From: a virus
Length of the DNA stretch: 53,349 bases
Direction: 5' to 3' (one strand)
Virus record (IMG/VR): IMGVR_UViG_3300025695_001512
Span: 1 to 53,349 of that record
Position 1 is the first letter of the stretch. Each line of letters opens with the position of its first letter. The translations under genes and the position numbers were made by a program. This document shows positions 1 to 53,349 of the stretch, piece after piece. Under the pieces are notes generated by a model. That model was not told the DNA's origin and did not search any database. It saw only the letters and a list, made by a program, of their open reading frames with translations.

Positions 1-1
1 T

Positions 2-289
2 ATTGAGAGAGTAGGTACGTTATCAGGTAGATATCAAGTTTACCGTGACCCTTACTTCCCACCAAACACTGTATTGATGGGTCATAAAGGTTCTTCTCTA
101 TTGGATACAGGTTACGTTTACGCACCATATGTACCACTACAGTTGACACCAACAATGTATAACCCATTCAACTTTACACCAATCAAAGGTATCATGACTA
201 GATACGCTAAGAAGATGGTGAACAACAGATTCTACGGTAGAATCATCGTTGATGGTGTTAGAACGTTCGATTTGAACTCTTTAAGATAA
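2..289 (+). CDS. Major capsid protein, gp23-like, C-terminal fragment
   Basis: The reading frame is open from the left edge and gives the last 95 residues of a protein. The visible part contains GHKGSSLLDTGYVYAPYVP followed by PFNFTPIKGIMTRYAKK. This matches the C-terminal pattern of T4 gp23-type major capsid proteins: a Gly/Ser turn, an aromatic xxPYxP strand, then a strand with F-x-P-x-x-G-x-x-TRY. In T4-like virions gp23 forms the hexamers of the icosahedral shell and is matured by the prohead protease. The start and the cleaved propeptide lie outside the window. An internal ATG at 74 is not the real start, because the frame and the family similarity continue upstream. A strong hairpin terminator follows 24 bases after the stop. 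Confidence 0.85.
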   Translation: MERVGTLSGRYQVYRDPYFPPNTVLMGHKGSSLLDTGYVYAPYVPLQLTPTMYNPFNFTPIKGIMTRYAKKMVNNRFYGRIIVDGVRTFDLNSLR

Positions 290-312
290 TCAATCTTAAA
301 ATTTATATTAAA

Positions 313-338
313 GGGGACCAAATGGTCCCCTTTTTTTT
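313..338 (+). terminator. Rho-independent terminator after the capsid gene
   Basis: A perfect 7-bp stem, GGGGACC (313-319) with GGTCCCC (324-330), encloses an AAAT loop and is followed by eight T residues (331-338). It sits directly downstream of the capsid gene and should end its transcript. The same GGGGAC/GTCCCC stem recurs at 2403-2420 and 47518-47537. Confidence 0.9.
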
Positions 339-346
339 ATTTACTG

Positions 347-355
347 ATATTTATA
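347..355 (+). promoter_or_regulatory. Candidate late promoter box ATATTTATA
   Basis: The box lies 16 bases before the ATG at 372 and just after a terminator, where a new promoter is needed. It belongs to a set of TATTTAT(A/C) boxes upstream of virion genes on both strands. The promoter role is inferred from position and recurrence. Confidence 0.5.
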
Positions 356-371
356 ATTAAACAAATATATT

Positions 372-1670
372 ATGTCTAAAAAAATAATACGTCTAACTGA
401 GTCAGATTTAGAAAATATTGTTCGTAATGTTTTAGAACAAGAAAGTAAAGAATCTACATATGGTCAATGTAGCGGAAACAATAATATAACTTCACCAATA
501 GTTAAAACTACTATCAGTACTAAAAATAAGGTACCCTCATCAGTTAGTTTTCAGATTGTGGCATATTTTGACGCTACAAAATCAAGTGAAAATGTATATA
601 AAGATTCTTTACTTATGTTAAAAAAACAAATTGATGAGAAACTATCATCGTTAAATATAATCGCCAAATACAGTTATAATTTAGTAGAAGTTACTAAGGT
701 TATAGGTAGTGCAAGTAATTACTTAAATGGACCTTTAAAACCTACTGTATATAATAATGGTTATGTAATACCTGAGAATAAACTAAATGAAATTCCATAT
801 AATTCATTACCTGGTGAAGGAAATTCTAATTGGAGTAAAAATATGGAATATGCCAAGAATAGGTGGTCTAATATGTTAAATTACATAAGGACTAATGGTA
901 ATTCGTTAGGTATAAAAGTAGATTCAAAACTTAATAAACCTTCCGACATTAAATCTTGGATTAGAGATACCGGAGGATGTATTGATGAGAAGCGTGATGT
1001 TAATAAATACCCAATAGCGGGTCAAAGTGTTTTAGTTAGAGGTAAAATGAATTTAATACCTGAACCACCAACAGAAGAGGATTTAGACAAAATGTTAGAA
1101 TGTGCTGAAGGTCTTAGAATAGTTGTAGGTTATTTTAAAACACCACAGACCATAGGAGGAATCGATTTTCCTAAAAATAAAAAAGCACATAGTTGTAATT
1201 TTGCAACTTTTGATATTTTATGTAACGATGTTGTTGTAGGTATATCTAATATGAATAATCTATTAAATCAAACACAAAAAACTAGTAAGGGCGATATTAA
1301 CATATTTAAAGATGGTGCACCTGCACAAATAGGTAAAGACCAACCAGGATATAACGGACCTATAGAAAATGGTGGAACTGTGTATACGGTCATTGATGTT
1401 CCGACTAATGAATTAAAAACCATTCTTAGTAAAAGTTATAACGGACAAATAAAAATGTTTATACAAGGTCATGATGGGTCTTATAGAAGAAGTGGTAAAT
1501 ATCATGGGGACGCTCCTATGGTATGTGCATTTGTTTTAGATAAAGAAGGTAATAAAAGAATTGTTTACGGACCTAAAGAACCATTTAATTCTAGCGGTGA
1601 CGTTGGTCCTGAAAAAAGATTTATGGATTCATTTAATCCATGTATTGAAACAAAGGTGATACCTGCTTAA
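372..1670 (+). CDS. Unknown protein with N-terminal LTESDL packaging-like peptide
   Basis: This 432-residue protein is not recognised as a whole. It begins with the helical segment IIRLTESDLENIVRNVLE, which resembles the N-terminus of the protein at 4564-4818 and the C-terminus of the one at 47575-47718. I infer a shared targeting peptide, possibly for capsid packaging. Residues around 60-180 (FDATKSSENVYKDSLLMLKK, then IGSASNYLNG and a helix NWSKNMEYAKNRWSNML) loosely recall the OmpA-like peptidoglycan-binding fold, but this is weak. The C-terminal half contains several Cys residues and a Gly-rich segment, GHDGSYRRSGKYHGD. The gene is preceded by a terminator and a late-type box and converges with the CAP gene, overlapping it by 4 bases. 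The start is the ATG just after the box. Confidence 0.75.
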   Translation: MSKKIIRLTESDLENIVRNVLEQESKESTYGQCSGNNNITSPIVKTTISTKNKVPSSVSFQIVAYFDATKSSENVYKDSLLMLKKQIDEKLSSLNIIAKYSYNLVEVTKVIGSASNYLNGPLKPTVYNNGYVIPENKLNEIPYNSLPGEGNSNWSKNMEYAKNRWSNMLNYIRTNGNSLGIKVDSKLNKPSDIKSWIRDTGGCIDEKRDVNKYPIAGQSVLVRGKMNLIPEPPTEEDLDKMLECAEGLRIVVGYFKTPQTIGGIDFPKNKKAHSCNFATFDILCNDVVVGISNMNNLLNQTQKTSKGDINIFKDGAPAQIGKDQPGYNGPIENGGTVYTVIDVPTNELKTILSKSYNGQIKMFIQGHDGSYRRSGKYHGDAPMVCAFVLDKEGNKRIVYGPKEPFNSSGDVGPEKRFMDSFNPCIETKVIPA

Positions 1671-2152
1671 TACCATATAACTAAAGTAGAAAATACAAAA
1701 GAGTATCCACCGTATTTTTTAAGAGTCCCTTCACCACAGCTCACCGCAGCATTTGTAAACTCAGGTGTGGTCATAATTTTATTATGTGAAGGAGATTCTT
1801 TCCAGTTATTAAAAATTGATTCAGACATCTCGAAAATTGTTTGACCGTTCATATTAATTGTTGTGCAATTTTCACCCACTAACGTAAAATTATCAACTCC
1901 GTATTTTAGTAACCTATGGTATGCTTTTGGTGTCTCTGAATTCTCTATATGACCTATTTCACCTACATTAATCATATATTTTGTATGATGTTGAGATGCT
2001 AAAAAGGATTCTTTAGAAAATTCTAATTTATCCAAACCTAAAGAAATTCTGTATTCATTAATTTTCCCTAAAACTAAAGAATCTAACTCTGTTTGAGAAT
2101 AAAGATTTATTGAACTTATCAATACTAAAAGGACTGTTAATAATTTTTTCAT
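1667..2152 (-). CDS. Secreted CAP (SCP/PR-1-like) domain protein
   Basis: This 161-residue protein has a clear Sec signal peptide: MKKLL, a hydrophobic core, then a likely cleavage after SINLYSQ, a style common in flavobacterial exported proteins. The rest is a compact CAP domain: an N-terminal helix LDSLVLGKINEYRISLGL, the His pair in ASQHHTKYM, the GEN box in TLVGENCTTINM, WKESPSHNKIM and a closing AAVSCGEG strand. The family is named for cysteine-rich secretory proteins; bacterial YkwD-like members are exported and their biochemical role is mostly unknown. An exported protein is unusual in a phage structural region, so it may act in the host periplasm or at the envelope late in infection. 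It was probably acquired from a host. A TATATTTG box (complement of 2157-2164) lies directly upstream. Confidence 0.8.
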   Translation of the reverse strand: MKKLLTVLLVLISSINLYSQTELDSLVLGKINEYRISLGLDKLEFSKESFLASQHHTKYMINVGEIGHIENSETPKAYHRLLKYGVDNFTLVGENCTTINMNGQTIFEMSESIFNNWKESPSHNKIMTTPEFTNAAVSCGEGTLKKYGGYSFVFSTLVIWY

Positions 2153-2192
2153 ACAACAAATATATTAATAAATCTTGATAATACAAAATTAA

Positions 2193-2396
2193 CTACCTAA
2201 AGTTTTTTCTTTCAGTTTTACATATTTTGGAGTCTTCACCAAAATATTTACATCTTAATTCAGCCAACTCTCTTCGGTGTTCTCTAAACTTATCATGGTC
2301 GTGTGGTCTATGACCATTTATTACTGAGATTGTAACTTCTGTTGATAATTTACAAATTCTTGAACTTATATCTTTTATATCCATAGTTTTTTGCAT
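2193..2396 (-). CDS. Small unknown protein
   Basis: The protein has up to 67 residues and is not recognised. It has a charged helical middle (HRPHDHDKFREHRRELAELR) and a basic C-terminus with two Cys residues. The first ATG (2396) abuts the T-run of the terminator at 2397-2420. The second Met at 2384 (MDIKDISSR) is therefore an equally good start. It follows the 2440-2847 gene on the same strand but is separated from it by that terminator. Confidence 0.5.
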   Translation of the reverse strand: MQKTMDIKDISSRICKLSTEVTISVINGHRPHDHDKFREHRRELAELRCKYFGEDSKICKTERKNFR

Positions 2397-2420
2397 AAAA
2401 AAGGGGACAATTAAGTCCCC
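2397..2420 (-). terminator. Rho-independent terminator after the 2440-2847 gene
   Basis: On the minus strand, a 6-bp stem GGGGAC/GTCCCC (2403-2420) with a six-base AT loop is followed by six T residues (complement of A at 2397-2402). It lies between the minus-strand genes at 2440-2847 and 2193-2396 and uses the same stem as the terminator at 313-338. Confidence 0.8.
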
Positions 2421-2439
2421 TTTAAAAAAGTTTAAATAA

Positions 2440-2847
2440 TTAAGCTTTGTGAACCTCAGGTTCAGGAACCTCTTGTTGTTGTTCTGCAGGTGGAGTAGTC
2501 AATACTCTAATTGCTTTTGATACAACTTCAGATTCTTCCATACCAAATGCACTTCTTTGATGTCCCGCTCTTGCCGCTTGAACTACACAGTATAGTGCTT
2601 GGTCAGGTGTTAATTCATTAATGAATTTATCTAAATCTGCAGTATTATTATAATTAATAACATTAAACAATGTTCCAATTGGTTTTGGTTGTTCTTCTGT
2701 AGGTTGTCCTTCAGTGGAGGGAGTCTCTTCCAAAACTTCGTTTACTTGTTCTTCAACAGGTTTAGTTTCTTCTTTTTTAGTTCTTGTTTTACGTGTTGTC
2801 GGCTTTTTAGTTTCTGCCGATGTCTCTGTTTTCTTTGGTCTAGCCAT
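2440..2847 (-). CDS. Unknown protein with basic, Lys/Thr/Glu-rich tail
   Basis: This 135-residue protein is not recognised. The N-terminal third is disordered-looking and alternates basic (MARPKK, TTRKTRTKK) with acidic Glu/Pro/Thr runs. A compact predicted helical domain follows at about residues 60-115 (INYNNTADLDKFINELTPDQ, then VVQAARAGHQRSAFG). The tail is Pro/Glu/Gln-rich. The MARPKK opening is shared with the otherwise different protein at 10072-10446. The composition would suit a DNA-associated or scaffold-like phage protein, but no function can be assigned. It ends at a strong terminator. Confidence 0.65.
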   Translation of the reverse strand: MARPKKTETSAETKKPTTRKTRTKKEETKPVEEQVNEVLEETPSTEGQPTEEQPKPIGTLFNVINYNNTADLDKFINELTPDQALYCVVQAARAGHQRSAFGMEESEVVSKAIRVLTTPPAEQQQEVPEPEVHKA

Positions 2848-2884
2848 TTTTCTTCGTATTTAAGTGAAAAGTTTATTCTCAGTT

Positions 2885-2893
2885 ATATTTATC
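2885..2893 (+). promoter_or_regulatory. Candidate late promoter box ATATTTATC
   Basis: The box lies 33 bases before the ATG at 2927, in the divergent gap between a minus-strand and a plus-strand gene. It is one of the recurring TATTTAT(A/C) boxes. Confidence 0.45.
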
Positions 2894-2926
2894 TAATAGA
2901 TAAACAAATTATAACAATAATCAAGC

Positions 2927-3805
2927 ATGAGTGAACACATTTTATCAGAAGATTTGGCGGTATGGTTTGGTAATAAGAAAAAAAAGAAAGGTTCTTCACA
3001 ACCTAAAGGTCCTTGGGTAAACATCTGTAAGAAAAAGAAGGGTGGAGGTCATCCTCCTTGTGGAAGAAAAGATGCCGATGAAGGTGCATATCCTGTATGT
3101 AGAGGTGCTGGTGTTGCGGGTAAGATGTCACAAAAGGAAAAAGACTCAGCTTGTCGTAGAAAACGTGAAAAAGAAAAGAAAGACCCCCAAACAGGTAAAG
3201 GTCAAAAGCCAACTCGTATTAAAGTGAAAAATTATAAAAAGAAAAATGAATCGATTGACCGATTGGTTAATTTGGTATTAGAACATGACAAACCTGTTAT
3301 TTCTGAAGAATTACAATATCACATGGATAATAAAATTTCATTGGATGAAAACTTATTCAGATATGGTAGTCCAAAATATTTTAACGTAATAAATGAAGCA
3401 CGTAAACTTTATAATGAGGGTTATGGTAATTGGTCTGAAGAGGATATTGAACTATTGGAATCTGAAAGAGGTAAGTTCTTTATGTATGAAGGTGAAAGGT
3501 TACCTTTAGATTTCCCAATGATTAACGAAGCCGAATATCAAGGTAAAAAAGTTGAGTTAAACAAACCTAAATCGGGAGGTTCAAAAAAATGGTATGTTTA
3601 TGTTCGTAACCCAAAAACAGGTAAGATTAAAAAGGTAAGTTACGGTTCCCCTGTTATGACTGCCAAGTGGAATGACCCTGCAGCTCGTAAGTCATTCGCC
3701 GCAAGACACCAATGTGAAAAGAAAAAAGATAAAACTAAGGCAGGTTATTGGGCGTGTAGAGCCCATAAAGATTTCGGTAAGAATGTTTCAGGAAGATTTT
3801 GGTAA
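2927..3805 (+). CDS. Very basic head-associated protein, DUF5872-like N-terminus
   Basis: This 292-residue protein is extremely Lys-rich. The N-terminal 100 residues (SEDLAVWFGNKKKKKG, then repeated Cys in NICKKKKGGGHPPCG) resemble small basic DUF5872-type proteins of large phages. The middle holds a helical segment, IDRLVNLVLEH, similar to the targeting peptide seen elsewhere in this window. The C-terminal part, from MINEAEYQGKKVELNKP through KSFAARHQCEKKKDKT to GYWACRAHK, matches a basic Cys/His family I recall from marine T4-like phages. The INE-A in MINEAEYQG resembles the (I/L)xE-(A/G) cleavage consensus of the T4 prohead protease. I therefore infer an internal or head-associated protein matured in the prohead. 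Its stop overlaps the next start (TAATG). Confidence 0.7.
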   Translation: MSEHILSEDLAVWFGNKKKKKGSSQPKGPWVNICKKKKGGGHPPCGRKDADEGAYPVCRGAGVAGKMSQKEKDSACRRKREKEKKDPQTGKGQKPTRIKVKNYKKKNESIDRLVNLVLEHDKPVISEELQYHMDNKISLDENLFRYGSPKYFNVINEARKLYNEGYGNWSEEDIELLESERGKFFMYEGERLPLDFPMINEAEYQGKKVELNKPKSGGSKKWYVYVRNPKTGKIKKVSYGSPVMTAKWNDPAARKSFAARHQCEKKKDKTKAGYWACRAHKDFGKNVSGRFW

Positions 3806-4353
3806 TGGTATACAAACAACAAAACATATCACATAATACATTTAGAAGAGTATTCTCTGAATCTGTTGACTCAGGTGAATTAAAATGGCACAAAGACCAA
3901 TATGACCGTATTGTTTTTGTTGAGTCAGGTAAGGGATGGAAGTTACAAATGGACGAGGAACTACCTCAGGACTTGCAAGAAGGACAAAAATACTTTATCC
4001 CTAAAGAGACATATCACCGAGTAATTAAAGGGACTGGTGACCTTAAAATAACCATTATCGAAAATAATGGTAAATATAGAATACCTAAACTTGTTATGAA
4101 TGAGATGAAAAAGGGTATTATGTATGGTAGAAAGTCAAAAAATGTTAATAGATTCACACAAAACCTGATTGAAAGAGGTTATGCTACGAAAGGAGATATG
4201 AAAATCTTAAAGGAATTTTTTGACAGTAAAATGAAAAACACCATATTATCTGAAAACCAAAAAGGTAAACCTGAACAACATAAAGAATACGTTGATTGGT
4301 TATCACACGGTGGTGACGTAGGTTATAAGTGGTTAATTCAGAAATTAGTCTAA
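3805..4353 (+). CDS. Cupin-fold protein of unknown substrate
   Basis: The protein has about 182 residues. Residues 20-90 form a cupin-like barrel: ELKWHKDQYDRIVFVESGKG, then WKLQMDEELPQDLQEGQ and FIPKETYHRVIKGTGDLKI. The His in WHKD and in YHRV are in places typical of cupin metal ligands. This WHxDxxDR...GWxxQxDxELP pattern recurs in phage cupins of unknown function. The C-terminal part is helical and includes GRKSKNVNRFTQNLIERGYA and WLSHGGDVGYKWLIQKLV. I chose the ATG at 3805, which overlaps the upstream stop in TAATG, over the TTG two codons earlier. It is co-transcribed with the basic protein upstream and converges with the next gene. Confidence 0.7.
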   Translation: MVYKQQNISHNTFRRVFSESVDSGELKWHKDQYDRIVFVESGKGWKLQMDEELPQDLQEGQKYFIPKETYHRVIKGTGDLKITIIENNGKYRIPKLVMNEMKKGIMYGRKSKNVNRFTQNLIERGYATKGDMKILKEFFDSKMKNTILSENQKGKPEQHKEYVDWLSHGGDVGYKWLIQKLV

Positions 4354-4530
4354 TATAAACTCAGGTTTTGGTTTGATACCAATTCTGTATTTTTCGCTTC
4401 TGTATGATTTTGGTTTTTGAAGATAAAAATAATCCATAGCTCTTTCAACTGAAGAAGCTGAGGTTTCTAAAACAACCTTTTCTGTTTTATCACTCTTAAT
4501 TTTAATTAATTGATATGTTGTGTGATTCAT
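4345..4530 (-). CDS. Small unknown protein
   Basis: The protein has 61 residues from the ATG at 4530, or 69 from 4554. It is not recognised. It looks like a small alpha/beta protein: TTYQLIKIKSD and KVVLETSAS strands, then a helix VERAMDYFYLQ and a basic tail. I prefer the inner start because a TATATTTG box (complement of 4552-4559) overlaps the outer ATG. The stop overlaps the cupin gene by 9 bases, tail to tail. Confidence 0.5.
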   Translation of the reverse strand: MNHTTYQLIKIKSDKTEKVVLETSASSVERAMDYFYLQKPKSYRSEKYRIGIKPKPEFILD

Positions 4531-4551
4531 CAATAGTATAGTTTTACTACA

Positions 4552-4559
4552 CAAATATA
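4552..4559 (-). promoter_or_regulatory. Possible Bacteroidota-type -7 box (TATATTTG)
   Basis: On the minus strand the sequence reads TATATTTG, an exact match to the TAnnTTTG element of Bacteroidota housekeeping promoters, 21 bases upstream of the ATG at 4530. No clear -33 TTTG partner is seen. A similar box (complement of 2157-2164) precedes the CAP gene. Confidence 0.3.
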
Positions 4560-4563
4560 TAAA

Positions 4564-4818
4564 TTATTTTTTACCAGAACAATACTTTCCTGAACATCTT
4601 TTTTCACCATCTAATCCTGGCATCTTACCTTTACAGACTTGAACCGCGTAACCGTTAGCATATGCGGATGGGTAAACTTCATACTTAGCCTTCGCCGCTC
4701 TTTTACCACGTGCACACAAGGTTGTATCTTTTTTCTTCTTTTTAGATTTTTTCTTTTCGTTAATTACTCTTGTAATAATCTCGATTAAATCTTGTTCTGT
4801 TAAACTTACCTTTTTCAT
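4564..4818 (-). CDS. Small basic Cys protein with targeting peptide and PSAYA motif
   Basis: This 84-residue protein has two parts. Residues 1-21 (VSLTEQDLIEIITRVINE) repeat the LTExDLxxI pattern of the gene at 372 and end in INE, a good match to the (I/L)xE consensus of T4 gp21 prohead protease. The remainder is Lys-rich with four Cys residues and the motif YEVYPSAYANGYAVQVCKG. That PSAYAxG motif is common in small basic proteins of T4-like environmental phages; the family role is not known to me. I infer a packaged, DNA-binding internal head protein whose leader may be removed during maturation. The start overlaps the upstream stop (ATGA), so it is translated from the 4815-6284 transcript. 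Confidence 0.65.
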   Translation of the reverse strand: MKKVSLTEQDLIEIITRVINEKKKSKKKKKDTTLCARGKRAAKAKYEVYPSAYANGYAVQVCKGKMPGLDGEKRCSGKYCSGKK

Positions 4819-6284
4819 TTTCTATTAACGATTTGGAACTTTAGTTGTCTTTTATAAGTATTAACTTCTCGGTCAGTAATGACTTTTAAATCAATAAAAT
4901 ATTCATTAGGTATTTTATCTTCTGTGTGAAATATAAAGTAATGACTATCAGGTGTTCTATTTAATTCAGTCCAATCTTGAACTTGAACCTCAGTTTTACC
5001 TTCCTTAACGTAAACTCTATAATAAGCCTGAACTTTATTTAAAACTTCGTTTGTCGTATATGCTTTCTTTATTACGACATTAACTTTACGTGTGTCAGTT
5101 CCTAATATTTTCTCATCTTGTTTAATACCATAAAAATCAAAACCATATATGGATGGTTCGTTTGTTGTTGAACCAATCTGATAAAGATTGGATAAATCAT
5201 TAATGACAAATTCATTTTCCACATCATTAAGTTCAACACCATTAACTTCCAAACCTTTCCAAACATCATAATACATACAAGGAACTGTTGTTACAGTTAA
5301 ACCACTAACCTCAACCTCATAAACACCATTAGTTACTTGACATGTAGTTAAATTTGTAAAACCATTTACGGGGTTACCGTTCAAATCTAAGATGTCAACA
5401 GTTGGGTTTGAGTCAAAGTTTTGAGGGACACCAAAATTATAAGAATATAGGTAAAGTTTATTTGATTTATTATTGTAGAAGATGTTACGGTCGTCCTGAA
5501 TTAAATCGTCATATGTTGTTTCCAAATAAGGCTCGTAGAATGTTTGAGTGTGTCTTGAAAAGAAACCAACTGAATAATTTTCAGTCAAACCTGTTATGTT
5601 TTCAACCTCAGGATAAAACGCCACACCCCATCCTGTAACACCTGTAGTGGTACCTGTAAGAATATTATTAATCTCATCAGTCATATCAAATTCAATATCT
5701 TCATTACCGAACTCAAAATGTTGTCTATCGATAATAGTTAAACCACTAAAGTTTAAACCTGATATTGATTGATTGTTTTCATTATCATAGATACCTGACA
5801 ATGACCAATTTTTAATTGTTTGGGCTTCATACCAGTTTGACGGTCTACTTGAAAATGATTTATCGGTTGGTATTTGGCTAAAATCGTAATAATCGTAACC
5901 TACACCTTCATCCCACATTTGAGGATTTCCTGTATCACCAGACACTTTTGGGATTCTAAATAAAACTAAATCGAAAGATGTTGCTCTTCTTCTTCCATTG
6001 GACCATTTATCGTTTAACAGTTCTTTGTCAAATGCTGATGAGTTGGTCATTCTTAAGGTATGGGTCATATTTTTAGAACAACCTGTAGATATTTCACCAC
6101 TACTGATTTTTGATTGTAGTGAATCTAAATCTATATCGAAAATAAAACGACTAAAACCTTTAGGTAATAATACATTATCTACCCTACCGAAAAATAATTC
6201 AACAATAGGATTTCTACCCGTATTTACATACGAATTATAAACTAAAGTATTGTTTCTACTAAAATATGATTTATAAACAGACAT
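4815..6284 (-). CDS. Putative virion (tail/baseplate) protein
   Basis: This 489-residue beta-rich protein was not assigned to a named family. The N-terminal half (FSRFIFDIDLDSLQSKISSG, later SFDLVLFRIPKVSGD and FDMTDEINNILTG) has the look of a DNRLRE/TGF-propeptide-like beta-sandwich used in extracellular and tail proteins. The C-terminal part carries alternating beta-strands and short Ig-like stretches, ending KVITDREVNTYKRQLKFQIV. It is first in a long minus-strand cluster whose next member is a gp5-like OB-fold baseplate protein, so a baseplate or tail-fibre role is likely. A late-type box ends 12 bases upstream of the ATG. Confidence 0.65.
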   Translation of the reverse strand: MSVYKSYFSRNNTLVYNSYVNTGRNPIVELFFGRVDNVLLPKGFSRFIFDIDLDSLQSKISSGEISTGCSKNMTHTLRMTNSSAFDKELLNDKWSNGRRRATSFDLVLFRIPKVSGDTGNPQMWDEGVGYDYYDFSQIPTDKSFSSRPSNWYEAQTIKNWSLSGIYDNENNQSISGLNFSGLTIIDRQHFEFGNEDIEFDMTDEINNILTGTTTGVTGWGVAFYPEVENITGLTENYSVGFFSRHTQTFYEPYLETTYDDLIQDDRNIFYNNKSNKLYLYSYNFGVPQNFDSNPTVDILDLNGNPVNGFTNLTTCQVTNGVYEVEVSGLTVTTVPCMYYDVWKGLEVNGVELNDVENEFVINDLSNLYQIGSTTNEPSIYGFDFYGIKQDEKILGTDTRKVNVVIKKAYTTNEVLNKVQAYYRVYVKEGKTEVQVQDWTELNRTPDSHYFIFHTEDKIPNEYFIDLKVITDREVNTYKRQLKFQIVNRK

Positions 6285-6296
6285 ATATTCTTTTTA

Positions 6297-6305
6297 TATA
6301 AATAC
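6297..6305 (-). promoter_or_regulatory. Candidate late promoter box GTATTTATA
   Basis: On the minus strand the box reads GTATTTATA and is followed by TAAAAAGAAT, 12 bases before the ATG at 6284. The same TATTTAT plus A-rich pattern precedes other virion genes. Confidence 0.5.
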
Positions 6306-7895
6306 TTAGTTTATGCGAATATACTTGTTTAAAATCTTTTGATTTGCTTTTCTTAATTCATTAAGTAGGTCATCGAACTTAACACCGTTCACCGATTGAC
6401 TATCAGGAACCATTCCATGATATGGATGAACGTGTCCAATTAAGAATTGAACAATTAAATCTAACAATTCAATAAGTTCTTCACCTCTAACCATAGAAGA
6501 CGTATTTGGTTCTATCTCATCTGATACCTTATTTGGTCCAATACCATATAAGGTATCACTTAAATTAATTTTATCACCACCATCTTTTTTTGAGTTGTGT
6601 GATAATAAGTAGAGATATTCACCACCCATTATACCTGCAGTGTTACTAATTGCCTGAACATTTTTTGGTATCTCAATATTTTCTTCTGGAACGTAAGGAA
6701 CTGTATCCTTTTTTGTTTCATCATAAATTAAACCATAACCACCATTTGCGGAATTAGTAACTTTAATACCACTCATTAAATTAGTAATAAAAGTTTTTTC
6801 ACGAGTTGTTGAGGTATCTGAATTTACTTTAGCATAAAGACTCGGTTGAGGTCTAAAATAAATTGGAAATGCCGGTTCTCTTAGACCGTAGGGACCAACA
6901 GGACTTACCTGTGGTGTAATTTTTTCTAAGTTTGGAATTAAACCATCAACCATACCTTGTAATATTGAATTAGTTAATTCGATAACTTTTTCTTTGGTTA
7001 TTGCAGTAAATTGAAAGGCAAAATATAAACTCTTATCTTCTTCATTAACTTCTGTAGAAATGTCAAATGAACGTGTTCCTGTTTTTTCTGAGGGTTTTAA
7101 ATTATATATGTAAATTGCACCTGTATAAAGATTAGGGTTTGCGTTATTTTCAGGATTTTGAATATTATACTCCAATAAAGTTCTTATTGGTTTATGTTCA
7201 AATTTAAACTTTAAATATTTTCTTGGTAAACCATAACTAATTTTTTCATTAAACTTTGTAAGTTGAATAAAAGCTCTTTTATCACTGGATATTGGGTAAA
7301 CGTTTGGTGTTGGTAATGTATTGAATTTTCCGGCACGTAATAAAACCGTATCTTCTTTTACTACAATGTCAGCACTACCTCTACCGTTAATTGCAATATC
7401 TACGGGTTTTGGATAAATACCTGCCTTATTTTTGTCAAATTCTTCACCCGTTTTTTCATTTCTTAATTTATTTCTATCCTTATCTCTACTTCCTAAGTTT
7501 CCATTTTTAACTGATGATTCATAAGGTTCTTCATTAATCATCGTTAAACTTGAGTGAACACCACTGATATAAAACTTATCTTTATTACCTTTATCATCGG
7601 CGTTTGAATACATCAGATGAACAAATTCACCTTTTACATTAACACCATCGTCTTGGGTTTTTGGTATAATATTTAAAAACACAGGTAGTAAAGGTCTAAC
7701 AACAAAGGGGTCTTTATCAGTCCATTTGTCTTTATCACTAATACCTGTCCCGTCTTTTACACTATTTTCTCTATCGGTAGTATTTTCTGTTTTTAATACT
7801 GCACGTATTCTACCTAAACCTAATGGGTCTTTGTTATCAATACATTCACCGTAAAAAAATACACGGTTATTATATGGTAAATTAGGCTCCGCCAT
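6306..7895 (-). CDS. Baseplate hub/spike protein with gp5-like OB domain
   Basis: This 529-residue protein opens with VFFYGECIDNKDPLGLGRIR and continues KDPFVVRPLLPVFLN. This is the characteristic start of the OB-fold domain of T4 gp5-like central-spike proteins, with a xGRVR-like turn. A segment PKTQDDGVNVKGEFVHLMY completes the barrel. The C-terminus has LIGHVHPYHGMVP, resembling the HxHP turn at the end of the gp5/VgrG OB region, followed by a helix LNELRKANQKILNKYI. No lysozyme active site is evident in the middle, which instead holds about 300 residues of unassigned beta-rich sequence. It overlaps the next upstream gene by one base, in line with coupled translation. Its likely role is at the centre of the baseplate. 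Confidence 0.75.
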   Translation of the reverse strand: MAEPNLPYNNRVFFYGECIDNKDPLGLGRIRAVLKTENTTDRENSVKDGTGISDKDKWTDKDPFVVRPLLPVFLNIIPKTQDDGVNVKGEFVHLMYSNADDKGNKDKFYISGVHSSLTMINEEPYESSVKNGNLGSRDKDRNKLRNEKTGEEFDKNKAGIYPKPVDIAINGRGSADIVVKEDTVLLRAGKFNTLPTPNVYPISSDKRAFIQLTKFNEKISYGLPRKYLKFKFEHKPIRTLLEYNIQNPENNANPNLYTGAIYIYNLKPSEKTGTRSFDISTEVNEEDKSLYFAFQFTAITKEKVIELTNSILQGMVDGLIPNLEKITPQVSPVGPYGLREPAFPIYFRPQPSLYAKVNSDTSTTREKTFITNLMSGIKVTNSANGGYGLIYDETKKDTVPYVPEENIEIPKNVQAISNTAGIMGGEYLYLLSHNSKKDGGDKINLSDTLYGIGPNKVSDEIEPNTSSMVRGEELIELLDLIVQFLIGHVHPYHGMVPDSQSVNGVKFDDLLNELRKANQKILNKYIRIN

Positions 7896-8092
7896 TATTT
7901 ATTTCTTTTTTTATACTCTTTTAATAATTTATTATAAACTGCTTCAGTACCATCTAAATGTCTGGTCAATCTAATAATAGCCTTTTTAGTGTCTTCAAAA
8001 TCATTCTGTAAAAAATCCATAGCCTCAACCAAATCCTTATTCGGTTTACTTTCATATTCTACTATTATTTTTTTTATTCTATCTTCATCCAT
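7895..8092 (-). CDS. Small helical unknown protein
   Basis: This 65-residue, highly charged protein is almost entirely helical in appearance (DEDRIKKIIVEYESKPNKDL, then a KAIIRLTRHLDG helix and a KKRNK tail). It is not recognised. It lies 2 bases after the 654-residue virion protein and overlaps the baseplate gene start by one base (ATGG/TAA arrangement), so it is translated with them. A small chaperone or baseplate accessory role would fit the position, but nothing in the sequence proves it. Confidence 0.6.
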   Translation of the reverse strand: MDEDRIKKIIVEYESKPNKDLVEAMDFLQNDFEDTKKAIIRLTRHLDGTEAVYNKLLKEYKKRNK

Positions 8093-8094
8093 AA

Positions 8095-10059
8095 TTAAAA
8101 TGCTTTACCCGATGCTTTAGTTGGAACAGTTGAACCTGCAACTACAGGAGGAACCGCTAATGGTGGTATCCAAACTTCTACTTTACCATTCGCTAACTGT
8201 TCTTGATATTGACCTTTTATTTGTTGTGAAATTGCTGGTAATGCTAAATTCGGAGCACCACTTGGTAAATCTCCTGTTGGTAACCCTAATGATTGTAAAT
8301 TTTCAGTAACCTGTGCCATCGCTCTGGTTGGTGAAAAACCACCTAGTAGGGAACTAGCCGCAAGTGCAAATGAAGGTATAGATACACCTAATACCGCAGC
8401 ACCTAAATTTAATAACTTTAATATTTCATCTAATAAACTATTACATTCTCTGTAATCAATAATACCTGAAATTGTCTGTATCAAAATAAAAATAACTGAA
8501 CTTATTATAACTGCCCTTTTATCTTTCGCTTCTTTCACTATTTCTAAAAGAAGAGTTTCAACTAATAACCTAATATTTTTTTTGATTAATATAAAGAGTT
8601 CTTCAACAAAGATGGCCGCAATTTTGCTCATTAGTTTAACCATAAATTTACCAAAAGTTTCCATAAATGTTTTGAAACTGTCAATGTTAAGACTTAATGA
8701 AAAATTAGGATTAACTGATTTCAACACTATAAACATACCTAATAACATTTTAGGTGATAGTATAGTTAACATCGCACCTTTAGGTATAATCTTTAAAAAG
8801 TCGTTGTTTATTGAAACATTTAAATTAAGATTAACACCTGTTGGTAAATTTAATTTCCAGTTCTGATTTTTTGATAAATCATTAACGGCTTTCATAAATT
8901 GGTCGATTTTTTTGTTAGGGTCAGAATCTCCGATATTATCGGTTCTAATACCTTTCATCGCATCTATAATGGATTGACTATCAACAGGAAACTTAATATT
9001 ATCACAATCTGTAAATTCAGTAATTCCTTCAACCATTTGATTGACTTCCCTTTCAATATTCTTTAAATCTGTTGGCGTTAATTCAAAAAATGATTGGTCA
9101 ATATGGTCCAATTGACCCACCTTGGCGGTTCCTTGAACATCAATCTCTTTGGTATTATCAAAACATAAACCTAAAATTCTTTGTAGAATAATAGATAACC
9201 TACTTTGGTCTTCTTTCTTATCTACTGATAAACCGCCTGAAATGTCAATAAAATTAGTTAGTAGGTTCATTATCTCAACAGAAATCATGTTAAAGTTAAT
9301 AAGGTCAATAGACCCATAGTAATCTCTCAAGAAATCTCCTACATTATTACCCTTTATTCTATTTTTTAATGTGATTTCATAAAAATCACCATAAAAAGTT
9401 GTTCCGTTATCCACATAACTCGTAACGTATTTTATATCAAAAATACCACTACCCGATGCACCGATATAATCATTACCATATTCTTGATTAAAAGAAACTC
9501 CAACATTTTGTAATCTGTTGTGTAGTTCTTTATCCATAGAGAAAGGTGTTTGACCAACAGAAATTGGTGATTCTTCATACTTTAAACTCCATGGGTCAGA
9601 ATCGGGACTATTTTTTAAAAGTCCTCGTAAGTCTATTTCCGAAACTTTTACATATAATTTTTGTGATGAATTAAACTGTTGTTCTTCAGAACAACCTGCA
9701 ACATGAAGAACTTCATCTGCGACAATTTCACTCATTTTACTTTTAGTGTTTTCACTTGCAGTTAAAACTTGCTTAATTAGGAAATCAACGGTAGATGAAC
9801 CTGTATTGTTTGGGTTGGGTATTGTTTCTTTGAATACATCAACTAACTCATCAAAAGTGGTTTTAACTTGTTGTTGAGCTCTTTGTTTAACATCACCCAT
9901 TGCGTTAAGTTGTTTTAACGCTTCGCTTTTTGTTTGTGCAAAATTATTACCTAAAGCTTCTTTTTTGATTTTCTTTTCATCTACGTTTGTTTGAATAGTT
10001 GATTTATACGCAGATACTTTAGATTTAATTTCTGATGTCTTTTGGCTTACACTAGACAT
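8095..10059 (-). CDS. Large putative virion protein with hydrophobic segments
   Basis: This 654-residue protein is not assigned to a named family. The first 100 residues are a coiled coil (SEIKSKVSAYKSTIQTNVDE, then QRAQQQVKTTFDELVDVF). A beta-rich middle follows. The C-terminal third has several long hydrophobic helices, one of which could span a membrane (AVIISSVIFILIQTISGII), plus an Ala/Leu-rich stretch, AAVLGVSIPSFALAASSLL. The tail is Pro/Val-rich. The position next to the gp5-like gene suggests a baseplate or tail component; the hydrophobic part might contact the host envelope during injection. It is transcribed with the gene at 10072-10446, 12 bases upstream. Confidence 0.65.
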   Translation of the reverse strand: MSSVSQKTSEIKSKVSAYKSTIQTNVDEKKIKKEALGNNFAQTKSEALKQLNAMGDVKQRAQQQVKTTFDELVDVFKETIPNPNNTGSSTVDFLIKQVLTASENTKSKMSEIVADEVLHVAGCSEEQQFNSSQKLYVKVSEIDLRGLLKNSPDSDPWSLKYEESPISVGQTPFSMDKELHNRLQNVGVSFNQEYGNDYIGASGSGIFDIKYVTSYVDNGTTFYGDFYEITLKNRIKGNNVGDFLRDYYGSIDLINFNMISVEIMNLLTNFIDISGGLSVDKKEDQSRLSIILQRILGLCFDNTKEIDVQGTAKVGQLDHIDQSFFELTPTDLKNIEREVNQMVEGITEFTDCDNIKFPVDSQSIIDAMKGIRTDNIGDSDPNKKIDQFMKAVNDLSKNQNWKLNLPTGVNLNLNVSINNDFLKIIPKGAMLTILSPKMLLGMFIVLKSVNPNFSLSLNIDSFKTFMETFGKFMVKLMSKIAAIFVEELFILIKKNIRLLVETLLLEIVKEAKDKRAVIISSVIFILIQTISGIIDYRECNSLLDEILKLLNLGAAVLGVSIPSFALAASSLLGGFSPTRAMAQVTENLQSLGLPTGDLPSGAPNLALPAISQQIKGQYQEQLANGKVEVWIPPLAVPPVVAGSTVPTKASGKAF

Positions 10060-10071
10060 AATGGTTAAATT

Positions 10072-10446
10072 TTATTCTAATTTATAACCATCGTTCTTCT
10101 CATCATTATCTAAGTCTTTTTGTATTAAACTTTGTAGTGTATCGTCATCTATTTCAGATAAACTAAAGTTTTCACTTATGTCATTATTCGATTTTTCCCA
10201 AATAGTTGATTGTAGTTTAGATAATGAGAGTTTCTTTTCTATGGTATCATTTATGATTTTTTGTTGTTCTTTAATAACAGGACCAATAACCGTCATATCT
10301 TCAGGGTCTTTTAACATAGTTAACATCTTATTCTGAATTCTAACAGCAGTAGTTCTTTGTTCCACTAATTCGTTGTAGATTTCTTGCATTAGTGAAAGAA
10401 CTGAATCTTTACTTAAAACGATTTCCTTTTTTTTTGGTCTTGCCAT
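10072..10446 (-). CDS. Helical unknown protein with MARPKK N-terminus
   Basis: This 124-residue protein is not recognised. A basic MARPKKKE start is followed by two long helices (DSVLSLMQEIYNELVEQRT and a helix rich in Gln/Lys/Ile around 60-80) and an acidic C-terminal tail (SEIDDDTLQSLIQKDLDND). The opening hexapeptide is shared with the protein at 2440-2847, which differs otherwise. It is the first gene of the baseplate group and is preceded within 5 bases by a TATTTATA box. Confidence 0.6.
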   Translation of the reverse strand: MARPKKKEIVLSKDSVLSLMQEIYNELVEQRTTAVRIQNKMLTMLKDPEDMTVIGPVIKEQQKIINDTIEKKLSLSKLQSTIWEKSNNDISENFSLSEIDDDTLQSLIQKDLDNDEKNDGYKLE

Positions 10447-10451
10447 AATAC

Positions 10452-10460
10452 TATAAATAT
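10452..10460 (-). promoter_or_regulatory. Candidate late promoter box ATATTTATA (short spacing)
   Basis: On the minus strand ATATTTATA lies only 5 bases before the ATG at 10446. If it is a -10-like element, the transcript would be nearly leaderless or would start inside the gene, so this member of the set is less secure. Confidence 0.35.
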
Positions 10461-10475
10461 TTACAGACTAAGTTT

Positions 10476-11237
10476 TTATAGATTGTTAAGTTTAGTTGTG
10501 AGCTCGTAATATAATTTTTTGAACTTTCTCATTGAAGTTCTGATTTCTTTAGTTGTCATATTTGTCATTTCTCTTAACGACAAAAGAATGATATTTTTAT
10601 TAAATTTATTATTATCTGTTCCGATAAAAATATCATTATAGTTTTCAAACAACTCAACTAAAGCATACCCTAACTTTAACTCATTATTGTTAAGATTATT
10701 ACCTTCAATATAGTCTTCTAATTCTTTGGTGAACTGTTTAATAATTTCTGACGGTTCAATCTTCTCATTTTCAATATAGTAAATCATATCAGGTCTATTT
10801 TCTAATTTACTAGTAATATCCTCATACGAAATTTTTCTATTTTGTTCTTTTTGGTCTTTAATAATTTGACCCATTAGATAATTCTTACATATTGTCCCAA
10901 AATAGGAATATGCTTTTTTACCTTTTGCGGGTTTAAACTTATCGACCTTTGTGATTAAAAATGAATGTGTATCGTGATGAATTTCACGAAAGTCCATATC
11001 TTTTCTATATAATTTATATCTACGTATAATAGACTCAATCATTTTGTCTAACGGTGCACGTAGATAATCATTATATATTACATTTTTTTCATTAAAGGTA
11101 GATGCGGTTAAAAACATTCTAACCGCATTCTCTTCCCTTTCTGCAAAATAATTATTCGACTTTGGTTTCCTTCCTCTTTTCTTTTTTTCTACTGATTCAG
11201 AGTTGGTTGAAGTCGCACTTAATGATTCTAAAAACAT
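10476..11237 (-). CDS. gp55-like late sigma factor
   Basis: This 253-residue protein resembles the phage late sigma factor family typified by T4 gp55, which directs host RNA polymerase to late promoters. Residues about 63-140 contain a sigma region-2-like block: a helix LDKMIESIIRRYKLY, then FREIHHDTHSFLITKVDKF, KPAKGKKAYSYFGTICKNYL and QIIKDQKEQNRKISYED. This corresponds to the gp55 segment with KPxAYxTxxxxNAF and a basic helix. The N-terminus has an AT-hook-like run, KKKRGRKPKS. The C-terminus, LREMTNMTTKEIRTSMRKF, looks like a helix-turn-helix that gp55 itself lacks. It heads a minus-strand run of baseplate genes and overlaps the upstream GT2 gene by one base. It is the natural partner for the TATTTAT boxes in this window. 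Confidence 0.75.
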   Translation of the reverse strand: MFLESLSATSTNSESVEKKKRGRKPKSNNYFAEREENAVRMFLTASTFNEKNVIYNDYLRAPLDKMIESIIRRYKLYRKDMDFREIHHDTHSFLITKVDKFKPAKGKKAYSYFGTICKNYLMGQIIKDQKEQNRKISYEDITSKLENRPDMIYYIENEKIEPSEIIKQFTKELEDYIEGNNLNNNELKLGYALVELFENYNDIFIGTDNNKFNKNIILLSLREMTNMTTKEIRTSMRKFKKLYYELTTKLNNL

Positions 11238-12043
11238 TAAACATTTTCGGGTTGATAATTTATGTCCCTATTTTCTATAAAGAAATGTTCTTTTTTCGCT
11301 GAATCAATCCAAAAAGCTACCTCATGTTCAGTTATCTTATTCTCGCCAAATTTGTAATTCCAAAAGATGGAACCTTCTCTCATGTTCATGTGTTTATAAC
11401 CTATTCGAGGAATTGTCATCAACTCAACTGAGTTATATGTCAATCTTAATAGGAACTCATATACAAATGTTAACTTCATGGATTTTTTAAATCCTCCAAA
11501 CTGTTGGAAGGTATCTTTTTTGATAACCATACCACTCGATTGGAAGTTTTGATAGTTTAATAATACTTCATTAGTTAAATAACCAATTTCAGTATTCATA
11601 TTTGCTGCGAAGGTTGCTTCGTTGGTGAACCCTGCGAAAACACCTTTTTCATCTACATCAATAACTAATGGTAAAAACCCTGATACTTCAGGATATGCGT
11701 CAATATAACGTTTAACATTTTTAAACCAAATAGTTGCATATTCATCATCAAATTCAATAACTGAAATCCATTCATTTTTAGCGTTTTCAACACCTAAATT
11801 AACTTGAGTTGAAAAATCTACATCACCTGTGTTTAATACACGATTTACAGTTAAACCACTAAAGTTATAGTTATCTAAAACTGTTAATAGTGATTCTTCG
11901 TCACTATGAACGATAACTAGTTCATCTACTTCTGTCTTTTGGTTTTTAATTGATGTGATACAACTATCAAAAAATGATTCAAAATCTTTATTTTTTGACG
12001 AGTTAATTGGTAAAATTACTGATACGTTTAATTTATCTTCCAT
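11237..12043 (-). CDS. Glycosyltransferase family 2
   Basis: This 268-residue protein has the GT-A nucleotide-binding core of family 2 glycosyltransferases. It begins NVSVILPINSSKNKDFESFF with a helix SCITSIKNQ, then VDELVIVHSDEES. The region ending WISVIEFDDEYAT contains the DxD-like metal site (FDDEY). Later segments, QNFQSSGMVIKKDTFQQFGGF and FVYEFLLRLTYNS, match the acceptor half with an E-x-x-L-R catalytic-helix pattern. It should transfer a sugar from a nucleotide-sugar donor onto a glycan or protein; donor and acceptor cannot be read. It is adjacent to a GT4 gene and upstream of PhoH and fucose genes, so it belongs to the glycan cluster. Confidence 0.8.
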   Translation of the reverse strand: MEDKLNVSVILPINSSKNKDFESFFDSCITSIKNQKTEVDELVIVHSDEESLLTVLDNYNFSGLTVNRVLNTGDVDFSTQVNLGVENAKNEWISVIEFDDEYATIWFKNVKRYIDAYPEVSGFLPLVIDVDEKGVFAGFTNEATFAANMNTEIGYLTNEVLLNYQNFQSSGMVIKKDTFQQFGGFKKSMKLTFVYEFLLRLTYNSVELMTIPRIGYKHMNMREGSIFWNYKFGENKITEHEVAFWIDSAKKEHFFIENRDINYQPENV

Positions 12044-12048
12044 AATTC

Positions 12049-13113
12049 TTAATTTTCTTCTTCTACTTTAAGTTTATCTAATTGAGATACAAACGATTCT
12101 TTTCTAATGTTTAAGTAATTTTCAAATGTTGAAATTACACTACTCTCAAACTCGTCTTTGTTTTTAAATTTAGATGCGGTTTCTAATGAAGACCTATATA
12201 AGTCTTCAGAGATATTATCTTCTAACCAATTCTGAATAAATTCTGCAATAATATCAGGAAGTTGATTTAATTCATAAGTCCATACTCCGTTAGAATCTAA
12301 CATCCAATCAGGTTTCATGTTCGGAACTTTTCCGATTACAGGTGTTTTACAAGCCATAGACTCGATAGGGAATGTCCCAAAACCTGATGTGTCATCAACC
12401 CATACCGAAACAAAAGAATCTTTTAGATACTTTGCAAATTCTTCTTGAGATAATCCTCTCATATCACGGAATGTGACCCATCTAAATTGAGGGTATTTCA
12501 AATAGAAAGTTTTGATAATTTTCATTGTATCTCTTTGGTCACGAGTGTGAATAGATACGATTGGTTTTGATGGTTTTTCTTTTTCTGAAAATACTTCAGG
12601 AATATAAGGTTCAATAATGTCAAAAGTTACATTTTTCATTATACCCTTAATGTATTCTGTTTGTTTTTCTGTTGTGGTAATAGCCTTTAAAAAACTATAT
12701 TGTGACCACGTAGTTCCAGGTTGTAATGTTTCTAACATATGGTCATATGCTTGACAAATTACCACCTTACCACACGGTAAGTTTGAAACTTGCTCTAATA
12801 CATGACCATAAATCTCAGGAACAAAAATAAAATCTTCAGGAGAAATTTTTAAACTATCACCTTCAATAGATTCGTGTGGTAGTTCCATATATTTTTCACC
12901 TAACCACTCAGAAACTCCTGTATATTCTTTACCTTCGTGAATAATGATTGGGTTAAAACCATTATTTTTTAATGTAAGTGCCATGTCATAGATATGTCTA
13001 ACACCTGCACGGGCGTTACCCTTAGTATCTTGAACCAAGAAATAAAGTCTTACTGACTTATCTTCAAGATTCTTAACCGATTGTTCAACTTTGTTTAATA
13101 ATTCTGTATTCAT
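12049..13113 (-). CDS. Glycosyltransferase, GT4-like (GT-B fold)
   Basis: This 354-residue protein has the two-domain layout of GT-B enzymes. The N-terminal half has a Gly-containing loop, NARAGVRHIYDMALTL, followed by a Rossmann-like domain. The C-terminal half starts at PIVSIHTRDQRDTMKI and contains the GT4 donor-binding signature DTSGFGTFPIESMACKTPVIG-like region (the E of PIESMA is in the place of the second Glu of E-x7-E). It should use a nucleotide-activated sugar; the acceptor is unknown. The gene sits 5 bases from the GT2 gene downstream and 3 bases from an unknown gene upstream, in one operon. Confidence 0.75.
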   Translation of the reverse strand: MNTELLNKVEQSVKNLEDKSVRLYFLVQDTKGNARAGVRHIYDMALTLKNNGFNPIIIHEGKEYTGVSEWLGEKYMELPHESIEGDSLKISPEDFIFVPEIYGHVLEQVSNLPCGKVVICQAYDHMLETLQPGTTWSQYSFLKAITTTEKQTEYIKGIMKNVTFDIIEPYIPEVFSEKEKPSKPIVSIHTRDQRDTMKIIKTFYLKYPQFRWVTFRDMRGLSQEEFAKYLKDSFVSVWVDDTSGFGTFPIESMACKTPVIGKVPNMKPDWMLDSNGVWTYELNQLPDIIAEFIQNWLEDNISEDLYRSSLETASKFKNKDEFESSVISTFENYLNIRKESFVSQLDKLKVEEEN

Positions 13114-13116
13114 ATG

Positions 13117-13431
13117 TTATAAATGTTTTATAATGCCGTATCTTAATAATGTATTAAAAGCAAACTTAAAGGGAAGACTTAAATTTTTTGAACTGTGTAT
13201 ACCCAAATTCTCATCAAGTTCTTCTCGTTCAGTTAGAACAACTTCTAACATCATTTTTATGGTTTCATACTTAACAATACTAATATGTTGAGTCCCATCC
13301 TCTTCTTCAATTACTTCCGTATCAATTACTTCAGTTTTAATTTCGACTTTCTTTTCAGATTTAGGAATATTAATAACCTCTTCTAATTCTGTAAAATCGA
13401 TATAGTAGTTTTCACCTAATACTTCTAACAT
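13117..13431 (-). CDS. Unknown protein
   Basis: This 104-residue acidic protein is not recognised. It begins EVLGENYYIDFTELEEVI, has a Glu/Val-rich middle, and ends with a helical basic segment, LPFKFAFNTLLRYGIIKHL. The same operon holds the GT4 gene (3 bases downstream) and a HAD gene (overlapping by one base upstream). Tight packing implies co-translation, but there is no evidence for a role in glycan synthesis. Confidence 0.6.
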   Translation of the reverse strand: MLEVLGENYYIDFTELEEVINIPKSEKKVEIKTEVIDTEVIEEEDGTQHISIVKYETIKMMLEVVLTEREELDENLGIHSSKNLSLPFKFAFNTLLRYGIIKHL

Positions 13432-14081
13432 TATTTCAATTTTAATTTATCATATAACGATTTAAGTTCTGAGATATCATCTATTTCAAAATCACATTTA
13501 ATATCTTCATTATATGTTGTTTTATATTTTACTACAGTTTTATCTTTTCTGTTTTGTAAAATGTGATTTGGGTTTGCTGTGATTAAGACATCTACTTCAT
13601 CCCACATACTGTCTATTGTAATATTACTATAAAACTTAATTTTTTCAACTAAACATCCATACTTTGATAAGAAGAATAATGAAGCGGGTTTTGATTTTTG
13701 TATTTCATCTGAAACAACTAAAATGTCATGATTATCTCTTAGTTCTTCATAAATCTCATTTAAAACATTAAATGTTGAAGGTGTTGTTGATGGTGCATGT
13801 CCAAAAATTTGCATAGGAAAATCAATGTAAAAGAAGTTAAATAAATCATCTTTGGTTTTGAACTTAAAATGATTTTCCAATTCGTCCAAAGATTTTACAG
13901 GTAGATTAAGTTCATATTCGAAATCATTAGATACCACCTCTTCAGTGAATTCTTCTGTTTCTTCATTAAATGAAGATGTTTTTTCCTCCTCAAATTCATC
14001 GATATAGAACTTTTGATATAATTGTTCCGCCTTTAAAAATGTATCCCTTAAAACTCCGTTTATGTCAAATGCTATTCTCAT
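13431..14081 (-). CDS. HAD-like hydrolase with altered motif I
   Basis: This 216-residue protein has a HAD-like start, MRIAFDINGVLRDTFLK. The nucleophile Asp is present, but the second Asp of DxD(G/N)T is replaced by Asn (DIN). Motif II is the SD in HDILVVSDEIQKSKP, with a Lys in KSKPASLFF as a plausible motif III. Motif IV is less clear; TANPNHILQNR may take that place. The acidic insertion at residues 30-60 is a likely cap. HAD proteins are mostly phosphatases. With the Asn change, it may be a weak or non-catalytic member. It overlaps PhoH by 4 bases. Confidence 0.65.
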   Translation of the reverse strand: MRIAFDINGVLRDTFLKAEQLYQKFYIDEFEEEKTSSFNEETEEFTEEVVSNDFEYELNLPVKSLDELENHFKFKTKDDLFNFFYIDFPMQIFGHAPSTTPSTFNVLNEIYEELRDNHDILVVSDEIQKSKPASLFFLSKYGCLVEKIKFYSNITIDSMWDEVDVLITANPNHILQNRKDKTVVKYKTTYNEDIKCDFEIDDISELKSLYDKLKLK

Positions 14082-14794
14082 TCTTCGTATCTTTTTAATA
14101 TTTTACTAATCAAAGGGTTTCGTATTACGTCATCGGTATTGAATGAATATGTTCCAACACCATCTAATTGTTGAAACCTGTGAACTGCATCGTAAAGACC
14201 TGATTGTGTTTTATCTTTATAACGGTCAGTCTGTTCAATATCCCCTGATATGAAAAACTTACTATTAAACCCAATCCTTGTCAATAGAAGTTTCATCTGT
14301 GACGGTGTCGAGTTTTGAGCTTCTTCAAAAATTAATATTGAGTTGTCGATATTCATACCTCTCATATACGCTAATGCAAATACTTCAATAATATCGTTTT
14401 CTTTTAATTTTTCTCTAGCTTCTTTACCTATAATTTTATTTAATAAGTAATATGATGGAAAAATATAAGGGTCCAATTTCTCTTCTAAGTTACCTGGTAG
14501 TGAACCAAGTTTTTCTTCAGCCTCTACTGCCGGTCTTACAATAATAATCTTTTCATAAGAATTTTTAGGGTCCATTAGTAATTCTACAGCAGCTTTCATT
14601 GCAATAAACGATTTACCAACACCTGCAGGTCCTGTACATACGGTTATTTCGCTTTTAGTTAAAACATCGTAATATTCCTTTTGACTTTCAGATAAAAACT
14701 TCTTTCTTGGTTTTTTACCAATAATTGAGTTTATTAAATCTTTACGAGTCATATTACTACCTTTATTTTCTGTTTTTTTGGTTCTATTTGTCAT
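14078..14794 (-). CDS. phoH: PhoH-like ATPase
   Basis: This 238-residue protein is a PhoH-family P-loop ATPase. The Walker A motif is GPAGVGKS at about residues 55-62, followed by KIIIVRPAVEAEEKLGSLPG, a hallmark of the family. Walker B is SILIFEEAQNSTPSQMK, with a sensor region ISGDIEQTDRY. PhoH genes are very common in T4-like and marine phages; their exact role is unsettled, with RNA metabolism most often proposed. The first 14 residues before MTRKDL are not conserved, so the ATG at 14752 is a possible alternative start. It follows the fucose-synthesis gene gmd by 13 bases and overlaps the HAD gene by 4. Confidence 0.9.
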   Translation of the reverse strand: MTNRTKKTENKGSNMTRKDLINSIIGKKPRKKFLSESQKEYYDVLTKSEITVCTGPAGVGKSFIAMKAAVELLMDPKNSYEKIIIVRPAVEAEEKLGSLPGNLEEKLDPYIFPSYYLLNKIIGKEAREKLKENDIIEVFALAYMRGMNIDNSILIFEEAQNSTPSQMKLLLTRIGFNSKFFISGDIEQTDRYKDKTQSGLYDAVHRFQQLDGVGTYSFNTDDVIRNPLISKILKRYEE

Positions 14795-14807
14795 GTATTT
14801 TTTTTAT

Positions 14808-15815
14808 TTAAATTAAGCTTGGCAATTTTTTCATCCAATAATCTATCATTTCATCTAACATACTCTCAAAAGTATAGTTAGGTGTCCATCCTGTTTTACT
14901 CCTTAATTTACTACTATCACCTTTTAAGTCTTTTAACTCTTCAGGTCTAAAGTATTTGTTATTTGTTTTAACATGTTTATCTATATCTAAATGTAACTTA
15001 TTAAAAACATAAGTAACTAAATCTTTTACTGAATGTGAGATTCCTGTAGAACATACGTAATCGTCAGGTTCATCTTGTTGTAGAATTAACCACATAGCCT
15101 CAACATAGTCTTTAGCATGTCCCCAGTCTCTAGTTGCTTCCATATTACCCAATACTAAATCGTCCCTTAAACCCTTCTTAATCTCCACAGCAGTTTTAAC
15201 AACTTTATTAGTTACAAAGTTACTACCTCGTCTTGGGGATTCGTGATTAAATAATATTCCGTTTGAAATAAACATACCGTATGAATTACGATAATTTCTA
15301 CTAATGTTATATGCAAACACCTTAGAGCATCCATATGGGGATACTGGGTCCATCGGTGTCGTCTCTCGCTGATATCCGTCCTCATCTATATTATTACCAA
15401 ACATTTCAGAAGATGATGCTTGATATATTTTAATGGTTGGGTCGATTAATTTAACTGCCTCCAATAGATTCAACGAACCCATACCTGTGACGTTTGCGGT
15501 ATATATTGGTTGGTCAAAAGATATTCTTACGTGTGATTGTGCAGCTAGATTGTATATCTCATTAGGTTTACATTTTTGAATAATCCTGAGAAGTGAAGAT
15601 AAGTCGGTCATATCCACATACTCCAAATTATCTTTAATTTTATAGTAGGTCTCACCTAATCGATTTGTTTGGTTCTCAGAAACAGAATTTCTTTTTATAG
15701 TCCCCCAAACTTCATATCCTTTTTCTAATAAAAATTCTGTTAAATATGAACCGTCCTGTCCGTTAATACCTGTAATTAGTGCAACTTTATTTTCTTGTTG
15801 TTTCATAATTCTCAA
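14808..15815 (-). CDS. gmd: GDP-mannose 4,6-dehydratase
   Basis: This 335-residue short-chain dehydrogenase/reductase converts GDP-mannose to GDP-4-keto-6-deoxymannose, the first step toward GDP-fucose. The NAD(P)-binding TGINGQDG is at residues 15-22. The catalytic set is visible as ASSSEMFG (Ser/Glu, about 134-137) and SPYGCSKVFAYN (Tyr161, Lys165). NHESPRRGSNFVTNKV and GNMEATRDWGHAKDYVEAM are family signatures of Gmd. The length is close to that of bacterial Gmd. Its start lies 29 bases inside the fucose synthase gene, so both are made from one message; the Met at residue 4 (15806) would shorten this only slightly. Confidence 0.93.
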   Translation of the reverse strand: MRIMKQQENKVALITGINGQDGSYLTEFLLEKGYEVWGTIKRNSVSENQTNRLGETYYKIKDNLEYVDMTDLSSLLRIIQKCKPNEIYNLAAQSHVRISFDQPIYTANVTGMGSLNLLEAVKLIDPTIKIYQASSSEMFGNNIDEDGYQRETTPMDPVSPYGCSKVFAYNISRNYRNSYGMFISNGILFNHESPRRGSNFVTNKVVKTAVEIKKGLRDDLVLGNMEATRDWGHAKDYVEAMWLILQQDEPDDYVCSTGISHSVKDLVTYVFNKLHLDIDKHVKTNNKYFRPEELKDLKGDSSKLRSKTGWTPNYTFESMLDEMIDYWMKKLPSLI

Positions 15816-16683
15816 TAAACCAATTTACCGTTTCCTTTATACCTTCCTCTATTGGTGTGAATTTAAAGTCAGGTAAGTAGTTTTTGATTTTTGAGTTATC
15901 TGATGGTTTTCTAAATTGACCATCAGGCTTTGACCCATCAAAAATTACTTCGCCTTTAAAGTTAAACTCTTGAACTAATAAATCAACTAAATCTCGTATT
16001 GATATTTCTTGAGAAGTGGATAGTATGATTGGTTCATCTTCATCGTAATTATTCATAACCCATTCGGTAAGTTTTGCAACATCTTTAGAATAAATAAACT
16101 CTCTAAGTGGTTTACCTGAACCCCAAACTTCAAAAGGAGTATTATTTTTTTGTGCCAAATACATTTTATGTATCAACATCGGCATTACGTGACCGTGCTC
16201 TAACGAGAAGTTGTCATTCGGTCCATATATGTTTGTAGGTATGACTGACTTATATTGAAGTCCGTATTGTTCTCTATACGCTCTGATTTGAACGTCTGCC
16301 ATTCGTTTTGCATAAGCGTATGCGTTATTTGATGTATGGGGTTCACCTAAGTGTATTTTTCCCTCTGTGAGGGGATATTTTACATTATCGGGAAACACAC
16401 ATGTTGATAAAAACGTAACGAGTTTTTCAACACCATTTTTTCTTGCTTGTTCAATTACGTTGGTGTTCATCATTATGTTGTCATAAAAATACTCACCTTT
16501 ATACTTCATATTTGAACCCAACCCACCAACCTTTGCTGCTGTATGAATTACTTCTGTAGGTTTATGTAATCTATACATTAGTTTGACAGAATCAGTATCT
16601 CTTAAATCAAAATCTTTTGATGAAATTTTCACATATCCCTCTAAAGCTGACCCCACCAATCCGTTTCCTGTTATTAATCTCAT
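15787..16683 (-). CDS. fcl: GDP-L-fucose synthase
   Basis: This 298-residue SDR enzyme converts GDP-4-keto-6-deoxymannose to GDP-L-fucose by epimerisation and NADPH-dependent reduction. The dinucleotide motif TGNGLVGS is at residues 5-12. VIHTAAKVGGLGSNM and FLSTCVFPDNVKYPLTE are close to the Fcl/WcaG signatures, the latter with the active-site Ser and Cys. The catalytic Tyr122 and Lys126 are in NAYAYAKRMAD. It lacks only a few residues compared with typical 310-320-residue enzymes. With gmd it gives a two-step GDP-fucose pathway from host GDP-mannose. It starts the minus-strand operon next to the divergent nonulosonate cassette. Confidence 0.92.
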   Translation of the reverse strand: MRLITGNGLVGSALEGYVKISSKDFDLRDTDSVKLMYRLHKPTEVIHTAAKVGGLGSNMKYKGEYFYDNIMMNTNVIEQARKNGVEKLVTFLSTCVFPDNVKYPLTEGKIHLGEPHTSNNAYAYAKRMADVQIRAYREQYGLQYKSVIPTNIYGPNDNFSLEHGHVMPMLIHKMYLAQKNNTPFEVWGSGKPLREFIYSKDVAKLTEWVMNNYDEDEPIILSTSQEISIRDLVDLLVQEFNFKGEVIFDGSKPDGQFRKPSDNSKIKNYLPDFKFTPIEEGIKETVNWFIENYETTRK

Positions 16684-16738
16684 AATATTTGGTTTATTTT
16701 AATCTATAGTATTTTATATTATAAACTAAAGTAAAAAT

Positions 16739-17308
16739 ATGGAAAGTAATTTTGGATTTATCGGTATTGAGGCTGTAATTTTTGGAAAAGGTCCTACTTT
16801 TAAAAAAGTTGATAAAAAAGAAAATCAAATACACATTTGTATTAATGAGACAGTAAATGAGGTTGATGAGCCGGATGTTGTTGTTTTTAATGATTTTCAT
16901 AACTTTGATAAGATGGACCGAGAAAAGTTAAAAATGGTAAAAATTATTGTTTTACCTTATTTTCCACATTTAGGTTTACATGTTGGTAAACCCGACCCAA
17001 ATAAACCATGGACACTAATAAAAGATTCTGCACCTGAATTAGAATGTTTATGGTATCCTTATAATTTATTAACATCCAATCCAGTACATGGGTTCCCTAA
17101 TTTTCAAACGGCAATAAACAGTGCAAATACATCTGTTGAATGGTGTGTTTATAATGGTATTAAAAAAATAACAACATATGGTATTGCCAAAAGTGCGGGA
17201 TATAATGAAAAATTTACAGGAGTTCTACCTGAAAGAGTTTTAAGTATGATTAAAAACGAAATTGAGGCTAGATGTAAAGTTAATAATGTAGAACTCCAAA
17301 TGTTATGA
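16739..17308 (+). CDS. Rossmann-type glycosyltransferase-like protein
   Basis: This 189-residue protein is not firmly assigned. It has an N-terminal FGKGPTFKKVDKK loop like the GxGPS loop of DUF115 and GT29-type Rossmann proteins, then PDVVVFNDFHNFDK. The later KKITTYGIAKSAGYNEKF corresponds in position to the ISLTGFSFYQN segment of the GT29-like protein at 19848-20549. I infer a small glycosyltransferase-like or sugar-handling protein. It is the first gene of the plus-strand cassette, and its TGA overlaps the start of the cytidylyltransferase (ATGATG). Confidence 0.55.
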   Translation: MESNFGFIGIEAVIFGKGPTFKKVDKKENQIHICINETVNEVDEPDVVVFNDFHNFDKMDREKLKMVKIIVLPYFPHLGLHVGKPDPNKPWTLIKDSAPELECLWYPYNLLTSNPVHGFPNFQTAINSANTSVEWCVYNGIKKITTYGIAKSAGYNEKFTGVLPERVLSMIKNEIEARCKVNNVELQML

Positions 17309-18048
17309 TGTATAAGATTGTAATACAAGCTAGATTAGGTTCTACAAGACTTAAAAATAAAATGATAAGACCATTTTATGATGAACTTACTTTAATTGAA
17401 GTTATAATAACTAACTTATTAAAAGGATTTAAGTCTTCCGATATTATACTTGCAACTTCAGAGTCTATTGAAAATAAATTGTTAGGTGAATACGCAAACA
17501 AGTTAGGTATTGAAACTTACTATGGTTCGGAAAATGATGTATTATCTAGATTTATTGATATATGTGATAATGAAAATTTAGATTTTGTAATCCGTATATG
17601 TGCTGATAATCCATTCATTCAAAATAGTGAAATAAAAAGATTAATTGACGAATATGATAATGACGACTATATAAGTTTCTTTTATTCAGACAACACACCA
17701 GCCATGAAGTCACACTCAGGATTCTTTACCGAGTTAGTTAAAACTGAATCATTAAGAAAAGTAAAAGAGTTGACAACTAATGAGTTTTACTTTGAGCATG
17801 TTACAAATTATATTTACGAAAACGAAAAGACATTCAGGGTAAAGAAACTTAAAATTGACAATGAAGAAAAAATTAAAAGTATTCGTCTAACTATTGATAA
17901 TGAGGAAGATTTTAATTTGTCTAAAGACATTTACAAAAGATATATTGAAAATAAATCTTTTTTAACTTATTTTGATATCGCTAACAACATAGTCACATCA
18001 GAAGAAAAAATAAAAATGATAAATCAAATAAATAAAAACATAAAATAA
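17305..18048 (+). CDS. Cytidylyltransferase, SpsF/NeuA-like (CMP-nonulosonate synthase)
   Basis: This 247-residue nucleotidyltransferase begins KIVIQARLGSTRLKNKMIR, the nucleotide-binding signature of SpsF and CMP-acylneuraminate/CMP-KDO synthetases (xQARxGSxRxxxK). The acidic metal site is DFVIRICADNPFIQ. The family activates acidic sugars with CTP. Since the next gene is a NeuB-like synthase, its substrate is probably a nonulosonic acid such as sialic, legionaminic or pseudaminic acid, giving the CMP-linked donor. The gene overlaps its neighbours on both sides by 4 and 1 bases, so the cassette is translationally coupled. Confidence 0.85.
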   Translation: MMYKIVIQARLGSTRLKNKMIRPFYDELTLIEVIITNLLKGFKSSDIILATSESIENKLLGEYANKLGIETYYGSENDVLSRFIDICDNENLDFVIRICADNPFIQNSEIKRLIDEYDNDDYISFFYSDNTPAMKSHSGFFTELVKTESLRKVKELTTNEFYFEHVTNYIYENEKTFRVKKLKIDNEEKIKSIRLTIDNEEDFNLSKDIYKRYIENKSFLTYFDIANNIVTSEEKIKMINQINKNIK

Positions 18049-18902
18049 TGGATACTAATAAATTATACTTTATTGCCGAAATCGGTCAAAATCACCAAGG
18101 TGATATAAACATTGCGAAAAAAATGGTTGACCAATTAGTCGGTACTGGTGTATCAGCAATTAAAACGGCTAAAAGAGATATTGAAACATGTTTGAGTGAG
18201 GAACAAAAAAACATGTTATATAACAACCCAAATTCATTTGGTAAAACTTATTACGAACATAGAAAGGCACTAGAATTAAGTCATGAACATTTTATTGAGT
18301 TAAAAAAGTATTCTGAAGACAGAGGATTTGATTTCATTTCAAGTTTTACTGACGAGAACAGCTTAAACTTTTTGGTGGATGAGTGTAATGTAAAATATTT
18401 AAAAATCGCATCTCAAAGAATGGCAGATAAAGACTTATTGATTAAAGCGTCTAAAAAAGGTGTCCCAACTATAATTTCTACAGGTATGTCAACTATGGAA
18501 GAAGTGGATGACGCTATTGAGATTTTTTCGGATGTTGATAAATATTTGATGCAGTGTACAAGCTCATATCCTTGCTCAGATACGGATATTAATCTAAATG
18601 TAATTAACACATATAAACAAAAATATGGTAAAATAATTAAAGGTTTTGGTTTAAGTGGTCATCATATGAGTATTGCACCTGATATTGCCGCATATGTTAT
18701 GGGGGCAAAAATTATCGAAAGACATTTTACTTTGGATAGAACTATGAAAGGTACTGACCACATAGGTTCTTTAGAGTTAGATGGTGTAAAGAAAATTATT
18801 AAGTATATTAATCAAGTTGAAAACGCTATGGGTACTTCAGAAAAGTATGTATTAGATTCTGAAATGCCAGCATTAAGAAAATTAAGAGGCGATTTAAAAT
18901 GA
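18048..18902 (+). CDS. NeuB-like nonulosonic acid synthase lacking the SAF domain
   Basis: This 284-residue protein has the TIM-barrel of the NeuB/SpsE/PseI family, which condenses phosphoenolpyruvate with a six-carbon amino sugar. Markers include FIAEIGQNHQGDINIAKKM at the start, YLKIASQRMADKDLL, STGMSTMEEVDDAI, LMQCTSSYPCSDTDINL and GAKIIERHFTLDRTMKGTDH. These cover the PEP and metal-binding residues of the barrel. Full-length NeuB proteins have about 340 residues with a C-terminal antifreeze-like SAF domain that helps cover the active site of the partner subunit. That domain is absent here; the protein ends soon after the barrel. Either another protein supplies this lid or the enzyme works without it. 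Confidence 0.85.
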   Translation: MDTNKLYFIAEIGQNHQGDINIAKKMVDQLVGTGVSAIKTAKRDIETCLSEEQKNMLYNNPNSFGKTYYEHRKALELSHEHFIELKKYSEDRGFDFISSFTDENSLNFLVDECNVKYLKIASQRMADKDLLIKASKKGVPTIISTGMSTMEEVDDAIEIFSDVDKYLMQCTSSYPCSDTDINLNVINTYKQKYGKIIKGFGLSGHHMSIAPDIAAYVMGAKIIERHFTLDRTMKGTDHIGSLELDGVKKIIKYINQVENAMGTSEKYVLDSEMPALRKLRGDLK

Positions 18903-19192
18903 TATACTGTTTTGATTTAGACAATACTTTGTGTATAACAGTGGATGGTGATTACAAAAATTCAACACCAATACAAGATAGAATAGACAGGGTAAATAAA
19001 TTACATTCAGAAGGTAACCGTATTATTATCGACACTGCCAGAGGTAGTGTCACCGGAATTAATTGGTTTGATTTAACTAAAAATCAATTAGATTCATGGG
19101 GGGTTTCATACGATGAGTTAAGAGTCGGTATAAAGAAATATGCTGATGTTTACATTGATGATAAGGGTATTAGTGATACTGTATTTTTTTAA
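18899..19192 (+). CDS. Small HAD phosphatase of the nonulosonate cassette
   Basis: This 97-residue minimal HAD protein has motif I YCFDLDNTLC with both Asp residues. Motif II is the T in RIIIDTARGSVTG, a Lys lies in GIKKYADVYI, and motif IV is the VYIDDKGISD acidic pair. There is almost no cap, as in KDO-8-phosphate phosphatase-like proteins. It could dephosphorylate a nonulosonate-9-phosphate or another sugar phosphate made by the NeuB-like enzyme. The start overlaps the NeuB stop by 4 bases (ATGA). It ends 3 bases before the converging sulfotransferase gene. Confidence 0.75.
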   Translation: MIYCFDLDNTLCITVDGDYKNSTPIQDRIDRVNKLHSEGNRIIIDTARGSVTGINWFDLTKNQLDSWGVSYDELRVGIKKYADVYIDDKGISDTVFF

Positions 19193-19195
19193 CTT

Positions 19196-19846
19196 TTACC
19201 AACCGTCTTTCTTACTCAAAATTTCATATTGTTTATCAGTTAATAAACCCTTTTTATAAAGCTCATCAATTATTTTAAAATCTTTTTCTAAAAACTTATT
19301 TAAATTTTTAATTGATAATTCACTAAGTTTTTTATTTGGTTTATTTTTTGAGTTATCTTTTAATACCTTTCTTTTATAGTCAGGGACAACCTTTTTCAAT
19401 TCTTCATCTAAAAAATGTGTCGTAAAAATATTAGTCACATTTTTTTTATTTAATTTAGTAATGATTGGTGATAAGTAATATGAAATTGACTCGCTGATAT
19501 GCGCAACACCATTAACATTTTCTATATTATAATCAAATAAGTTTTCGGTAAAATCATAAACATTGTCTACTGAATTAAAAATTTTACTTTCATTTAAGTT
19601 ATATTTACCCCCACGACCAGATAAGAATTCATTTTTTCTATAGTAAAAGGCGGAAATAAAACGGTCAATAGGGTTTCTGAGTGATGTAAAATATTTGTCA
19701 TCATTAGAAAATTTTACTCTTTGTAAATGAATTTCATATTTGTGTTTAATAACAGTTCTTAAAGTGCTACCTCCACATTTACCAATGTGTATAAAAATTG
19801 GTCCGTCACTTAAGAACATTGGGTGTTTGGGTCTCAAAATGGCCAT
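19196..19846 (-). CDS. Carbohydrate sulfotransferase-like protein
   Basis: This 216-residue protein matches the PAPS-dependent sulfotransferase fold. The 5'-phosphosulfate loop is PIFIHIGKCGGSTLRTVI (IGKxGGST), near residue 20. The 3'-phosphate site is FTSLRNPIDRFISAFYY, about 50 residues later, close to the xxRNPxxRxxSxY signature of family 2 (membrane carbohydrate) sulfotransferases. The C-terminus is helical and Lys-rich. It should transfer sulfate from PAPS to a hydroxyl of a glycan; no such PAPS-synthesis gene is visible, so the host must supply PAPS. It lies one base after the GT29-like gene, in one operon. Confidence 0.75.
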   Translation of the reverse strand: MAILRPKHPMFLSDGPIFIHIGKCGGSTLRTVIKHKYEIHLQRVKFSNDDKYFTSLRNPIDRFISAFYYRKNEFLSGRGGKYNLNESKIFNSVDNVYDFTENLFDYNIENVNGVAHISESISYYLSPIITKLNKKNVTNIFTTHFLDEELKKVVPDYKRKVLKDNSKNKPNKKLSELSIKNLNKFLEKDFKIIDELYKKGLLTDKQYEILSKKDGW

Positions 19847-19847
19847 A

Positions 19848-20549
19848 TTATAGATATTTTTCTTTAGTTAAATCAAACCAATATTTGGTATCATCCATTA
19901 AATGGATATGATTTAATTTAATTAATTCATTAATTTCTTTAATTGTTTTTTTTTGTGGGTGACTTTCTCCTTTTAAAACCATACCTTTTTGGTTATGGAA
20001 ATGCTCATCAACATAAAATGGATGATTTTGATAAAAAGAAAAACCTGTTAAAGATATATTTTTATAACCTTCATTAATTAAATGTAAAATGGTCAATACC
20101 CCCATATTAGAACTCCAATTAGTATTTATGTTATACCCTTTTGGTGTTTTTGCATTTAAATTTACTTGTTTTATTATTAAATTTTCTTTGAATTTTCTTT
20201 TTAAATCGGATATTAATGATTTATTATTTCTAACCCACATTCGATTTAAAAATAAATAATCAGTCCTACTACCAAAGTCTATATGGTTACTTATTGTGTA
20301 TGAGTTATTCATTCTAACAACAACATCATAACTATCTATTTTTTCTCCTAAATTTAAATTAATGAGGTGAGGTGAAGGACCAACAATTATAACTTTCTTA
20401 GTATCTTTATTAACTTTTGAGTCAATATATTTTAAACATTCATCTTTAGTACCTTCAAATAAGGTAATATTTGAGTCGATTACTTTATACTTCAAATATG
20501 TCTTATTTTCTTTTAGTATATATTCATTTATTGTAGAATATAATTTCAT
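19848..20549 (-). CDS. GT29 sialyltransferase-like protein
   Basis: This 233-residue protein shows the GT29-type Rossmann start: KKVIIVGPSPHLINLNLGEK, then IDSYDVVVRMNNSY and HIDFGSRTDYLFLNR. The GxSxxL loop plus IDxxDxVxRxN and GxRTD are the family's sialylmotif L. A later ISLTGFSFYQNHPFYVDEHF may be the H-containing small motif. GT29 enzymes use CMP-sialic acid. Here the donor may be the CMP-nonulosonate made by the neighbouring plus-strand cassette. An N-terminal extension of about 50 residues precedes the motif. The neighbours are a sulfotransferase and a double GT2. Confidence 0.65.
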   Translation of the reverse strand: MKLYSTINEYILKENKTYLKYKVIDSNITLFEGTKDECLKYIDSKVNKDTKKVIIVGPSPHLINLNLGEKIDSYDVVVRMNNSYTISNHIDFGSRTDYLFLNRMWVRNNKSLISDLKRKFKENLIIKQVNLNAKTPKGYNINTNWSSNMGVLTILHLINEGYKNISLTGFSFYQNHPFYVDEHFHNQKGMVLKGESHPQKKTIKEINELIKLNHIHLMDDTKYWFDLTKEKYL

Positions 20550-20550
20550 A

Positions 20551-21843
20551 TTAATAATTAAATTTTACCATTAATCCTTTAGGTATTCTTTTACCTAATA
20601 ATCCGATATTACTCATATTTTTATAAATAATACTTTCATTATTTTTATCTAATAAACCATCAATTTTCATTGATTTTTCATAGGATTCTTTAGAAAATAT
20701 TGAATTATTAATGATAAGAGTTTCATCAGTAATTGAATTAATTGACCAATTTTGTTTTTGTTCAAGACCTTGTTTTTTACCTACATGAATAATATCACAA
20801 TATACGGGACTTATTTTAGGGTTATTTTTTATTATTGAGACCCCACTCTTAATATATCCTGGTAGTACCATATCTCCTTCATCTAATGATAATATAAATT
20901 CACCATTACCTTCATTTATTGATGAAATACGTGATTTAAAAGAATCTTCATTTTTTTTATTAAAAACCTTTATATCTTGATGGTCTTTTAATGTTGATAA
21001 CTTCATTAAACAATATTCATCAGTTGAATTATCATTAATTATGATTATTTCAAAATTTGTGTAATCTTGTTTGAATATTGATTCTATTGTTGGATTTAAT
21101 CTTTTTGCTTGATTATATATTGGTAATGAAATAGTCACTAATGGCTCATTCTTTTTAACATCTTTTTTTGTAAATGATGTGGGTAATAAAACAGGAAGAT
21201 TATCTTTATAAGTTTTAGCAAATTGTTGCCGATTTTTCTCCCACTGTTCATTAGTCATACCGATAGATTTATGAGTAATCCTAACGTCATAAAAAACACC
21301 TACTCTAACACCTTCTAAAAAGTTTCTAAAACAAAAATCTACCTCATAAAAGTGAAATCCTTTTACTTCCTCATTAAAATTTGTTTTTAAATTTGGTTTA
21401 TTTACCACCATAAAAAGACCGTCAACAATTACAGTATCGTCTAATTTATTTCCTTTGGATTCGCTATATTTTGATGTCCATTTTTTACCTTCGTGTTCGT
21501 GATTAACAATACCAATCATTTCGGATTGAACTTCCCACCACATCCCCGTTCTCGGCATATATTTGGAACCCGCAGCACCAATAATACCGTATTCAGGATT
21601 TCTTTTAAAATGTTTTAATATTTTGTTACCCCAATTATTTTTCTCGAAGTAGATGTCATCATGACATAAAACGACAATATCATTGCTCGATTTCTCAAGA
21701 ATGATATTATATGCTTCGGTCAATGAATGAGTGCCAGGGTTTTCAAATGGGATTACTTCAACGTTTTTTAATCCACATGATTTCTCGATATACTCTCTAA
21801 ATTCAGGGTCTATTTTCTTTGTGCTATATCCTATTGTTATCAT
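20551..21843 (-). CDS. Two-domain family 2 glycosyltransferase
   Basis: This 430-residue protein contains two GT-A-like units. Residues 1-210 (MITIGYSTKKIDPEFREYIE; NDIVVLCHDDIYFEKNNWG; DDTVIVDGLFMVVNK) resemble StrF-type GT2 domains, with DD in CHDDIY as the metal-binding pair. From about residue 235 a second GT2 starts: EPLVTISLPIYNQAKRLNP, FEIIIINDNSTDEY, then EFILSLDEGDMVLPGYI, which has DEGD in the DxD place. Such fusions add two sugars or combine a transferase with a chaperone-like domain. Linkage is unknown. It overlaps the HAD gene upstream by one base. Confidence 0.8.
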   Translation of the reverse strand: MITIGYSTKKIDPEFREYIEKSCGLKNVEVIPFENPGTHSLTEAYNIILEKSSNDIVVLCHDDIYFEKNNWGNKILKHFKRNPEYGIIGAAGSKYMPRTGMWWEVQSEMIGIVNHEHEGKKWTSKYSESKGNKLDDTVIVDGLFMVVNKPNLKTNFNEEVKGFHFYEVDFCFRNFLEGVRVGVFYDVRITHKSIGMTNEQWEKNRQQFAKTYKDNLPVLLPTSFTKKDVKKNEPLVTISLPIYNQAKRLNPTIESIFKQDYTNFEIIIINDNSTDEYCLMKLSTLKDHQDIKVFNKKNEDSFKSRISSINEGNGEFILSLDEGDMVLPGYIKSGVSIIKNNPKISPVYCDIIHVGKKQGLEQKQNWSINSITDETLIINNSIFSKESYEKSMKIDGLLDKNNESIIYKNMSNIGLLGKRIPKGLMVKFNY

Positions 21844-22247
21844 TAATCGTCAAATACTTGTATCGTGGTTTCTTTTTCTGTTAAAGGTGTCCATTTACCA
21901 TTATAACGAGTTCCTCTAACAATATGATTATCTATCCAATGATAGTTACCACCACGTGGTTTATTCATTAATAAATTATGGTATTTAAAACCATGTTTTT
22001 TGAACCAATTTTCTGTCACCTCACGGTGTTCTTCAGTTCTAGAAGTGAAGAAAGTAATAATATGACCTTCTTCATACCATCCATTAATAATATCAATGGA
22101 CCCTGAATATGGAAGACAACTTTCCATTCTTTCAGGTTCTTCATTGGGCACATCGTCTGTTATTGTGCCGTCAATGTCAATCAAATAATTCTTTCTTCCG
22201 TCTGCTAATACAGGACTTGTATTAGTTTCCAGTTGAACCAAATCCAT
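21843..22247 (-). CDS. HAD phosphatase-like protein
   Basis: This 134-residue protein carries HAD motif I, KNYLIDIDGTITDDVPN, complete with both Asp residues. Motif II is ITFFTSRTEEHREVTENW, and a motif III/IV-like stretch follows at LLMNKPRGGNYHWIDNHIV. The arrangement resembles the polynucleotide kinase 3'-phosphatase and LNS2-type small HAD proteins of phages, but the substrate cannot be read. The start lies 26 bases inside the dUTPase gene, which it follows in the operon; no later Met is available before the motif. Confidence 0.7.
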   Translation of the reverse strand: MDLVQLETNTSPVLADGRKNYLIDIDGTITDDVPNEEPERMESCLPYSGSIDIINGWYEEGHIITFFTSRTEEHREVTENWFKKHGFKYHNLLMNKPRGGNYHWIDNHIVRGTRYNGKWTPLTEKETTIQVFDD

Positions 22248-22821
22248 TTTCGTTTCTGTCTTTTTCTTTTATTTCTAATACTCTTTTCAAGATAACGTCT
22301 CTTCCTTGAACCACGGGACAAATTACCGCTTGTGCAATTTTATCTCCCGATTCAATAACTTGAGTTTCTTGACTTAGATTAATTAGAATAACTTTTATTT
22401 CGCCCGTATACCCTTCATCAACAGTACCGGGTGTATTAAGAACCGTAAGTCCTTTTTTAAGAGCTAAACCACTCTTAGGTCTGACCTGAACTTCGTGTCT
22501 TGCAGGAACATTTATATATAATCCTGTTGGAACCAATTTTCTTTCAAAAGGTTCTAATGTTAGATTTTGATTTGCTCTTAAATCAAAACCCGAATCACTA
22601 CCATAATGGTATTTTGGTTCAGGGTTAACTGATTTATAAACATATTCAATTTCAGGTGTTTTATGATATTGAGATTCAAAATCTTTTTCTAACTGTTCAT
22701 AATCAATACCAAATGAATCCGCAATTGACTTTGGGTCTGTCATGTCGGCAGATTCCAGCTTTTCTTTTAATTCGTTTAGTTGAGACATTCCGTCTCTTAG
22801 GTTTTTTAATTTTTCAAACAT
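22222..22821 (-). CDS. dut: dUTPase with N-terminal extension
   Basis: This 199-residue protein has the five trimeric dUTPase motifs: 1 YGSDSGFDLRAN (about 73-84), 2 VRPKSGLALKKG (113-124), 3 LNTPGTVDEGYTGEIKV (128-144, with the catalytic Asp and Tyr), 4 ESGDKIAQAV (157-166) and 5 ENGFGSTGN at the C-terminus. It hydrolyses dUTP to dUMP, keeping uracil out of phage DNA and feeding dTMP synthesis. Typical dUTPases have about 150 residues; here a roughly 65-residue helical N-terminal extension (LKNLRDGMSQLNELKEKL, then DSFGIDYEQLEKDF) is added, function unknown. It lies 3 bases from the exonuclease gene upstream. Confidence 0.92.
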   Translation of the reverse strand: MFEKLKNLRDGMSQLNELKEKLESADMTDPKSIADSFGIDYEQLEKDFESQYHKTPEIEYVYKSVNPEPKYHYGSDSGFDLRANQNLTLEPFERKLVPTGLYINVPARHEVQVRPKSGLALKKGLTVLNTPGTVDEGYTGEIKVILINLSQETQVIESGDKIAQAVICPVVQGRDVILKRVLEIKEKDRNENGFGSTGN

Positions 22822-22824
22822 ATT

Positions 22825-23526
22825 TTATTTTAAGTTGTATATTTTTTTCATTAATTCAACAAGAACATTAACATCTTTTTCACAATACTCGGCAATTGGT
22901 GTTAATCCATTTGCATTCCAATATGTGTCGTGAACTAAATTACCTGAAACCTCACCAGTCTTTGGACTTTCAATACCCATGGATACACACATTAAATCTA
23001 ATGATGATATACCAAAATTGTTACCGAACTGCCATACTTCTTTGGTGTCAACAGCTTTAATCTCCCACGGTTTTGTTTCATAACTTGGTAGAATTTTTGG
23101 GGGTAGTATTCCATGTGTTAAAAATCTTTTACCTAATGTTGGTATGTCAAAAAACTTAATATTGTGACCACATAGATAAAAATCTAACTTTTCAACTTTA
23201 TTTAATAAATCTCTAACCTGTAACAATAAATCTTTTTCATCGTCTTCTGCGAAGGTTTGTGTATGAATATCACCTTTAGGTGTTATAAATGAAAAAGATG
23301 CGACAATGATTTTTGAAAACTCAGAAACAAGCGCTGCTTTGTTCACGAATATTTCTTCGGGTGTATTACCTTCTTGTTCAGGATACTTTTTAACAAACCA
23401 ATCCAAATAACTTTCAAATAATCTTGCGAGTTCAGGTCTGTTTTTTCTTAATGTTGGTAAATCTTTTTCAACTCCAACTGTTTCTAAGTCGAAAAATAAA
23501 AGTTTGTTTAACGGTACGTTTATCAT
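22825..23526 (-). CDS. DEDD 3'-5' exonuclease, PolB-exonuclease-like
   Basis: This 233-residue protein has ExoI LLFFDLETVGVEKDL (DxE), ExoII YLCGHNIKFFDIPTLGKRF (Asp in FFDIP) and ExoIII IAEYCEKDVNVLVELM (Y-x3-D), the DEDDy set. It resembles the stand-alone 3'-5' exonucleases related to the proofreading domain of family B polymerases. The DNA polymerase in this window already has its own exonuclease motifs, so this enzyme more probably acts in repair, recombination or degradation of DNA or RNA. It overlaps the upstream GT gene by one base. Confidence 0.85.
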   Translation of the reverse strand: MINVPLNKLLFFDLETVGVEKDLPTLRKNRPELARLFESYLDWFVKKYPEQEGNTPEEIFVNKAALVSEFSKIIVASFSFITPKGDIHTQTFAEDDEKDLLLQVRDLLNKVEKLDFYLCGHNIKFFDIPTLGKRFLTHGILPPKILPSYETKPWEIKAVDTKEVWQFGNNFGISSLDLMCVSMGIESPKTGEVSGNLVHDTYWNANGLTPIAEYCEKDVNVLVELMKKIYNLK

Positions 23527-24731
23527 TATACTAAGGATTTATAAAATTGTGCTCTTGTATCTGTTACATTATTTAAGTTATAGGTATCTTTTACTGTTTC
23601 ATAAAGTCTCTCACCTAAATCTTCTGCCCATGTTGGGTTGTTAATTAGTTTTTTCATGAACTTAGCCCAATCACCATGATTTCTGTTTTCATTGACTAAC
23701 AGTGCATTACCATCAACAAAATTACCATTTTTTAATGAATGTTTCAAGTCTATGGTATATGGTCCAATATTAGAAGCAATAATCGCCTTTTTGTAGAAAC
23801 CCGCCTCAATAACTTTAAGTTGTGATTTCATTCTATTAAATAAATGATTTTTAATTGGTGCCAACGATACATCAAATTTAGTGTAATTCTTAGCATATGA
23901 AGTTACAGGTTGTGTCCATACTCTATGATAAAACTTTTCGTTCGGATATGGTTCTTGTTTGTAAGTGAGTAAGAATTTTTTATAATCCTCATCAATTAGA
24001 TTATATTTAGATGTGAAGATTTCTTCATATTTAGCCCACACAGTTTCTTCGGGTCTGATGGGTCTTTGTCTTTGTTGTCCTGTTCTTTGGTCTATTTCTG
24101 TCACACTACCACGAACATCAAAACCACATAAGAACAAATCATATTGGTCTTTTAATGATGATAGAAGATTAAAAGTTCCACCTAATAATTTTAAATCATG
24201 TAAGTGAGATGACCCACCTAACCAACCAAATCGTAATTTATCTGATGGTTCTGTCTTAGCCTGAAACTGAGGCTCATTAGGGTTGATTGAATTTGGTAAT
24301 ACAATAACGTTCTTGTTAAGTTTTTTAATCTCTTGAGCGAAAATAGATGTTGTTGTTGTGATGTATTGTGCCGCTCTTAGATTAGCGGTAATCTTTTGGT
24401 GTAGTTTGTTGTTGAGAATCATCGCATATGCTGGATGTTCTTTTGTTGGTAACCAATAATCATCAATATCACCAACAGTTACGATACCCCACTTATGTAA
24501 TTTTTCAATAAGTGCTGGTGTGCTGTCGTAATCTTTTGTGATTGTTCTGTGGAAATGAACGATGTCGTAATTCTTCCAATAATTATCGTCATCAATTTTT
24601 GGTTCGTAGTCTATATCTACATGAAAGTCTTCAGGATATTTGTTTTGTAAGAAGATATGTGGTTCAACGGAACGAAACTTACCAACCCCCGTCCTGTCTG
24701 AGGGTAATACTAATATTTTAATCTTTGCCAT
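23526..24731 (-). CDS. GT-B fold glycosyltransferase
   Basis: This 401-residue protein looks like a GT4-related GT-B enzyme. The N-terminal part has KILVLPSDRTGVGKFRSVEP, then IVHFHRTITKDY and VTVGDIDDYWLPTKEHP. The second domain starts at KLRFGWLGGSSHLHDLKLL, the usual donor-domain entry (GWLGSxxH). The catalytic/donor segment is FNRMKSQLKVIEAGFYKKAII, where K-x2-E-A-x3-K is a variant of the E-x7-E site. A roughly 70-residue insertion around residues 200-270 carries TEIDQRTGQQRQRPIRPEE. The acceptor is unknown. It is the first gene of the 19-25 kb minus-strand operon. Confidence 0.75.
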   Translation of the reverse strand: MAKIKILVLPSDRTGVGKFRSVEPHIFLQNKYPEDFHVDIDYEPKIDDDNYWKNYDIVHFHRTITKDYDSTPALIEKLHKWGIVTVGDIDDYWLPTKEHPAYAMILNNKLHQKITANLRAAQYITTTTSIFAQEIKKLNKNVIVLPNSINPNEPQFQAKTEPSDKLRFGWLGGSSHLHDLKLLGGTFNLLSSLKDQYDLFLCGFDVRGSVTEIDQRTGQQRQRPIRPEETVWAKYEEIFTSKYNLIDEDYKKFLLTYKQEPYPNEKFYHRVWTQPVTSYAKNYTKFDVSLAPIKNHLFNRMKSQLKVIEAGFYKKAIIASNIGPYTIDLKHSLKNGNFVDGNALLVNENRNHGDWAKFMKKLINNPTWAEDLGERLYETVKDTYNLNNVTDTRAQFYKSLV

Positions 24732-24788
24732 ATACTTAATAAGTTTTAGACAAAGTATAAGTAAAAAAATAGGATAAGAAAAGGTCTA

Positions 24789-25376
24789 TTACTGTTTTAC
24801 CTTTTTAATTTTCAATACCTTTCCTTCGAAGATATGTTTTCCAACTCTAAGAGATAATGTCTCATTTGTTTTTTGTGATGATTCACTTAAAAGACCCGCG
24901 TTTTGTAATTCTTCTTTTACTACATCTCTAACTGTATCACGAACAACATCTCTAATCATTTGTTTTAAATCGGAATTATTAGTTGTTGTGTTTTGTGGTA
25001 TGTTTGGTCTTGATTCTGTAACAGGATTATTTACACCATTTTGATTCATAAGTCTTGTTGCCCCTTCAACTATCTCATTAGACAATACAGGTCCACCCAT
25101 TTGTGGTTGAGTTATTGGGTTTTCCATCATTAATTTTTTAATGTCGTCAGGTAATTTTGAGTTCTTAATTGCGTCCTCTGATACTGGATGGTTCATTGTT
25201 ACCGATTGTTGAACTACAGGTTGTTGTGTTTGGTTCATCACTTCTTGAGGTATATTGTAAGTGGCATTAACATTTTCATTTAGGTTAATGTTACCTTGTG
25301 CTTGACCTCTTGGCGTTTCTTTATGTTTGTCCATTATCTGTTTTGATATTGCTAATTTTTGCATTAAATCACTCAT
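24789..25376 (-). CDS. Unknown Gln/Asn-rich protein
   Basis: This 195-residue protein is not recognised. A helical start (DLMQKLAISKQIMDKHKE) is followed by about 100 residues rich in Gln, Asn, Pro and Val that look disordered. An amphipathic coiled helix comes next (DLKQMIRDVVRDTVRDVVKE), and the protein ends in a short basic beta segment, LSLRVGKHIFEGKVLKIKKV. The coiled coil suggests oligomerisation. It lies 4 bases from the WYL-like gene and shares its transcript. Confidence 0.6.
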   Translation of the reverse strand: MSDLMQKLAISKQIMDKHKETPRGQAQGNINLNENVNATYNIPQEVMNQTQQPVVQQSVTMNHPVSEDAIKNSKLPDDIKKLMMENPITQPQMGGPVLSNEIVEGATRLMNQNGVNNPVTESRPNIPQNTTTNNSDLKQMIRDVVRDTVRDVVKEELQNAGLLSESSQKTNETLSLRVGKHIFEGKVLKIKKVKQ

Positions 25377-25380
25377 TCTC

Positions 25381-25767
25381 TTATGTATTAAATTTTGCGT
25401 TTAAAATTACTCTAGTCATACTTTTATCCCCATTTGGATTGTAGTTGGGTCTAGGTTCATTAAAGTTATCAAGACTTGGTTTATAAGTAAAGATTTTGTC
25501 CACACGGAACAATCTCCAACCTGGTAAAGGTTTCTCACCTATTGTGGCGGTGTGGGACGCACCTTCACGGTCCCACGCTCTTAAAACTAAGTTTCCTGCT
25601 TTACTATAACCCACACAAACAGGTTCTATTTCTCTTAAACCTGTCCCACCTGGGTTATCACCATCATAATATATGGTAGTAACATTTCGGTCCCTTATTG
25701 ATTTTTGTATATCATTAAGAGATGCGACCTCATTAAGGAGTCCACGAAATGTTTCCAAAAGTTTCAT
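25381..25767 (-). CDS. WYL-like domain protein
   Basis: This 128-residue protein carries one WYL-like SH3-type barrel: NVTTIYYDGDNPGGTGLREI, EPVCVGYSKAGNLVLRAWD, then GWRLFRVDKIFTYKP. WYL domains bind ligands or nucleic acid and occur mainly in transcription regulators and defence-associated regulators. No DNA-binding domain is present here. The N-terminus, LLETFRGLLNEVASL, is a helix ending in LNE, a candidate prohead-protease site, which would fit packaging into the capsid. It overlaps the next gene by one base, in an operon of unknown virion-type genes. Confidence 0.65.
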   Translation of the reverse strand: MKLLETFRGLLNEVASLNDIQKSIRDRNVTTIYYDGDNPGGTGLREIEPVCVGYSKAGNLVLRAWDREGASHTATIGEKPLPGWRLFRVDKIFTYKPSLDNFNEPRPNYNPNGDKSMTRVILNAKFNT

Positions 25768-26060
25768 TAGAAATTAGGGTATGTATTCTTTGAATTAAAT
25801 TTATTGATTTTAATATCACCAATTCTTTCTTGAATATCTGTTGATGTTCCTGCGTTTTCATTATACACATCTAAAAATTTTGCAGTTCCTCTACCTAATG
25901 CATCACCGTCAGCCATAGCGTCAGGGTGTTGTGGTGAATACAAATCAGATTTTGGTGAAAAATCATTTTTAGGAAATAATTTCCCTCTTTCAGCTTCAGC
26001 AATTGCAGACAAGTTGTTGTCTGGCTGGTCAAATTGTAATTTGTCGTTTTGTGTTGCCAT
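25767..26060 (-). CDS. Unknown small protein
   Basis: This 97-residue protein is not recognised. It is polar and mostly disordered-looking, rich in Asp, Asn and Gly, with DNLSAIAEAERGKLFPKND and a segment TAKFLDVYNENAGTSTDIQE. It overlaps the genes on both sides by one base, so the four small genes between 24789 and 26524 appear to be made together. Confidence 0.6.
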   Translation of the reverse strand: MATQNDKLQFDQPDNNLSAIAEAERGKLFPKNDFSPKSDLYSPQHPDAMADGDALGRGTAKFLDVYNENAGTSTDIQERIGDIKINKFNSKNTYPNF

Positions 26061-26524
26061 TATAGTAATGTTTTCATTATTGAGTTTATTTGTTTAATTT
26101 GTTCCGTTACGGCTGTGTCGTATTTGTTAATACCTTTTTCATGTTTATCACCTGGATTAACAACAATACCATCTTTGGTGTGGTTATCTATGTATTGGTT
26201 TTCCATACCCGTTTCCATTTTTGTTTTTTTACCACTTTCTAAGGTATTTCTCCAATGGTCTAAAACATGGTTACACCACTTTTGCATTCTTTCACCACCG
26301 TTAAGTATGAAAGGTGCATCTTCTTTTTCTCCCTGATAACTATCAAACCAATTTTTAACTCTTTTAAGTTGTTGGTAATTCATAATACCTGTTTCTCGCA
26401 ATTCTTTATTACGGTTAAACCCTTCAGTATTACTATCCGCCTCTACCATTTCAAAACTTTTATTTAAATGGTCTTTAAGTGAATCAGGTAATTTAACTTT
26501 TTTGTCGTATAAATCTTTATTCAT
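26060..26524 (-). CDS. Unknown protein
   Basis: This 154-residue hydrophilic helical protein is not recognised. Notable parts are LPDSLKDHLNKSFEMVEAD, then GIMNYQQLKRVKNWFDSYQG and MQKWCNHVLDHWRNTLES. It has no membrane segment or recognisable catalytic motif. The start overlaps the stop of the 26517-27269 gene by 8 bases. Confidence 0.6.
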   Translation of the reverse strand: MNKDLYDKKVKLPDSLKDHLNKSFEMVEADSNTEGFNRNKELRETGIMNYQQLKRVKNWFDSYQGEKEDAPFILNGGERMQKWCNHVLDHWRNTLESGKKTKMETGMENQYIDNHTKDGIVVNPGDKHEKGINKYDTAVTEQIKQINSIMKTLL

Positions 26525-27269
26525 CTCTTAACATCTTAATTAGTTCGTTGGTGGATACTCCATCCATTACTGCTAATTTTTTAAGGGCTTTTATATTTCT
26601 CTTAAGTATCGGAGATACCTCTTGGTCTACTTTTAATTCACGGTCATCTGATTTTGATAACAGTGAATCTTCAGCCATTTTTAATATTTCTTCTTTACTT
26701 AATTGTTTACCTTTCTCTGTCAGACGACCCTTCATTACAAAATTTTTCTTATCTTTATAAGGTGAAGTTTCATCCAATTCAGGGTCCTTACCCATTTCTT
26801 CTGCTCTACCTTCGGCATCGTCTTCTTCAAATCCTAATTCATCCATAAAGTATTCAATGGTTTCTTCAGCATCCATAAATTTGGTTTCTTCAAAACCAAA
26901 GGCATCTTCCATATCTTCTTCAGAAATAAACTTAGGTTCAACACCTTCTCCGTAATATACTCGATAACCTCTCATTAGTGGGTCTTGAGTAATACGAGTC
27001 ATGGCTACTGTCTTATCCATGGTGTCGTCACCTTTAGCGGTAACATGTGGGTCCAAAATAGGAACTTTAGAGTTTAACATTGTTCCATCATAATCGATTA
27101 ATTCGTCTATTTCACCTTCAGGTTTTTGTGATTTTGTTTTTTTCAAAAACACTTTATGTGAATCACAAGGCATAAAAGTTTTTCTTTTATGTTTGTGAAA
27201 TCCTCTACAACCTAACTCTTTTGCGGCGTTCTTTGCACCCTCTTCTGTTTTATAAAGATATGACTTCAT
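26517..27269 (-). CDS. Unknown acidic protein with Cys/His N-terminal motif
   Basis: This 250-residue protein begins with EGAKNAAKELGCRGFHKHKR followed by TFMPCDSHKVFLK. This Gly-Cys-x-Gly-x-His ... MPC-x-SH module recurs at the N-terminus of other phage proteins and could bind zinc. The middle is very acidic (EEDMEDAFGFEETKFMDAEE) and helical. The C-terminus has PILKRNIKALKKLAVMDGVS. No enzymatic function is evident. It is the first gene of a minus-strand operon and has a late-type box 14 bases upstream, so a virion or late function is likely. Confidence 0.6.
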   Translation of the reverse strand: MKSYLYKTEEGAKNAAKELGCRGFHKHKRKTFMPCDSHKVFLKKTKSQKPEGEIDELIDYDGTMLNSKVPILDPHVTAKGDDTMDKTVAMTRITQDPLMRGYRVYYGEGVEPKFISEEDMEDAFGFEETKFMDAEETIEYFMDELGFEEDDAEGRAEEMGKDPELDETSPYKDKKNFVMKGRLTEKGKQLSKEEILKMAEDSLLSKSDDRELKVDQEVSPILKRNIKALKKLAVMDGVSTNELIKMLRDE

Positions 27270-27283
27270 AGATTCTTTTTTAC

Positions 27284-27292
27284 TATAAATAC
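27284..27292 (-). promoter_or_regulatory. Candidate late promoter box GTATTTATA (minus)
   Basis: On the minus strand GTATTTATA is followed by GTAAAAAAGAATCT and the ATG at 27269, a spacing of 14 bases. A second box on the plus strand (27303-27311) starts only 10 bases away, giving a divergent promoter pair. Confidence 0.5.
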
Positions 27293-27302
27293 TGCAAACA
27301 AA

Positions 27303-27311
27303 GTATTTATC
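27303..27311 (+). promoter_or_regulatory. Candidate late promoter box GTATTTATC (plus)
   Basis: The box reads GTATTTATC and is followed by TATAAAAAC, 13 bases before the ATG at 27325. It is divergent with the minus-strand box at 27284-27292. Confidence 0.5.
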
Positions 27312-27324
27312 TATAAAAACAAGT

Positions 27325-29397
27325 ATGCCGAGTCAGAATATCAATAATTATTATTTTAACAGATACGACATTAAGCTAGATTATAGTAGTTATTTTGACC
27401 TTACATTAGCGTCAGACGAAAGAGACTATGATGAAGAAGTTGTATTCTCTAACAATATTATTGGTGTTGATGATGGTAACCGTCTACCTGTTAGTATTGA
27501 TTTAAATTCTTTTTTATCTAATCAAAAATTAGATTTATTATGGAATGTCAATTACACCGGCAACACCTTAGTATCAAAAAATTATTATAACCCAAATAAT
27601 GAAGATTTAAGTTGTTATACTGCAACTACATTATGTGATATAGGTCTTACCGCCACTGACAACGGTTTATATAACAAAATGACGGGTGAATCCATTACAT
27701 TTACTATGGGTATTAATGACTTTGAAAAGTTTAACCCTCACTACTACGATAGGAGAATGAAATTTCACCCAGTTACGTCATATGCCGATTACCCTAATCA
27801 TAGGTTTTCAGGGAATTCAAAAACGATATACAATATTGTTTCAAAAAATGATGACAATGTAGGTTACTATAACGAATTGTACGGAGGATTCTATCAAGGG
27901 TTCTACAAATTATATGGGTACGATTATGAAGTTTTTCCTGAAAGAGTGAATAAAGGATGGACCATGGAAACTGTCATCAAACCTAGACAAAGGGAAGAGT
28001 ATGAAATTCAACCTTCTGAGGTTTATTTGAATGATGTATATCCTGATAATTCAGGTATGTTCTTTTTCTTTGGTGCGAGGGCTGAAAATAAGTATTACCA
28101 TCCCGCATCAGGTGATGTACAAAGTATTAACACATTTAAATGTGATTTTGGTATTGATGTTATTGGTGAAGTAACAGGTTGGACTTATGATAGAGTGACA
28201 TCGGGTTTAAGTAATTGTATTAAAACTTGTGCGTGTTCAGACACAGGAGTAACCAATTCAAATTGTTTTAATGTATTTCCTACAACATCTACAACAGTTC
28301 AACATAATATTGGTAATTGTAATAGTTACAACAGTAAAGTTACTAATCCACCTGTAGACCCAGGTAAAGATGTGTTTTCAAATGCGATGGCGATTAGGTT
28401 AAGTGGTGACCCTAAAAATCCACACCTTTGTGTTAAATACATAAAATTAACAGGTGATTGTGTTACAACGGGTAGTTGTGGTACTACAGGATTAACATAC
28501 TCGTCAGGGTATTGTGTGAATGAAATATGTTCAGTAAGAGGTATATATGACGATTGTGGTTATGATAGTTTAGTGTGTTTAACAGCAAACACAGAAGAAA
28601 GGTGGGTAACCATATCAGCAGTTTTTGAAAGATATGAGACCCTTGAAGATTGTGATTTAATTAATTGGGGAGGTCTTGGAGATATTAGGGAATTATTATA
28701 TCCGTCATCTATTAACGGTGCATCTCCGAATCTTATTATGCCACCACAAACACATCCAGGTTCATCAAAAGAAAAGTTAACAAACATTACCGAACTTAAC
28801 CGTAAATGGTTAAGAGAAAGAGATAAGAGAAAAGGATTGTTAAAATTATATGTTAATGGTTATCTCTTTATGGTTATTGAAGACTTTGAAGAAATCATAC
28901 CTCGTGAGTTAAATACTCAAAAAGAAAAGCAATTAGGGGTTCCTTTTAATGTTAGTTGGGGTGGAGGAACACAAGGTCTTAGAGAAAGTTTAATGTTTAG
29001 TGGTTGTAGTGCGACTGAAGGACCTTATATACAAGACCCTGAATCAATGCCGAATGAAGTTTTATCAGGAACTTCACTTTCAGGATTAACTACTGATATT
29101 TTATTGGAACCAAATTTTGGAGGGACATTCATGGGTGGTATATCTCAATTTAGGATGTACACCGAACCTTTAAGTACGCCACAGATACAACACAATGCAA
29201 GAATCCTAAAAGGTAAATTTGACTTATATGATTTTTGGTGTTCAAATTGTTACCCATGTTTATTGGGATGTTTCTTTAACTTTAATATTGAAGAGGCGGC
29301 ATGTAACTTTGATTTTGTATCCAATGAAATAACTTGTGATTTTGGTTTTAATATTTCAGAACCTGATTGTGACCCTAATTTTGATATAATTACGTAA
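27325..29397 (+). CDS. Virion/tail protein with LamG-like fold and Cys-rich C-terminus
   Basis: This 690-residue protein looks like a phage tail or receptor-binding protein. A LamG/concanavalin-like jelly roll is suggested by GWTMETVIKPRQREEYEIQ, ERWVTISAVFERYETLE, LKLYVNGYLFMVIEDFEE and GGISQFRMYTEPLSTPQIQH. A Cys-rich segment (KTCACSDTGVTNSNCFN and others) is inserted. The last 60 residues carry repeated CNFDF/CDFGF/CDPNF units with an acidic beta-rich look. Such lectin-like folds bind polysaccharides. It overlaps the start of the long stalk protein by one base and probably shares a transcript with it. Confidence 0.7.
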   Translation: MPSQNINNYYFNRYDIKLDYSSYFDLTLASDERDYDEEVVFSNNIIGVDDGNRLPVSIDLNSFLSNQKLDLLWNVNYTGNTLVSKNYYNPNNEDLSCYTATTLCDIGLTATDNGLYNKMTGESITFTMGINDFEKFNPHYYDRRMKFHPVTSYADYPNHRFSGNSKTIYNIVSKNDDNVGYYNELYGGFYQGFYKLYGYDYEVFPERVNKGWTMETVIKPRQREEYEIQPSEVYLNDVYPDNSGMFFFFGARAENKYYHPASGDVQSINTFKCDFGIDVIGEVTGWTYDRVTSGLSNCIKTCACSDTGVTNSNCFNVFPTTSTTVQHNIGNCNSYNSKVTNPPVDPGKDVFSNAMAIRLSGDPKNPHLCVKYIKLTGDCVTTGSCGTTGLTYSSGYCVNEICSVRGIYDDCGYDSLVCLTANTEERWVTISAVFERYETLEDCDLINWGGLGDIRELLYPSSINGASPNLIMPPQTHPGSSKEKLTNITELNRKWLRERDKRKGLLKLYVNGYLFMVIEDFEEIIPRELNTQKEKQLGVPFNVSWGGGTQGLRESLMFSGCSATEGPYIQDPESMPNEVLSGTSLSGLTTDILLEPNFGGTFMGGISQFRMYTEPLSTPQIQHNARILKGKFDLYDFWCSNCYPCLLGCFFNFNIEEAACNFDFVSNEITCDFGFNISEPDCDPNFDIIT

Positions 29398-32300
29398 TGG
29401 AGTTTTTTATAAGGAAAAATAGTACACTACCAATTATAAAGGTACAGGTAGTAAAAGATGGAAGAGTTGATTTTCGTGAGTTTGATAACTTAACGAACAC
29501 CTCGACTATTACTTTTAGTATGTGGGATGAGGAAACCAATAGATACTATGTTGTAAATAAACCAGCAAGAACTATGGTAAAAGAGGCTACAGGTGATAGT
29601 CCTGAAGTTGAATATTATGTTTATTACCAACTAACATCTCATGAAACACGTAATCCTGGTCGTTATATTGCTGAGTTTAAAATTTCTAACGAACAAGGAG
29701 AAATTACATTACCATTAAGAAAAAAATTATTTATAAACGTTAGAGATTCGATAAGTATCCCTGATTTATGTTGTAGACCAAATAGAGGTAATAGTGATGT
29801 AATTTTACCTTCAGAAACCCCTAGACCTTCAGTAACTCCGTCAGTAACTCCATCGGTAACTGTAACTCCATCTATTACACCTACACATTCAGTAACTCCG
29901 TCAGTAACTGTAACTCCATCTATTACACCTACACATTCAGTAACTCCGTCAGTAACTCCATCGGTAACTGTAACTCCATCTATTACACCCACAAACACTA
30001 TAACACCGACACCATCAAACACACTATATTCTACCCCAACACCCACTTCATCAGTAACTCCTAGTGCGTCTATTACACCCACATCTTCAGTTACACCTTC
30101 AGTAACTATTACACCTACTTCTTCAGTAACTCCTAGTGTTTCAATTACTCTATCACCAAGTATAACACCTAGTTCTTCAATTACACCTTCAGTAACTATT
30201 ACGCCGACTCCAAGTATAACAATTACTTCAACACCATCAGTTACACCAACTAACACGCCAACTCCGAGTGTAACTCCTACATATACGCCAACACCAAGCG
30301 TAACAGCATCTAACACTCCAACAATATCGTTAACACCGACTAACACACCAACTTCATCTATTACACCAACTCACACTCCGACATTGACACAAACACCTAC
30401 AGTTACAACAACTCAAACTCCAAGTATAACAGTAAGTCAGACTCCTGGTGCGAGTATTAGCACAACACCTACGTTAACTCAAACACAGACACAAACTCCA
30501 ACACATACTCCATCTGCTACGCCAGATTCAACACCTGATGTCACTCAAACGTCAACACCTACGTTAACTCAGACTCCATCTACTACGCCAGATTCAACAC
30601 CGGATTTAACTCAAACACCAACACCTACGTTAACTCAAACATTGACACAAACACCAACATACACTCCGTCAGCCACTCCAGATTCTACACCTGATATAAC
30701 TCAAACACCAACTCCAACAATAACTCCGACAACACCATGTTGTGATACTTGGGAATTATATGGTGGTATGAATTGTGATACAGGCACAACGTTTACATAT
30801 GTCGATTGCGATGGTCTTAATCAGGAGATTACTGTCGGAATATACGATAGTGCCACAATTTGTGCACTAAGTGTTGTTAATACAAACCCAAGTTGTGGAG
30901 GTGGTGCATACACAAATGGTAATTGTATTTGTAACCCAACACCTACTCCAACGATGACACAAACACAGACAGAAACACCAACACCTACACCAACATCAAC
31001 ACCATCAGTTTTAACAAGAGCGGCAACAACAAGATGTTGTGACGGTGCAGATGTAGTTTTAACAACTTATGACAGTATCATCGTTGGGGATTTCTTGATT
31101 TATAATAATCAGTGTCACCAGGTAACTTTAATCAATCCACCGGCTGGTGGTCCACTCGCGGTAAAAGAAACTTATCGTGATTGTGCAACTTGTATTATTG
31201 ATAACCCATGTCCTGAGGTTAGTCCAACACCAACTCAAACACAAACACCAACTCAAACACAAACACCAACTCCAACACCTACGTTAACGGTAAGTCCGTC
31301 ACCAACAGAACCTCAGTCCTCTGAGATTTGTATTCCTTATAACTGGTACGGAACGGGAGCAATTCCTGGTTCGTCAGCAACAGGTGTTGCATACGCGAAT
31401 AGTGCAACTCCGTCATCGATTACTGAGTGGTATTTGTCAGATATATTATGTAGTGGATATGACATTAATAATTTATTCCCATTAACAACAGGTAACTCAC
31501 TAGATGTGAAATTAGGTAATCAAATTGCAACTTATACTGTAAACAGTTTTACAAATGCACCTGTTGGTAATTATTGGATTGTGGGGGTAAGTTACGTTTC
31601 GGGAACTGTTAGTGTCTCACCAGTAAATTGTCACCAACAAAACTTGCTCTGTTTCGACACGACTCCACAACCAGGAATATCTCCTTTACCAACGGAAACT
31701 AATACCCCAACACCGTCTGCAACTCCGAGGTCTACAGAAACACCTACTCCGTCAATAACACCAACTAATAGTATAACTCCTACCTCATCGGTAACATTAA
31801 CTCCATCAGTAACTCCTACCGTTTCAGTTACACCAACAAATACTGTAACACCTACCTCATCGGTAACATTAACTCCATCAGTTACACCAACAAATACTGT
31901 AACACCTACATCATCTGTAAGTGTAACACCATCATCAACACCGAGTGTTACCCCATCAGTAACTCCATCAGTTACACCATCGCCAGTACCGACAACAGGT
32001 TATGGTTATAATTTAGTATCAACACCATATCAGGTTCCAACTTCAGGTAATACAATTATTAGTAATGGTAACGGTGGTGTATCTAGTGGTTCTACTAATC
32101 CAAACTCATTCAATGATGGTCCTCAGATGGATGGAATATATTGGAATACAATTGATAAGGATGGTGTAGATAGAGATTCTTATTATTCGTCTTTTGTGGG
32201 TAATTGTGTTCGTTTGACGATTTCTCAAAATGGTAGTACCGCGATATATGACGGAACGTTAGAGGATGTCGGAGGTGCAGGTTTACCATACGGAGGATGG

Positions 32301-33662
32301 ACAGGAGGTACTGAAGGAACGGGATATTACTTTAGAGGTGATGGTAATAATCAAATACAGTTAGTTCAATCAGCATCAACACAATGGGTGATTGGTGACA
32401 TTGTTTATATTAGTGTTGAAACTATAACATGTCCAAGTATAACACCAACACCAACACCATCGGTAACTCCAACTAACACACCAACACCATCGATTACACC
32501 ATCGTCAACTGCCGATGTAACGCCAACGCCAACATCAACAACAAACGCAACACCAACACCAACGAATACTTCAACGGTAACACCTACAGCAACAATAACT
32601 CCGAGTATCACTCCATCAAATAGCGTTACTCCATCAATAACACCAACTCCATCAACCACACCCACTAATTTATACTCATTTAGTGCATTTACATTTACCA
32701 GTGGTGGTGTAACAAACGGAGCCACAGGACCAACATTAACAAATATACAAAACGCTTATAGTGCCGAAACATGGACACAGAACACATCAAACTTAAACAT
32801 GACTACTCAGGGTTATCAACTTTGGACTGTACCTCAAACAGGCACCTATGAGTTTGAAGTTGCGGGTGGTCAGGCTGCCTCAGCTATGTATCCTTCTTCT
32901 TCTACAGGTGGTAGAGGTGTTATCATGAGAGGTCGTTATTCACTCAATAGAGGTGATGTTGTTGAAATTATTGTCGGACAACAAGGTGATGAGGTTACCA
33001 ATGCAACACAATTCAACGGAGCAGGAGGTGGTGGTGGTTCATTCGTAGTATTAAGTGGTTCACCATTAATCATTGCCGGTGGAGGTGGTGGTGATGGAGC
33101 ATACACTAGTTCCGAGTCAGGAACACTTTATAATGGTAATGATGCCGTTACTAATATTAGCGGTACTACATCAGTATTCTTAGCCCCTTCAGGTTCTGTT
33201 GGTGAGGGTGGTTTAACACATATTAATAATGTAGGAACAGTATCTGCAAACCAATACGATTCAGGTGCGGGGGCAGGATTTAACAGTAATGGTCAAAACG
33301 GAACAACGGCAACAGGTTCAGCCCCTCAAGGAGGTAGTAGTTATACCAATGGTTTAGTTGGTGGTGCAGGTGCGTCGACTTGGTCTCAAGCATCGGATGG
33401 TGGATTCGGTGGTGCTGGTGGAGGTTCCCCAATCTGTGGTGGAGGTGGTGGTGGATACACAGGTGGTGGTGGTTCATATAGAAATGGTTCTCCTCTTTCT
33501 GACGGTGGAGGAGGTGGAGGTTCATACATTGTTTCAAGTATGACAAATGTTGCAACAACAGACGGACAATATAATTTAAGTTCGACTTTTAACGGTAATA
33601 CAATAACTAATTTAGGAACTTATAACACAGGTAATGGATATGTTACTGTTACTTTAATATAA
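29397..33662 (+). CDS. Giant Ser/Thr/Pro-stalk tail fibre with Gly-rich tip
   Basis: This 1421-residue protein is modular. Residues 1-115 form a BppU-N-like beta-sandwich (MEFFIRKNSTLPIIKVQVVK, then FITNVRDSI-like end), similar to the small protein at 33677-34030. Next comes a CC-containing turn, then long Thr/Ser/Pro runs (VTPSVTPSVTVTPSITPT style) in several tracts, separated by small Cys-rich modules such as CDTWELYGGMNCDTG and CCDGADVVLTTYDSI. The C-terminal 330 residues hold a Gly-rich domain (SFVVLSGSPLIIAGGGGGDG, later AGGGGGGYTGGGGSYRNG) resembling the ALK/LTK-type Gly-rich fold. The tracts would make an extended, possibly O-glycosylated stalk; PDST occurs three times at about 30520-30700. 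It is probably a host-contact fibre. Confidence 0.8.
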   Translation: MEFFIRKNSTLPIIKVQVVKDGRVDFREFDNLTNTSTITFSMWDEETNRYYVVNKPARTMVKEATGDSPEVEYYVYYQLTSHETRNPGRYIAEFKISNEQGEITLPLRKKLFINVRDSISIPDLCCRPNRGNSDVILPSETPRPSVTPSVTPSVTVTPSITPTHSVTPSVTVTPSITPTHSVTPSVTPSVTVTPSITPTNTITPTPSNTLYSTPTPTSSVTPSASITPTSSVTPSVTITPTSSVTPSVSITLSPSITPSSSITPSVTITPTPSITITSTPSVTPTNTPTPSVTPTYTPTPSVTASNTPTISLTPTNTPTSSITPTHTPTLTQTPTVTTTQTPSITVSQTPGASISTTPTLTQTQTQTPTHTPSATPDSTPDVTQTSTPTLTQTPSTTPDSTPDLTQTPTPTLTQTLTQTPTYTPSATPDSTPDITQTPTPTITPTTPCCDTWELYGGMNCDTGTTFTYVDCDGLNQEITVGIYDSATICALSVVNTNPSCGGGAYTNGNCICNPTPTPTMTQTQTETPTPTPTSTPSVLTRAATTRCCDGADVVLTTYDSIIVGDFLIYNNQCHQVTLINPPAGGPLAVKETYRDCATCIIDNPCPEVSPTPTQTQTPTQTQTPTPTPTLTVSPSPTEPQSSEICIPYNWYGTGAIPGSSATGVAYANSATPSSITEWYLSDILCSGYDINNLFPLTTGNSLDVKLGNQIATYTVNSFTNAPVGNYWIVGVSYVSGTVSVSPVNCHQQNLLCFDTTPQPGISPLPTETNTPTPSATPRSTETPTPSITPTNSITPTSSVTLTPSVTPTVSVTPTNTVTPTSSVTLTPSVTPTNTVTPTSSVSVTPSSTPSVTPSVTPSVTPSPVPTTGYGYNLVSTPYQVPTSGNTIISNGNGGVSSGSTNPNSFNDGPQMDGIYWNTIDKDGVDRDSYYSSFVGNCVRLTISQNGSTAIYDGTLEDVGGAGLPYGGWTGGTEGTGYYFRGDGNNQIQLVQSASTQWVIGDIVYISVETITCPSITPTPTPSVTPTNTPTPSITPSSTADVTPTPTSTTNATPTPTNTSTVTPTATITPSITPSNSVTPSITPTPSTTPTNLYSFSAFTFTSGGVTNGATGPTLTNIQNAYSAETWTQNTSNLNMTTQGYQLWTVPQTGTYEFEVAGGQAASAMYPSSSTGGRGVIMRGRYSLNRGDVVEIIVGQQGDEVTNATQFNGAGGGGGSFVVLSGSPLIIAGGGGGDGAYTSSESGTLYNGNDAVTNISGTTSVFLAPSGSVGEGGLTHINNVGTVSANQYDSGAGAGFNSNGQNGTTATGSAPQGGSSYTNGLVGGAGASTWSQASDGGFGGAGGGSPICGGGGGGYTGGGGSYRNGSPLSDGGGGGGSYIVSSMTNVATTDGQYNLSSTFNGNTITNLGTYNTGNGYVTVTLI
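29806..30735 (+). repeat. Low-complexity Thr/Ser/Pro coding tract (first and longest)
   Basis: This part of the fibre gene is built from diverged units of TCxGTAACTCCATCx and ACACCTACx type. A nearly identical block, CATTCAGTAACTCCGTCAGT and onward to ATTACACC, is repeated at about 29887-29936 and 29935-29990. The translation is Thr/Ser/Pro only for about 300 residues. It is a stalk-type repeat prone to length change. Confidence 0.85.
31690..31995 (+). repeat. Second large Thr/Ser/Pro coding tract
   Basis: This is a diverged repeat of CCTACCTCATCGGTAACATT and ACTCCATCAGTAACTCC units that occur two or more times, encoding roughly 100 residues of Thr, Ser, Pro and Val. Shorter tracts of the same kind occur at about 30940-31015, 31210-31320 and 32430-32670. 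Confidence 0.8.
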
Positions 33663-33663
33663 T

Positions 33664-33672
33664 GTATTTATA
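33664..33672 (+). promoter_or_regulatory. Candidate late promoter box GTATTTATA (very close to ATG)
   Basis: The box lies only 4 bases before the ATG at 33677, and the start is supported by the paralogue. If it is a true -10-like element the transcript would begin at or inside the ATG, so its role is doubtful. Confidence 0.25.
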
Positions 33673-33676
33673 GAAT

Positions 33677-34030
33677 ATGGAATTTTTTATTAAACAAAAT
33701 AGTGAGTTACCCATCTTAAAGATGCAAGTAGTAAAAGACGGTAGAACAAATGCTAATAAAATATTTGACGCTGACCTCGATACTGCAACTATTCGTTTTA
33801 CTATGAAAGATGAGAGCAATGGTATTCCAAAAGTTTTGATGAATAACGCATATATTACTGAAAAGATTCAACAAAATCCTGATGCACCAAAAGAATATTA
33901 CATTTATTATAAATGGAGTAAACGTGATACAAAAAACAAGGGTCGTTTCATTGGTGAGTTCCATATTGTAAACTCGATGGGTGAGTTAATTGCCCCGATT
34001 AGGGAAAATCTTTACATCAATATCATTTGA
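33677..34030 (+). CDS. Small BppU-N-like tail protein, paralogue of fibre N-terminus
   Basis: This 117-residue protein aligns along its length with residues 1-115 of the giant fibre: MEFFIKQNSELPILKMQVVK against MEFFIRKNSTLPIIKVQVVK, DTATIRFTMKDES against TSTITFSMWDEE, and EYYIYYKWSKRDTKNKGRFI against EYYVYYQLTSHETRNPGRYI. The fold is a beta-sandwich like the BppU N-terminal domain, which anchors fibres to the baseplate in some phages. This is an N-terminal domain without a stalk, produced by a local duplication. It might cap or compete for a fibre attachment site. Confidence 0.75.
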   Translation: MEFFIKQNSELPILKMQVVKDGRTNANKIFDADLDTATIRFTMKDESNGIPKVLMNNAYITEKIQQNPDAPKEYYIYYKWSKRDTKNKGRFIGEFHIVNSMGELIAPIRENLYINII

Positions 34031-34128
34031 CAAACTCCTTAATCTACTTTATTATTTGTTCACATGTCAAAGAGTAATCACAATCAATATGATGTGAGTA
34101 GAATGTCTCGGACGAAAAAACAAATATT

Positions 34129-36960
34129 ATGGTATCACAAAAAGAAATTGAAGATTTCCTTCACGGAGAGGACCCTGAAAAGTATATTGTGGCGTTAGAA
34201 TATGATTACGCCTCAGGAAAAATATTCAAAGTTATTCAACACCCCGAACAGGGAAAAGTAATTAAATCAGACACATTTATTCCATTTGCGTGGGTTGGAG
34301 ACCTTAGGGGTATTAACTTCTATAGAGGTTCAAAAGCAGCACAGAAACAAGCGATGTCAGAGCATGGTATTATCATTGAAAAACTTGATACCCACGGTGA
34401 TGAAAGAATGGAAAAAGGTCTTAAGTATTTGGTTAAGACCACAAAATCATATAGTAATTTAGTAAACTTCTTTAAAGGTGGTGGACTTGAGCCTTGGGGT
34501 AGAGAAAGTTCAGACCACATTATGATTCTACCACCAACAGAACAATATCTCGTTCAGAAAAACAAACGACTATTCAAAGGATTTGAAGAATATGATGAAA
34601 TACACCGATTTGTATTCGATATCGAGACCACAGGTCTATCACCTGAGGACAGTAGAATATTCCTTATCGGAATGAAAGATAACAAAGGTTTTGAGAAAGT
34701 TATTGCTTGTGAAAATGACGAAGAAGAACGAAAAGTAATCATAGACTTCTTCGATACAATCGCATACCTTAAACCAACTCTTATTGGTGGGTATAACTCA
34801 GCTTTCTTCGATTTTCCTTTTATTTTACGTAGAGCAGAAATCTTAGGGCTTAATATAAAAAGAATTTCAAAAACACTAAACCCCCAACAGTCTTTACGAC
34901 AAAAAGAGGGTATGTTAAAACTTGCAAACGAAATGGAACCCTATACTCAGACGATGATGTGGGGATATAACATTGTGGATATTGCCCATGCAGTTCGTAG
35001 AGCACAAGCCATTAACTCAGACATTAAGAGTTGGGGTCTTAAATACATTACTCAATTTATCGGAGCTGAAAAGGAAAACCGTGTTTATGTTGAGGGTGAT
35101 AAGATTGGTAAAATCTATTTTGATAATAAGGATTACTACTTCAATCCAAAATCAGGTGGTTACAAAGAAGTTGGAGCAAAAGGAACTGAAAACCTAATGG
35201 AAAGATTTCCAGGTGCATTTGAAAAGGTTGGAGGTAAATACATTATCGAGAGATACCTTTATGATGATATTTGGGAAACTATGGTTGTTGATGAAGAGTT
35301 CAATCAAGCTAACTTCCTTCTATCAAAATTGGTTCCAACTACATATGAAAGATTATCTACGATGGGAACTGCAACTTTATGGAAAATGATTATGGCATCA
35401 TGGTCGTATAAGAATAATCTGGCAATCCCTAAAAAAGGTGAAAAAAGACCGTTCACTGGTGGACTTTCTCGTCTACTTGCTGTTGGGTATTCAACTAATG
35501 TATTAAAACTTGACTACTCGTCTCTTTATCCCTCTATTCAGTTGGTTCACGATGTGTTCCCTAAGTGTGATGTCACAGGTGCAATGAAGAGTATGTTGAA
35601 GTATTTCCGTGATACTCGTATCAAATACAAAAAACTTGCCGGTGAACTGTATGAGTCGGACCCGAAAGAATCTAAGAAGTACGGACGTAAACAATTACCA
35701 ATTAAGATTTTCATTAACGCATTCTTCGGTTCGTTATCCGCACCACAGGTATTCCCGTGGGGTGATATGGATATGGGTGAACAGATTACTTGTACTGGTC
35801 GTCAATACCTTCGTCAGATGATTATGTGGTTTATGGAAAGGGGATATAAACCACTCGTTATGGATACGGATGGTGTTAACTTCTCATCACCACCTGGTCG
35901 TGAGGAACACACTTATGTGGGAAAAGGGTTAAATGATTTGGTTGTTGAAGGTAAAACATATCACGGAACTGAAGCCGATGTTGCCGAGTATAATGATTTG
36001 TTTATGAGAGGTGAGATGGGTCTTGATACTGATGGTGTGTGGCCGTCAACTATTAATGTAGCTCGTAAGAACTATGCACTTCTTACAGACTCAGGAAAGG
36101 TAAAACTTACAGGTAATACGATTAAGTCGAAGAAACTACCAACATATGTTGCTGAATTCTTAGATAAAGGATTAAGATTGTTATTAGATGGTAATGGTCA
36201 TGAATTCTTAGATTACTATTATGAATATGCTGAAAAGATTTATAATCAACAAATACCGATTTCTAAGATTGCAAATAAGGCAAGAGTAAAACAATCAATA
36301 AAAGAGTATAAAGTCCACATCACTAAAAAAACTAAGTCAGGTTCACTTATGTCTCGTCAAGCTCATATGGAACTTGCGATTAAACATAATTTACCTGTTG
36401 GTTTGGGTGATACCATTTATTATGTAAATAACGGTGAAAAGAAGTCTCACGGTGATGTTCAAAAGAAAAATATATGGAACGCAACTGCAGCTGAGAAAAG
36501 ACAATATAAATCAGAACACGGAGTTGTTATGCCACCTGACGGTGTTGAAGTTGTTTTGAATTGTTATTTAATTAATGATAAAGACATTGCAAATGAACCT
36601 GATAAGTTAGGTGAATATAATGTTCCTCGTTATTTAGCTGCGTTTAATAAAAGAATAGAACCCCTATTGGTTGTTTTTTCACCTGATATCCGTGATGAGA
36701 TTTTAATTGAGGACCCATCAGACCGACCATTCTTTACTAAAACACAAACCGAATTGGTTAGAGGATATCCTCGTAGAGATGGTGACCAAGACGAATTAGA
36801 TGAGGTATTAACTCTTTCTGACACGGAAGTTAAGTTTTGGGGTAGTGTAGGTATTAACCCTTATTATATGTATTTAGATGGGACTATGGATTTAGTAGAT
36901 AAAGACTACGTAAAAAAGAATCAGAATATTATGAGTTCTTTAACCCATCAGATGACATAA
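34129..36960 (+). CDS. Family B DNA polymerase
   Basis: This 943-residue replicative DNA polymerase has 3'-5' exonuclease and polymerase domains. Exonuclease motif I is RFVFDIETTGLSP (Asp164, Glu166); motif II is GGYNSAFFDFPFILRRAEI. Polymerase motif A is LKLDYSSLYPSIQ (Asp near 462), motif B KIFINAFFGSL (Lys near 526) and motif C VMDTDGVNFSS (Asp near 579 and 581, with Met in place of the usual Tyr). The length is close to T4 gp43 (898). Its placement between fibre and neck genes is unusual, since replication genes are normally grouped. Upstream, 98 bases contain no late-type box. A 44-codon ATG frame at 34064-34198 overlaps its start. Confidence 0.93.
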   Translation: MVSQKEIEDFLHGEDPEKYIVALEYDYASGKIFKVIQHPEQGKVIKSDTFIPFAWVGDLRGINFYRGSKAAQKQAMSEHGIIIEKLDTHGDERMEKGLKYLVKTTKSYSNLVNFFKGGGLEPWGRESSDHIMILPPTEQYLVQKNKRLFKGFEEYDEIHRFVFDIETTGLSPEDSRIFLIGMKDNKGFEKVIACENDEEERKVIIDFFDTIAYLKPTLIGGYNSAFFDFPFILRRAEILGLNIKRISKTLNPQQSLRQKEGMLKLANEMEPYTQTMMWGYNIVDIAHAVRRAQAINSDIKSWGLKYITQFIGAEKENRVYVEGDKIGKIYFDNKDYYFNPKSGGYKEVGAKGTENLMERFPGAFEKVGGKYIIERYLYDDIWETMVVDEEFNQANFLLSKLVPTTYERLSTMGTATLWKMIMASWSYKNNLAIPKKGEKRPFTGGLSRLLAVGYSTNVLKLDYSSLYPSIQLVHDVFPKCDVTGAMKSMLKYFRDTRIKYKKLAGELYESDPKESKKYGRKQLPIKIFINAFFGSLSAPQVFPWGDMDMGEQITCTGRQYLRQMIMWFMERGYKPLVMDTDGVNFSSPPGREEHTYVGKGLNDLVVEGKTYHGTEADVAEYNDLFMRGEMGLDTDGVWPSTINVARKNYALLTDSGKVKLTGNTIKSKKLPTYVAEFLDKGLRLLLDGNGHEFLDYYYEYAEKIYNQQIPISKIANKARVKQSIKEYKVHITKKTKSGSLMSRQAHMELAIKHNLPVGLGDTIYYVNNGEKKSHGDVQKKNIWNATAAEKRQYKSEHGVVMPPDGVEVVLNCYLINDKDIANEPDKLGEYNVPRYLAAFNKRIEPLLVVFSPDIRDEILIEDPSDRPFFTKTQTELVRGYPRRDGDQDELDEVLTLSDTEVKFWGSVGINPYYMYLDGTMDLVDKDYVKKNQNIMSSLTHQMT

Positions 36961-37260
36961 TATACCAACTGTCAACAATATAACGTAATTCAACAGATGA
37001 ATATTTGTCGAGTAAAACTCTTCAAATTCATCGTCAATTAATTTATCGGTTACGACCTTAACATCTGACATGGCTTTAATAGTAACATGGTCTGTAGTAG
37101 TTTCATCTAAAACTAATGTACATTCTGTGTTACTATTAATTACAATAGCACTTTCACCATTTGTTTTATAATAGTTACTAGTACATAAGATACTATCAGA
37201 TGTCTTTATTTCTTTACCCGCAACAATTTTTGTTACAGGGTATGATTTCACTATACCCAT
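36940..37260 (-). CDS. Unknown protein with C-terminal hydrophobic helix
   Basis: This 106-residue protein is not recognised. Residues 1-75 are beta-rich (GIVKSYPVTKIVAGKEIKTS, then SAIVINSNTECTLVLDETTT). The end, IHLLNYVILLTVGILCHLMG, is strongly hydrophobic and could be a single membrane helix. The last 21 bases overlap the end of the polymerase gene on the opposite strand. It follows the neck-like gene by 2 bases. Confidence 0.6.
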   Translation of the reverse strand: MGIVKSYPVTKIVAGKEIKTSDSILCTSNYYKTNGESAIVINSNTECTLVLDETTTDHVTIKAMSDVKVVTDKLIDDEFEEFYSTNIHLLNYVILLTVGILCHLMG

Positions 37261-37262
37261 AA

Positions 37263-38375
37263 TTAAATTACATAAATTTGTCGAGGCATTGCACGGAACT
37301 GTAACGATTTGTTAAGATTTTCCGCAACGTTAGCTTCTCTTTCCATCATTTTTTCAGGTCTTAATCTTTCAAGTCTTTGTGATAATTCCTCATACAATTT
37401 AGATTTTTCATCTTTTGCTTCTGTTAGTAATGAATCATATTCTAATTGTAATTCCGAATCGGGAGTCTTTAAATTACCACTAAATTTACCCCTTACTCTA
37501 CCTAATGTTTCTTTTACGTAAGCAACAAACCATTTTCTAACCCATGTCTGTGCTGGATTATTTAATTCATCCCACTTCATTTCATCAATAGGTATGTCTG
37601 ATGGTAGTCTTACCACATCGGGGTTTTTAGATAAACAATCTTCACGGTCTTCAGTTTCATAATACCAATACCATACACGATACTCATTGTGTTGAATATT
37701 ACCAAAATCAAACTTACCACCAGGAACGTTCATTAAGTGTACAGCCTTTTTACCGTCTGGAAGTGCAGTAACACGATAAGTTAACTCTCCTGAAATGATT
37801 CTTCTTTTAACATTAATGTCTTGCATTCTAAGTAGAATGTCGAATGCCGGAGTTACAAAGTAATTACCTGTAGTACCCATTTGTGAGAATCCAGCACCTC
37901 CACCTAATCCAACACCACCCATACCTCCAAAACCACCCATAAATGGGTCAAAGAAAGCTGCATCTAATTCTGCACGACTAAACCACAGAAGTTCGTTTAG
38001 TTCTCTACCTTTTGGTATCTCATATATCTGTTGTCCTGGAACTAAATCAATATAGTCTTTTTTAAGAACGTAATCACCACCAGCCTGTAAACCTACAATT
38101 TTTGAATATGAATAGGTGTATTGTGTTTCCCAATCTAAAGAACGTGTTGTAAATGCACGAGTTACGGATTGTTCATCTAAGTTCATTCCGTATAATGAGG
38201 TCCATTGAGATTCAATTAACCAATCGTTTACATATTGTGCATAGTCTTGAATTGATAACTCTAATAGTGAGTCCATCATTTCATCCTCGATTTCTACACT
38301 ACGAATAGGGGCACCTAACAGGTGTTTTACACGAGTAAATAGTTTTGTTCTTTGTGGTTCGTTAATTACAGACAT
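37263..38375 (-). CDS. Putative neck/head-tail connector protein
   Basis: This 370-residue protein begins KLFTRVKHLLGAPIRSVEIE with EMMDSLLELSIQDYAQYVND, the N-terminal helical pattern of T4-like neck and head-completion proteins. A beta-rich middle with WWYYETEDREDCLS-like sequence follows; a Gly/Phe-rich loop (FDPFMGGFGGMGGVGLGGG) is inserted at about residue 143. The C-terminus is helical (EKSKLYEELSQRLERLRPEK). I assign it as a neck candidate from this pattern and its late-type box, with moderate confidence. It has INE at residues 4-6. It is transcribed from its own box 13 bases upstream. Confidence 0.55.
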   Translation of the reverse strand: MSVINEPQRTKLFTRVKHLLGAPIRSVEIEDEMMDSLLELSIQDYAQYVNDWLIESQWTSLYGMNLDEQSVTRAFTTRSLDWETQYTYSYSKIVGLQAGGDYVLKKDYIDLVPGQQIYEIPKGRELNELLWFSRAELDAAFFDPFMGGFGGMGGVGLGGGAGFSQMGTTGNYFVTPAFDILLRMQDINVKRRIISGELTYRVTALPDGKKAVHLMNVPGGKFDFGNIQHNEYRVWYWYYETEDREDCLSKNPDVVRLPSDIPIDEMKWDELNNPAQTWVRKWFVAYVKETLGRVRGKFSGNLKTPDSELQLEYDSLLTEAKDEKSKLYEELSQRLERLRPEKMMEREANVAENLNKSLQFRAMPRQIYVI

Positions 38376-38388
38376 AATGTGTTTTCTA

Positions 38389-38397
38389 TATAAATAT
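38389..38397 (-). promoter_or_regulatory. Candidate late promoter box ATATTTATA (minus)
   Basis: On the minus strand ATATTTATATAGAAAAC is found 13 bases before the ATG at 38375. The same TATTTATATAGAAAA string appears before the SOD fusion gene. Confidence 0.55.
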
Positions 38398-38415
38398 TAA
38401 GAAAACAACATTTCT

Positions 38416-39981
38416 TTACTTTGTATACTCCGCGGATTCGTCAAACACGTATCGACCGTCAATAATTTTTGTATTTGAGTTGTCAAATACTATAGTCCCT
38501 AATTTATTATTATGAAATACTAAGAAATCAGTAGTATACGGTTTTACATTACCAGTTCCGTAAACAGTGACTTTACCATTAACTTTCTTAACATCGTTAT
38601 ATGGTTTTATTTGCATTGTTTTAGTTCCTTCAGGTAGTTCAACAATTGCGTCTACACCACCAATCATATCATCAACACCACCTAATTCACCGACTTTAGT
38701 AACTTTGTCTGTTTTAAAGATATCTTTAAGACCAACAACCGCGTCCACTTCTCGTTTATCACCAAATTTATTAGTCTTATCTAAACCAGCCATTAATGTT
38801 TTAAATGTTGAAGATTGACTATCAAATATTCTATATCTTAATTCTACTAAATATTTGTTTAATCTATCAACTTCTTTAACTTGTGCATGATTATTTTTAT
38901 TGTTAAAATTAATTGCATCAATTCCATAATTTCTTAGGAACTGATTTATGTCATTAACTAATGTACAAAATGCCGTGTAATTAGTGTTTAATTTGTTTAT
39001 AACAGAACGACCTTTTTGTTCATAATCATAAACCCCCGACATTTGACCCTGACTATATTGATTTTTTTCGTACCAGTGGTCAGCAAAAACTTCTTTTAAT
39101 ATGTCCATAATTGTAAACATAAATCTTTTTTTAATTTCAGGGTTTGTGTTGAATAATCTTCGGTATGTCTGAACTTGATTTCGATTACACCCTGCACTTG
39201 CACCTTCATTAATTATACTTTTAACTTTTTTTACTTCATTAATTTTTTTTTCTGTCCTCAACTTATATAAGTCATTAACAAAATCCCAATTAATAACGGA
39301 CCAAAAGTTTCTAATATAATCATCTCTTTTATTTTTATACTTTAAATAATATGCGTGTTCCCATACGTCTAAACCTAAAATTGGGAAACCACCATCTTTA
39401 ACTATATTCATCAATGGGTTATCTTGATTAGGTGTAGACATAATTTTTAATCTATTTGATTTGGTTAATACTAACCATACCCATCCAGAACCGAATCTTT
39501 TCTTAGCTTCATTACTGAATATTGATTTAAATTTAGAAAAGTTTTCAAAATCTTTAACAATTTTTTCATAAACTTCACCCTGTGCTCTTTGTTTTTTAGG
39601 CGATAACATTTTCCAAAATAGTGCGTGATTAAACGCCCCACCAGCGTTATTTCTAATTGTTGTGTTGTATCTTGAGATACCTTTTATGATTTGTTCTAAT
39701 TCTAAATCACCGTCTTTTCTTTTTGAAAGAGCGTCATTTAATTTTTTTACATACCCTTTGTAGTGTTTGTTGTAGTGTGTGTCCATAGTATCTGCGTCTA
39801 TGAATCTTTCGAGGGCAGAATAGGAGTAAGGCAATTTTTCAATACCAATTTTTTTCATTTCAGTTAAAATTTCTTTAGGGATTTGCTCAGACATTTCTCT
39901 CAATAGTGTTTGAGTGTCTTGGCTTTGATTAATTTTATGTTCAATTAATGAGATTTTTTCTTCTAATCTTCTGAACTTCAT
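38416..39981 (-). CDS. Mn-type superoxide dismutase fused to an unknown C-terminal domain
   Basis: This 521-residue protein has a complete iron/manganese superoxide dismutase at residues about 47-240. All four metal ligands are present: His69 (DTMDTHYNKHY), His119 (NAGGAFNHALFWK), Asp205 and His209 (GLDVWEHAYYL). Gateway Tyr77 is also there. The NAGG and Gln186 (TPNQDNPL) match manganese rather than iron enzymes. Residues 1-46 are an extra helix. After residue 250 comes a segment with SIINEGASAG, a candidate prohead-protease site, and a roughly 260-residue domain. Its end has GGVDAIVELPEGTKTMQIKP, with Asp444 and Gln457-x-Lys459, as in QxK variants of the PD-(D/E)xK nuclease fold. The nuclease reading is a hypothesis; the SOD is secure. 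A late-type box precedes it. Confidence 0.85.
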   Translation of the reverse strand: MKFRRLEEKISLIEHKINQSQDTQTLLREMSEQIPKEILTEMKKIGIEKLPYSYSALERFIDADTMDTHYNKHYKGYVKKLNDALSKRKDGDLELEQIIKGISRYNTTIRNNAGGAFNHALFWKMLSPKKQRAQGEVYEKIVKDFENFSKFKSIFSNEAKKRFGSGWVWLVLTKSNRLKIMSTPNQDNPLMNIVKDGGFPILGLDVWEHAYYLKYKNKRDDYIRNFWSVINWDFVNDLYKLRTEKKINEVKKVKSIINEGASAGCNRNQVQTYRRLFNTNPEIKKRFMFTIMDILKEVFADHWYEKNQYSQGQMSGVYDYEQKGRSVINKLNTNYTAFCTLVNDINQFLRNYGIDAINFNNKNNHAQVKEVDRLNKYLVELRYRIFDSQSSTFKTLMAGLDKTNKFGDKREVDAVVGLKDIFKTDKVTKVGELGGVDDMIGGVDAIVELPEGTKTMQIKPYNDVKKVNGKVTVYGTGNVKPYTTDFLVFHNNKLGTIVFDNSNTKIIDGRYVFDESAEYTK

Positions 39982-39996
39982 ATTTGTTATTTTCTA

Positions 39997-40005
39997 TATA
40001 AATAA
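39997..40005 (-). promoter_or_regulatory. Candidate late promoter box TTATTTATA (minus)
   Basis: On the minus strand TTATTTATATAGAAAA is found 15 bases upstream of the ATG at 39981. It is nearly identical to the box before the neck-like gene. Confidence 0.55.
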
Positions 40006-40021
40006 CACAGAGAATCAATTT

Positions 40022-41785
40022 TTACCTTCTAACTGAAATTTCATTGATGATTTCTTCCATAATATCACCTTTCCCTTCGTTATCACCCATAACTGTCTCA
40101 AATATGTTCTTTTTTTGAGACAATATGTCATAGATAATACCTTCGATTGAATTTTCAAAAATTGGATAAAAAACGGACACGTTTGATTTTTGTCCGTAAC
40201 GATAGGCTCTGTCTTCTGCTTGTGAGTGGTCTGACGGGACAAACGATAGGTCATTCATTATTACCGCCTCTGCTGCGGTTAATGTTATACCAACACCAGC
40301 CGCTTTCAAGTTTCCAACAAACACTTTTATTTTGTCGTTTTCTTGAAATTGGTCAACAGAGTGTTGACGAGCTGGTTTACTCATTTTACCATCAAGTTTA
40401 ACTGCAGACTTACCAAAATGGTTAGCAATTTGATTTAAGGTATCAGTAAAGTTTGTAAAGATGATTACTTTCTTACCTTGTTCAATAATGTTCTCTGCGA
40501 TTTCACAAGTTTCTTTTATTTTATTCTCCGCAATTACCTGACGAACTTTCATAAGTTTTGAAAATTGAACGGTAAGAGATTTCTTTTCACTTTCATCTTC
40601 TATCCAATCATAATACTCACCCATCAATTCTTCATATTCTTTTGACTTTAAATTTAAATAAACAGGTGTCAAAATTTTATCAGGTAAATCTAAGATGTCT
40701 TCTTTTAGTCTTCTTAAAACGTGTGTTTTTGTTCGGTCCCTCAATTCTAAAAGATTTGACGAACCGTTTACATTCCACACTTTTCTACTACCCACATTAA
40801 ATTGGTATCCCTCACAATAACGAATAACATACGCCATCCAATTATAAGCCACTGGTGACTCAACCAAATTAAGTAAGTTATAATAATTAATTGGTCGTGA
40901 GGTCATAGGGGTCCCCGTTAATAACCACACCTTACCGATTCTGTTGATAATATCATTAATTAACTTTGTTCTTTTAGCTTGGACATTTTGAATATAATGT
41001 GCTTCATCAACAACAACTAAATCAAAACCTTCTTGCATAATGATTGATTCTTCTTTGTTTTTGATATCGTGAAAATTCTTTAAAATGTCGTAGTTAATAA
41101 TAACAAAATCAGCGGATTCCCATTTTTTCCCTTCAATTATTGAAATGGATTTGTCTGTATAATTTTCAATCTCCCTCATCCAATTTATTTTCAAAGATGC
41201 GGGACACACAATTAATACCCTCTCCGCCCCTGACTCTAAGGCTGCAATCACAGTAGATGTGGTTTTACCTAATCCCATGTCATCAGCAAGAATATATTTG
41301 TCGTGAGACGCTAATGTTTCTATTGCTTCTTTTTGGTGAGACAGGGGTGGTCGATGAGAATATTTTTCATAATCAATTGAAACCTCTTTAACATTTTGTG
41401 TTGGTATTAAAGCAACTTTTGGCAACCAAAAATCATGTAATTGTTGATTTTCAAAAACTTTACCCCAAATATGGAATGATTTATCCTTTTCCACCAATAT
41501 TTTTTCAACGTATATTTTTTCAGGTATTTTGGTTAATAGTTTTTCTTCCATCATCTTTTTACCGAAGTAACTGTCAAGGTCAACCCACTTTCTTGCTATC
41601 TTAGGGACCTTTTCGTGGTAAGTGTTGATGTAATCCGCTTGGGCACGAGTAATCTTAAAGTGTTTTTGTTTTACACTTTTTTTCTTTATACCGAGTATAT
41701 AATTATTGAACCCTTCGTAGTCTTCTAATATACGTTGTGCTCTAACCTCAGGTATTTTTGATAATTTATCTTTATTACTTTGCAT
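40022..41785 (-). CDS. SNF2-family helicase/ATPase
   Basis: This 587-residue protein is a two-RecA-domain SF2 ATPase of the SNF2 type. Motif I is ILADDMGLGKTT (168-175), motif II VVVDEAHYIQN (DEAH at 260-263) and motif III WLLTGTPMTSRP. The helicase C-domain has KVIIFTNFTDTLNQIANHF, VGNLKAAGVGITLTAAEAV and SQAEDRAYRYGQKSNV (motif VI). The arrangement resembles SMARCAL1/HepA-type annealing helicases and T4-like phage SNF2 proteins used in repair and fork handling. The first 140 residues are an unassigned N-terminal region. The upstream 46 bases hold an ATATTTATA shared with the divergent plus-strand gene. Confidence 0.88.
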   Translation of the reverse strand: MQSNKDKLSKIPEVRAQRILEDYEGFNNYILGIKKKSVKQKHFKITRAQADYINTYHEKVPKIARKWVDLDSYFGKKMMEEKLLTKIPEKIYVEKILVEKDKSFHIWGKVFENQQLHDFWLPKVALIPTQNVKEVSIDYEKYSHRPPLSHQKEAIETLASHDKYILADDMGLGKTTSTVIAALESGAERVLIVCPASLKINWMREIENYTDKSISIIEGKKWESADFVIINYDILKNFHDIKNKEESIIMQEGFDLVVVDEAHYIQNVQAKRTKLINDIINRIGKVWLLTGTPMTSRPINYYNLLNLVESPVAYNWMAYVIRYCEGYQFNVGSRKVWNVNGSSNLLELRDRTKTHVLRRLKEDILDLPDKILTPVYLNLKSKEYEELMGEYYDWIEDESEKKSLTVQFSKLMKVRQVIAENKIKETCEIAENIIEQGKKVIIFTNFTDTLNQIANHFGKSAVKLDGKMSKPARQHSVDQFQENDKIKVFVGNLKAAGVGITLTAAEAVIMNDLSFVPSDHSQAEDRAYRYGQKSNVSVFYPIFENSIEGIIYDILSQKKNIFETVMGDNEGKGDIMEEIINEISVRR

Positions 41786-41791
41786 AGCGAA

Positions 41792-41800
41792 ATATTTATA
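41792..41800 (+). promoter_or_regulatory. Candidate late promoter box ATATTTATA
   Basis: The box lies in the divergent gap, 31 bases before the ATG at 41832, and is followed by ATATAAC. A second copy, CTATTTATC at 41818-41826, lies 5 bases from the same ATG. On the opposite strand the first box reads TATAAATA, in the T4 orientation, 7 bases before the helicase gene. Confidence 0.45.
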
Positions 41801-41831
41801 ATATAACTATTATCAAACTATTTATCAACAT

Positions 41832-42347
41832 ATGAGCTCAAGAAAGATACCAATTACAAGATTAGAAAAGTTTTTCGGGTCCGAAGATTTTGCGTTAGAG
41901 CAAGAAATGGGACGTGAATGGCTTGAAGGTGATATGAACTTCACTTTGGTGTTGTATCGTGTTGACCGTCAAAAAACTAAGACGGACGATGTGTATGGTG
42001 AAACCGAAGATGATGGTATAAAGTTTTTACCACCTGTAGAGTTCAGGGGTTATGTAACTATTGAGCAACCTGAGAATCAAGACTATGCAAATTCTCGTAT
42101 GACACAAATGGAACCTGGTAATTTAAAAGTTGGTGTGTATCAAAATGCGTTAGATGAATTAGGTATTGATATTTCATATGGTGATTATATTGGATATTAC
42201 GAAACTGAAAAAAGAGTTAGATATTATTCTGTTGTTAATGACGGTAGAGTGGTAAGTGACAATAAACATACTTATGGTGGGTATAAACCTTTTTATAGAA
42301 GTATTACCGCAGCACCTGTTAATGATGGAGAATTTAGAGGAATATGA
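41832..42347 (+). CDS. Putative virion (neck/head-closure type) protein
   Basis: This 171-residue protein begins RKIPITRLEKFFGSEDFALE and contains GMREWLEGDMNF-like and FRGYVTIEQPENQDYANSR sequences. The pattern (a helical start, a beta-rich middle, and a YGDYIGYYETEKRVRYYSVV hairpin) suits a head-closure or neck protein, as does its place before the tail operon. I could not assign it to a named family. The stop overlaps the start of the zinc-ribbon gene by 4 bases (ATGA). Confidence 0.55.
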   Translation: MSSRKIPITRLEKFFGSEDFALEQEMGREWLEGDMNFTLVLYRVDRQKTKTDDVYGETEDDGIKFLPPVEFRGYVTIEQPENQDYANSRMTQMEPGNLKVGVYQNALDELGIDISYGDYIGYYETEKRVRYYSVVNDGRVVSDNKHTYGGYKPFYRSITAAPVNDGEFRGI

Positions 42348-42904
42348 GTCGTTTAATTAATGAAATAAAATTTATTAAAAAAAGAATGTCTTATTTATGT
42401 GAAGATATTGTTGATAATAAAGTTATATGTGATAACTGCGGATGGTCTTGGGATTTAAGTGATGGTGGTGACGACCCATACATTTGTCATAAGTGTGGTA
42501 ATAATAATGAGGAAGACAATTACATAGGTAAAAAGGTAATGGTCTACTATAATCTACATAAACATACTTTTTCAATTCAATACAAAGGTAAAGTTATCAA
42601 ACACGCAGATTTTGTTAAACTAGAAGATGTTGAGTTTAGAGTAAGACAAGGGGGTATGAGTAAAGTTAGAAGAGAGAAATCAAAAAATGTCCATGCTTTT
42701 GTTATTGGGACGTTAGTTGATTATTGTGACTATCCTTGTAAAAACATGCCTGATGAACCAAATAGCAATATTGTAACTTATAATCCATACAAATACGATT
42801 CATTTGTTATGAAAGACACCGAAGAACCAATCTATAATGCAAAAGAAGTAGAAATGGTTAATTCAAAAAATAAAGTATTTTTTATTAGTGAAATAAAAAG
42901 ATAA
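42344..42904 (+). CDS. Zinc-ribbon protein with unknown phage domain
   Basis: This 186-residue protein opens with a short helix, MSRLINEIKFIKKRMSYL, that includes LINE, a candidate prohead-protease site. A zinc ribbon follows: VICDNCGWSWDLSDGGDD, then YICHKCGNNNE (CxxC ... CxxC, with the WSW-DGGDD spacing common in phage zinc ribbons). Next is a compact domain: VMVYYNLHKHTFSIQYKGKV, then EDVEFRVRQGGMSKVRREKS and KNVHAFVIGTLV. The same N-terminal helix, ribbon and domain occur in other environmental phage proteins; the function is unknown. It sits inside the neck/tail operon, overlapping both neighbours. Confidence 0.6.
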   Translation: MSRLINEIKFIKKRMSYLCEDIVDNKVICDNCGWSWDLSDGGDDPYICHKCGNNNEEDNYIGKKVMVYYNLHKHTFSIQYKGKVIKHADFVKLEDVEFRVRQGGMSKVRREKSKNVHAFVIGTLVDYCDYPCKNMPDEPNSNIVTYNPYKYDSFVMKDTEEPIYNAKEVEMVNSKNKVFFISEIKR

Positions 42905-44040
42905 TGGCGTTACCTAAAAAAATAAAAAAACATTTACCTCTAACACCTGATAAAATTCTTTTACAAAGGCGAGAGGAGTTATTAGAAGAAATTCAGGAGG
43001 ATGGAACTTATTTACCTAAGTCAATTCTTCATGCAGATTTAGACCGAGGTATGTTAGATTTTGTAAAGGAAGAATTAGAAACCACGGTTAGTGGTAAAAA
43101 AATACCCACAGTAGATTTAATAATAACAACACAGAATTGGGCTCAATTTACTGAAAGTTGGAATTTCCAAGATTTAGATAAAAACATTAAACCACCATTT
43201 ATTGCTACGGTTAGAAACCCTGATGTAAAATTTGGAACCAACCCATCGTTACAATACACAATTCCAAATAGGAAACAATTTTATTATGCCAAAGTTCCAA
43301 CATGGGACGGACAAAGAAAAGGTGTTGATATATACAAAATACCTCAACCAGTTCCTGTAGATATTACATATAATGTAAAAATATTTTGTAATAAGATGAG
43401 ACACTTGAATGAATTTAATAAAAAGGTTTTACAAAAGTTTTCATCTCGTCAAGCGTATACTCATGTTAAAGGACATTATATTCCTATTATATTAAACAAC
43501 TCTTCAGATGAGTCTGTATTAGATATTGAGAAAAGAAAATACTACGTTCAAAACTATGAATTTTTAATGATGGGATTTCTTTTAGATGAAGAAGAGTTTG
43601 AAGTGTCGCCAGCAATTTCAAGAACAGCAACGTTTTTAGAGGTCGATACTTTTAATGTTAAAAGAAGAGTTAAGAAAGAACCTGCAAACCCTACTAATTT
43701 TGATTTAAACATTGTTTTTCCTCAGGGTATTACAGAGTTGTCTGAAACATATAGATATGAAGTAGACTTATCTATTATAGAAACTGATAATGTTGACAGT
43801 TATTCTGTTTATATAAATAACAACTACATTGGTGATGATGTTAGTGTTATTAAAATATCAACTAATGATGTTATTAAAATTGAAGTAGTAAAAAATGATG
43901 TGACTAAAAGTGCTAATTTATTTAGTAAAGCAAGACTTCTTAGTAAGACTGTAGTTATATCGGGTTGTGTTGACCCAAATGCTATTAACTATAATCCTAG
44001 TGCAAATAGAGATGATGGTTCATGTATTTACTCACCGTAA
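42904..44040 (+). CDS. Putative tail completion protein with C-terminal Cys module
   Basis: This 378-residue protein precedes the tail sheath gene, where T4-like phages place tail-completion and sheath-terminator proteins. Recognisable parts are WAQFTESWNFQDLDKNIKP, PVPVDITYNVKIFCNKMRHL and YYVQNYEFLMMGFLLDEEE, as in proteins that cap the tail. No exact family can be named. The C-terminus SGCVDPNAINYNPSANRDDG with SCIY is the GCxDPxAxNYNPxAxxDDGSC module often found in Bacteroidota and their viruses. A preceding Ig-like region at 270-350 is also added. The last 13 bases overlap the small minus-strand gene at 44028-44177. Confidence 0.6.
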   Translation: MALPKKIKKHLPLTPDKILLQRREELLEEIQEDGTYLPKSILHADLDRGMLDFVKEELETTVSGKKIPTVDLIITTQNWAQFTESWNFQDLDKNIKPPFIATVRNPDVKFGTNPSLQYTIPNRKQFYYAKVPTWDGQRKGVDIYKIPQPVPVDITYNVKIFCNKMRHLNEFNKKVLQKFSSRQAYTHVKGHYIPIILNNSSDESVLDIEKRKYYVQNYEFLMMGFLLDEEEFEVSPAISRTATFLEVDTFNVKRRVKKEPANPTNFDLNIVFPQGITELSETYRYEVDLSIIETDNVDSYSVYINNNYIGDDVSVIKISTNDVIKIEVVKNDVTKSANLFSKARLLSKTVVISGCVDPNAINYNPSANRDDGSCIYSP

Positions 44041-44177
44041 ATATCTGTAACTTCTTCACAGTTTTCCTCAATCAATTTTTCTAAAAACTTATACATTTTC
44101 AAACCGTGTTTTTCACAGTATTTTTTTAGTAGTTCATGAGACTCTGGTGAAATTTTTATGTTTTTTATTTTACTCAT
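44028..44177 (-). CDS. Small ribbon-helix-helix type DNA-binding protein
   Basis: This 49-residue ORF, starting MSKIKNIKISPESHELLKKY and continuing EKHGLKMYKFLEKLIEENC, has a beta strand (KNIKIS) followed by two helices separated by HGLKM. This is the ribbon-helix-helix layout of Arc/CopG-type repressors. The strand Lys/Ile pattern and the helix length fit. It lies on the minus strand in the gap before the tail sheath, with an ATATTTATA box at 44227-44235 and a tandem AAAGGTAGA pair at 44191-44210 directly upstream. I infer a small transcription regulator acting on the nearby promoter region. Confidence 0.55.
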   Translation of the reverse strand: MSKIKNIKISPESHELLKKYCEKHGLKMYKFLEKLIEENCEEVTDIYGE

Positions 44178-44190
44178 CGGTGTTTTTTTA

Positions 44191-44210
44191 AAAGGTAGAA
44201 AAAAGGTAGA
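44191..44210. promoter_or_regulatory. Tandem 9-bp repeat, possible operator
   Basis: AAAGGTAGA occurs at 44191-44199 and again at 44202-44210, 11 bases apart, about one helical turn. Tandem repeats of this length are typical operators for ribbon-helix-helix repressors. They sit between the RHH gene and its candidate promoter. Confidence 0.4.
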
Positions 44211-44226
44211 CTTTTTTCCTACTCTT

Positions 44227-44235
44227 TATAAATAT
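44227..44235 (-). promoter_or_regulatory. Candidate late promoter box ATATTTATA (minus)
   Basis: On the minus strand ATATTTATA lies 49 bases upstream of the RHH gene ATG at 44177. Read on the plus strand it is the T4-orientation TATAAATA, but the sheath gene has its own box nearer by. Confidence 0.35.
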
Positions 44236-44270
44236 AACCTCACACTATTAGTTTTTTGATGTTTTTAGTA

Positions 44271-44279
44271 ATATTTATC
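44271..44279 (+). promoter_or_regulatory. Candidate late promoter box ATATTTATC for the tail sheath
   Basis: ATATTTATCTAAAAATAAAA is found 30 bases before the ATG at 44310. It fits the TATTTAT plus A-rich consensus and precedes the most abundant tail gene. Confidence 0.55.
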
Positions 44280-44309
44280 TAAAAATAAAACTTAAGAAAT
44301 TATTTAACA

Positions 44310-47300
44310 ATGGCGACAGCAAACAAAGTATTCGTTTCTCCAGGTGTTTATACATCTGAAAGAGATTTAAGTTTTGTAGCACAAAGTGTCGGTGTAACAA
44401 CATTAGGTATTGTAGGTGAAACTCTTTCGGGTCCAGCATTTGAGCCGATTTTCATCTCAAACTATGATGAATACCAAGCATACTTTGGCGGTACAAATCC
44501 AACAAAATTTGTCAACACCCAAATTCCTAAGTACGAAGCTGCCTATATAGCAAAGGCATATTTACAACAATCAAATCAATTGTTTGTAACGAGAGTATTG
44601 GGTTTATCAGGGTATGACGCAGGACCTTCATGGTCTATAAAAACAGTAGGTAACTTAGATAGTTCAGGAACAACCGCAACTTCAGTTGCAGGTCCATTTA
44701 CTATTGAGTTCTCAGGAACATCAGGTGATAGTACAACTATTTCTGTGACAAATTATACCTCATTACCTCCATCTATTGAAGATGTAATCACTTTCCCTTA
44801 TACAACCTATACGGGTGGTGAGTCAACAATATTGGGTGATATGGAAGATTTACTTTACGGTGAAATCGTATCTCTATCATCTTCAGGTTCAACATCATAT
44901 TTTTGGGGTTCGGTAAGTGCATCTACATTTGATGATGTTACAGGTGCAACACCAAACTACAGTGCAAACACTAACGTATTAGAGGTTGATGACATTTCAT
45001 TTGAAAATTGTGATTTAACTGCATCTGAAAATGACCCATGGTATTACGCATTATTTAGTCAATCTAATAATGTATATAGTGGTGTTGGTTTTGGTATGGG
45101 TGTAACTGGATTAACAAATACAGTTGGTGATGATTATTCAGGAACTGCAGTTGTATACTTAACAAACTATACAGGTTCACCAATGAGTGAATATCACAAC
45201 TTAGTTGTTGCAACTTTACGTTCAAGAGGTATTGCAACTTATTCAACTGATGACGGTCCTGTTTATGAAGTATCAGGATTAACAGATGTATTAATGGATT
45301 GTACTGGTGAATATTCAGCAGTGACAAAAAATCCTTTTGAAACATTTGCAATTTCAGGTATAACTAATGATGGTGACACATTTAATTTTAAAACATCATT
45401 CAACGTTTCAGATTCTAACTATATATCAAAAGTATTTGGTAAATCAAACTTCGCAAAACCACGAACTGAAGTTCCATTATTCTTAGAGGAAGAGTATTAC
45501 TCTATGTTAAATATTGGATATAGAAAAGGTATGATTAGAGGTTTAGATTGTGACCTATTATCTTTAGATGGTGCAAGAACTGATACTGCTAATACAGGTA
45601 TTGGTTGGTATTTAGATAGATATCAAACACCTGAAACTCCATATGTTGTTTCTGAATTACGAGGAACACAGGTATATAATATGTTTAAATTTATAACGGT
45701 ATCAGATGGTAACTCAGCAAATAGAGAAGTAAAAATTTCAATTATTAATATTTCATTTAATAACGGAACATTTGATATTGTTGTTCGTGATTTCTTTGAC
45801 ACTGATGCAAATCCAGTAGTGTTAGAAAAATTCACCAACTGTACGATGGACCCTAACCAAAATAGTTTTGTCGCTAAGAAGATAGGTACGGCTAACGGTG
45901 ATTTTGAATTAAAATCAAGATATATTATGTTGGAAATGAATGAGGACGCACCAATAGATTCATTACCTTGTGGTTTCCGTGGGTATTTAACAAGACAATA
46001 CTCAGGCTCTAAATCACCATTCTTAGAATATAAGACTGAGTATTACAGACCAGGTCAGGTTATCTTTAATCCACCTTTCGGTAACGCTTCAGGAAGTGAT
46101 AATGAGACAAGAGCTGCGGGTGACAAAGTAAGAAAAGTATACTTAGGTGTTTCTAACACTATGGGTATCGATTCTGACTTCTTCCAATACAAGGGAAAAC
46201 AAAATCCATTAAACTTAAAAACTGCAACGTCTTCACAACCATGGGCATACCTTACAAAAGGATTCCACATGGATTCAGGAGCAACAATCGTTACTATCCC
46301 TGCGGATTACGTAACTTCAGGTCAATCATCATTTGAGGTTGGTGTAGCTGAGTTTAGAGGTGAACCGCAAGATGAAAGTAACCCATACTACAAACTTAAT
46401 TCACGTAAGTTTACATTAGCACCTTCAGGTGGTTTTGATGGATGGGACATCTATAGAGAATATAGAACTAACGGTGATAGATACCAATTAGGGGCTGCGG
46501 GTTATAGAAAAGGTGCTGCACCTTCAATTAGTTATCCTACTTCTACAGGATGGGGAGCGTTTAAACAAATTACGGGACCTGACCAATTAACGTGGGGTAA
46601 CACTGACTACTATTCTTACTTATGGGGTCAACATACATTCCATAATCCTGAAGCAATTAATATTAATGTGTTTACAACACCTGGTATTGATTACGTTAAT
46701 AACTCAAATCTTATTGAAGAGGCTATTGATATGGTTGAGACAGATAGAGCGGATTCAATCTATATCTGTACTACACCTGACTATCAAATGTTTACACCAA
46801 CATTAGGTGACTTTGACACTAACTTTATTTACCCTGAGGAAGCGGTAGATAATTTAGAGGAAACGGGTATTGATTCTAACTATTCGGCAACTTACTATCC
46901 TTGGATTTTAACAAGAGATACAGTAAATAACACTCAAATTTATTTACCACCAACAGCGGAAGTAGTAAGAAACTTAGCACTTACGGATAACATCGCGTTC
47001 CCTTGGTTCGCATCAGCGGGTTACACAAGAGGTTTGGTAAACGCTGTTAAAGCACGTAAGAAGTTGACTCAAGAAGACAGAGATATTCTTTATAAAGGTA
47101 GACTTAACCCAATTGCAACATTCTCAGATGTGGGAACAGTAATTTGGGGTAACAAAACTCTACAGGTTAGAGAGTCAGCACTTGATAGAATTAACGTAAG
47201 AAGATTGTTATTACAAGCACGTAAACTAATCTCAGCAGTAGCAGTAAGATTATTATTCGAACAGAATGACGAGCAAGTAAGACAAGAGTTCTTAGATTCT

Positions 47301-47495
47301 GTAAACCCAATCTTAGACGGAATCAGAAGAGACCGTGGTTTGATTGACTTTAGAGTTACAGTTTCTAATACACCTGAAGATTTAGATTCAAATACCTTAA
47401 CAGGTAAAATTTATCTAAAACCAACGAGAGCACTTGAATTCATCGATATTGAATTCTTAATTACTCCGACAGGTGCATCATTTGAGGATATTTAA
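44310..47495 (+). CDS. Tail sheath protein, gp18-like
   Basis: This 1061-residue protein has the conserved ends of contractile-tail sheath proteins. The N-terminus has VFVSPGVYTSERDLSFVAQ, and the C-terminus has IDFRVTVSNTPEDLDSNTL followed by KIYLKPTRALEFIDIEFLI. A typical motif near residue 900, NIAFPWFASAGYTRGLVN, with ARKKLTQEDRDILYKGRLNP and VRRLLLQARKLISAVAV, is the most conserved sheath core. T4 gp18 has 659 residues; the extra 400 residues here are Gly/Ser/Thr-rich variable domains (for example 130-330), which in other phages decorate the outside of the sheath. The sheath contracts to drive the tube through the host envelope. Confidence 0.92.
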   Translation: MATANKVFVSPGVYTSERDLSFVAQSVGVTTLGIVGETLSGPAFEPIFISNYDEYQAYFGGTNPTKFVNTQIPKYEAAYIAKAYLQQSNQLFVTRVLGLSGYDAGPSWSIKTVGNLDSSGTTATSVAGPFTIEFSGTSGDSTTISVTNYTSLPPSIEDVITFPYTTYTGGESTILGDMEDLLYGEIVSLSSSGSTSYFWGSVSASTFDDVTGATPNYSANTNVLEVDDISFENCDLTASENDPWYYALFSQSNNVYSGVGFGMGVTGLTNTVGDDYSGTAVVYLTNYTGSPMSEYHNLVVATLRSRGIATYSTDDGPVYEVSGLTDVLMDCTGEYSAVTKNPFETFAISGITNDGDTFNFKTSFNVSDSNYISKVFGKSNFAKPRTEVPLFLEEEYYSMLNIGYRKGMIRGLDCDLLSLDGARTDTANTGIGWYLDRYQTPETPYVVSELRGTQVYNMFKFITVSDGNSANREVKISIINISFNNGTFDIVVRDFFDTDANPVVLEKFTNCTMDPNQNSFVAKKIGTANGDFELKSRYIMLEMNEDAPIDSLPCGFRGYLTRQYSGSKSPFLEYKTEYYRPGQVIFNPPFGNASGSDNETRAAGDKVRKVYLGVSNTMGIDSDFFQYKGKQNPLNLKTATSSQPWAYLTKGFHMDSGATIVTIPADYVTSGQSSFEVGVAEFRGEPQDESNPYYKLNSRKFTLAPSGGFDGWDIYREYRTNGDRYQLGAAGYRKGAAPSISYPTSTGWGAFKQITGPDQLTWGNTDYYSYLWGQHTFHNPEAININVFTTPGIDYVNNSNLIEEAIDMVETDRADSIYICTTPDYQMFTPTLGDFDTNFIYPEEAVDNLEETGIDSNYSATYYPWILTRDTVNNTQIYLPPTAEVVRNLALTDNIAFPWFASAGYTRGLVNAVKARKKLTQEDRDILYKGRLNPIATFSDVGTVIWGNKTLQVRESALDRINVRRLLLQARKLISAVAVRLLFEQNDEQVRQEFLDSVNPILDGIRRDRGLIDFRVTVSNTPEDLDSNTLTGKIYLKPTRALEFIDIEFLITPTGASFEDI

Positions 47496-47504
47496 TCACT
47501 CGAT

Positions 47505-47513
47505 ATATTTATA
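47505..47513 (+). promoter_or_regulatory. Candidate late promoter box ATATTTATA
   Basis: The box lies between the sheath stop and a hairpin, 61 bases before the ATG at 47575. If active, the hairpin at 47516-47539 would be near the 5' end of the transcript. Confidence 0.4.
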
Positions 47514-47515
47514 AT

Positions 47516-47539
47516 ATGGGGACTACATGTGGTCCCCAT
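47516..47539 (+). terminator. Hairpin downstream of the sheath gene, possible terminator or mRNA processing site
   Basis: ATGGGGAC (47516-47523) pairs with GTCCCCAT (47532-47539), with further weak pairing inside. No T-run follows, so it may attenuate or protect mRNA rather than terminate. The core is the same GGGGAC/GTCCCC as in the terminators at 313 and 2403. Confidence 0.5.
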
Positions 47540-47574
47540 TAGCCTTTATTAAACGTTTAAATAAAAATACAAAA

Positions 47575-47718
47575 ATGGAATTCACAAAAAAAACACTTAA
47601 CGAAGCGTTAGAGATGAAATCTGACGGAAAAAAGTCTTTTTCAGAAAAACCACAAAATATTGTGATTTCTGAATCTCAACTTGAAAGATTAATTGAAAAA
47701 ATTAAAACTAAAAAATAA
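47575..47718 (+). CDS. Small protein with LNE site and LTExDL-type helix
   Basis: This 47-residue protein starts EFTKKTLNEALEMKSDGKK and ends PQNIVISESQLERLIEKIKT. The second part repeats the helix pattern LTESDLENIVxxV of the proteins at 372 and 4564, here at the C-terminus. LNE-A near residue 9-12 fits the T4 prohead-protease consensus. I infer a packaged or maturation-processed peptide. I chose the ATG at 47575 because the ATG at 47527 lies inside the hairpin and adds an unrelated MWSPLAF peptide. The stop overlaps the HAD start by one base. Confidence 0.55.
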   Translation: MEFTKKTLNEALEMKSDGKKSFSEKPQNIVISESQLERLIEKIKTKK

Positions 47719-48569
47719 TGTCGATTAAAAGAATCATTAGAGAATTTTACGAAGAGAAACAACTTAAGGAAGGTTTTGATATTGAAGGTAACCCTGATTT
47801 AAAGTATTATGCTTTTGATTGGGACGATAATATCGTAACGATGCCGACACAAATTATTCTTTTGACTGAAAATGATGAAGAACTTGGTATGTCTACTGAG
47901 GATTTTGCAGACTACCGAGGGTTGATTGGTAAAGAACCTTTTGAATATAAGGGTGAAATGATTGTTGGTTATGCAAATGACCCTTATAGAAACTTCGGTG
48001 TAAGTGGGGATAATGCTTTCATCATAGACTCTATGGTTGCATCTATTGGTCCTTCTTGGGACGATTTTGTAGAATGTATTAACGGGGGTTCAATATTTGC
48101 AATTATCACAGCAAGAGGACACACACCGTCAGTTCTTCGTGAATCTATCTATAATTTTATTGTTACCGACCATAATGGCATCAGTAAAGATATTCTTATC
48201 GATAATCTTAAAAAATATAGAAATATGTCGGGTGATGAAACAAAGGATGGTCAAATTATGATTAATGAGTATTTGGACCTTTGTAAATATTATCCTGTAA
48301 CATATGGAGAGGGGTCAGCATCAAACCCTGAAGAAGGAAAAATTAAAGCTTTAAGAGAATTTATTGCTTATGTAAAAGAAATGAGTGAGAGACTTGGAAA
48401 AAGAGCGTTCCTTAAAAATGATGTAAAAAATAATTTCGTACCGATGATTGGGTTTTCTGATGATGACCCAGGAAATGTTGAAAAAATCAAAGCATTTTTA
48501 GATAAAGAGTATGAAGATAAACCAGTAAGAACTTATTTAACTAAAGGAGGAGATAAAAAAGAAATTTAA
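47718..48569 (+). CDS. HAD-like phosphatase in the tail operon
   Basis: This 283-residue protein has motif I YYAFDWDDNIVTMPTQI (DxDDN), motif II FAIITARGHTPSVLRES and motif IV VPMIGFSDDDPGNVEKI, a full set for a HAD phosphatase. A large cap region lies between. The N-terminal helix SIKRIIREFYEEKQLKEG may be a targeting leader. Its place between tail sheath and tail tube is odd; the enzyme could be a moron or a virion-associated phosphatase with a sugar or nucleotide substrate. It is translationally coupled to the small gene at 47575. Confidence 0.75.
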   Translation: MSIKRIIREFYEEKQLKEGFDIEGNPDLKYYAFDWDDNIVTMPTQIILLTENDEELGMSTEDFADYRGLIGKEPFEYKGEMIVGYANDPYRNFGVSGDNAFIIDSMVASIGPSWDDFVECINGGSIFAIITARGHTPSVLRESIYNFIVTDHNGISKDILIDNLKKYRNMSGDETKDGQIMINEYLDLCKYYPVTYGEGSASNPEEGKIKALREFIAYVKEMSERLGKRAFLKNDVKNNFVPMIGFSDDDPGNVEKIKAFLDKEYEDKPVRTYLTKGGDKKEI

Positions 48570-48572
48570 TTA

Positions 48573-48635
48573 TTTTCTATTTTTTATTATCTTCTAGTGG
48601 AACTTACTGAAAAAAAATAAAAAGTAAATAGAAAA
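48573..48635. repeat. Imperfect inverted repeat in the 124-base HAD-to-tube gap
   Basis: TTTTCTATTT (48573-48582) and AAATAGAAAA (48626-48635) are reverse complements with further weak pairing next to the arms. It lies just after the HAD stop. It is AT-only and may be a weak terminator or chance. Confidence 0.3.
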
Positions 48636-48648
48636 ACTTTTGTAGTTG

Positions 48649-48657
48649 ATATTTATA
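48649..48657 (+). promoter_or_regulatory. Candidate late promoter box ATATTTATA for the tail tube
   Basis: ATATTTATAATAAAATAAACG lies 36 bases before the ATG at 48694, directly after the inverted repeat, where a tail tube promoter is expected. Confidence 0.55.
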
Positions 48658-48693
48658 ATAAAATAAACGTAAGAACAGAAAAACCAAAATACT

Positions 48694-49182
48694 ATGGCTG
48701 ATTTATTAATGAAAATGCCCGTTCCTTATGAACCTAAAAGAAAAAATAGGTTTATCCTATCATTTCCTTCTTCATTGGGGATTAACTCTTGGTATGTTGA
48801 GTCTACATCAAGACCAAACATCCAAATCGGGGCAACAGAAATTCCTTTCCTAAACACATCTACATATGTGGCTGGTAGATTCACTTGGAATACCATAAAC
48901 GTAACTTTCCGTGACCCAATCGGTCCTTCAGCATCACAAGCATTGATGGAGTGGGTTCGTTTACACTCAGAGTCTGTAACAGGACGTATGGGTTATGCTG
49001 CGGGATATAAAAAAGACATTGACTTAGAAATGTTAGACCCAACAGGGGTTGCAGTGGAGAAATGGATTCTTCAAGGAACATTCTTAACTGATGTTAACTT
49101 TGACAGTTTAGGTTATAGTGACGATGCGATTGCAACAATTTCCGCAACGCTACGTCCTGATAGATGTATTTTGGTTTATTAA
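48694..49182 (+). CDS. Tail tube protein, gp19-like
   Basis: This 162-residue protein is a T4 gp19-type tail tube subunit. It matches in length (T4 gp19: 163) and in pattern: KRKNRFILSFPSSLGINSWY, VESTSRPNIQIGATEIPF, then WNTINVTFRDPIGPSASQAL and SVTGRMGYAAGYKKDIDLEM, ending DDAIATISATLRPDRCIL. Tube proteins form the rigid hexameric channel inside the sheath. It follows a promoter-like box and is followed by a strong terminator. Confidence 0.93.
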   Translation: MADLLMKMPVPYEPKRKNRFILSFPSSLGINSWYVESTSRPNIQIGATEIPFLNTSTYVAGRFTWNTINVTFRDPIGPSASQALMEWVRLHSESVTGRMGYAAGYKKDIDLEMLDPTGVAVEKWILQGTFLTDVNFDSLGYSDDAIATISATLRPDRCILVY

Positions 49183-49223
49183 TATAAAAAAGTATTGATT
49201 AAAAATCAATCACCTATATATTT

Positions 49224-49260
49224 AAACCATAGAGGTCATTGCACTTCTATGGTTTTTTTT
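49224..49260 (+). terminator. Rho-independent terminator after the tail tube gene
   Basis: An 11-bp stem, AAACCATAGAG (49224-49234) with CTTCTATGGTTT-type partner (49244-49255), is followed by a run of eight T residues (49253-49260). It ends the tube transcript, which needs high expression. Confidence 0.88.
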
Positions 49261-49273
49261 ATTTAAAATAGTT

Positions 49274-50023
49274 ATGGACCAAGCACAACAATACGGACAA
49301 ATAAATATGAACTTACCACATGATGTGGTTCCACTACCTTCAAGAGGAGTTTTTTATCAAAATAAAAAGAAATCCTTAAAGGTTGGTTATCTAACTGCTC
49401 AGGATGAGAATGTTTTATTATCCGCAGGTAACAATCAAAATTTAGTTACAACATTACTTAAGAGTAAAATTTACGAACCTGATTTTAATGTTAATGAAAT
49501 GTTAGATGGTGATGCTGAAGCCATTCTTATCTTTTTAAGAAATACTGCTTTTGGTTCTGAATATAACTTTAGATTAAAAGACCCAAAAACAAAAAAAGAC
49601 TTTGACACGAATGTTATGTTAGATGAGTTAGATATTTTACAACCTAAAATACAACCTAATAATGAAGGTCTTTTTGAATTAAACCTACCTAAAACAGGAA
49701 AAAATATAGTTTGTAGACTTTTAACTATTGGTGATACTAATGAGTTAAGTAAACTACAAGATGAGTATCCTGAAGGTGTTACAGTTCCTATTGTAACACG
49801 TAGATTAGAAAAACATATCGTTGCCGTTGACGGAGATACTAACAGAGAGAATATTGCAACATTTGTGAACACGTTACCTATTATGGATTCTAAGTTTATT
49901 AGAAACACAATGACAGATTGTGAACCAAGATTAGACCTTAATAGAACTGTTATAGCCCCGTCAGGAGAAAAAGTGAATGTACGTATCACTTTTGGGGCAG
50001 AGTTTTTTCGTCCTTTCTTCTGA
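49274..50023 (+). CDS. Baseplate hub assembly protein, T4_baseplate (gp26/gp51-like)
   Basis: This 249-residue protein matches the T4 baseplate/hub-chaperone family. The family opening is DVVPLPSRGVFYQNKKKSLK with VGYLTAQDENVLLSAGN, and the middle has FNVNEMLDGDAEAILIFLRN with AFGSEYNFRLKDP. The C-terminus ends NVRITFGAEFFRPFF. In T4-like phages these proteins help assemble the hub. Its stop lies close to the next gene and overlaps an open +1 frame (49977-50023) that leads into it, so a fused product by frameshifting is possible. It should be transcribed separately from the tube, after the terminator at 49224-49260. Confidence 0.8.
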   Translation: MDQAQQYGQINMNLPHDVVPLPSRGVFYQNKKKSLKVGYLTAQDENVLLSAGNNQNLVTTLLKSKIYEPDFNVNEMLDGDAEAILIFLRNTAFGSEYNFRLKDPKTKKDFDTNVMLDELDILQPKIQPNNEGLFELNLPKTGKNIVCRLLTIGDTNELSKLQDEYPEGVTVPIVTRRLEKHIVAVDGDTNRENIATFVNTLPIMDSKFIRNTMTDCEPRLDLNRTVIAPSGEKVNVRITFGAEFFRPFF

Positions 50024-50036
50024 TTACAAGAGAGTT

Positions 50037-50198
50037 ATGCTCGATGAGTTCTACTATTTGAGTAAGCATGTTAATATGTCTTATTCGGATATGATGTCTA
50101 TGCCTACCTTTGAAAGAAAATATTTTATAAATAAATTATCTGAAGAATTTATTAAAAGGGAGGAAGAATACGAGAAACAAAAAAATAAATCTCGTTAA
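50037..50198 (+). CDS. Small baseplate/tail assembly helper
   Basis: From the ATG at 50037 this is a 53-residue helical protein, MLDEFYYLSKHVNMSYSDMM, then SMPTFERKYFINKLSEEFIK. The D-x-x-x-MPxxERxxFxxKL pattern is that of small tail-assembly proteins following the T4_baseplate gene in related phages. An alternative longer version begins at 49977 inside the upstream gene, in its +1 frame, which could arise from frameshifting at the T-run near 50005. It is followed by a late-type box for the tape-measure gene. Confidence 0.6.
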   Translation: MLDEFYYLSKHVNMSYSDMMSMPTFERKYFINKLSEEFIKREEEYEKQKNKSR

Positions 50199-50201
50199 TT
50201 G

Positions 50202-50210
50202 ATATTTATT
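50202..50210 (+). promoter_or_regulatory. Candidate late promoter box ATATTTATT
   Basis: ATATTTATTGTAAAAGAAG lies 13 bases before the ATG at 50224. It follows the set's pattern with T in the last place. Confidence 0.45.
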
Positions 50211-50223
50211 GTAAAAGAAGAAT

Positions 50224-52305
50224 ATGTTTTTTCAAAGTGACGGAGGTTTAAAGAACGATACTCAGAAGATTGCTGAAAATATTACTCTTGCTCAAATTTC
50301 ATTAAAAGAATTTACTAAACAGATGAAGAGTAGTATAACTGATGTTCAATCGGTTATTAATCAGGCGGCGGCAATCAACTCACAAACCGCAAATCAAGTA
50401 AGACAAACTTTAGGTCAAAGTAGAGTTGTTAGTAATCAAGTTCAAGAGGTTATTGCACAAGCAACAAAATCAACAGGTCTTCTTGGTATAGATGCTTCTA
50501 AAAACATTGAATTATTTGGTGCATTGAATACTGCAATGCAAAGAAACACATACTTTACTGAACAACAAATTACAAGATTTCAAGCTTTAGGTTTTAGTGC
50601 TAATTTAACATCTCAACAATTGGCTGAAATGGCCACTTCATTTGATACTTTAGGGTATACTACCGATGAAACCTTAATAATGATGCAAAATATGACTGAA
50701 GAAGCTAAGTCATATGGTCTTAATGTTTCACAATTTATGGACCAAGTTAATAAAAACTTAAGTTTAATGGTTGGGTATAACTTTAAAGGTGGTGTTGAAG
50801 GTTTATCTAAAATGGTTGCACAGGCACAAGCGTTAAGAATTGATATGGCTGCGACTAAAGGGTTTGCTGAAGATATGTTAGACCCAAGTAAAGCTATTGA
50901 AACTGCGGCAGGATTTCAAATGTTAGGTGGTGAAATTGGAGCACTAGGTGACCCGTTTAAATTATTACATATGGCTCAAACCGATATGGCGGGTTTACAA
51001 GACGAATTAGTTAAAATGTCCGCAGCATCTGTATCCTTTAATAAGGAAACAGGAGAATTTGATATACCTGTTACTCAAATGTATCGAATGAGGGAAGCTG
51101 CAAAATTGGCAGGTCGTTCGTATGAAGATTTTAGTCAAATGGCTATGAATGCGGCTCAGAGAACACAAAAACTTAAAATTTTAGATGGTTTTACGTCTGT
51201 TGATGAAGATAAAAAAGAATTAATTGCAAGTTTAGGTAAGATAGGGGCTAACGGTAATTTAGAAATAACAATGCCTGATGGTAGTCTTAGAAAAATTAGT
51301 GAAGGGTTTAATGAATTAACTGAAACAGACTATAAGGAGTTAGCAAAGATGCAGAAAGTGGATAAACTGGGTGAGTTGGAAGTAGCTAAAAAATCTATGG
51401 GTTATTTAGAGGAGATTAAATACGCTCAAGATACTATAACAAAATTAACTACGTTAAATTTAGTTCAATCAGGTGACTTTAATAAAATTGGTGAAAACAT
51501 AAGTAAAGCCAATAGTTTATTAGCTAACAAATTTTTAGAAAAAGAAGCTGAAATTAATATACCTGAAAGTGTTGCAACTGCATCGAGTCAAGTTTTTACT
51601 CAGTTAAAACTCACTAATGAACAAGCTGATAGTATAGTTAATGGGACTATTTCAACACTTAATAGGGCTAGTGAAGAAATTGATAACAAATTAATACCTG
51701 CATTAAAAAGATTAACTGACGGCCTTGAATTAAAGGATATAATGGATAAATTGAAAAATATAGATATCAAATCAGCCTTTAGTGGTGTGACTGATGTAAG
51801 TTTATGGCCTGACACAGTTAATATAGAAACCACACCTCAAAGAGAAGTAGTTTCGCAAGGTTTAACAACACCTCAAAGAGAAGTAGTTTCGCAAGGTTTA
51901 ACAACACCTCAAAGAGAAGTTGTTTCGGAAAGTTTAACTGTCCAATCAGTTCAAAGTGCAAATCTAAATATACAAAACGCCAATATAACAAATGGTAATC
52001 AGACTGCGAATCAAAGTTTATTACCAATGGTTATGGATTCTATTAATAACAATGCGGTTAATAATATTGCAAATGCTAATAATTTTAACCAATCTAATCA
52101 GTCAACTCAAAATAATCAAACACCACAATTTCAGATAAATGGTGAAGTTAAATTGACGATAGCTGACCTACCAACTAATTCTAATATTAGTAAAGAAACA
52201 ATAGCAGAGTTATTGGTTAGAAACCCACAAGCGATGAGTATTATTGAATCACAATTAAATAATATTAATACTTGGGATAGTCGATATGGGTTTAGAGTAA
52301 CGTAA
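50224..52305 (+). CDS. Tape-measure-like tail protein
   Basis: This 693-residue, mostly helical protein has a coiled-coil start (LAQISLKEFTKQMKSSITDV, then QTLGQSRVVSNQVQEVIAQ) and a middle typical of tape-measure proteins: ARFQALGFSANLTSQQLAEM-like, DETLIMMQNMTEEAKSYG and AAGFQMLGGEIGALGDPFK. In phages with contractile tails the length of this protein sets tail length. Here it is short, and no second tape-measure gene is visible in the window. The C-terminal part has three copies of TTPQREVVSQGL (51829-51936) and an Asn/Gln-rich tail. A hydrophobic stretch follows in another frame after the stop. Confidence 0.7.
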   Translation: MFFQSDGGLKNDTQKIAENITLAQISLKEFTKQMKSSITDVQSVINQAAAINSQTANQVRQTLGQSRVVSNQVQEVIAQATKSTGLLGIDASKNIELFGALNTAMQRNTYFTEQQITRFQALGFSANLTSQQLAEMATSFDTLGYTTDETLIMMQNMTEEAKSYGLNVSQFMDQVNKNLSLMVGYNFKGGVEGLSKMVAQAQALRIDMAATKGFAEDMLDPSKAIETAAGFQMLGGEIGALGDPFKLLHMAQTDMAGLQDELVKMSAASVSFNKETGEFDIPVTQMYRMREAAKLAGRSYEDFSQMAMNAAQRTQKLKILDGFTSVDEDKKELIASLGKIGANGNLEITMPDGSLRKISEGFNELTETDYKELAKMQKVDKLGELEVAKKSMGYLEEIKYAQDTITKLTTLNLVQSGDFNKIGENISKANSLLANKFLEKEAEINIPESVATASSQVFTQLKLTNEQADSIVNGTISTLNRASEEIDNKLIPALKRLTDGLELKDIMDKLKNIDIKSAFSGVTDVSLWPDTVNIETTPQREVVSQGLTTPQREVVSQGLTTPQREVVSESLTVQSVQSANLNIQNANITNGNQTANQSLLPMVMDSINNNAVNNIANANNFNQSNQSTQNNQTPQFQINGEVKLTIADLPTNSNISKETIAELLVRNPQAMSIIESQLNNINTWDSRYGFRVT
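51829..51936 (+). repeat. 36-bp tandem repeat, three copies, in the tape-measure gene
   Basis: The unit encodes TTPQREVVSQGL. Copies at 51829-51864 and 51865-51900 differ only at the first codon (ACC/ACA); the third (51901-51936) has several changes, giving VVSESL. It keeps the frame, so copy number could change without breaking the protein. Confidence 0.9.
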
Positions 52306-52422
52306 AATCCTAGCGATTCTATCTGGGATAATTGTTGTTTTCGCCTTAATTAATACAATTAACAACGAGTGTGCTTAATATAAAATTATATTATCATCTA
52401 TTTATGTAAAAAGAATATATAG
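52306..52422 (+). other. Short intergenic region before the last gene
   Basis: The 117 bases hold a late-type box (52398-52406) and, in the first part, a stop-free frame for a hydrophobic peptide (KILAILSGIIVVFALINT) without an ATG, GTG or TTG start. No RNA gene or terminator is seen. Confidence 0.4.
52398..52406 (+). promoter_or_regulatory. Candidate late promoter box CTATTTATG
   Basis: CTATTTATGTAAAAAGAATATATAG-type sequence lies 16 bases before the ATG at 52423. The downstream AAAAAGAAT matches that after the box at 6297-6305. Confidence 0.45.
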
Positions 52423-53349
52423 ATGCCAAGTCCATTATCATTTAACTCTACTGAGAACTTCAGAAAAAAATTGTTGGTTAGAAATTTACAACCATACAAT
52501 AGTGATGGTTTTGTGCCGACAAGTTCACCTGGCGAGACTGGGTTTTACGTTAATGACCAATCGGTTAGTGATTCTACTGAGGTTGAGGTTATCGGTCAAG
52601 AAGAGTCTAAAAACGCATATACTAAAAACACTTATGGACCCGATGGTGGGTTTAATGAACCCATAAGTGTTGATGATGTATTCAATACGAGTATAGTATC
52701 GAGTGTTGGAAAAGGACCTTATGGTGATTTTATTGCTTCTACTTATAATTCGTTTAGTATTTTAACAAGTGGAGACCCACAAGGAGATAACGGTTCTCTT
52801 TCTCAAGATTCTGATTTGGCAAGAATTGCTGCGGAATCATTAAAATCTGAATTTCAATATAGGGTTGCTCAAGAAACATACCAACAAACTTTGGGTAGGG
52901 TTAACGCTATTGATGCCTTATCGGACCCTTTTGATTTATTAGGTATTGTTACCGGTAATAATTCTATAATTGAAAGAGATTGGAAGATATCCGTTCCAAA
53001 AAATATTATAGGTAAAGGTTTAGATTTTATAAGTAGGATAACGGGTGTTTATTCACCCTACTCATGGATTCCTGGCGATTATTTTAGTGATGAACCTCGA
53101 CAATTATTTTTAAATCAGGCAGCAAATGCAGTAACAGGTTTATTTGATAAAAGAGGGGTTCTTAAATTACCTACCGAAAAAACAGGAATGCAAACATTCT
53201 TGGACAATACAGGTGGTGGTCAGAGGTCAAGACTATTTAAGGGGTTATCATTAAACAGATATGTTCCTGACTATAATAAAAATTTCTTAACTGATTTATT
53301 TACAGAGGTTCCAAAACAAAATTATTATGTTGGTAGTTCACAACAAGAA
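52423..53349 (+). CDS. Virion protein, N-terminal part (cut by the right edge)
   Basis: An open frame of 309 codons runs from the ATG at 52423 to the end of the window with no stop. It begins PSPLSFNSTENFRKKLLVRN and contains GFVPTSSPGETGFYVNDQS and ISVDDVFNTSIVSSVGKGP, then a helical part DSDLARIAAESLKSEFQYRV. It later reads SYSWIPGDYFSDEPRQLFL-like and GGGQRSRLFKGLSLNRYVPD. It is not assigned to a named family. The context (downstream of the tape-measure gene, with a late-type box) and the style suggest a baseplate or tail protein. Confidence 0.65.
   Translation, partial: MPSPLSFNSTENFRKKLLVRNLQPYNSDGFVPTSSPGETGFYVNDQSVSDSTEVEVIGQEESKNAYTKNTYGPDGGFNEPISVDDVFNTSIVSSVGKGPYGDFIASTYNSFSILTSGDPQGDNGSLSQDSDLARIAAESLKSEFQYRVAQETYQQTLGRVNAIDALSDPFDLLGIVTGNNSIIERDWKISVPKNIIGKGLDFISRITGVYSPYSWIPGDYFSDEPRQLFLNQAANAVTGLFDKRGVLKLPTEKTGMQTFLDNTGGGQRSRLFKGLSLNRYVPDYNKNFLTDLFTEVPKQNYYVGSSQQE

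Follow-up and report, generated by a model that had tools for sequence, protein, structure and literature searches.

A superoxide dismutase fused to a QxK nuclease-like domain: a putative head-targeted polyprotein of uncultured T4-like phages

The DNA analyzed here, referred to as the window, is a stretch of 53,349 nucleotides from IMG/VR virus record IMGVR_UViG_3300025695_001512. It contains an open reading frame in which a superoxide dismutase (SOD) is joined through a linker to a nuclease-like domain (Table 1). The reading frame starts with ATG and lies exactly where a first-pass annotation, made without database searches, had placed it. The gene order helicase, fusion gene, neck gene recurs in those relatives for which the neighborhood was listed. 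In one of them, the SNF2 helicase gene (L187:1979-4858, plus strand) appears to contain an intein-like insert, its product having 959 amino acids (aa) compared with about 590. Elsewhere in the window, the tail sheath protein (44310-47495, plus strand; 1,061 aa) matches sheath proteins only over residues ~771 to 1058 and carries approximately 770 extra N-terminal residues.

Table 1. Features of the fusion locus and of related loci. Residues are those of the fusion protein; a slash marks a predicted cut. Coordinates without a prefix refer to the window.
Feature	Position	Strand	Description or basis
Whole fusion gene	38416..39981	-	521 aa; propeptide (predicted), Mn-SOD, linker and QxK nuclease-like domain; colinear in 123 distinct relatives
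Predicted N-terminal propeptide (capsid-targeting-like), residues 1-41	39859..39981	-	Ends L39-T-E41/M42; kept in SOD-less versions
Mn-type superoxide dismutase, residues 42-241	39259..39858	-	H69, Y77, H119, D205 and H209 invariant
Linker, residues 242-259	39205..39258	-	Low confidence; [IL]xE sites E249 (39235-39243) and E259 (39205-39213)
Helical region and PD-(D/E)xK-like core, residues 260-521	38419..39204	-	E411, D444, Q457-x-K459; model, Foldseek PDB/BFVD nuclease matches, paralogues
SNF2-type DNA helicase	40022..41785	-	Upstream neighbor of fusion gene; phrog_62, 3.5e-110
Head-tail-adaptor-like neck protein	37263-38375		Next gene after fusion gene; phrog_211, 1.7e-10
Promoter-like motif TATTTATATAGAA	39992..40004	-	Upstream of fusion gene; exact match also before neck-like gene
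TATTTATATAGAA motif	38384..38396	-	Upstream of neck-like gene 37263-38375
TATTTATA-type upstream sites in window	39992-40004, 38384-38396, 6292-6304		
QxK-domain paralogue	L366:4104-5057 (G001:118104-119060)	+	
QxK-domain paralogue	L386:4910-5983	-	
QxK-domain paralogue	L386:17604-18608	-	
Examples of MKxx[IL]xE-type starts	G001:11069, 26653, 44403, 75500, 118104; G003:62058	+	
Examples of MKxx[IL]xE-type starts	G001:83681; G004:117241	-	

The first half of the protein contains a complete Mn-type SOD. Pfam domains Sod_Fe_N (2.3e-22) and Sod_Fe_C (2e-39) span residues 48 to 237, which places the SOD domain at approximately 48 to 240, and the closest solved relatives are bacterial Mn-SODs (6gsc, 1.9e-59). 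By these domains and its four metal ligands, the protein qualifies as an Fe/Mn SOD of the Mn type. The ligands H69, H119, D205, and H209 as well as Y77, from which a complete Mn-type SOD had been claimed in the first-pass annotation, occur in 123/123 aligned relatives. That claim held, and activity with Mn is inferred. Identity to solved or bacterial Mn-SODs, the closest of which are from Bacteroidota, amounts to ~45 to 55%. Unlike these enzymes, the phage SOD sits within a precursor together with a putative propeptide and nuclease.

Among isolate phages, 28 of 50,697 records matched the SOD; approximately 12 of these come from annotated jumbo phages, whose SOD is short and encoded on its own. 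The enzymes of the PA5oct/Callisto group and Vibrio phage 2.275.O are likewise Fe/Mn SODs encoded by phages with large genomes, but they comprise only 182 to 189 aa, lack a propeptide or nuclease, and are 27 to 29% identical to the SOD described here. A scan of IMG/VR proteins matched at least 598 stretches, a count that includes matches to SOD patterns alone, and it showed the fusion to be common in an uncultured clade of T4-like giant phages. The earlier statement that SODs are rare in phages was thus confirmed for isolates and failed for this clade. From the scan, 123 distinct proteins carrying both halves were taken as the set of relatives; these are 53 to 90% identical. Since all of them are colinear, with unchanged key residues, the fusion represents a gene stably maintained in a large group of uncultured phages. 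An assembly chimera was rejected, as this colinearity of 123 distinct proteins extends over many contigs. At one locus (L154:3320-4883, plus strand), the fusion gene is interrupted only by a frameshift; this falls in an A-rich stretch and probably reflects a sequencing error. The bacterial SODs nearest to the phage SOD are mostly from Bacteroidota, and the nearest cultured relatives by capsid include Flavobacterium phages and Rhodothermus phage RM378. For these two reasons we infer that the host is likely to belong to the Bacteroidota.

Searching Pfam and the PDB by sequence with the C-terminal domain returned nothing meaningful. No relatives of this domain were found in cultured phages or cellular genomes; the genome scan used one peptide pattern and thus provides weak negative evidence. 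An AlphaFold2 model built from a 65-row alignment reached a pLDDT of 91.7 and a pTM of 0.82. Its best PDB matches in Foldseek were to I-Ssp6803I, a PD-(D/E)xK homing endonuclease (E 3.6e-3, probability 0.89 to 1.00), followed by archaeal Hjc resolvases (probability 0.33 to 0.97) and NhoI; matches among viral models (BFVD) include proteins named as Holliday junction resolvases and PD(D/E)XK enzymes. As in I-Ssp6803I and Hjc, the model arranges E in a helix, D on strand 2, and Q-x-K on strand 3. It differs from them in having no sequence match, an extra helical part of ~130 residues, and no evident second core helix; strands take the place of this helix after strand 3. With a best E value of 3.6e-3 against the PDB and a TM of 0.41 by target, the matches are weak, and because TM-scores are low, the assignment to the PD-(D/E)xK fold is probable rather than proven. 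DNA cleavage by the domain is inferred.

Alignment of the 123 relatives revealed E411, D444, Q457, K459, and P460 in every protein. The residue pattern of the PD-(D/E)xK superfamily, a conserved acidic residue and (D/E/Q)xK, is therefore present, and these residues also align in three diverged paralogues of the domain from related phages. The paralogues have 318 aa (on a 322-kb contig) and 358 and 335 aa (both on a 199-kb contig), with hhalign E values of 5.7e-8, 1e-12, and 1.2e-7, respectively, and the E, D, and QxK residues aligned. Several such paralogues coexist within one genome. The 318-aa paralogue has the gp21 gene on one side and, on the other, an acidic scaffold-like gene followed by the major capsid gene; its N terminus, MKITISE/GQ, is itself an [IL]xE start. 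The first-pass annotation had placed Asp444 and Gln457-x-Lys459 in a PD-(D/E)xK-like setting and would have abandoned this half had the predicted fold been unrelated to nucleases. The residues were supported in full, and an unrelated fold was rejected by the fold matches together with the paralogues, the fold evidence alone being weak. UniProt entry A0A6J5L953 (501 aa), from an uncultured Caudovirales phage, bears no description beyond the automatic name "superoxide dismutase" and is predicted to have the same C-terminal fold (E 1.7e-25, TM 0.90 by query). The same fold was also seen in a far longer protein of 1,113 aa from an uncultured marine phage (BFVD A0A8D9CCA0, E 1.5e-18), perhaps another cargo combination.

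In phage T4, the prohead protease gp21 cleaves after L/I-X-E and strips N-terminal targeting propeptides from head cargo; these have 10 to 19 aa in the internal proteins, and the 65-aa propeptide of gp23 is cut after residue 65 (PMC9026906). N-terminal head-targeting signals are also known from P1 (PMC9024508). In the linker of the fusion protein, pLDDT drops below 50 at residues 245 to 259, and mean identity is 0.48. An [IL]xE motif shared by at least 90% of the 123 alignment rows is seen only at residues 247 to 249 and 257 to 259. E259 and [IL]257 are each found in 122/123, and the next residue is G in 100/123. Because no other place reaches this level and both lie in an otherwise poorly conserved linker, we read the SIINE/G site as something other than a chance motif. 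A third [IL]xE, ending at E41, precedes the SOD, which makes residues 1 to 41 a likely propeptide. E41 is aligned in 103 of the 123 relatives, and the remaining 18 full-length N termini have [IVL]xE shifted by a few residues; the motif therefore outlives its exact position. Two rows (L100 and L102) were uninformative for this count, as their sequences had been read from a start codon immediately preceding the SOD. The SIINE-G site had already been recognized between the halves in the first-pass annotation and held, with cleavage inferred; the sites at E249 and E41, and the propeptide that results from the latter, had been missed.

A gp21-family protease (PF03420) is encoded by 9 of the 12 long relatives. 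It was not found in the 53-kb window, which is a fragment. All six genomes tested encode a gp23-type major capsid protein with HLINE/A or FLINE/A at residue ~61 of the N terminus, matching the T4 gp23 cut in both motif and place, and IINE/G in the fusion protein is the same motif. Two features of T4-type head cargo are present: a predicted N-terminal propeptide ending in L/I-X-E and, through the long relatives, a gp21-type protease.

The SOD was absent at 11 loci from two lineages (L187/L188 and L201-L209), where the N-terminal segment and the C-terminal domain were kept. Both losses are independent and in frame, and the last of the cleavage motifs is kept too. L204, for example, shows ~91% DNA identity downstream to its close relative L081 and lacks the SOD segment in frame, with INE/M and ISE/G retained. 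Loss rather than gain is favored because the SOD-less versions are nested inside SOD-bearing clades in a tree that requires at least two changes. A SOD-less ancestral state is accordingly disfavored; the root, set by a single very distant paralogue, is uncertain. No SOD was found anywhere in a 318-kb SOD-less contig. Together with the natural deletions, this indicates that the SOD behaves as removable cargo and the nuclease-like domain as the constant part. We also considered whether the product is a structural core protein whose SOD and nuclease folds act as scaffolding without catalysis. The adjoining neck-like gene would fit, and internal proteins can be abundant parts of the core (PMC9958956). 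However, all SOD ligands and the E-D-QxK residues are invariant across proteins that are only 53 to 90% identical, and the SOD is dispensable, so that we regard this reading as very unlikely.

Retention of the nuclease-like domain where the SOD was lost is also consistent with a possible alternative that we take to be the main rival. In this scenario, the C-terminal domain is a head-completion nuclease with a role like that of T4 gp4 at the end of packaging, and the SOD is an occasional passenger guarding DNA or nuclease in the capsid; no action in the host is needed. T4 gp4, likewise head associated, is a nuclease of the PD-(D/E)xK type that packaging requires (PMC7824862, PMC1189080). Further support comes from the adjoining neck-like gene and from the fact that no gp4 homologue passed the search in six long relatives, although a true gp4 may have escaped notice through divergence or because sequences are fragments. 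Against it, gp4 belongs to the TnsA-like family (PF08722), and no sequence relationship was detected (hhalign probability 0.3), so that the QxK domain was rejected as a gp4 relative. The coexistence of several QxK paralogues in one genome is more readily explained by a cargo family than by one dedicated morphogenesis enzyme. To our knowledge, no propeptide on T4 gp4 has been described. A gp4-like hit in one genome (G013) was also rejected. There, a dUTPase-like gene (L343:238-1839, plus strand) is split by an intein-like sequence and followed by the homing-endonuclease-like ORF that caused the false hit.

The sequence TATTTAT was found no more than 45 nucleotides upstream of the fusion gene in 118 of 123 relatives. 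The T4 late promoter box TATAAATA, of which TATTTATA is the reverse complement, was rejected as the upstream element, being present in only 4/123. TATTTATA occurs in all five gp21 upstream regions inspected and is not found before capsid genes. Within the window, it lies ~20 nucleotides before the start codon in 9 of 45 genes, with 15 occurrences over both strands. We infer from these sequences that it is likely a phage-specific promoter element.

Another alternative is that the protein works uncut as a bifunctional enzyme in the host cytoplasm during infection without ever being packaged; the [IL]xE motifs would then be structural or due to chance. The colinearity of the fusion in 123/123 proteins and the cytoplasmic-type gene neighborhoods of free-standing SODs in cultured jumbo phages speak for it. 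Several observations make it unlikely: the linker is modeled with low confidence and is variable save at the motifs, the N-terminal motif keeps its identity despite shifts in position, the SOD losses take out the part between the cut sites, the promoter motif is shared with gp21 genes, and the capsid protein carries the same cut motif.

The reading we prefer, with a rough probability of 0.6, is that of a head-targeted polyprotein. The gene product would be an internal, prohead-core precursor that residues 1 to 41 bring into the prohead. A gp21-type protease would then cut after E41, E249, and E259 to release a free Mn-SOD and a free QxK-type PD-(D/E)xK nuclease. Both enzymes would stay with the DNA in the capsid and probably enter the host upon ejection, where the SOD would clear superoxide around the arriving DNA. 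DNA would also be the substrate of the nuclease, be it that of the host or of a competitor; alternatively, the nuclease would serve in the maturation of the head. What the sequences establish is the presence of both domains with their invariant residues, the conservation of the cut motifs, the existence of a protease gene and of a shared promoter motif, and a SOD loss that spares the rest; packaging, cutting, catalysis, ejection, and physiological role are inferred.

The polyprotein reading agrees with the first-pass annotation in its three parts, an intact Mn-SOD, a PD-(D/E)xK-like QxK domain, and cleavage in between. These were supported and survived tests that could have refuted them, with activities, cleavage, and virion location inferred. 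Its proposal of cleavage by a prohead protease was strengthened by the gp21-family protease, the capsid motif, the propeptide, and the two SOD deletions. The suggested protection from oxidative stress on entry is possible and no more than a plausible inference. Caution is warranted, as the cut motif has only three residues and a propeptide of ~41 aa is longer than those of T4 internal proteins, although that of gp23 is longer still. Moreover, virion proteomics are lacking for these phages, the domain was found in no cultured relative, and the fold matches are weak. A bolder version, in which two separate working enzymes are delivered in the capsid and then into the host, would make the QxK domain one member of a family of head nucleases that are targeted by propeptides and occur in T4-like giant phages infecting aquatic hosts, probably Bacteroidota; we rate it as somewhat less likely than not.

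Phage enzymes packaged in heads are known, among them T4 Alt and the internal proteins, the Dar proteins of phage P1, and the RNA polymerases of phiKZ-like phages. The fusion protein resembles T4 IPI-III and Alt in its N-terminal propeptide (predicted here) ending in L/I-X-E, a gp21-family protease in the genome, the head-related context, and a cargo that is dispensable and exchangeable. It differs from them in that no sequence relationship was shown, the propeptide is longer, the precursor comprises two enzymes with internal cut sites, and the cargo is a SOD and a putative nuclease rather than anti-restriction or ADP-ribosylating proteins. In the literature searched, which left out most subscription journals and preprints, we found no description of a SOD-nuclease fusion, of the internal cut sites, or of a head-associated QxK family; within this limit, the earlier claim that no such fusion had been described held. 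Nor was a packaged antioxidant enzyme, or a cargo polyprotein split into two enzymes by a prohead protease, found in that literature. Propeptide-bearing head cargo (in T4) and free-standing phage SODs are known already.

If true, the polyprotein reading suggests that superoxide exerts selection when DNA enters the cell or within the capsid, and it would define a nuclease family tied to head assembly in an abundant group of uncultured phages. For the loading of enzymes into phage heads, the protein would also offer a natural template, complete with cargo deletions that arose in nature. As the cut sites are explicit, the idea can be tested directly. In a pattern-based comparison without a background model, eight proteins in G001, G003, and G004 were seen to start like MKxx[IL]xE-x-Q-x(3-5)-[IL]xE. 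This start may represent a short propeptide, ending in LxE, that targets proteins to the head more generally.
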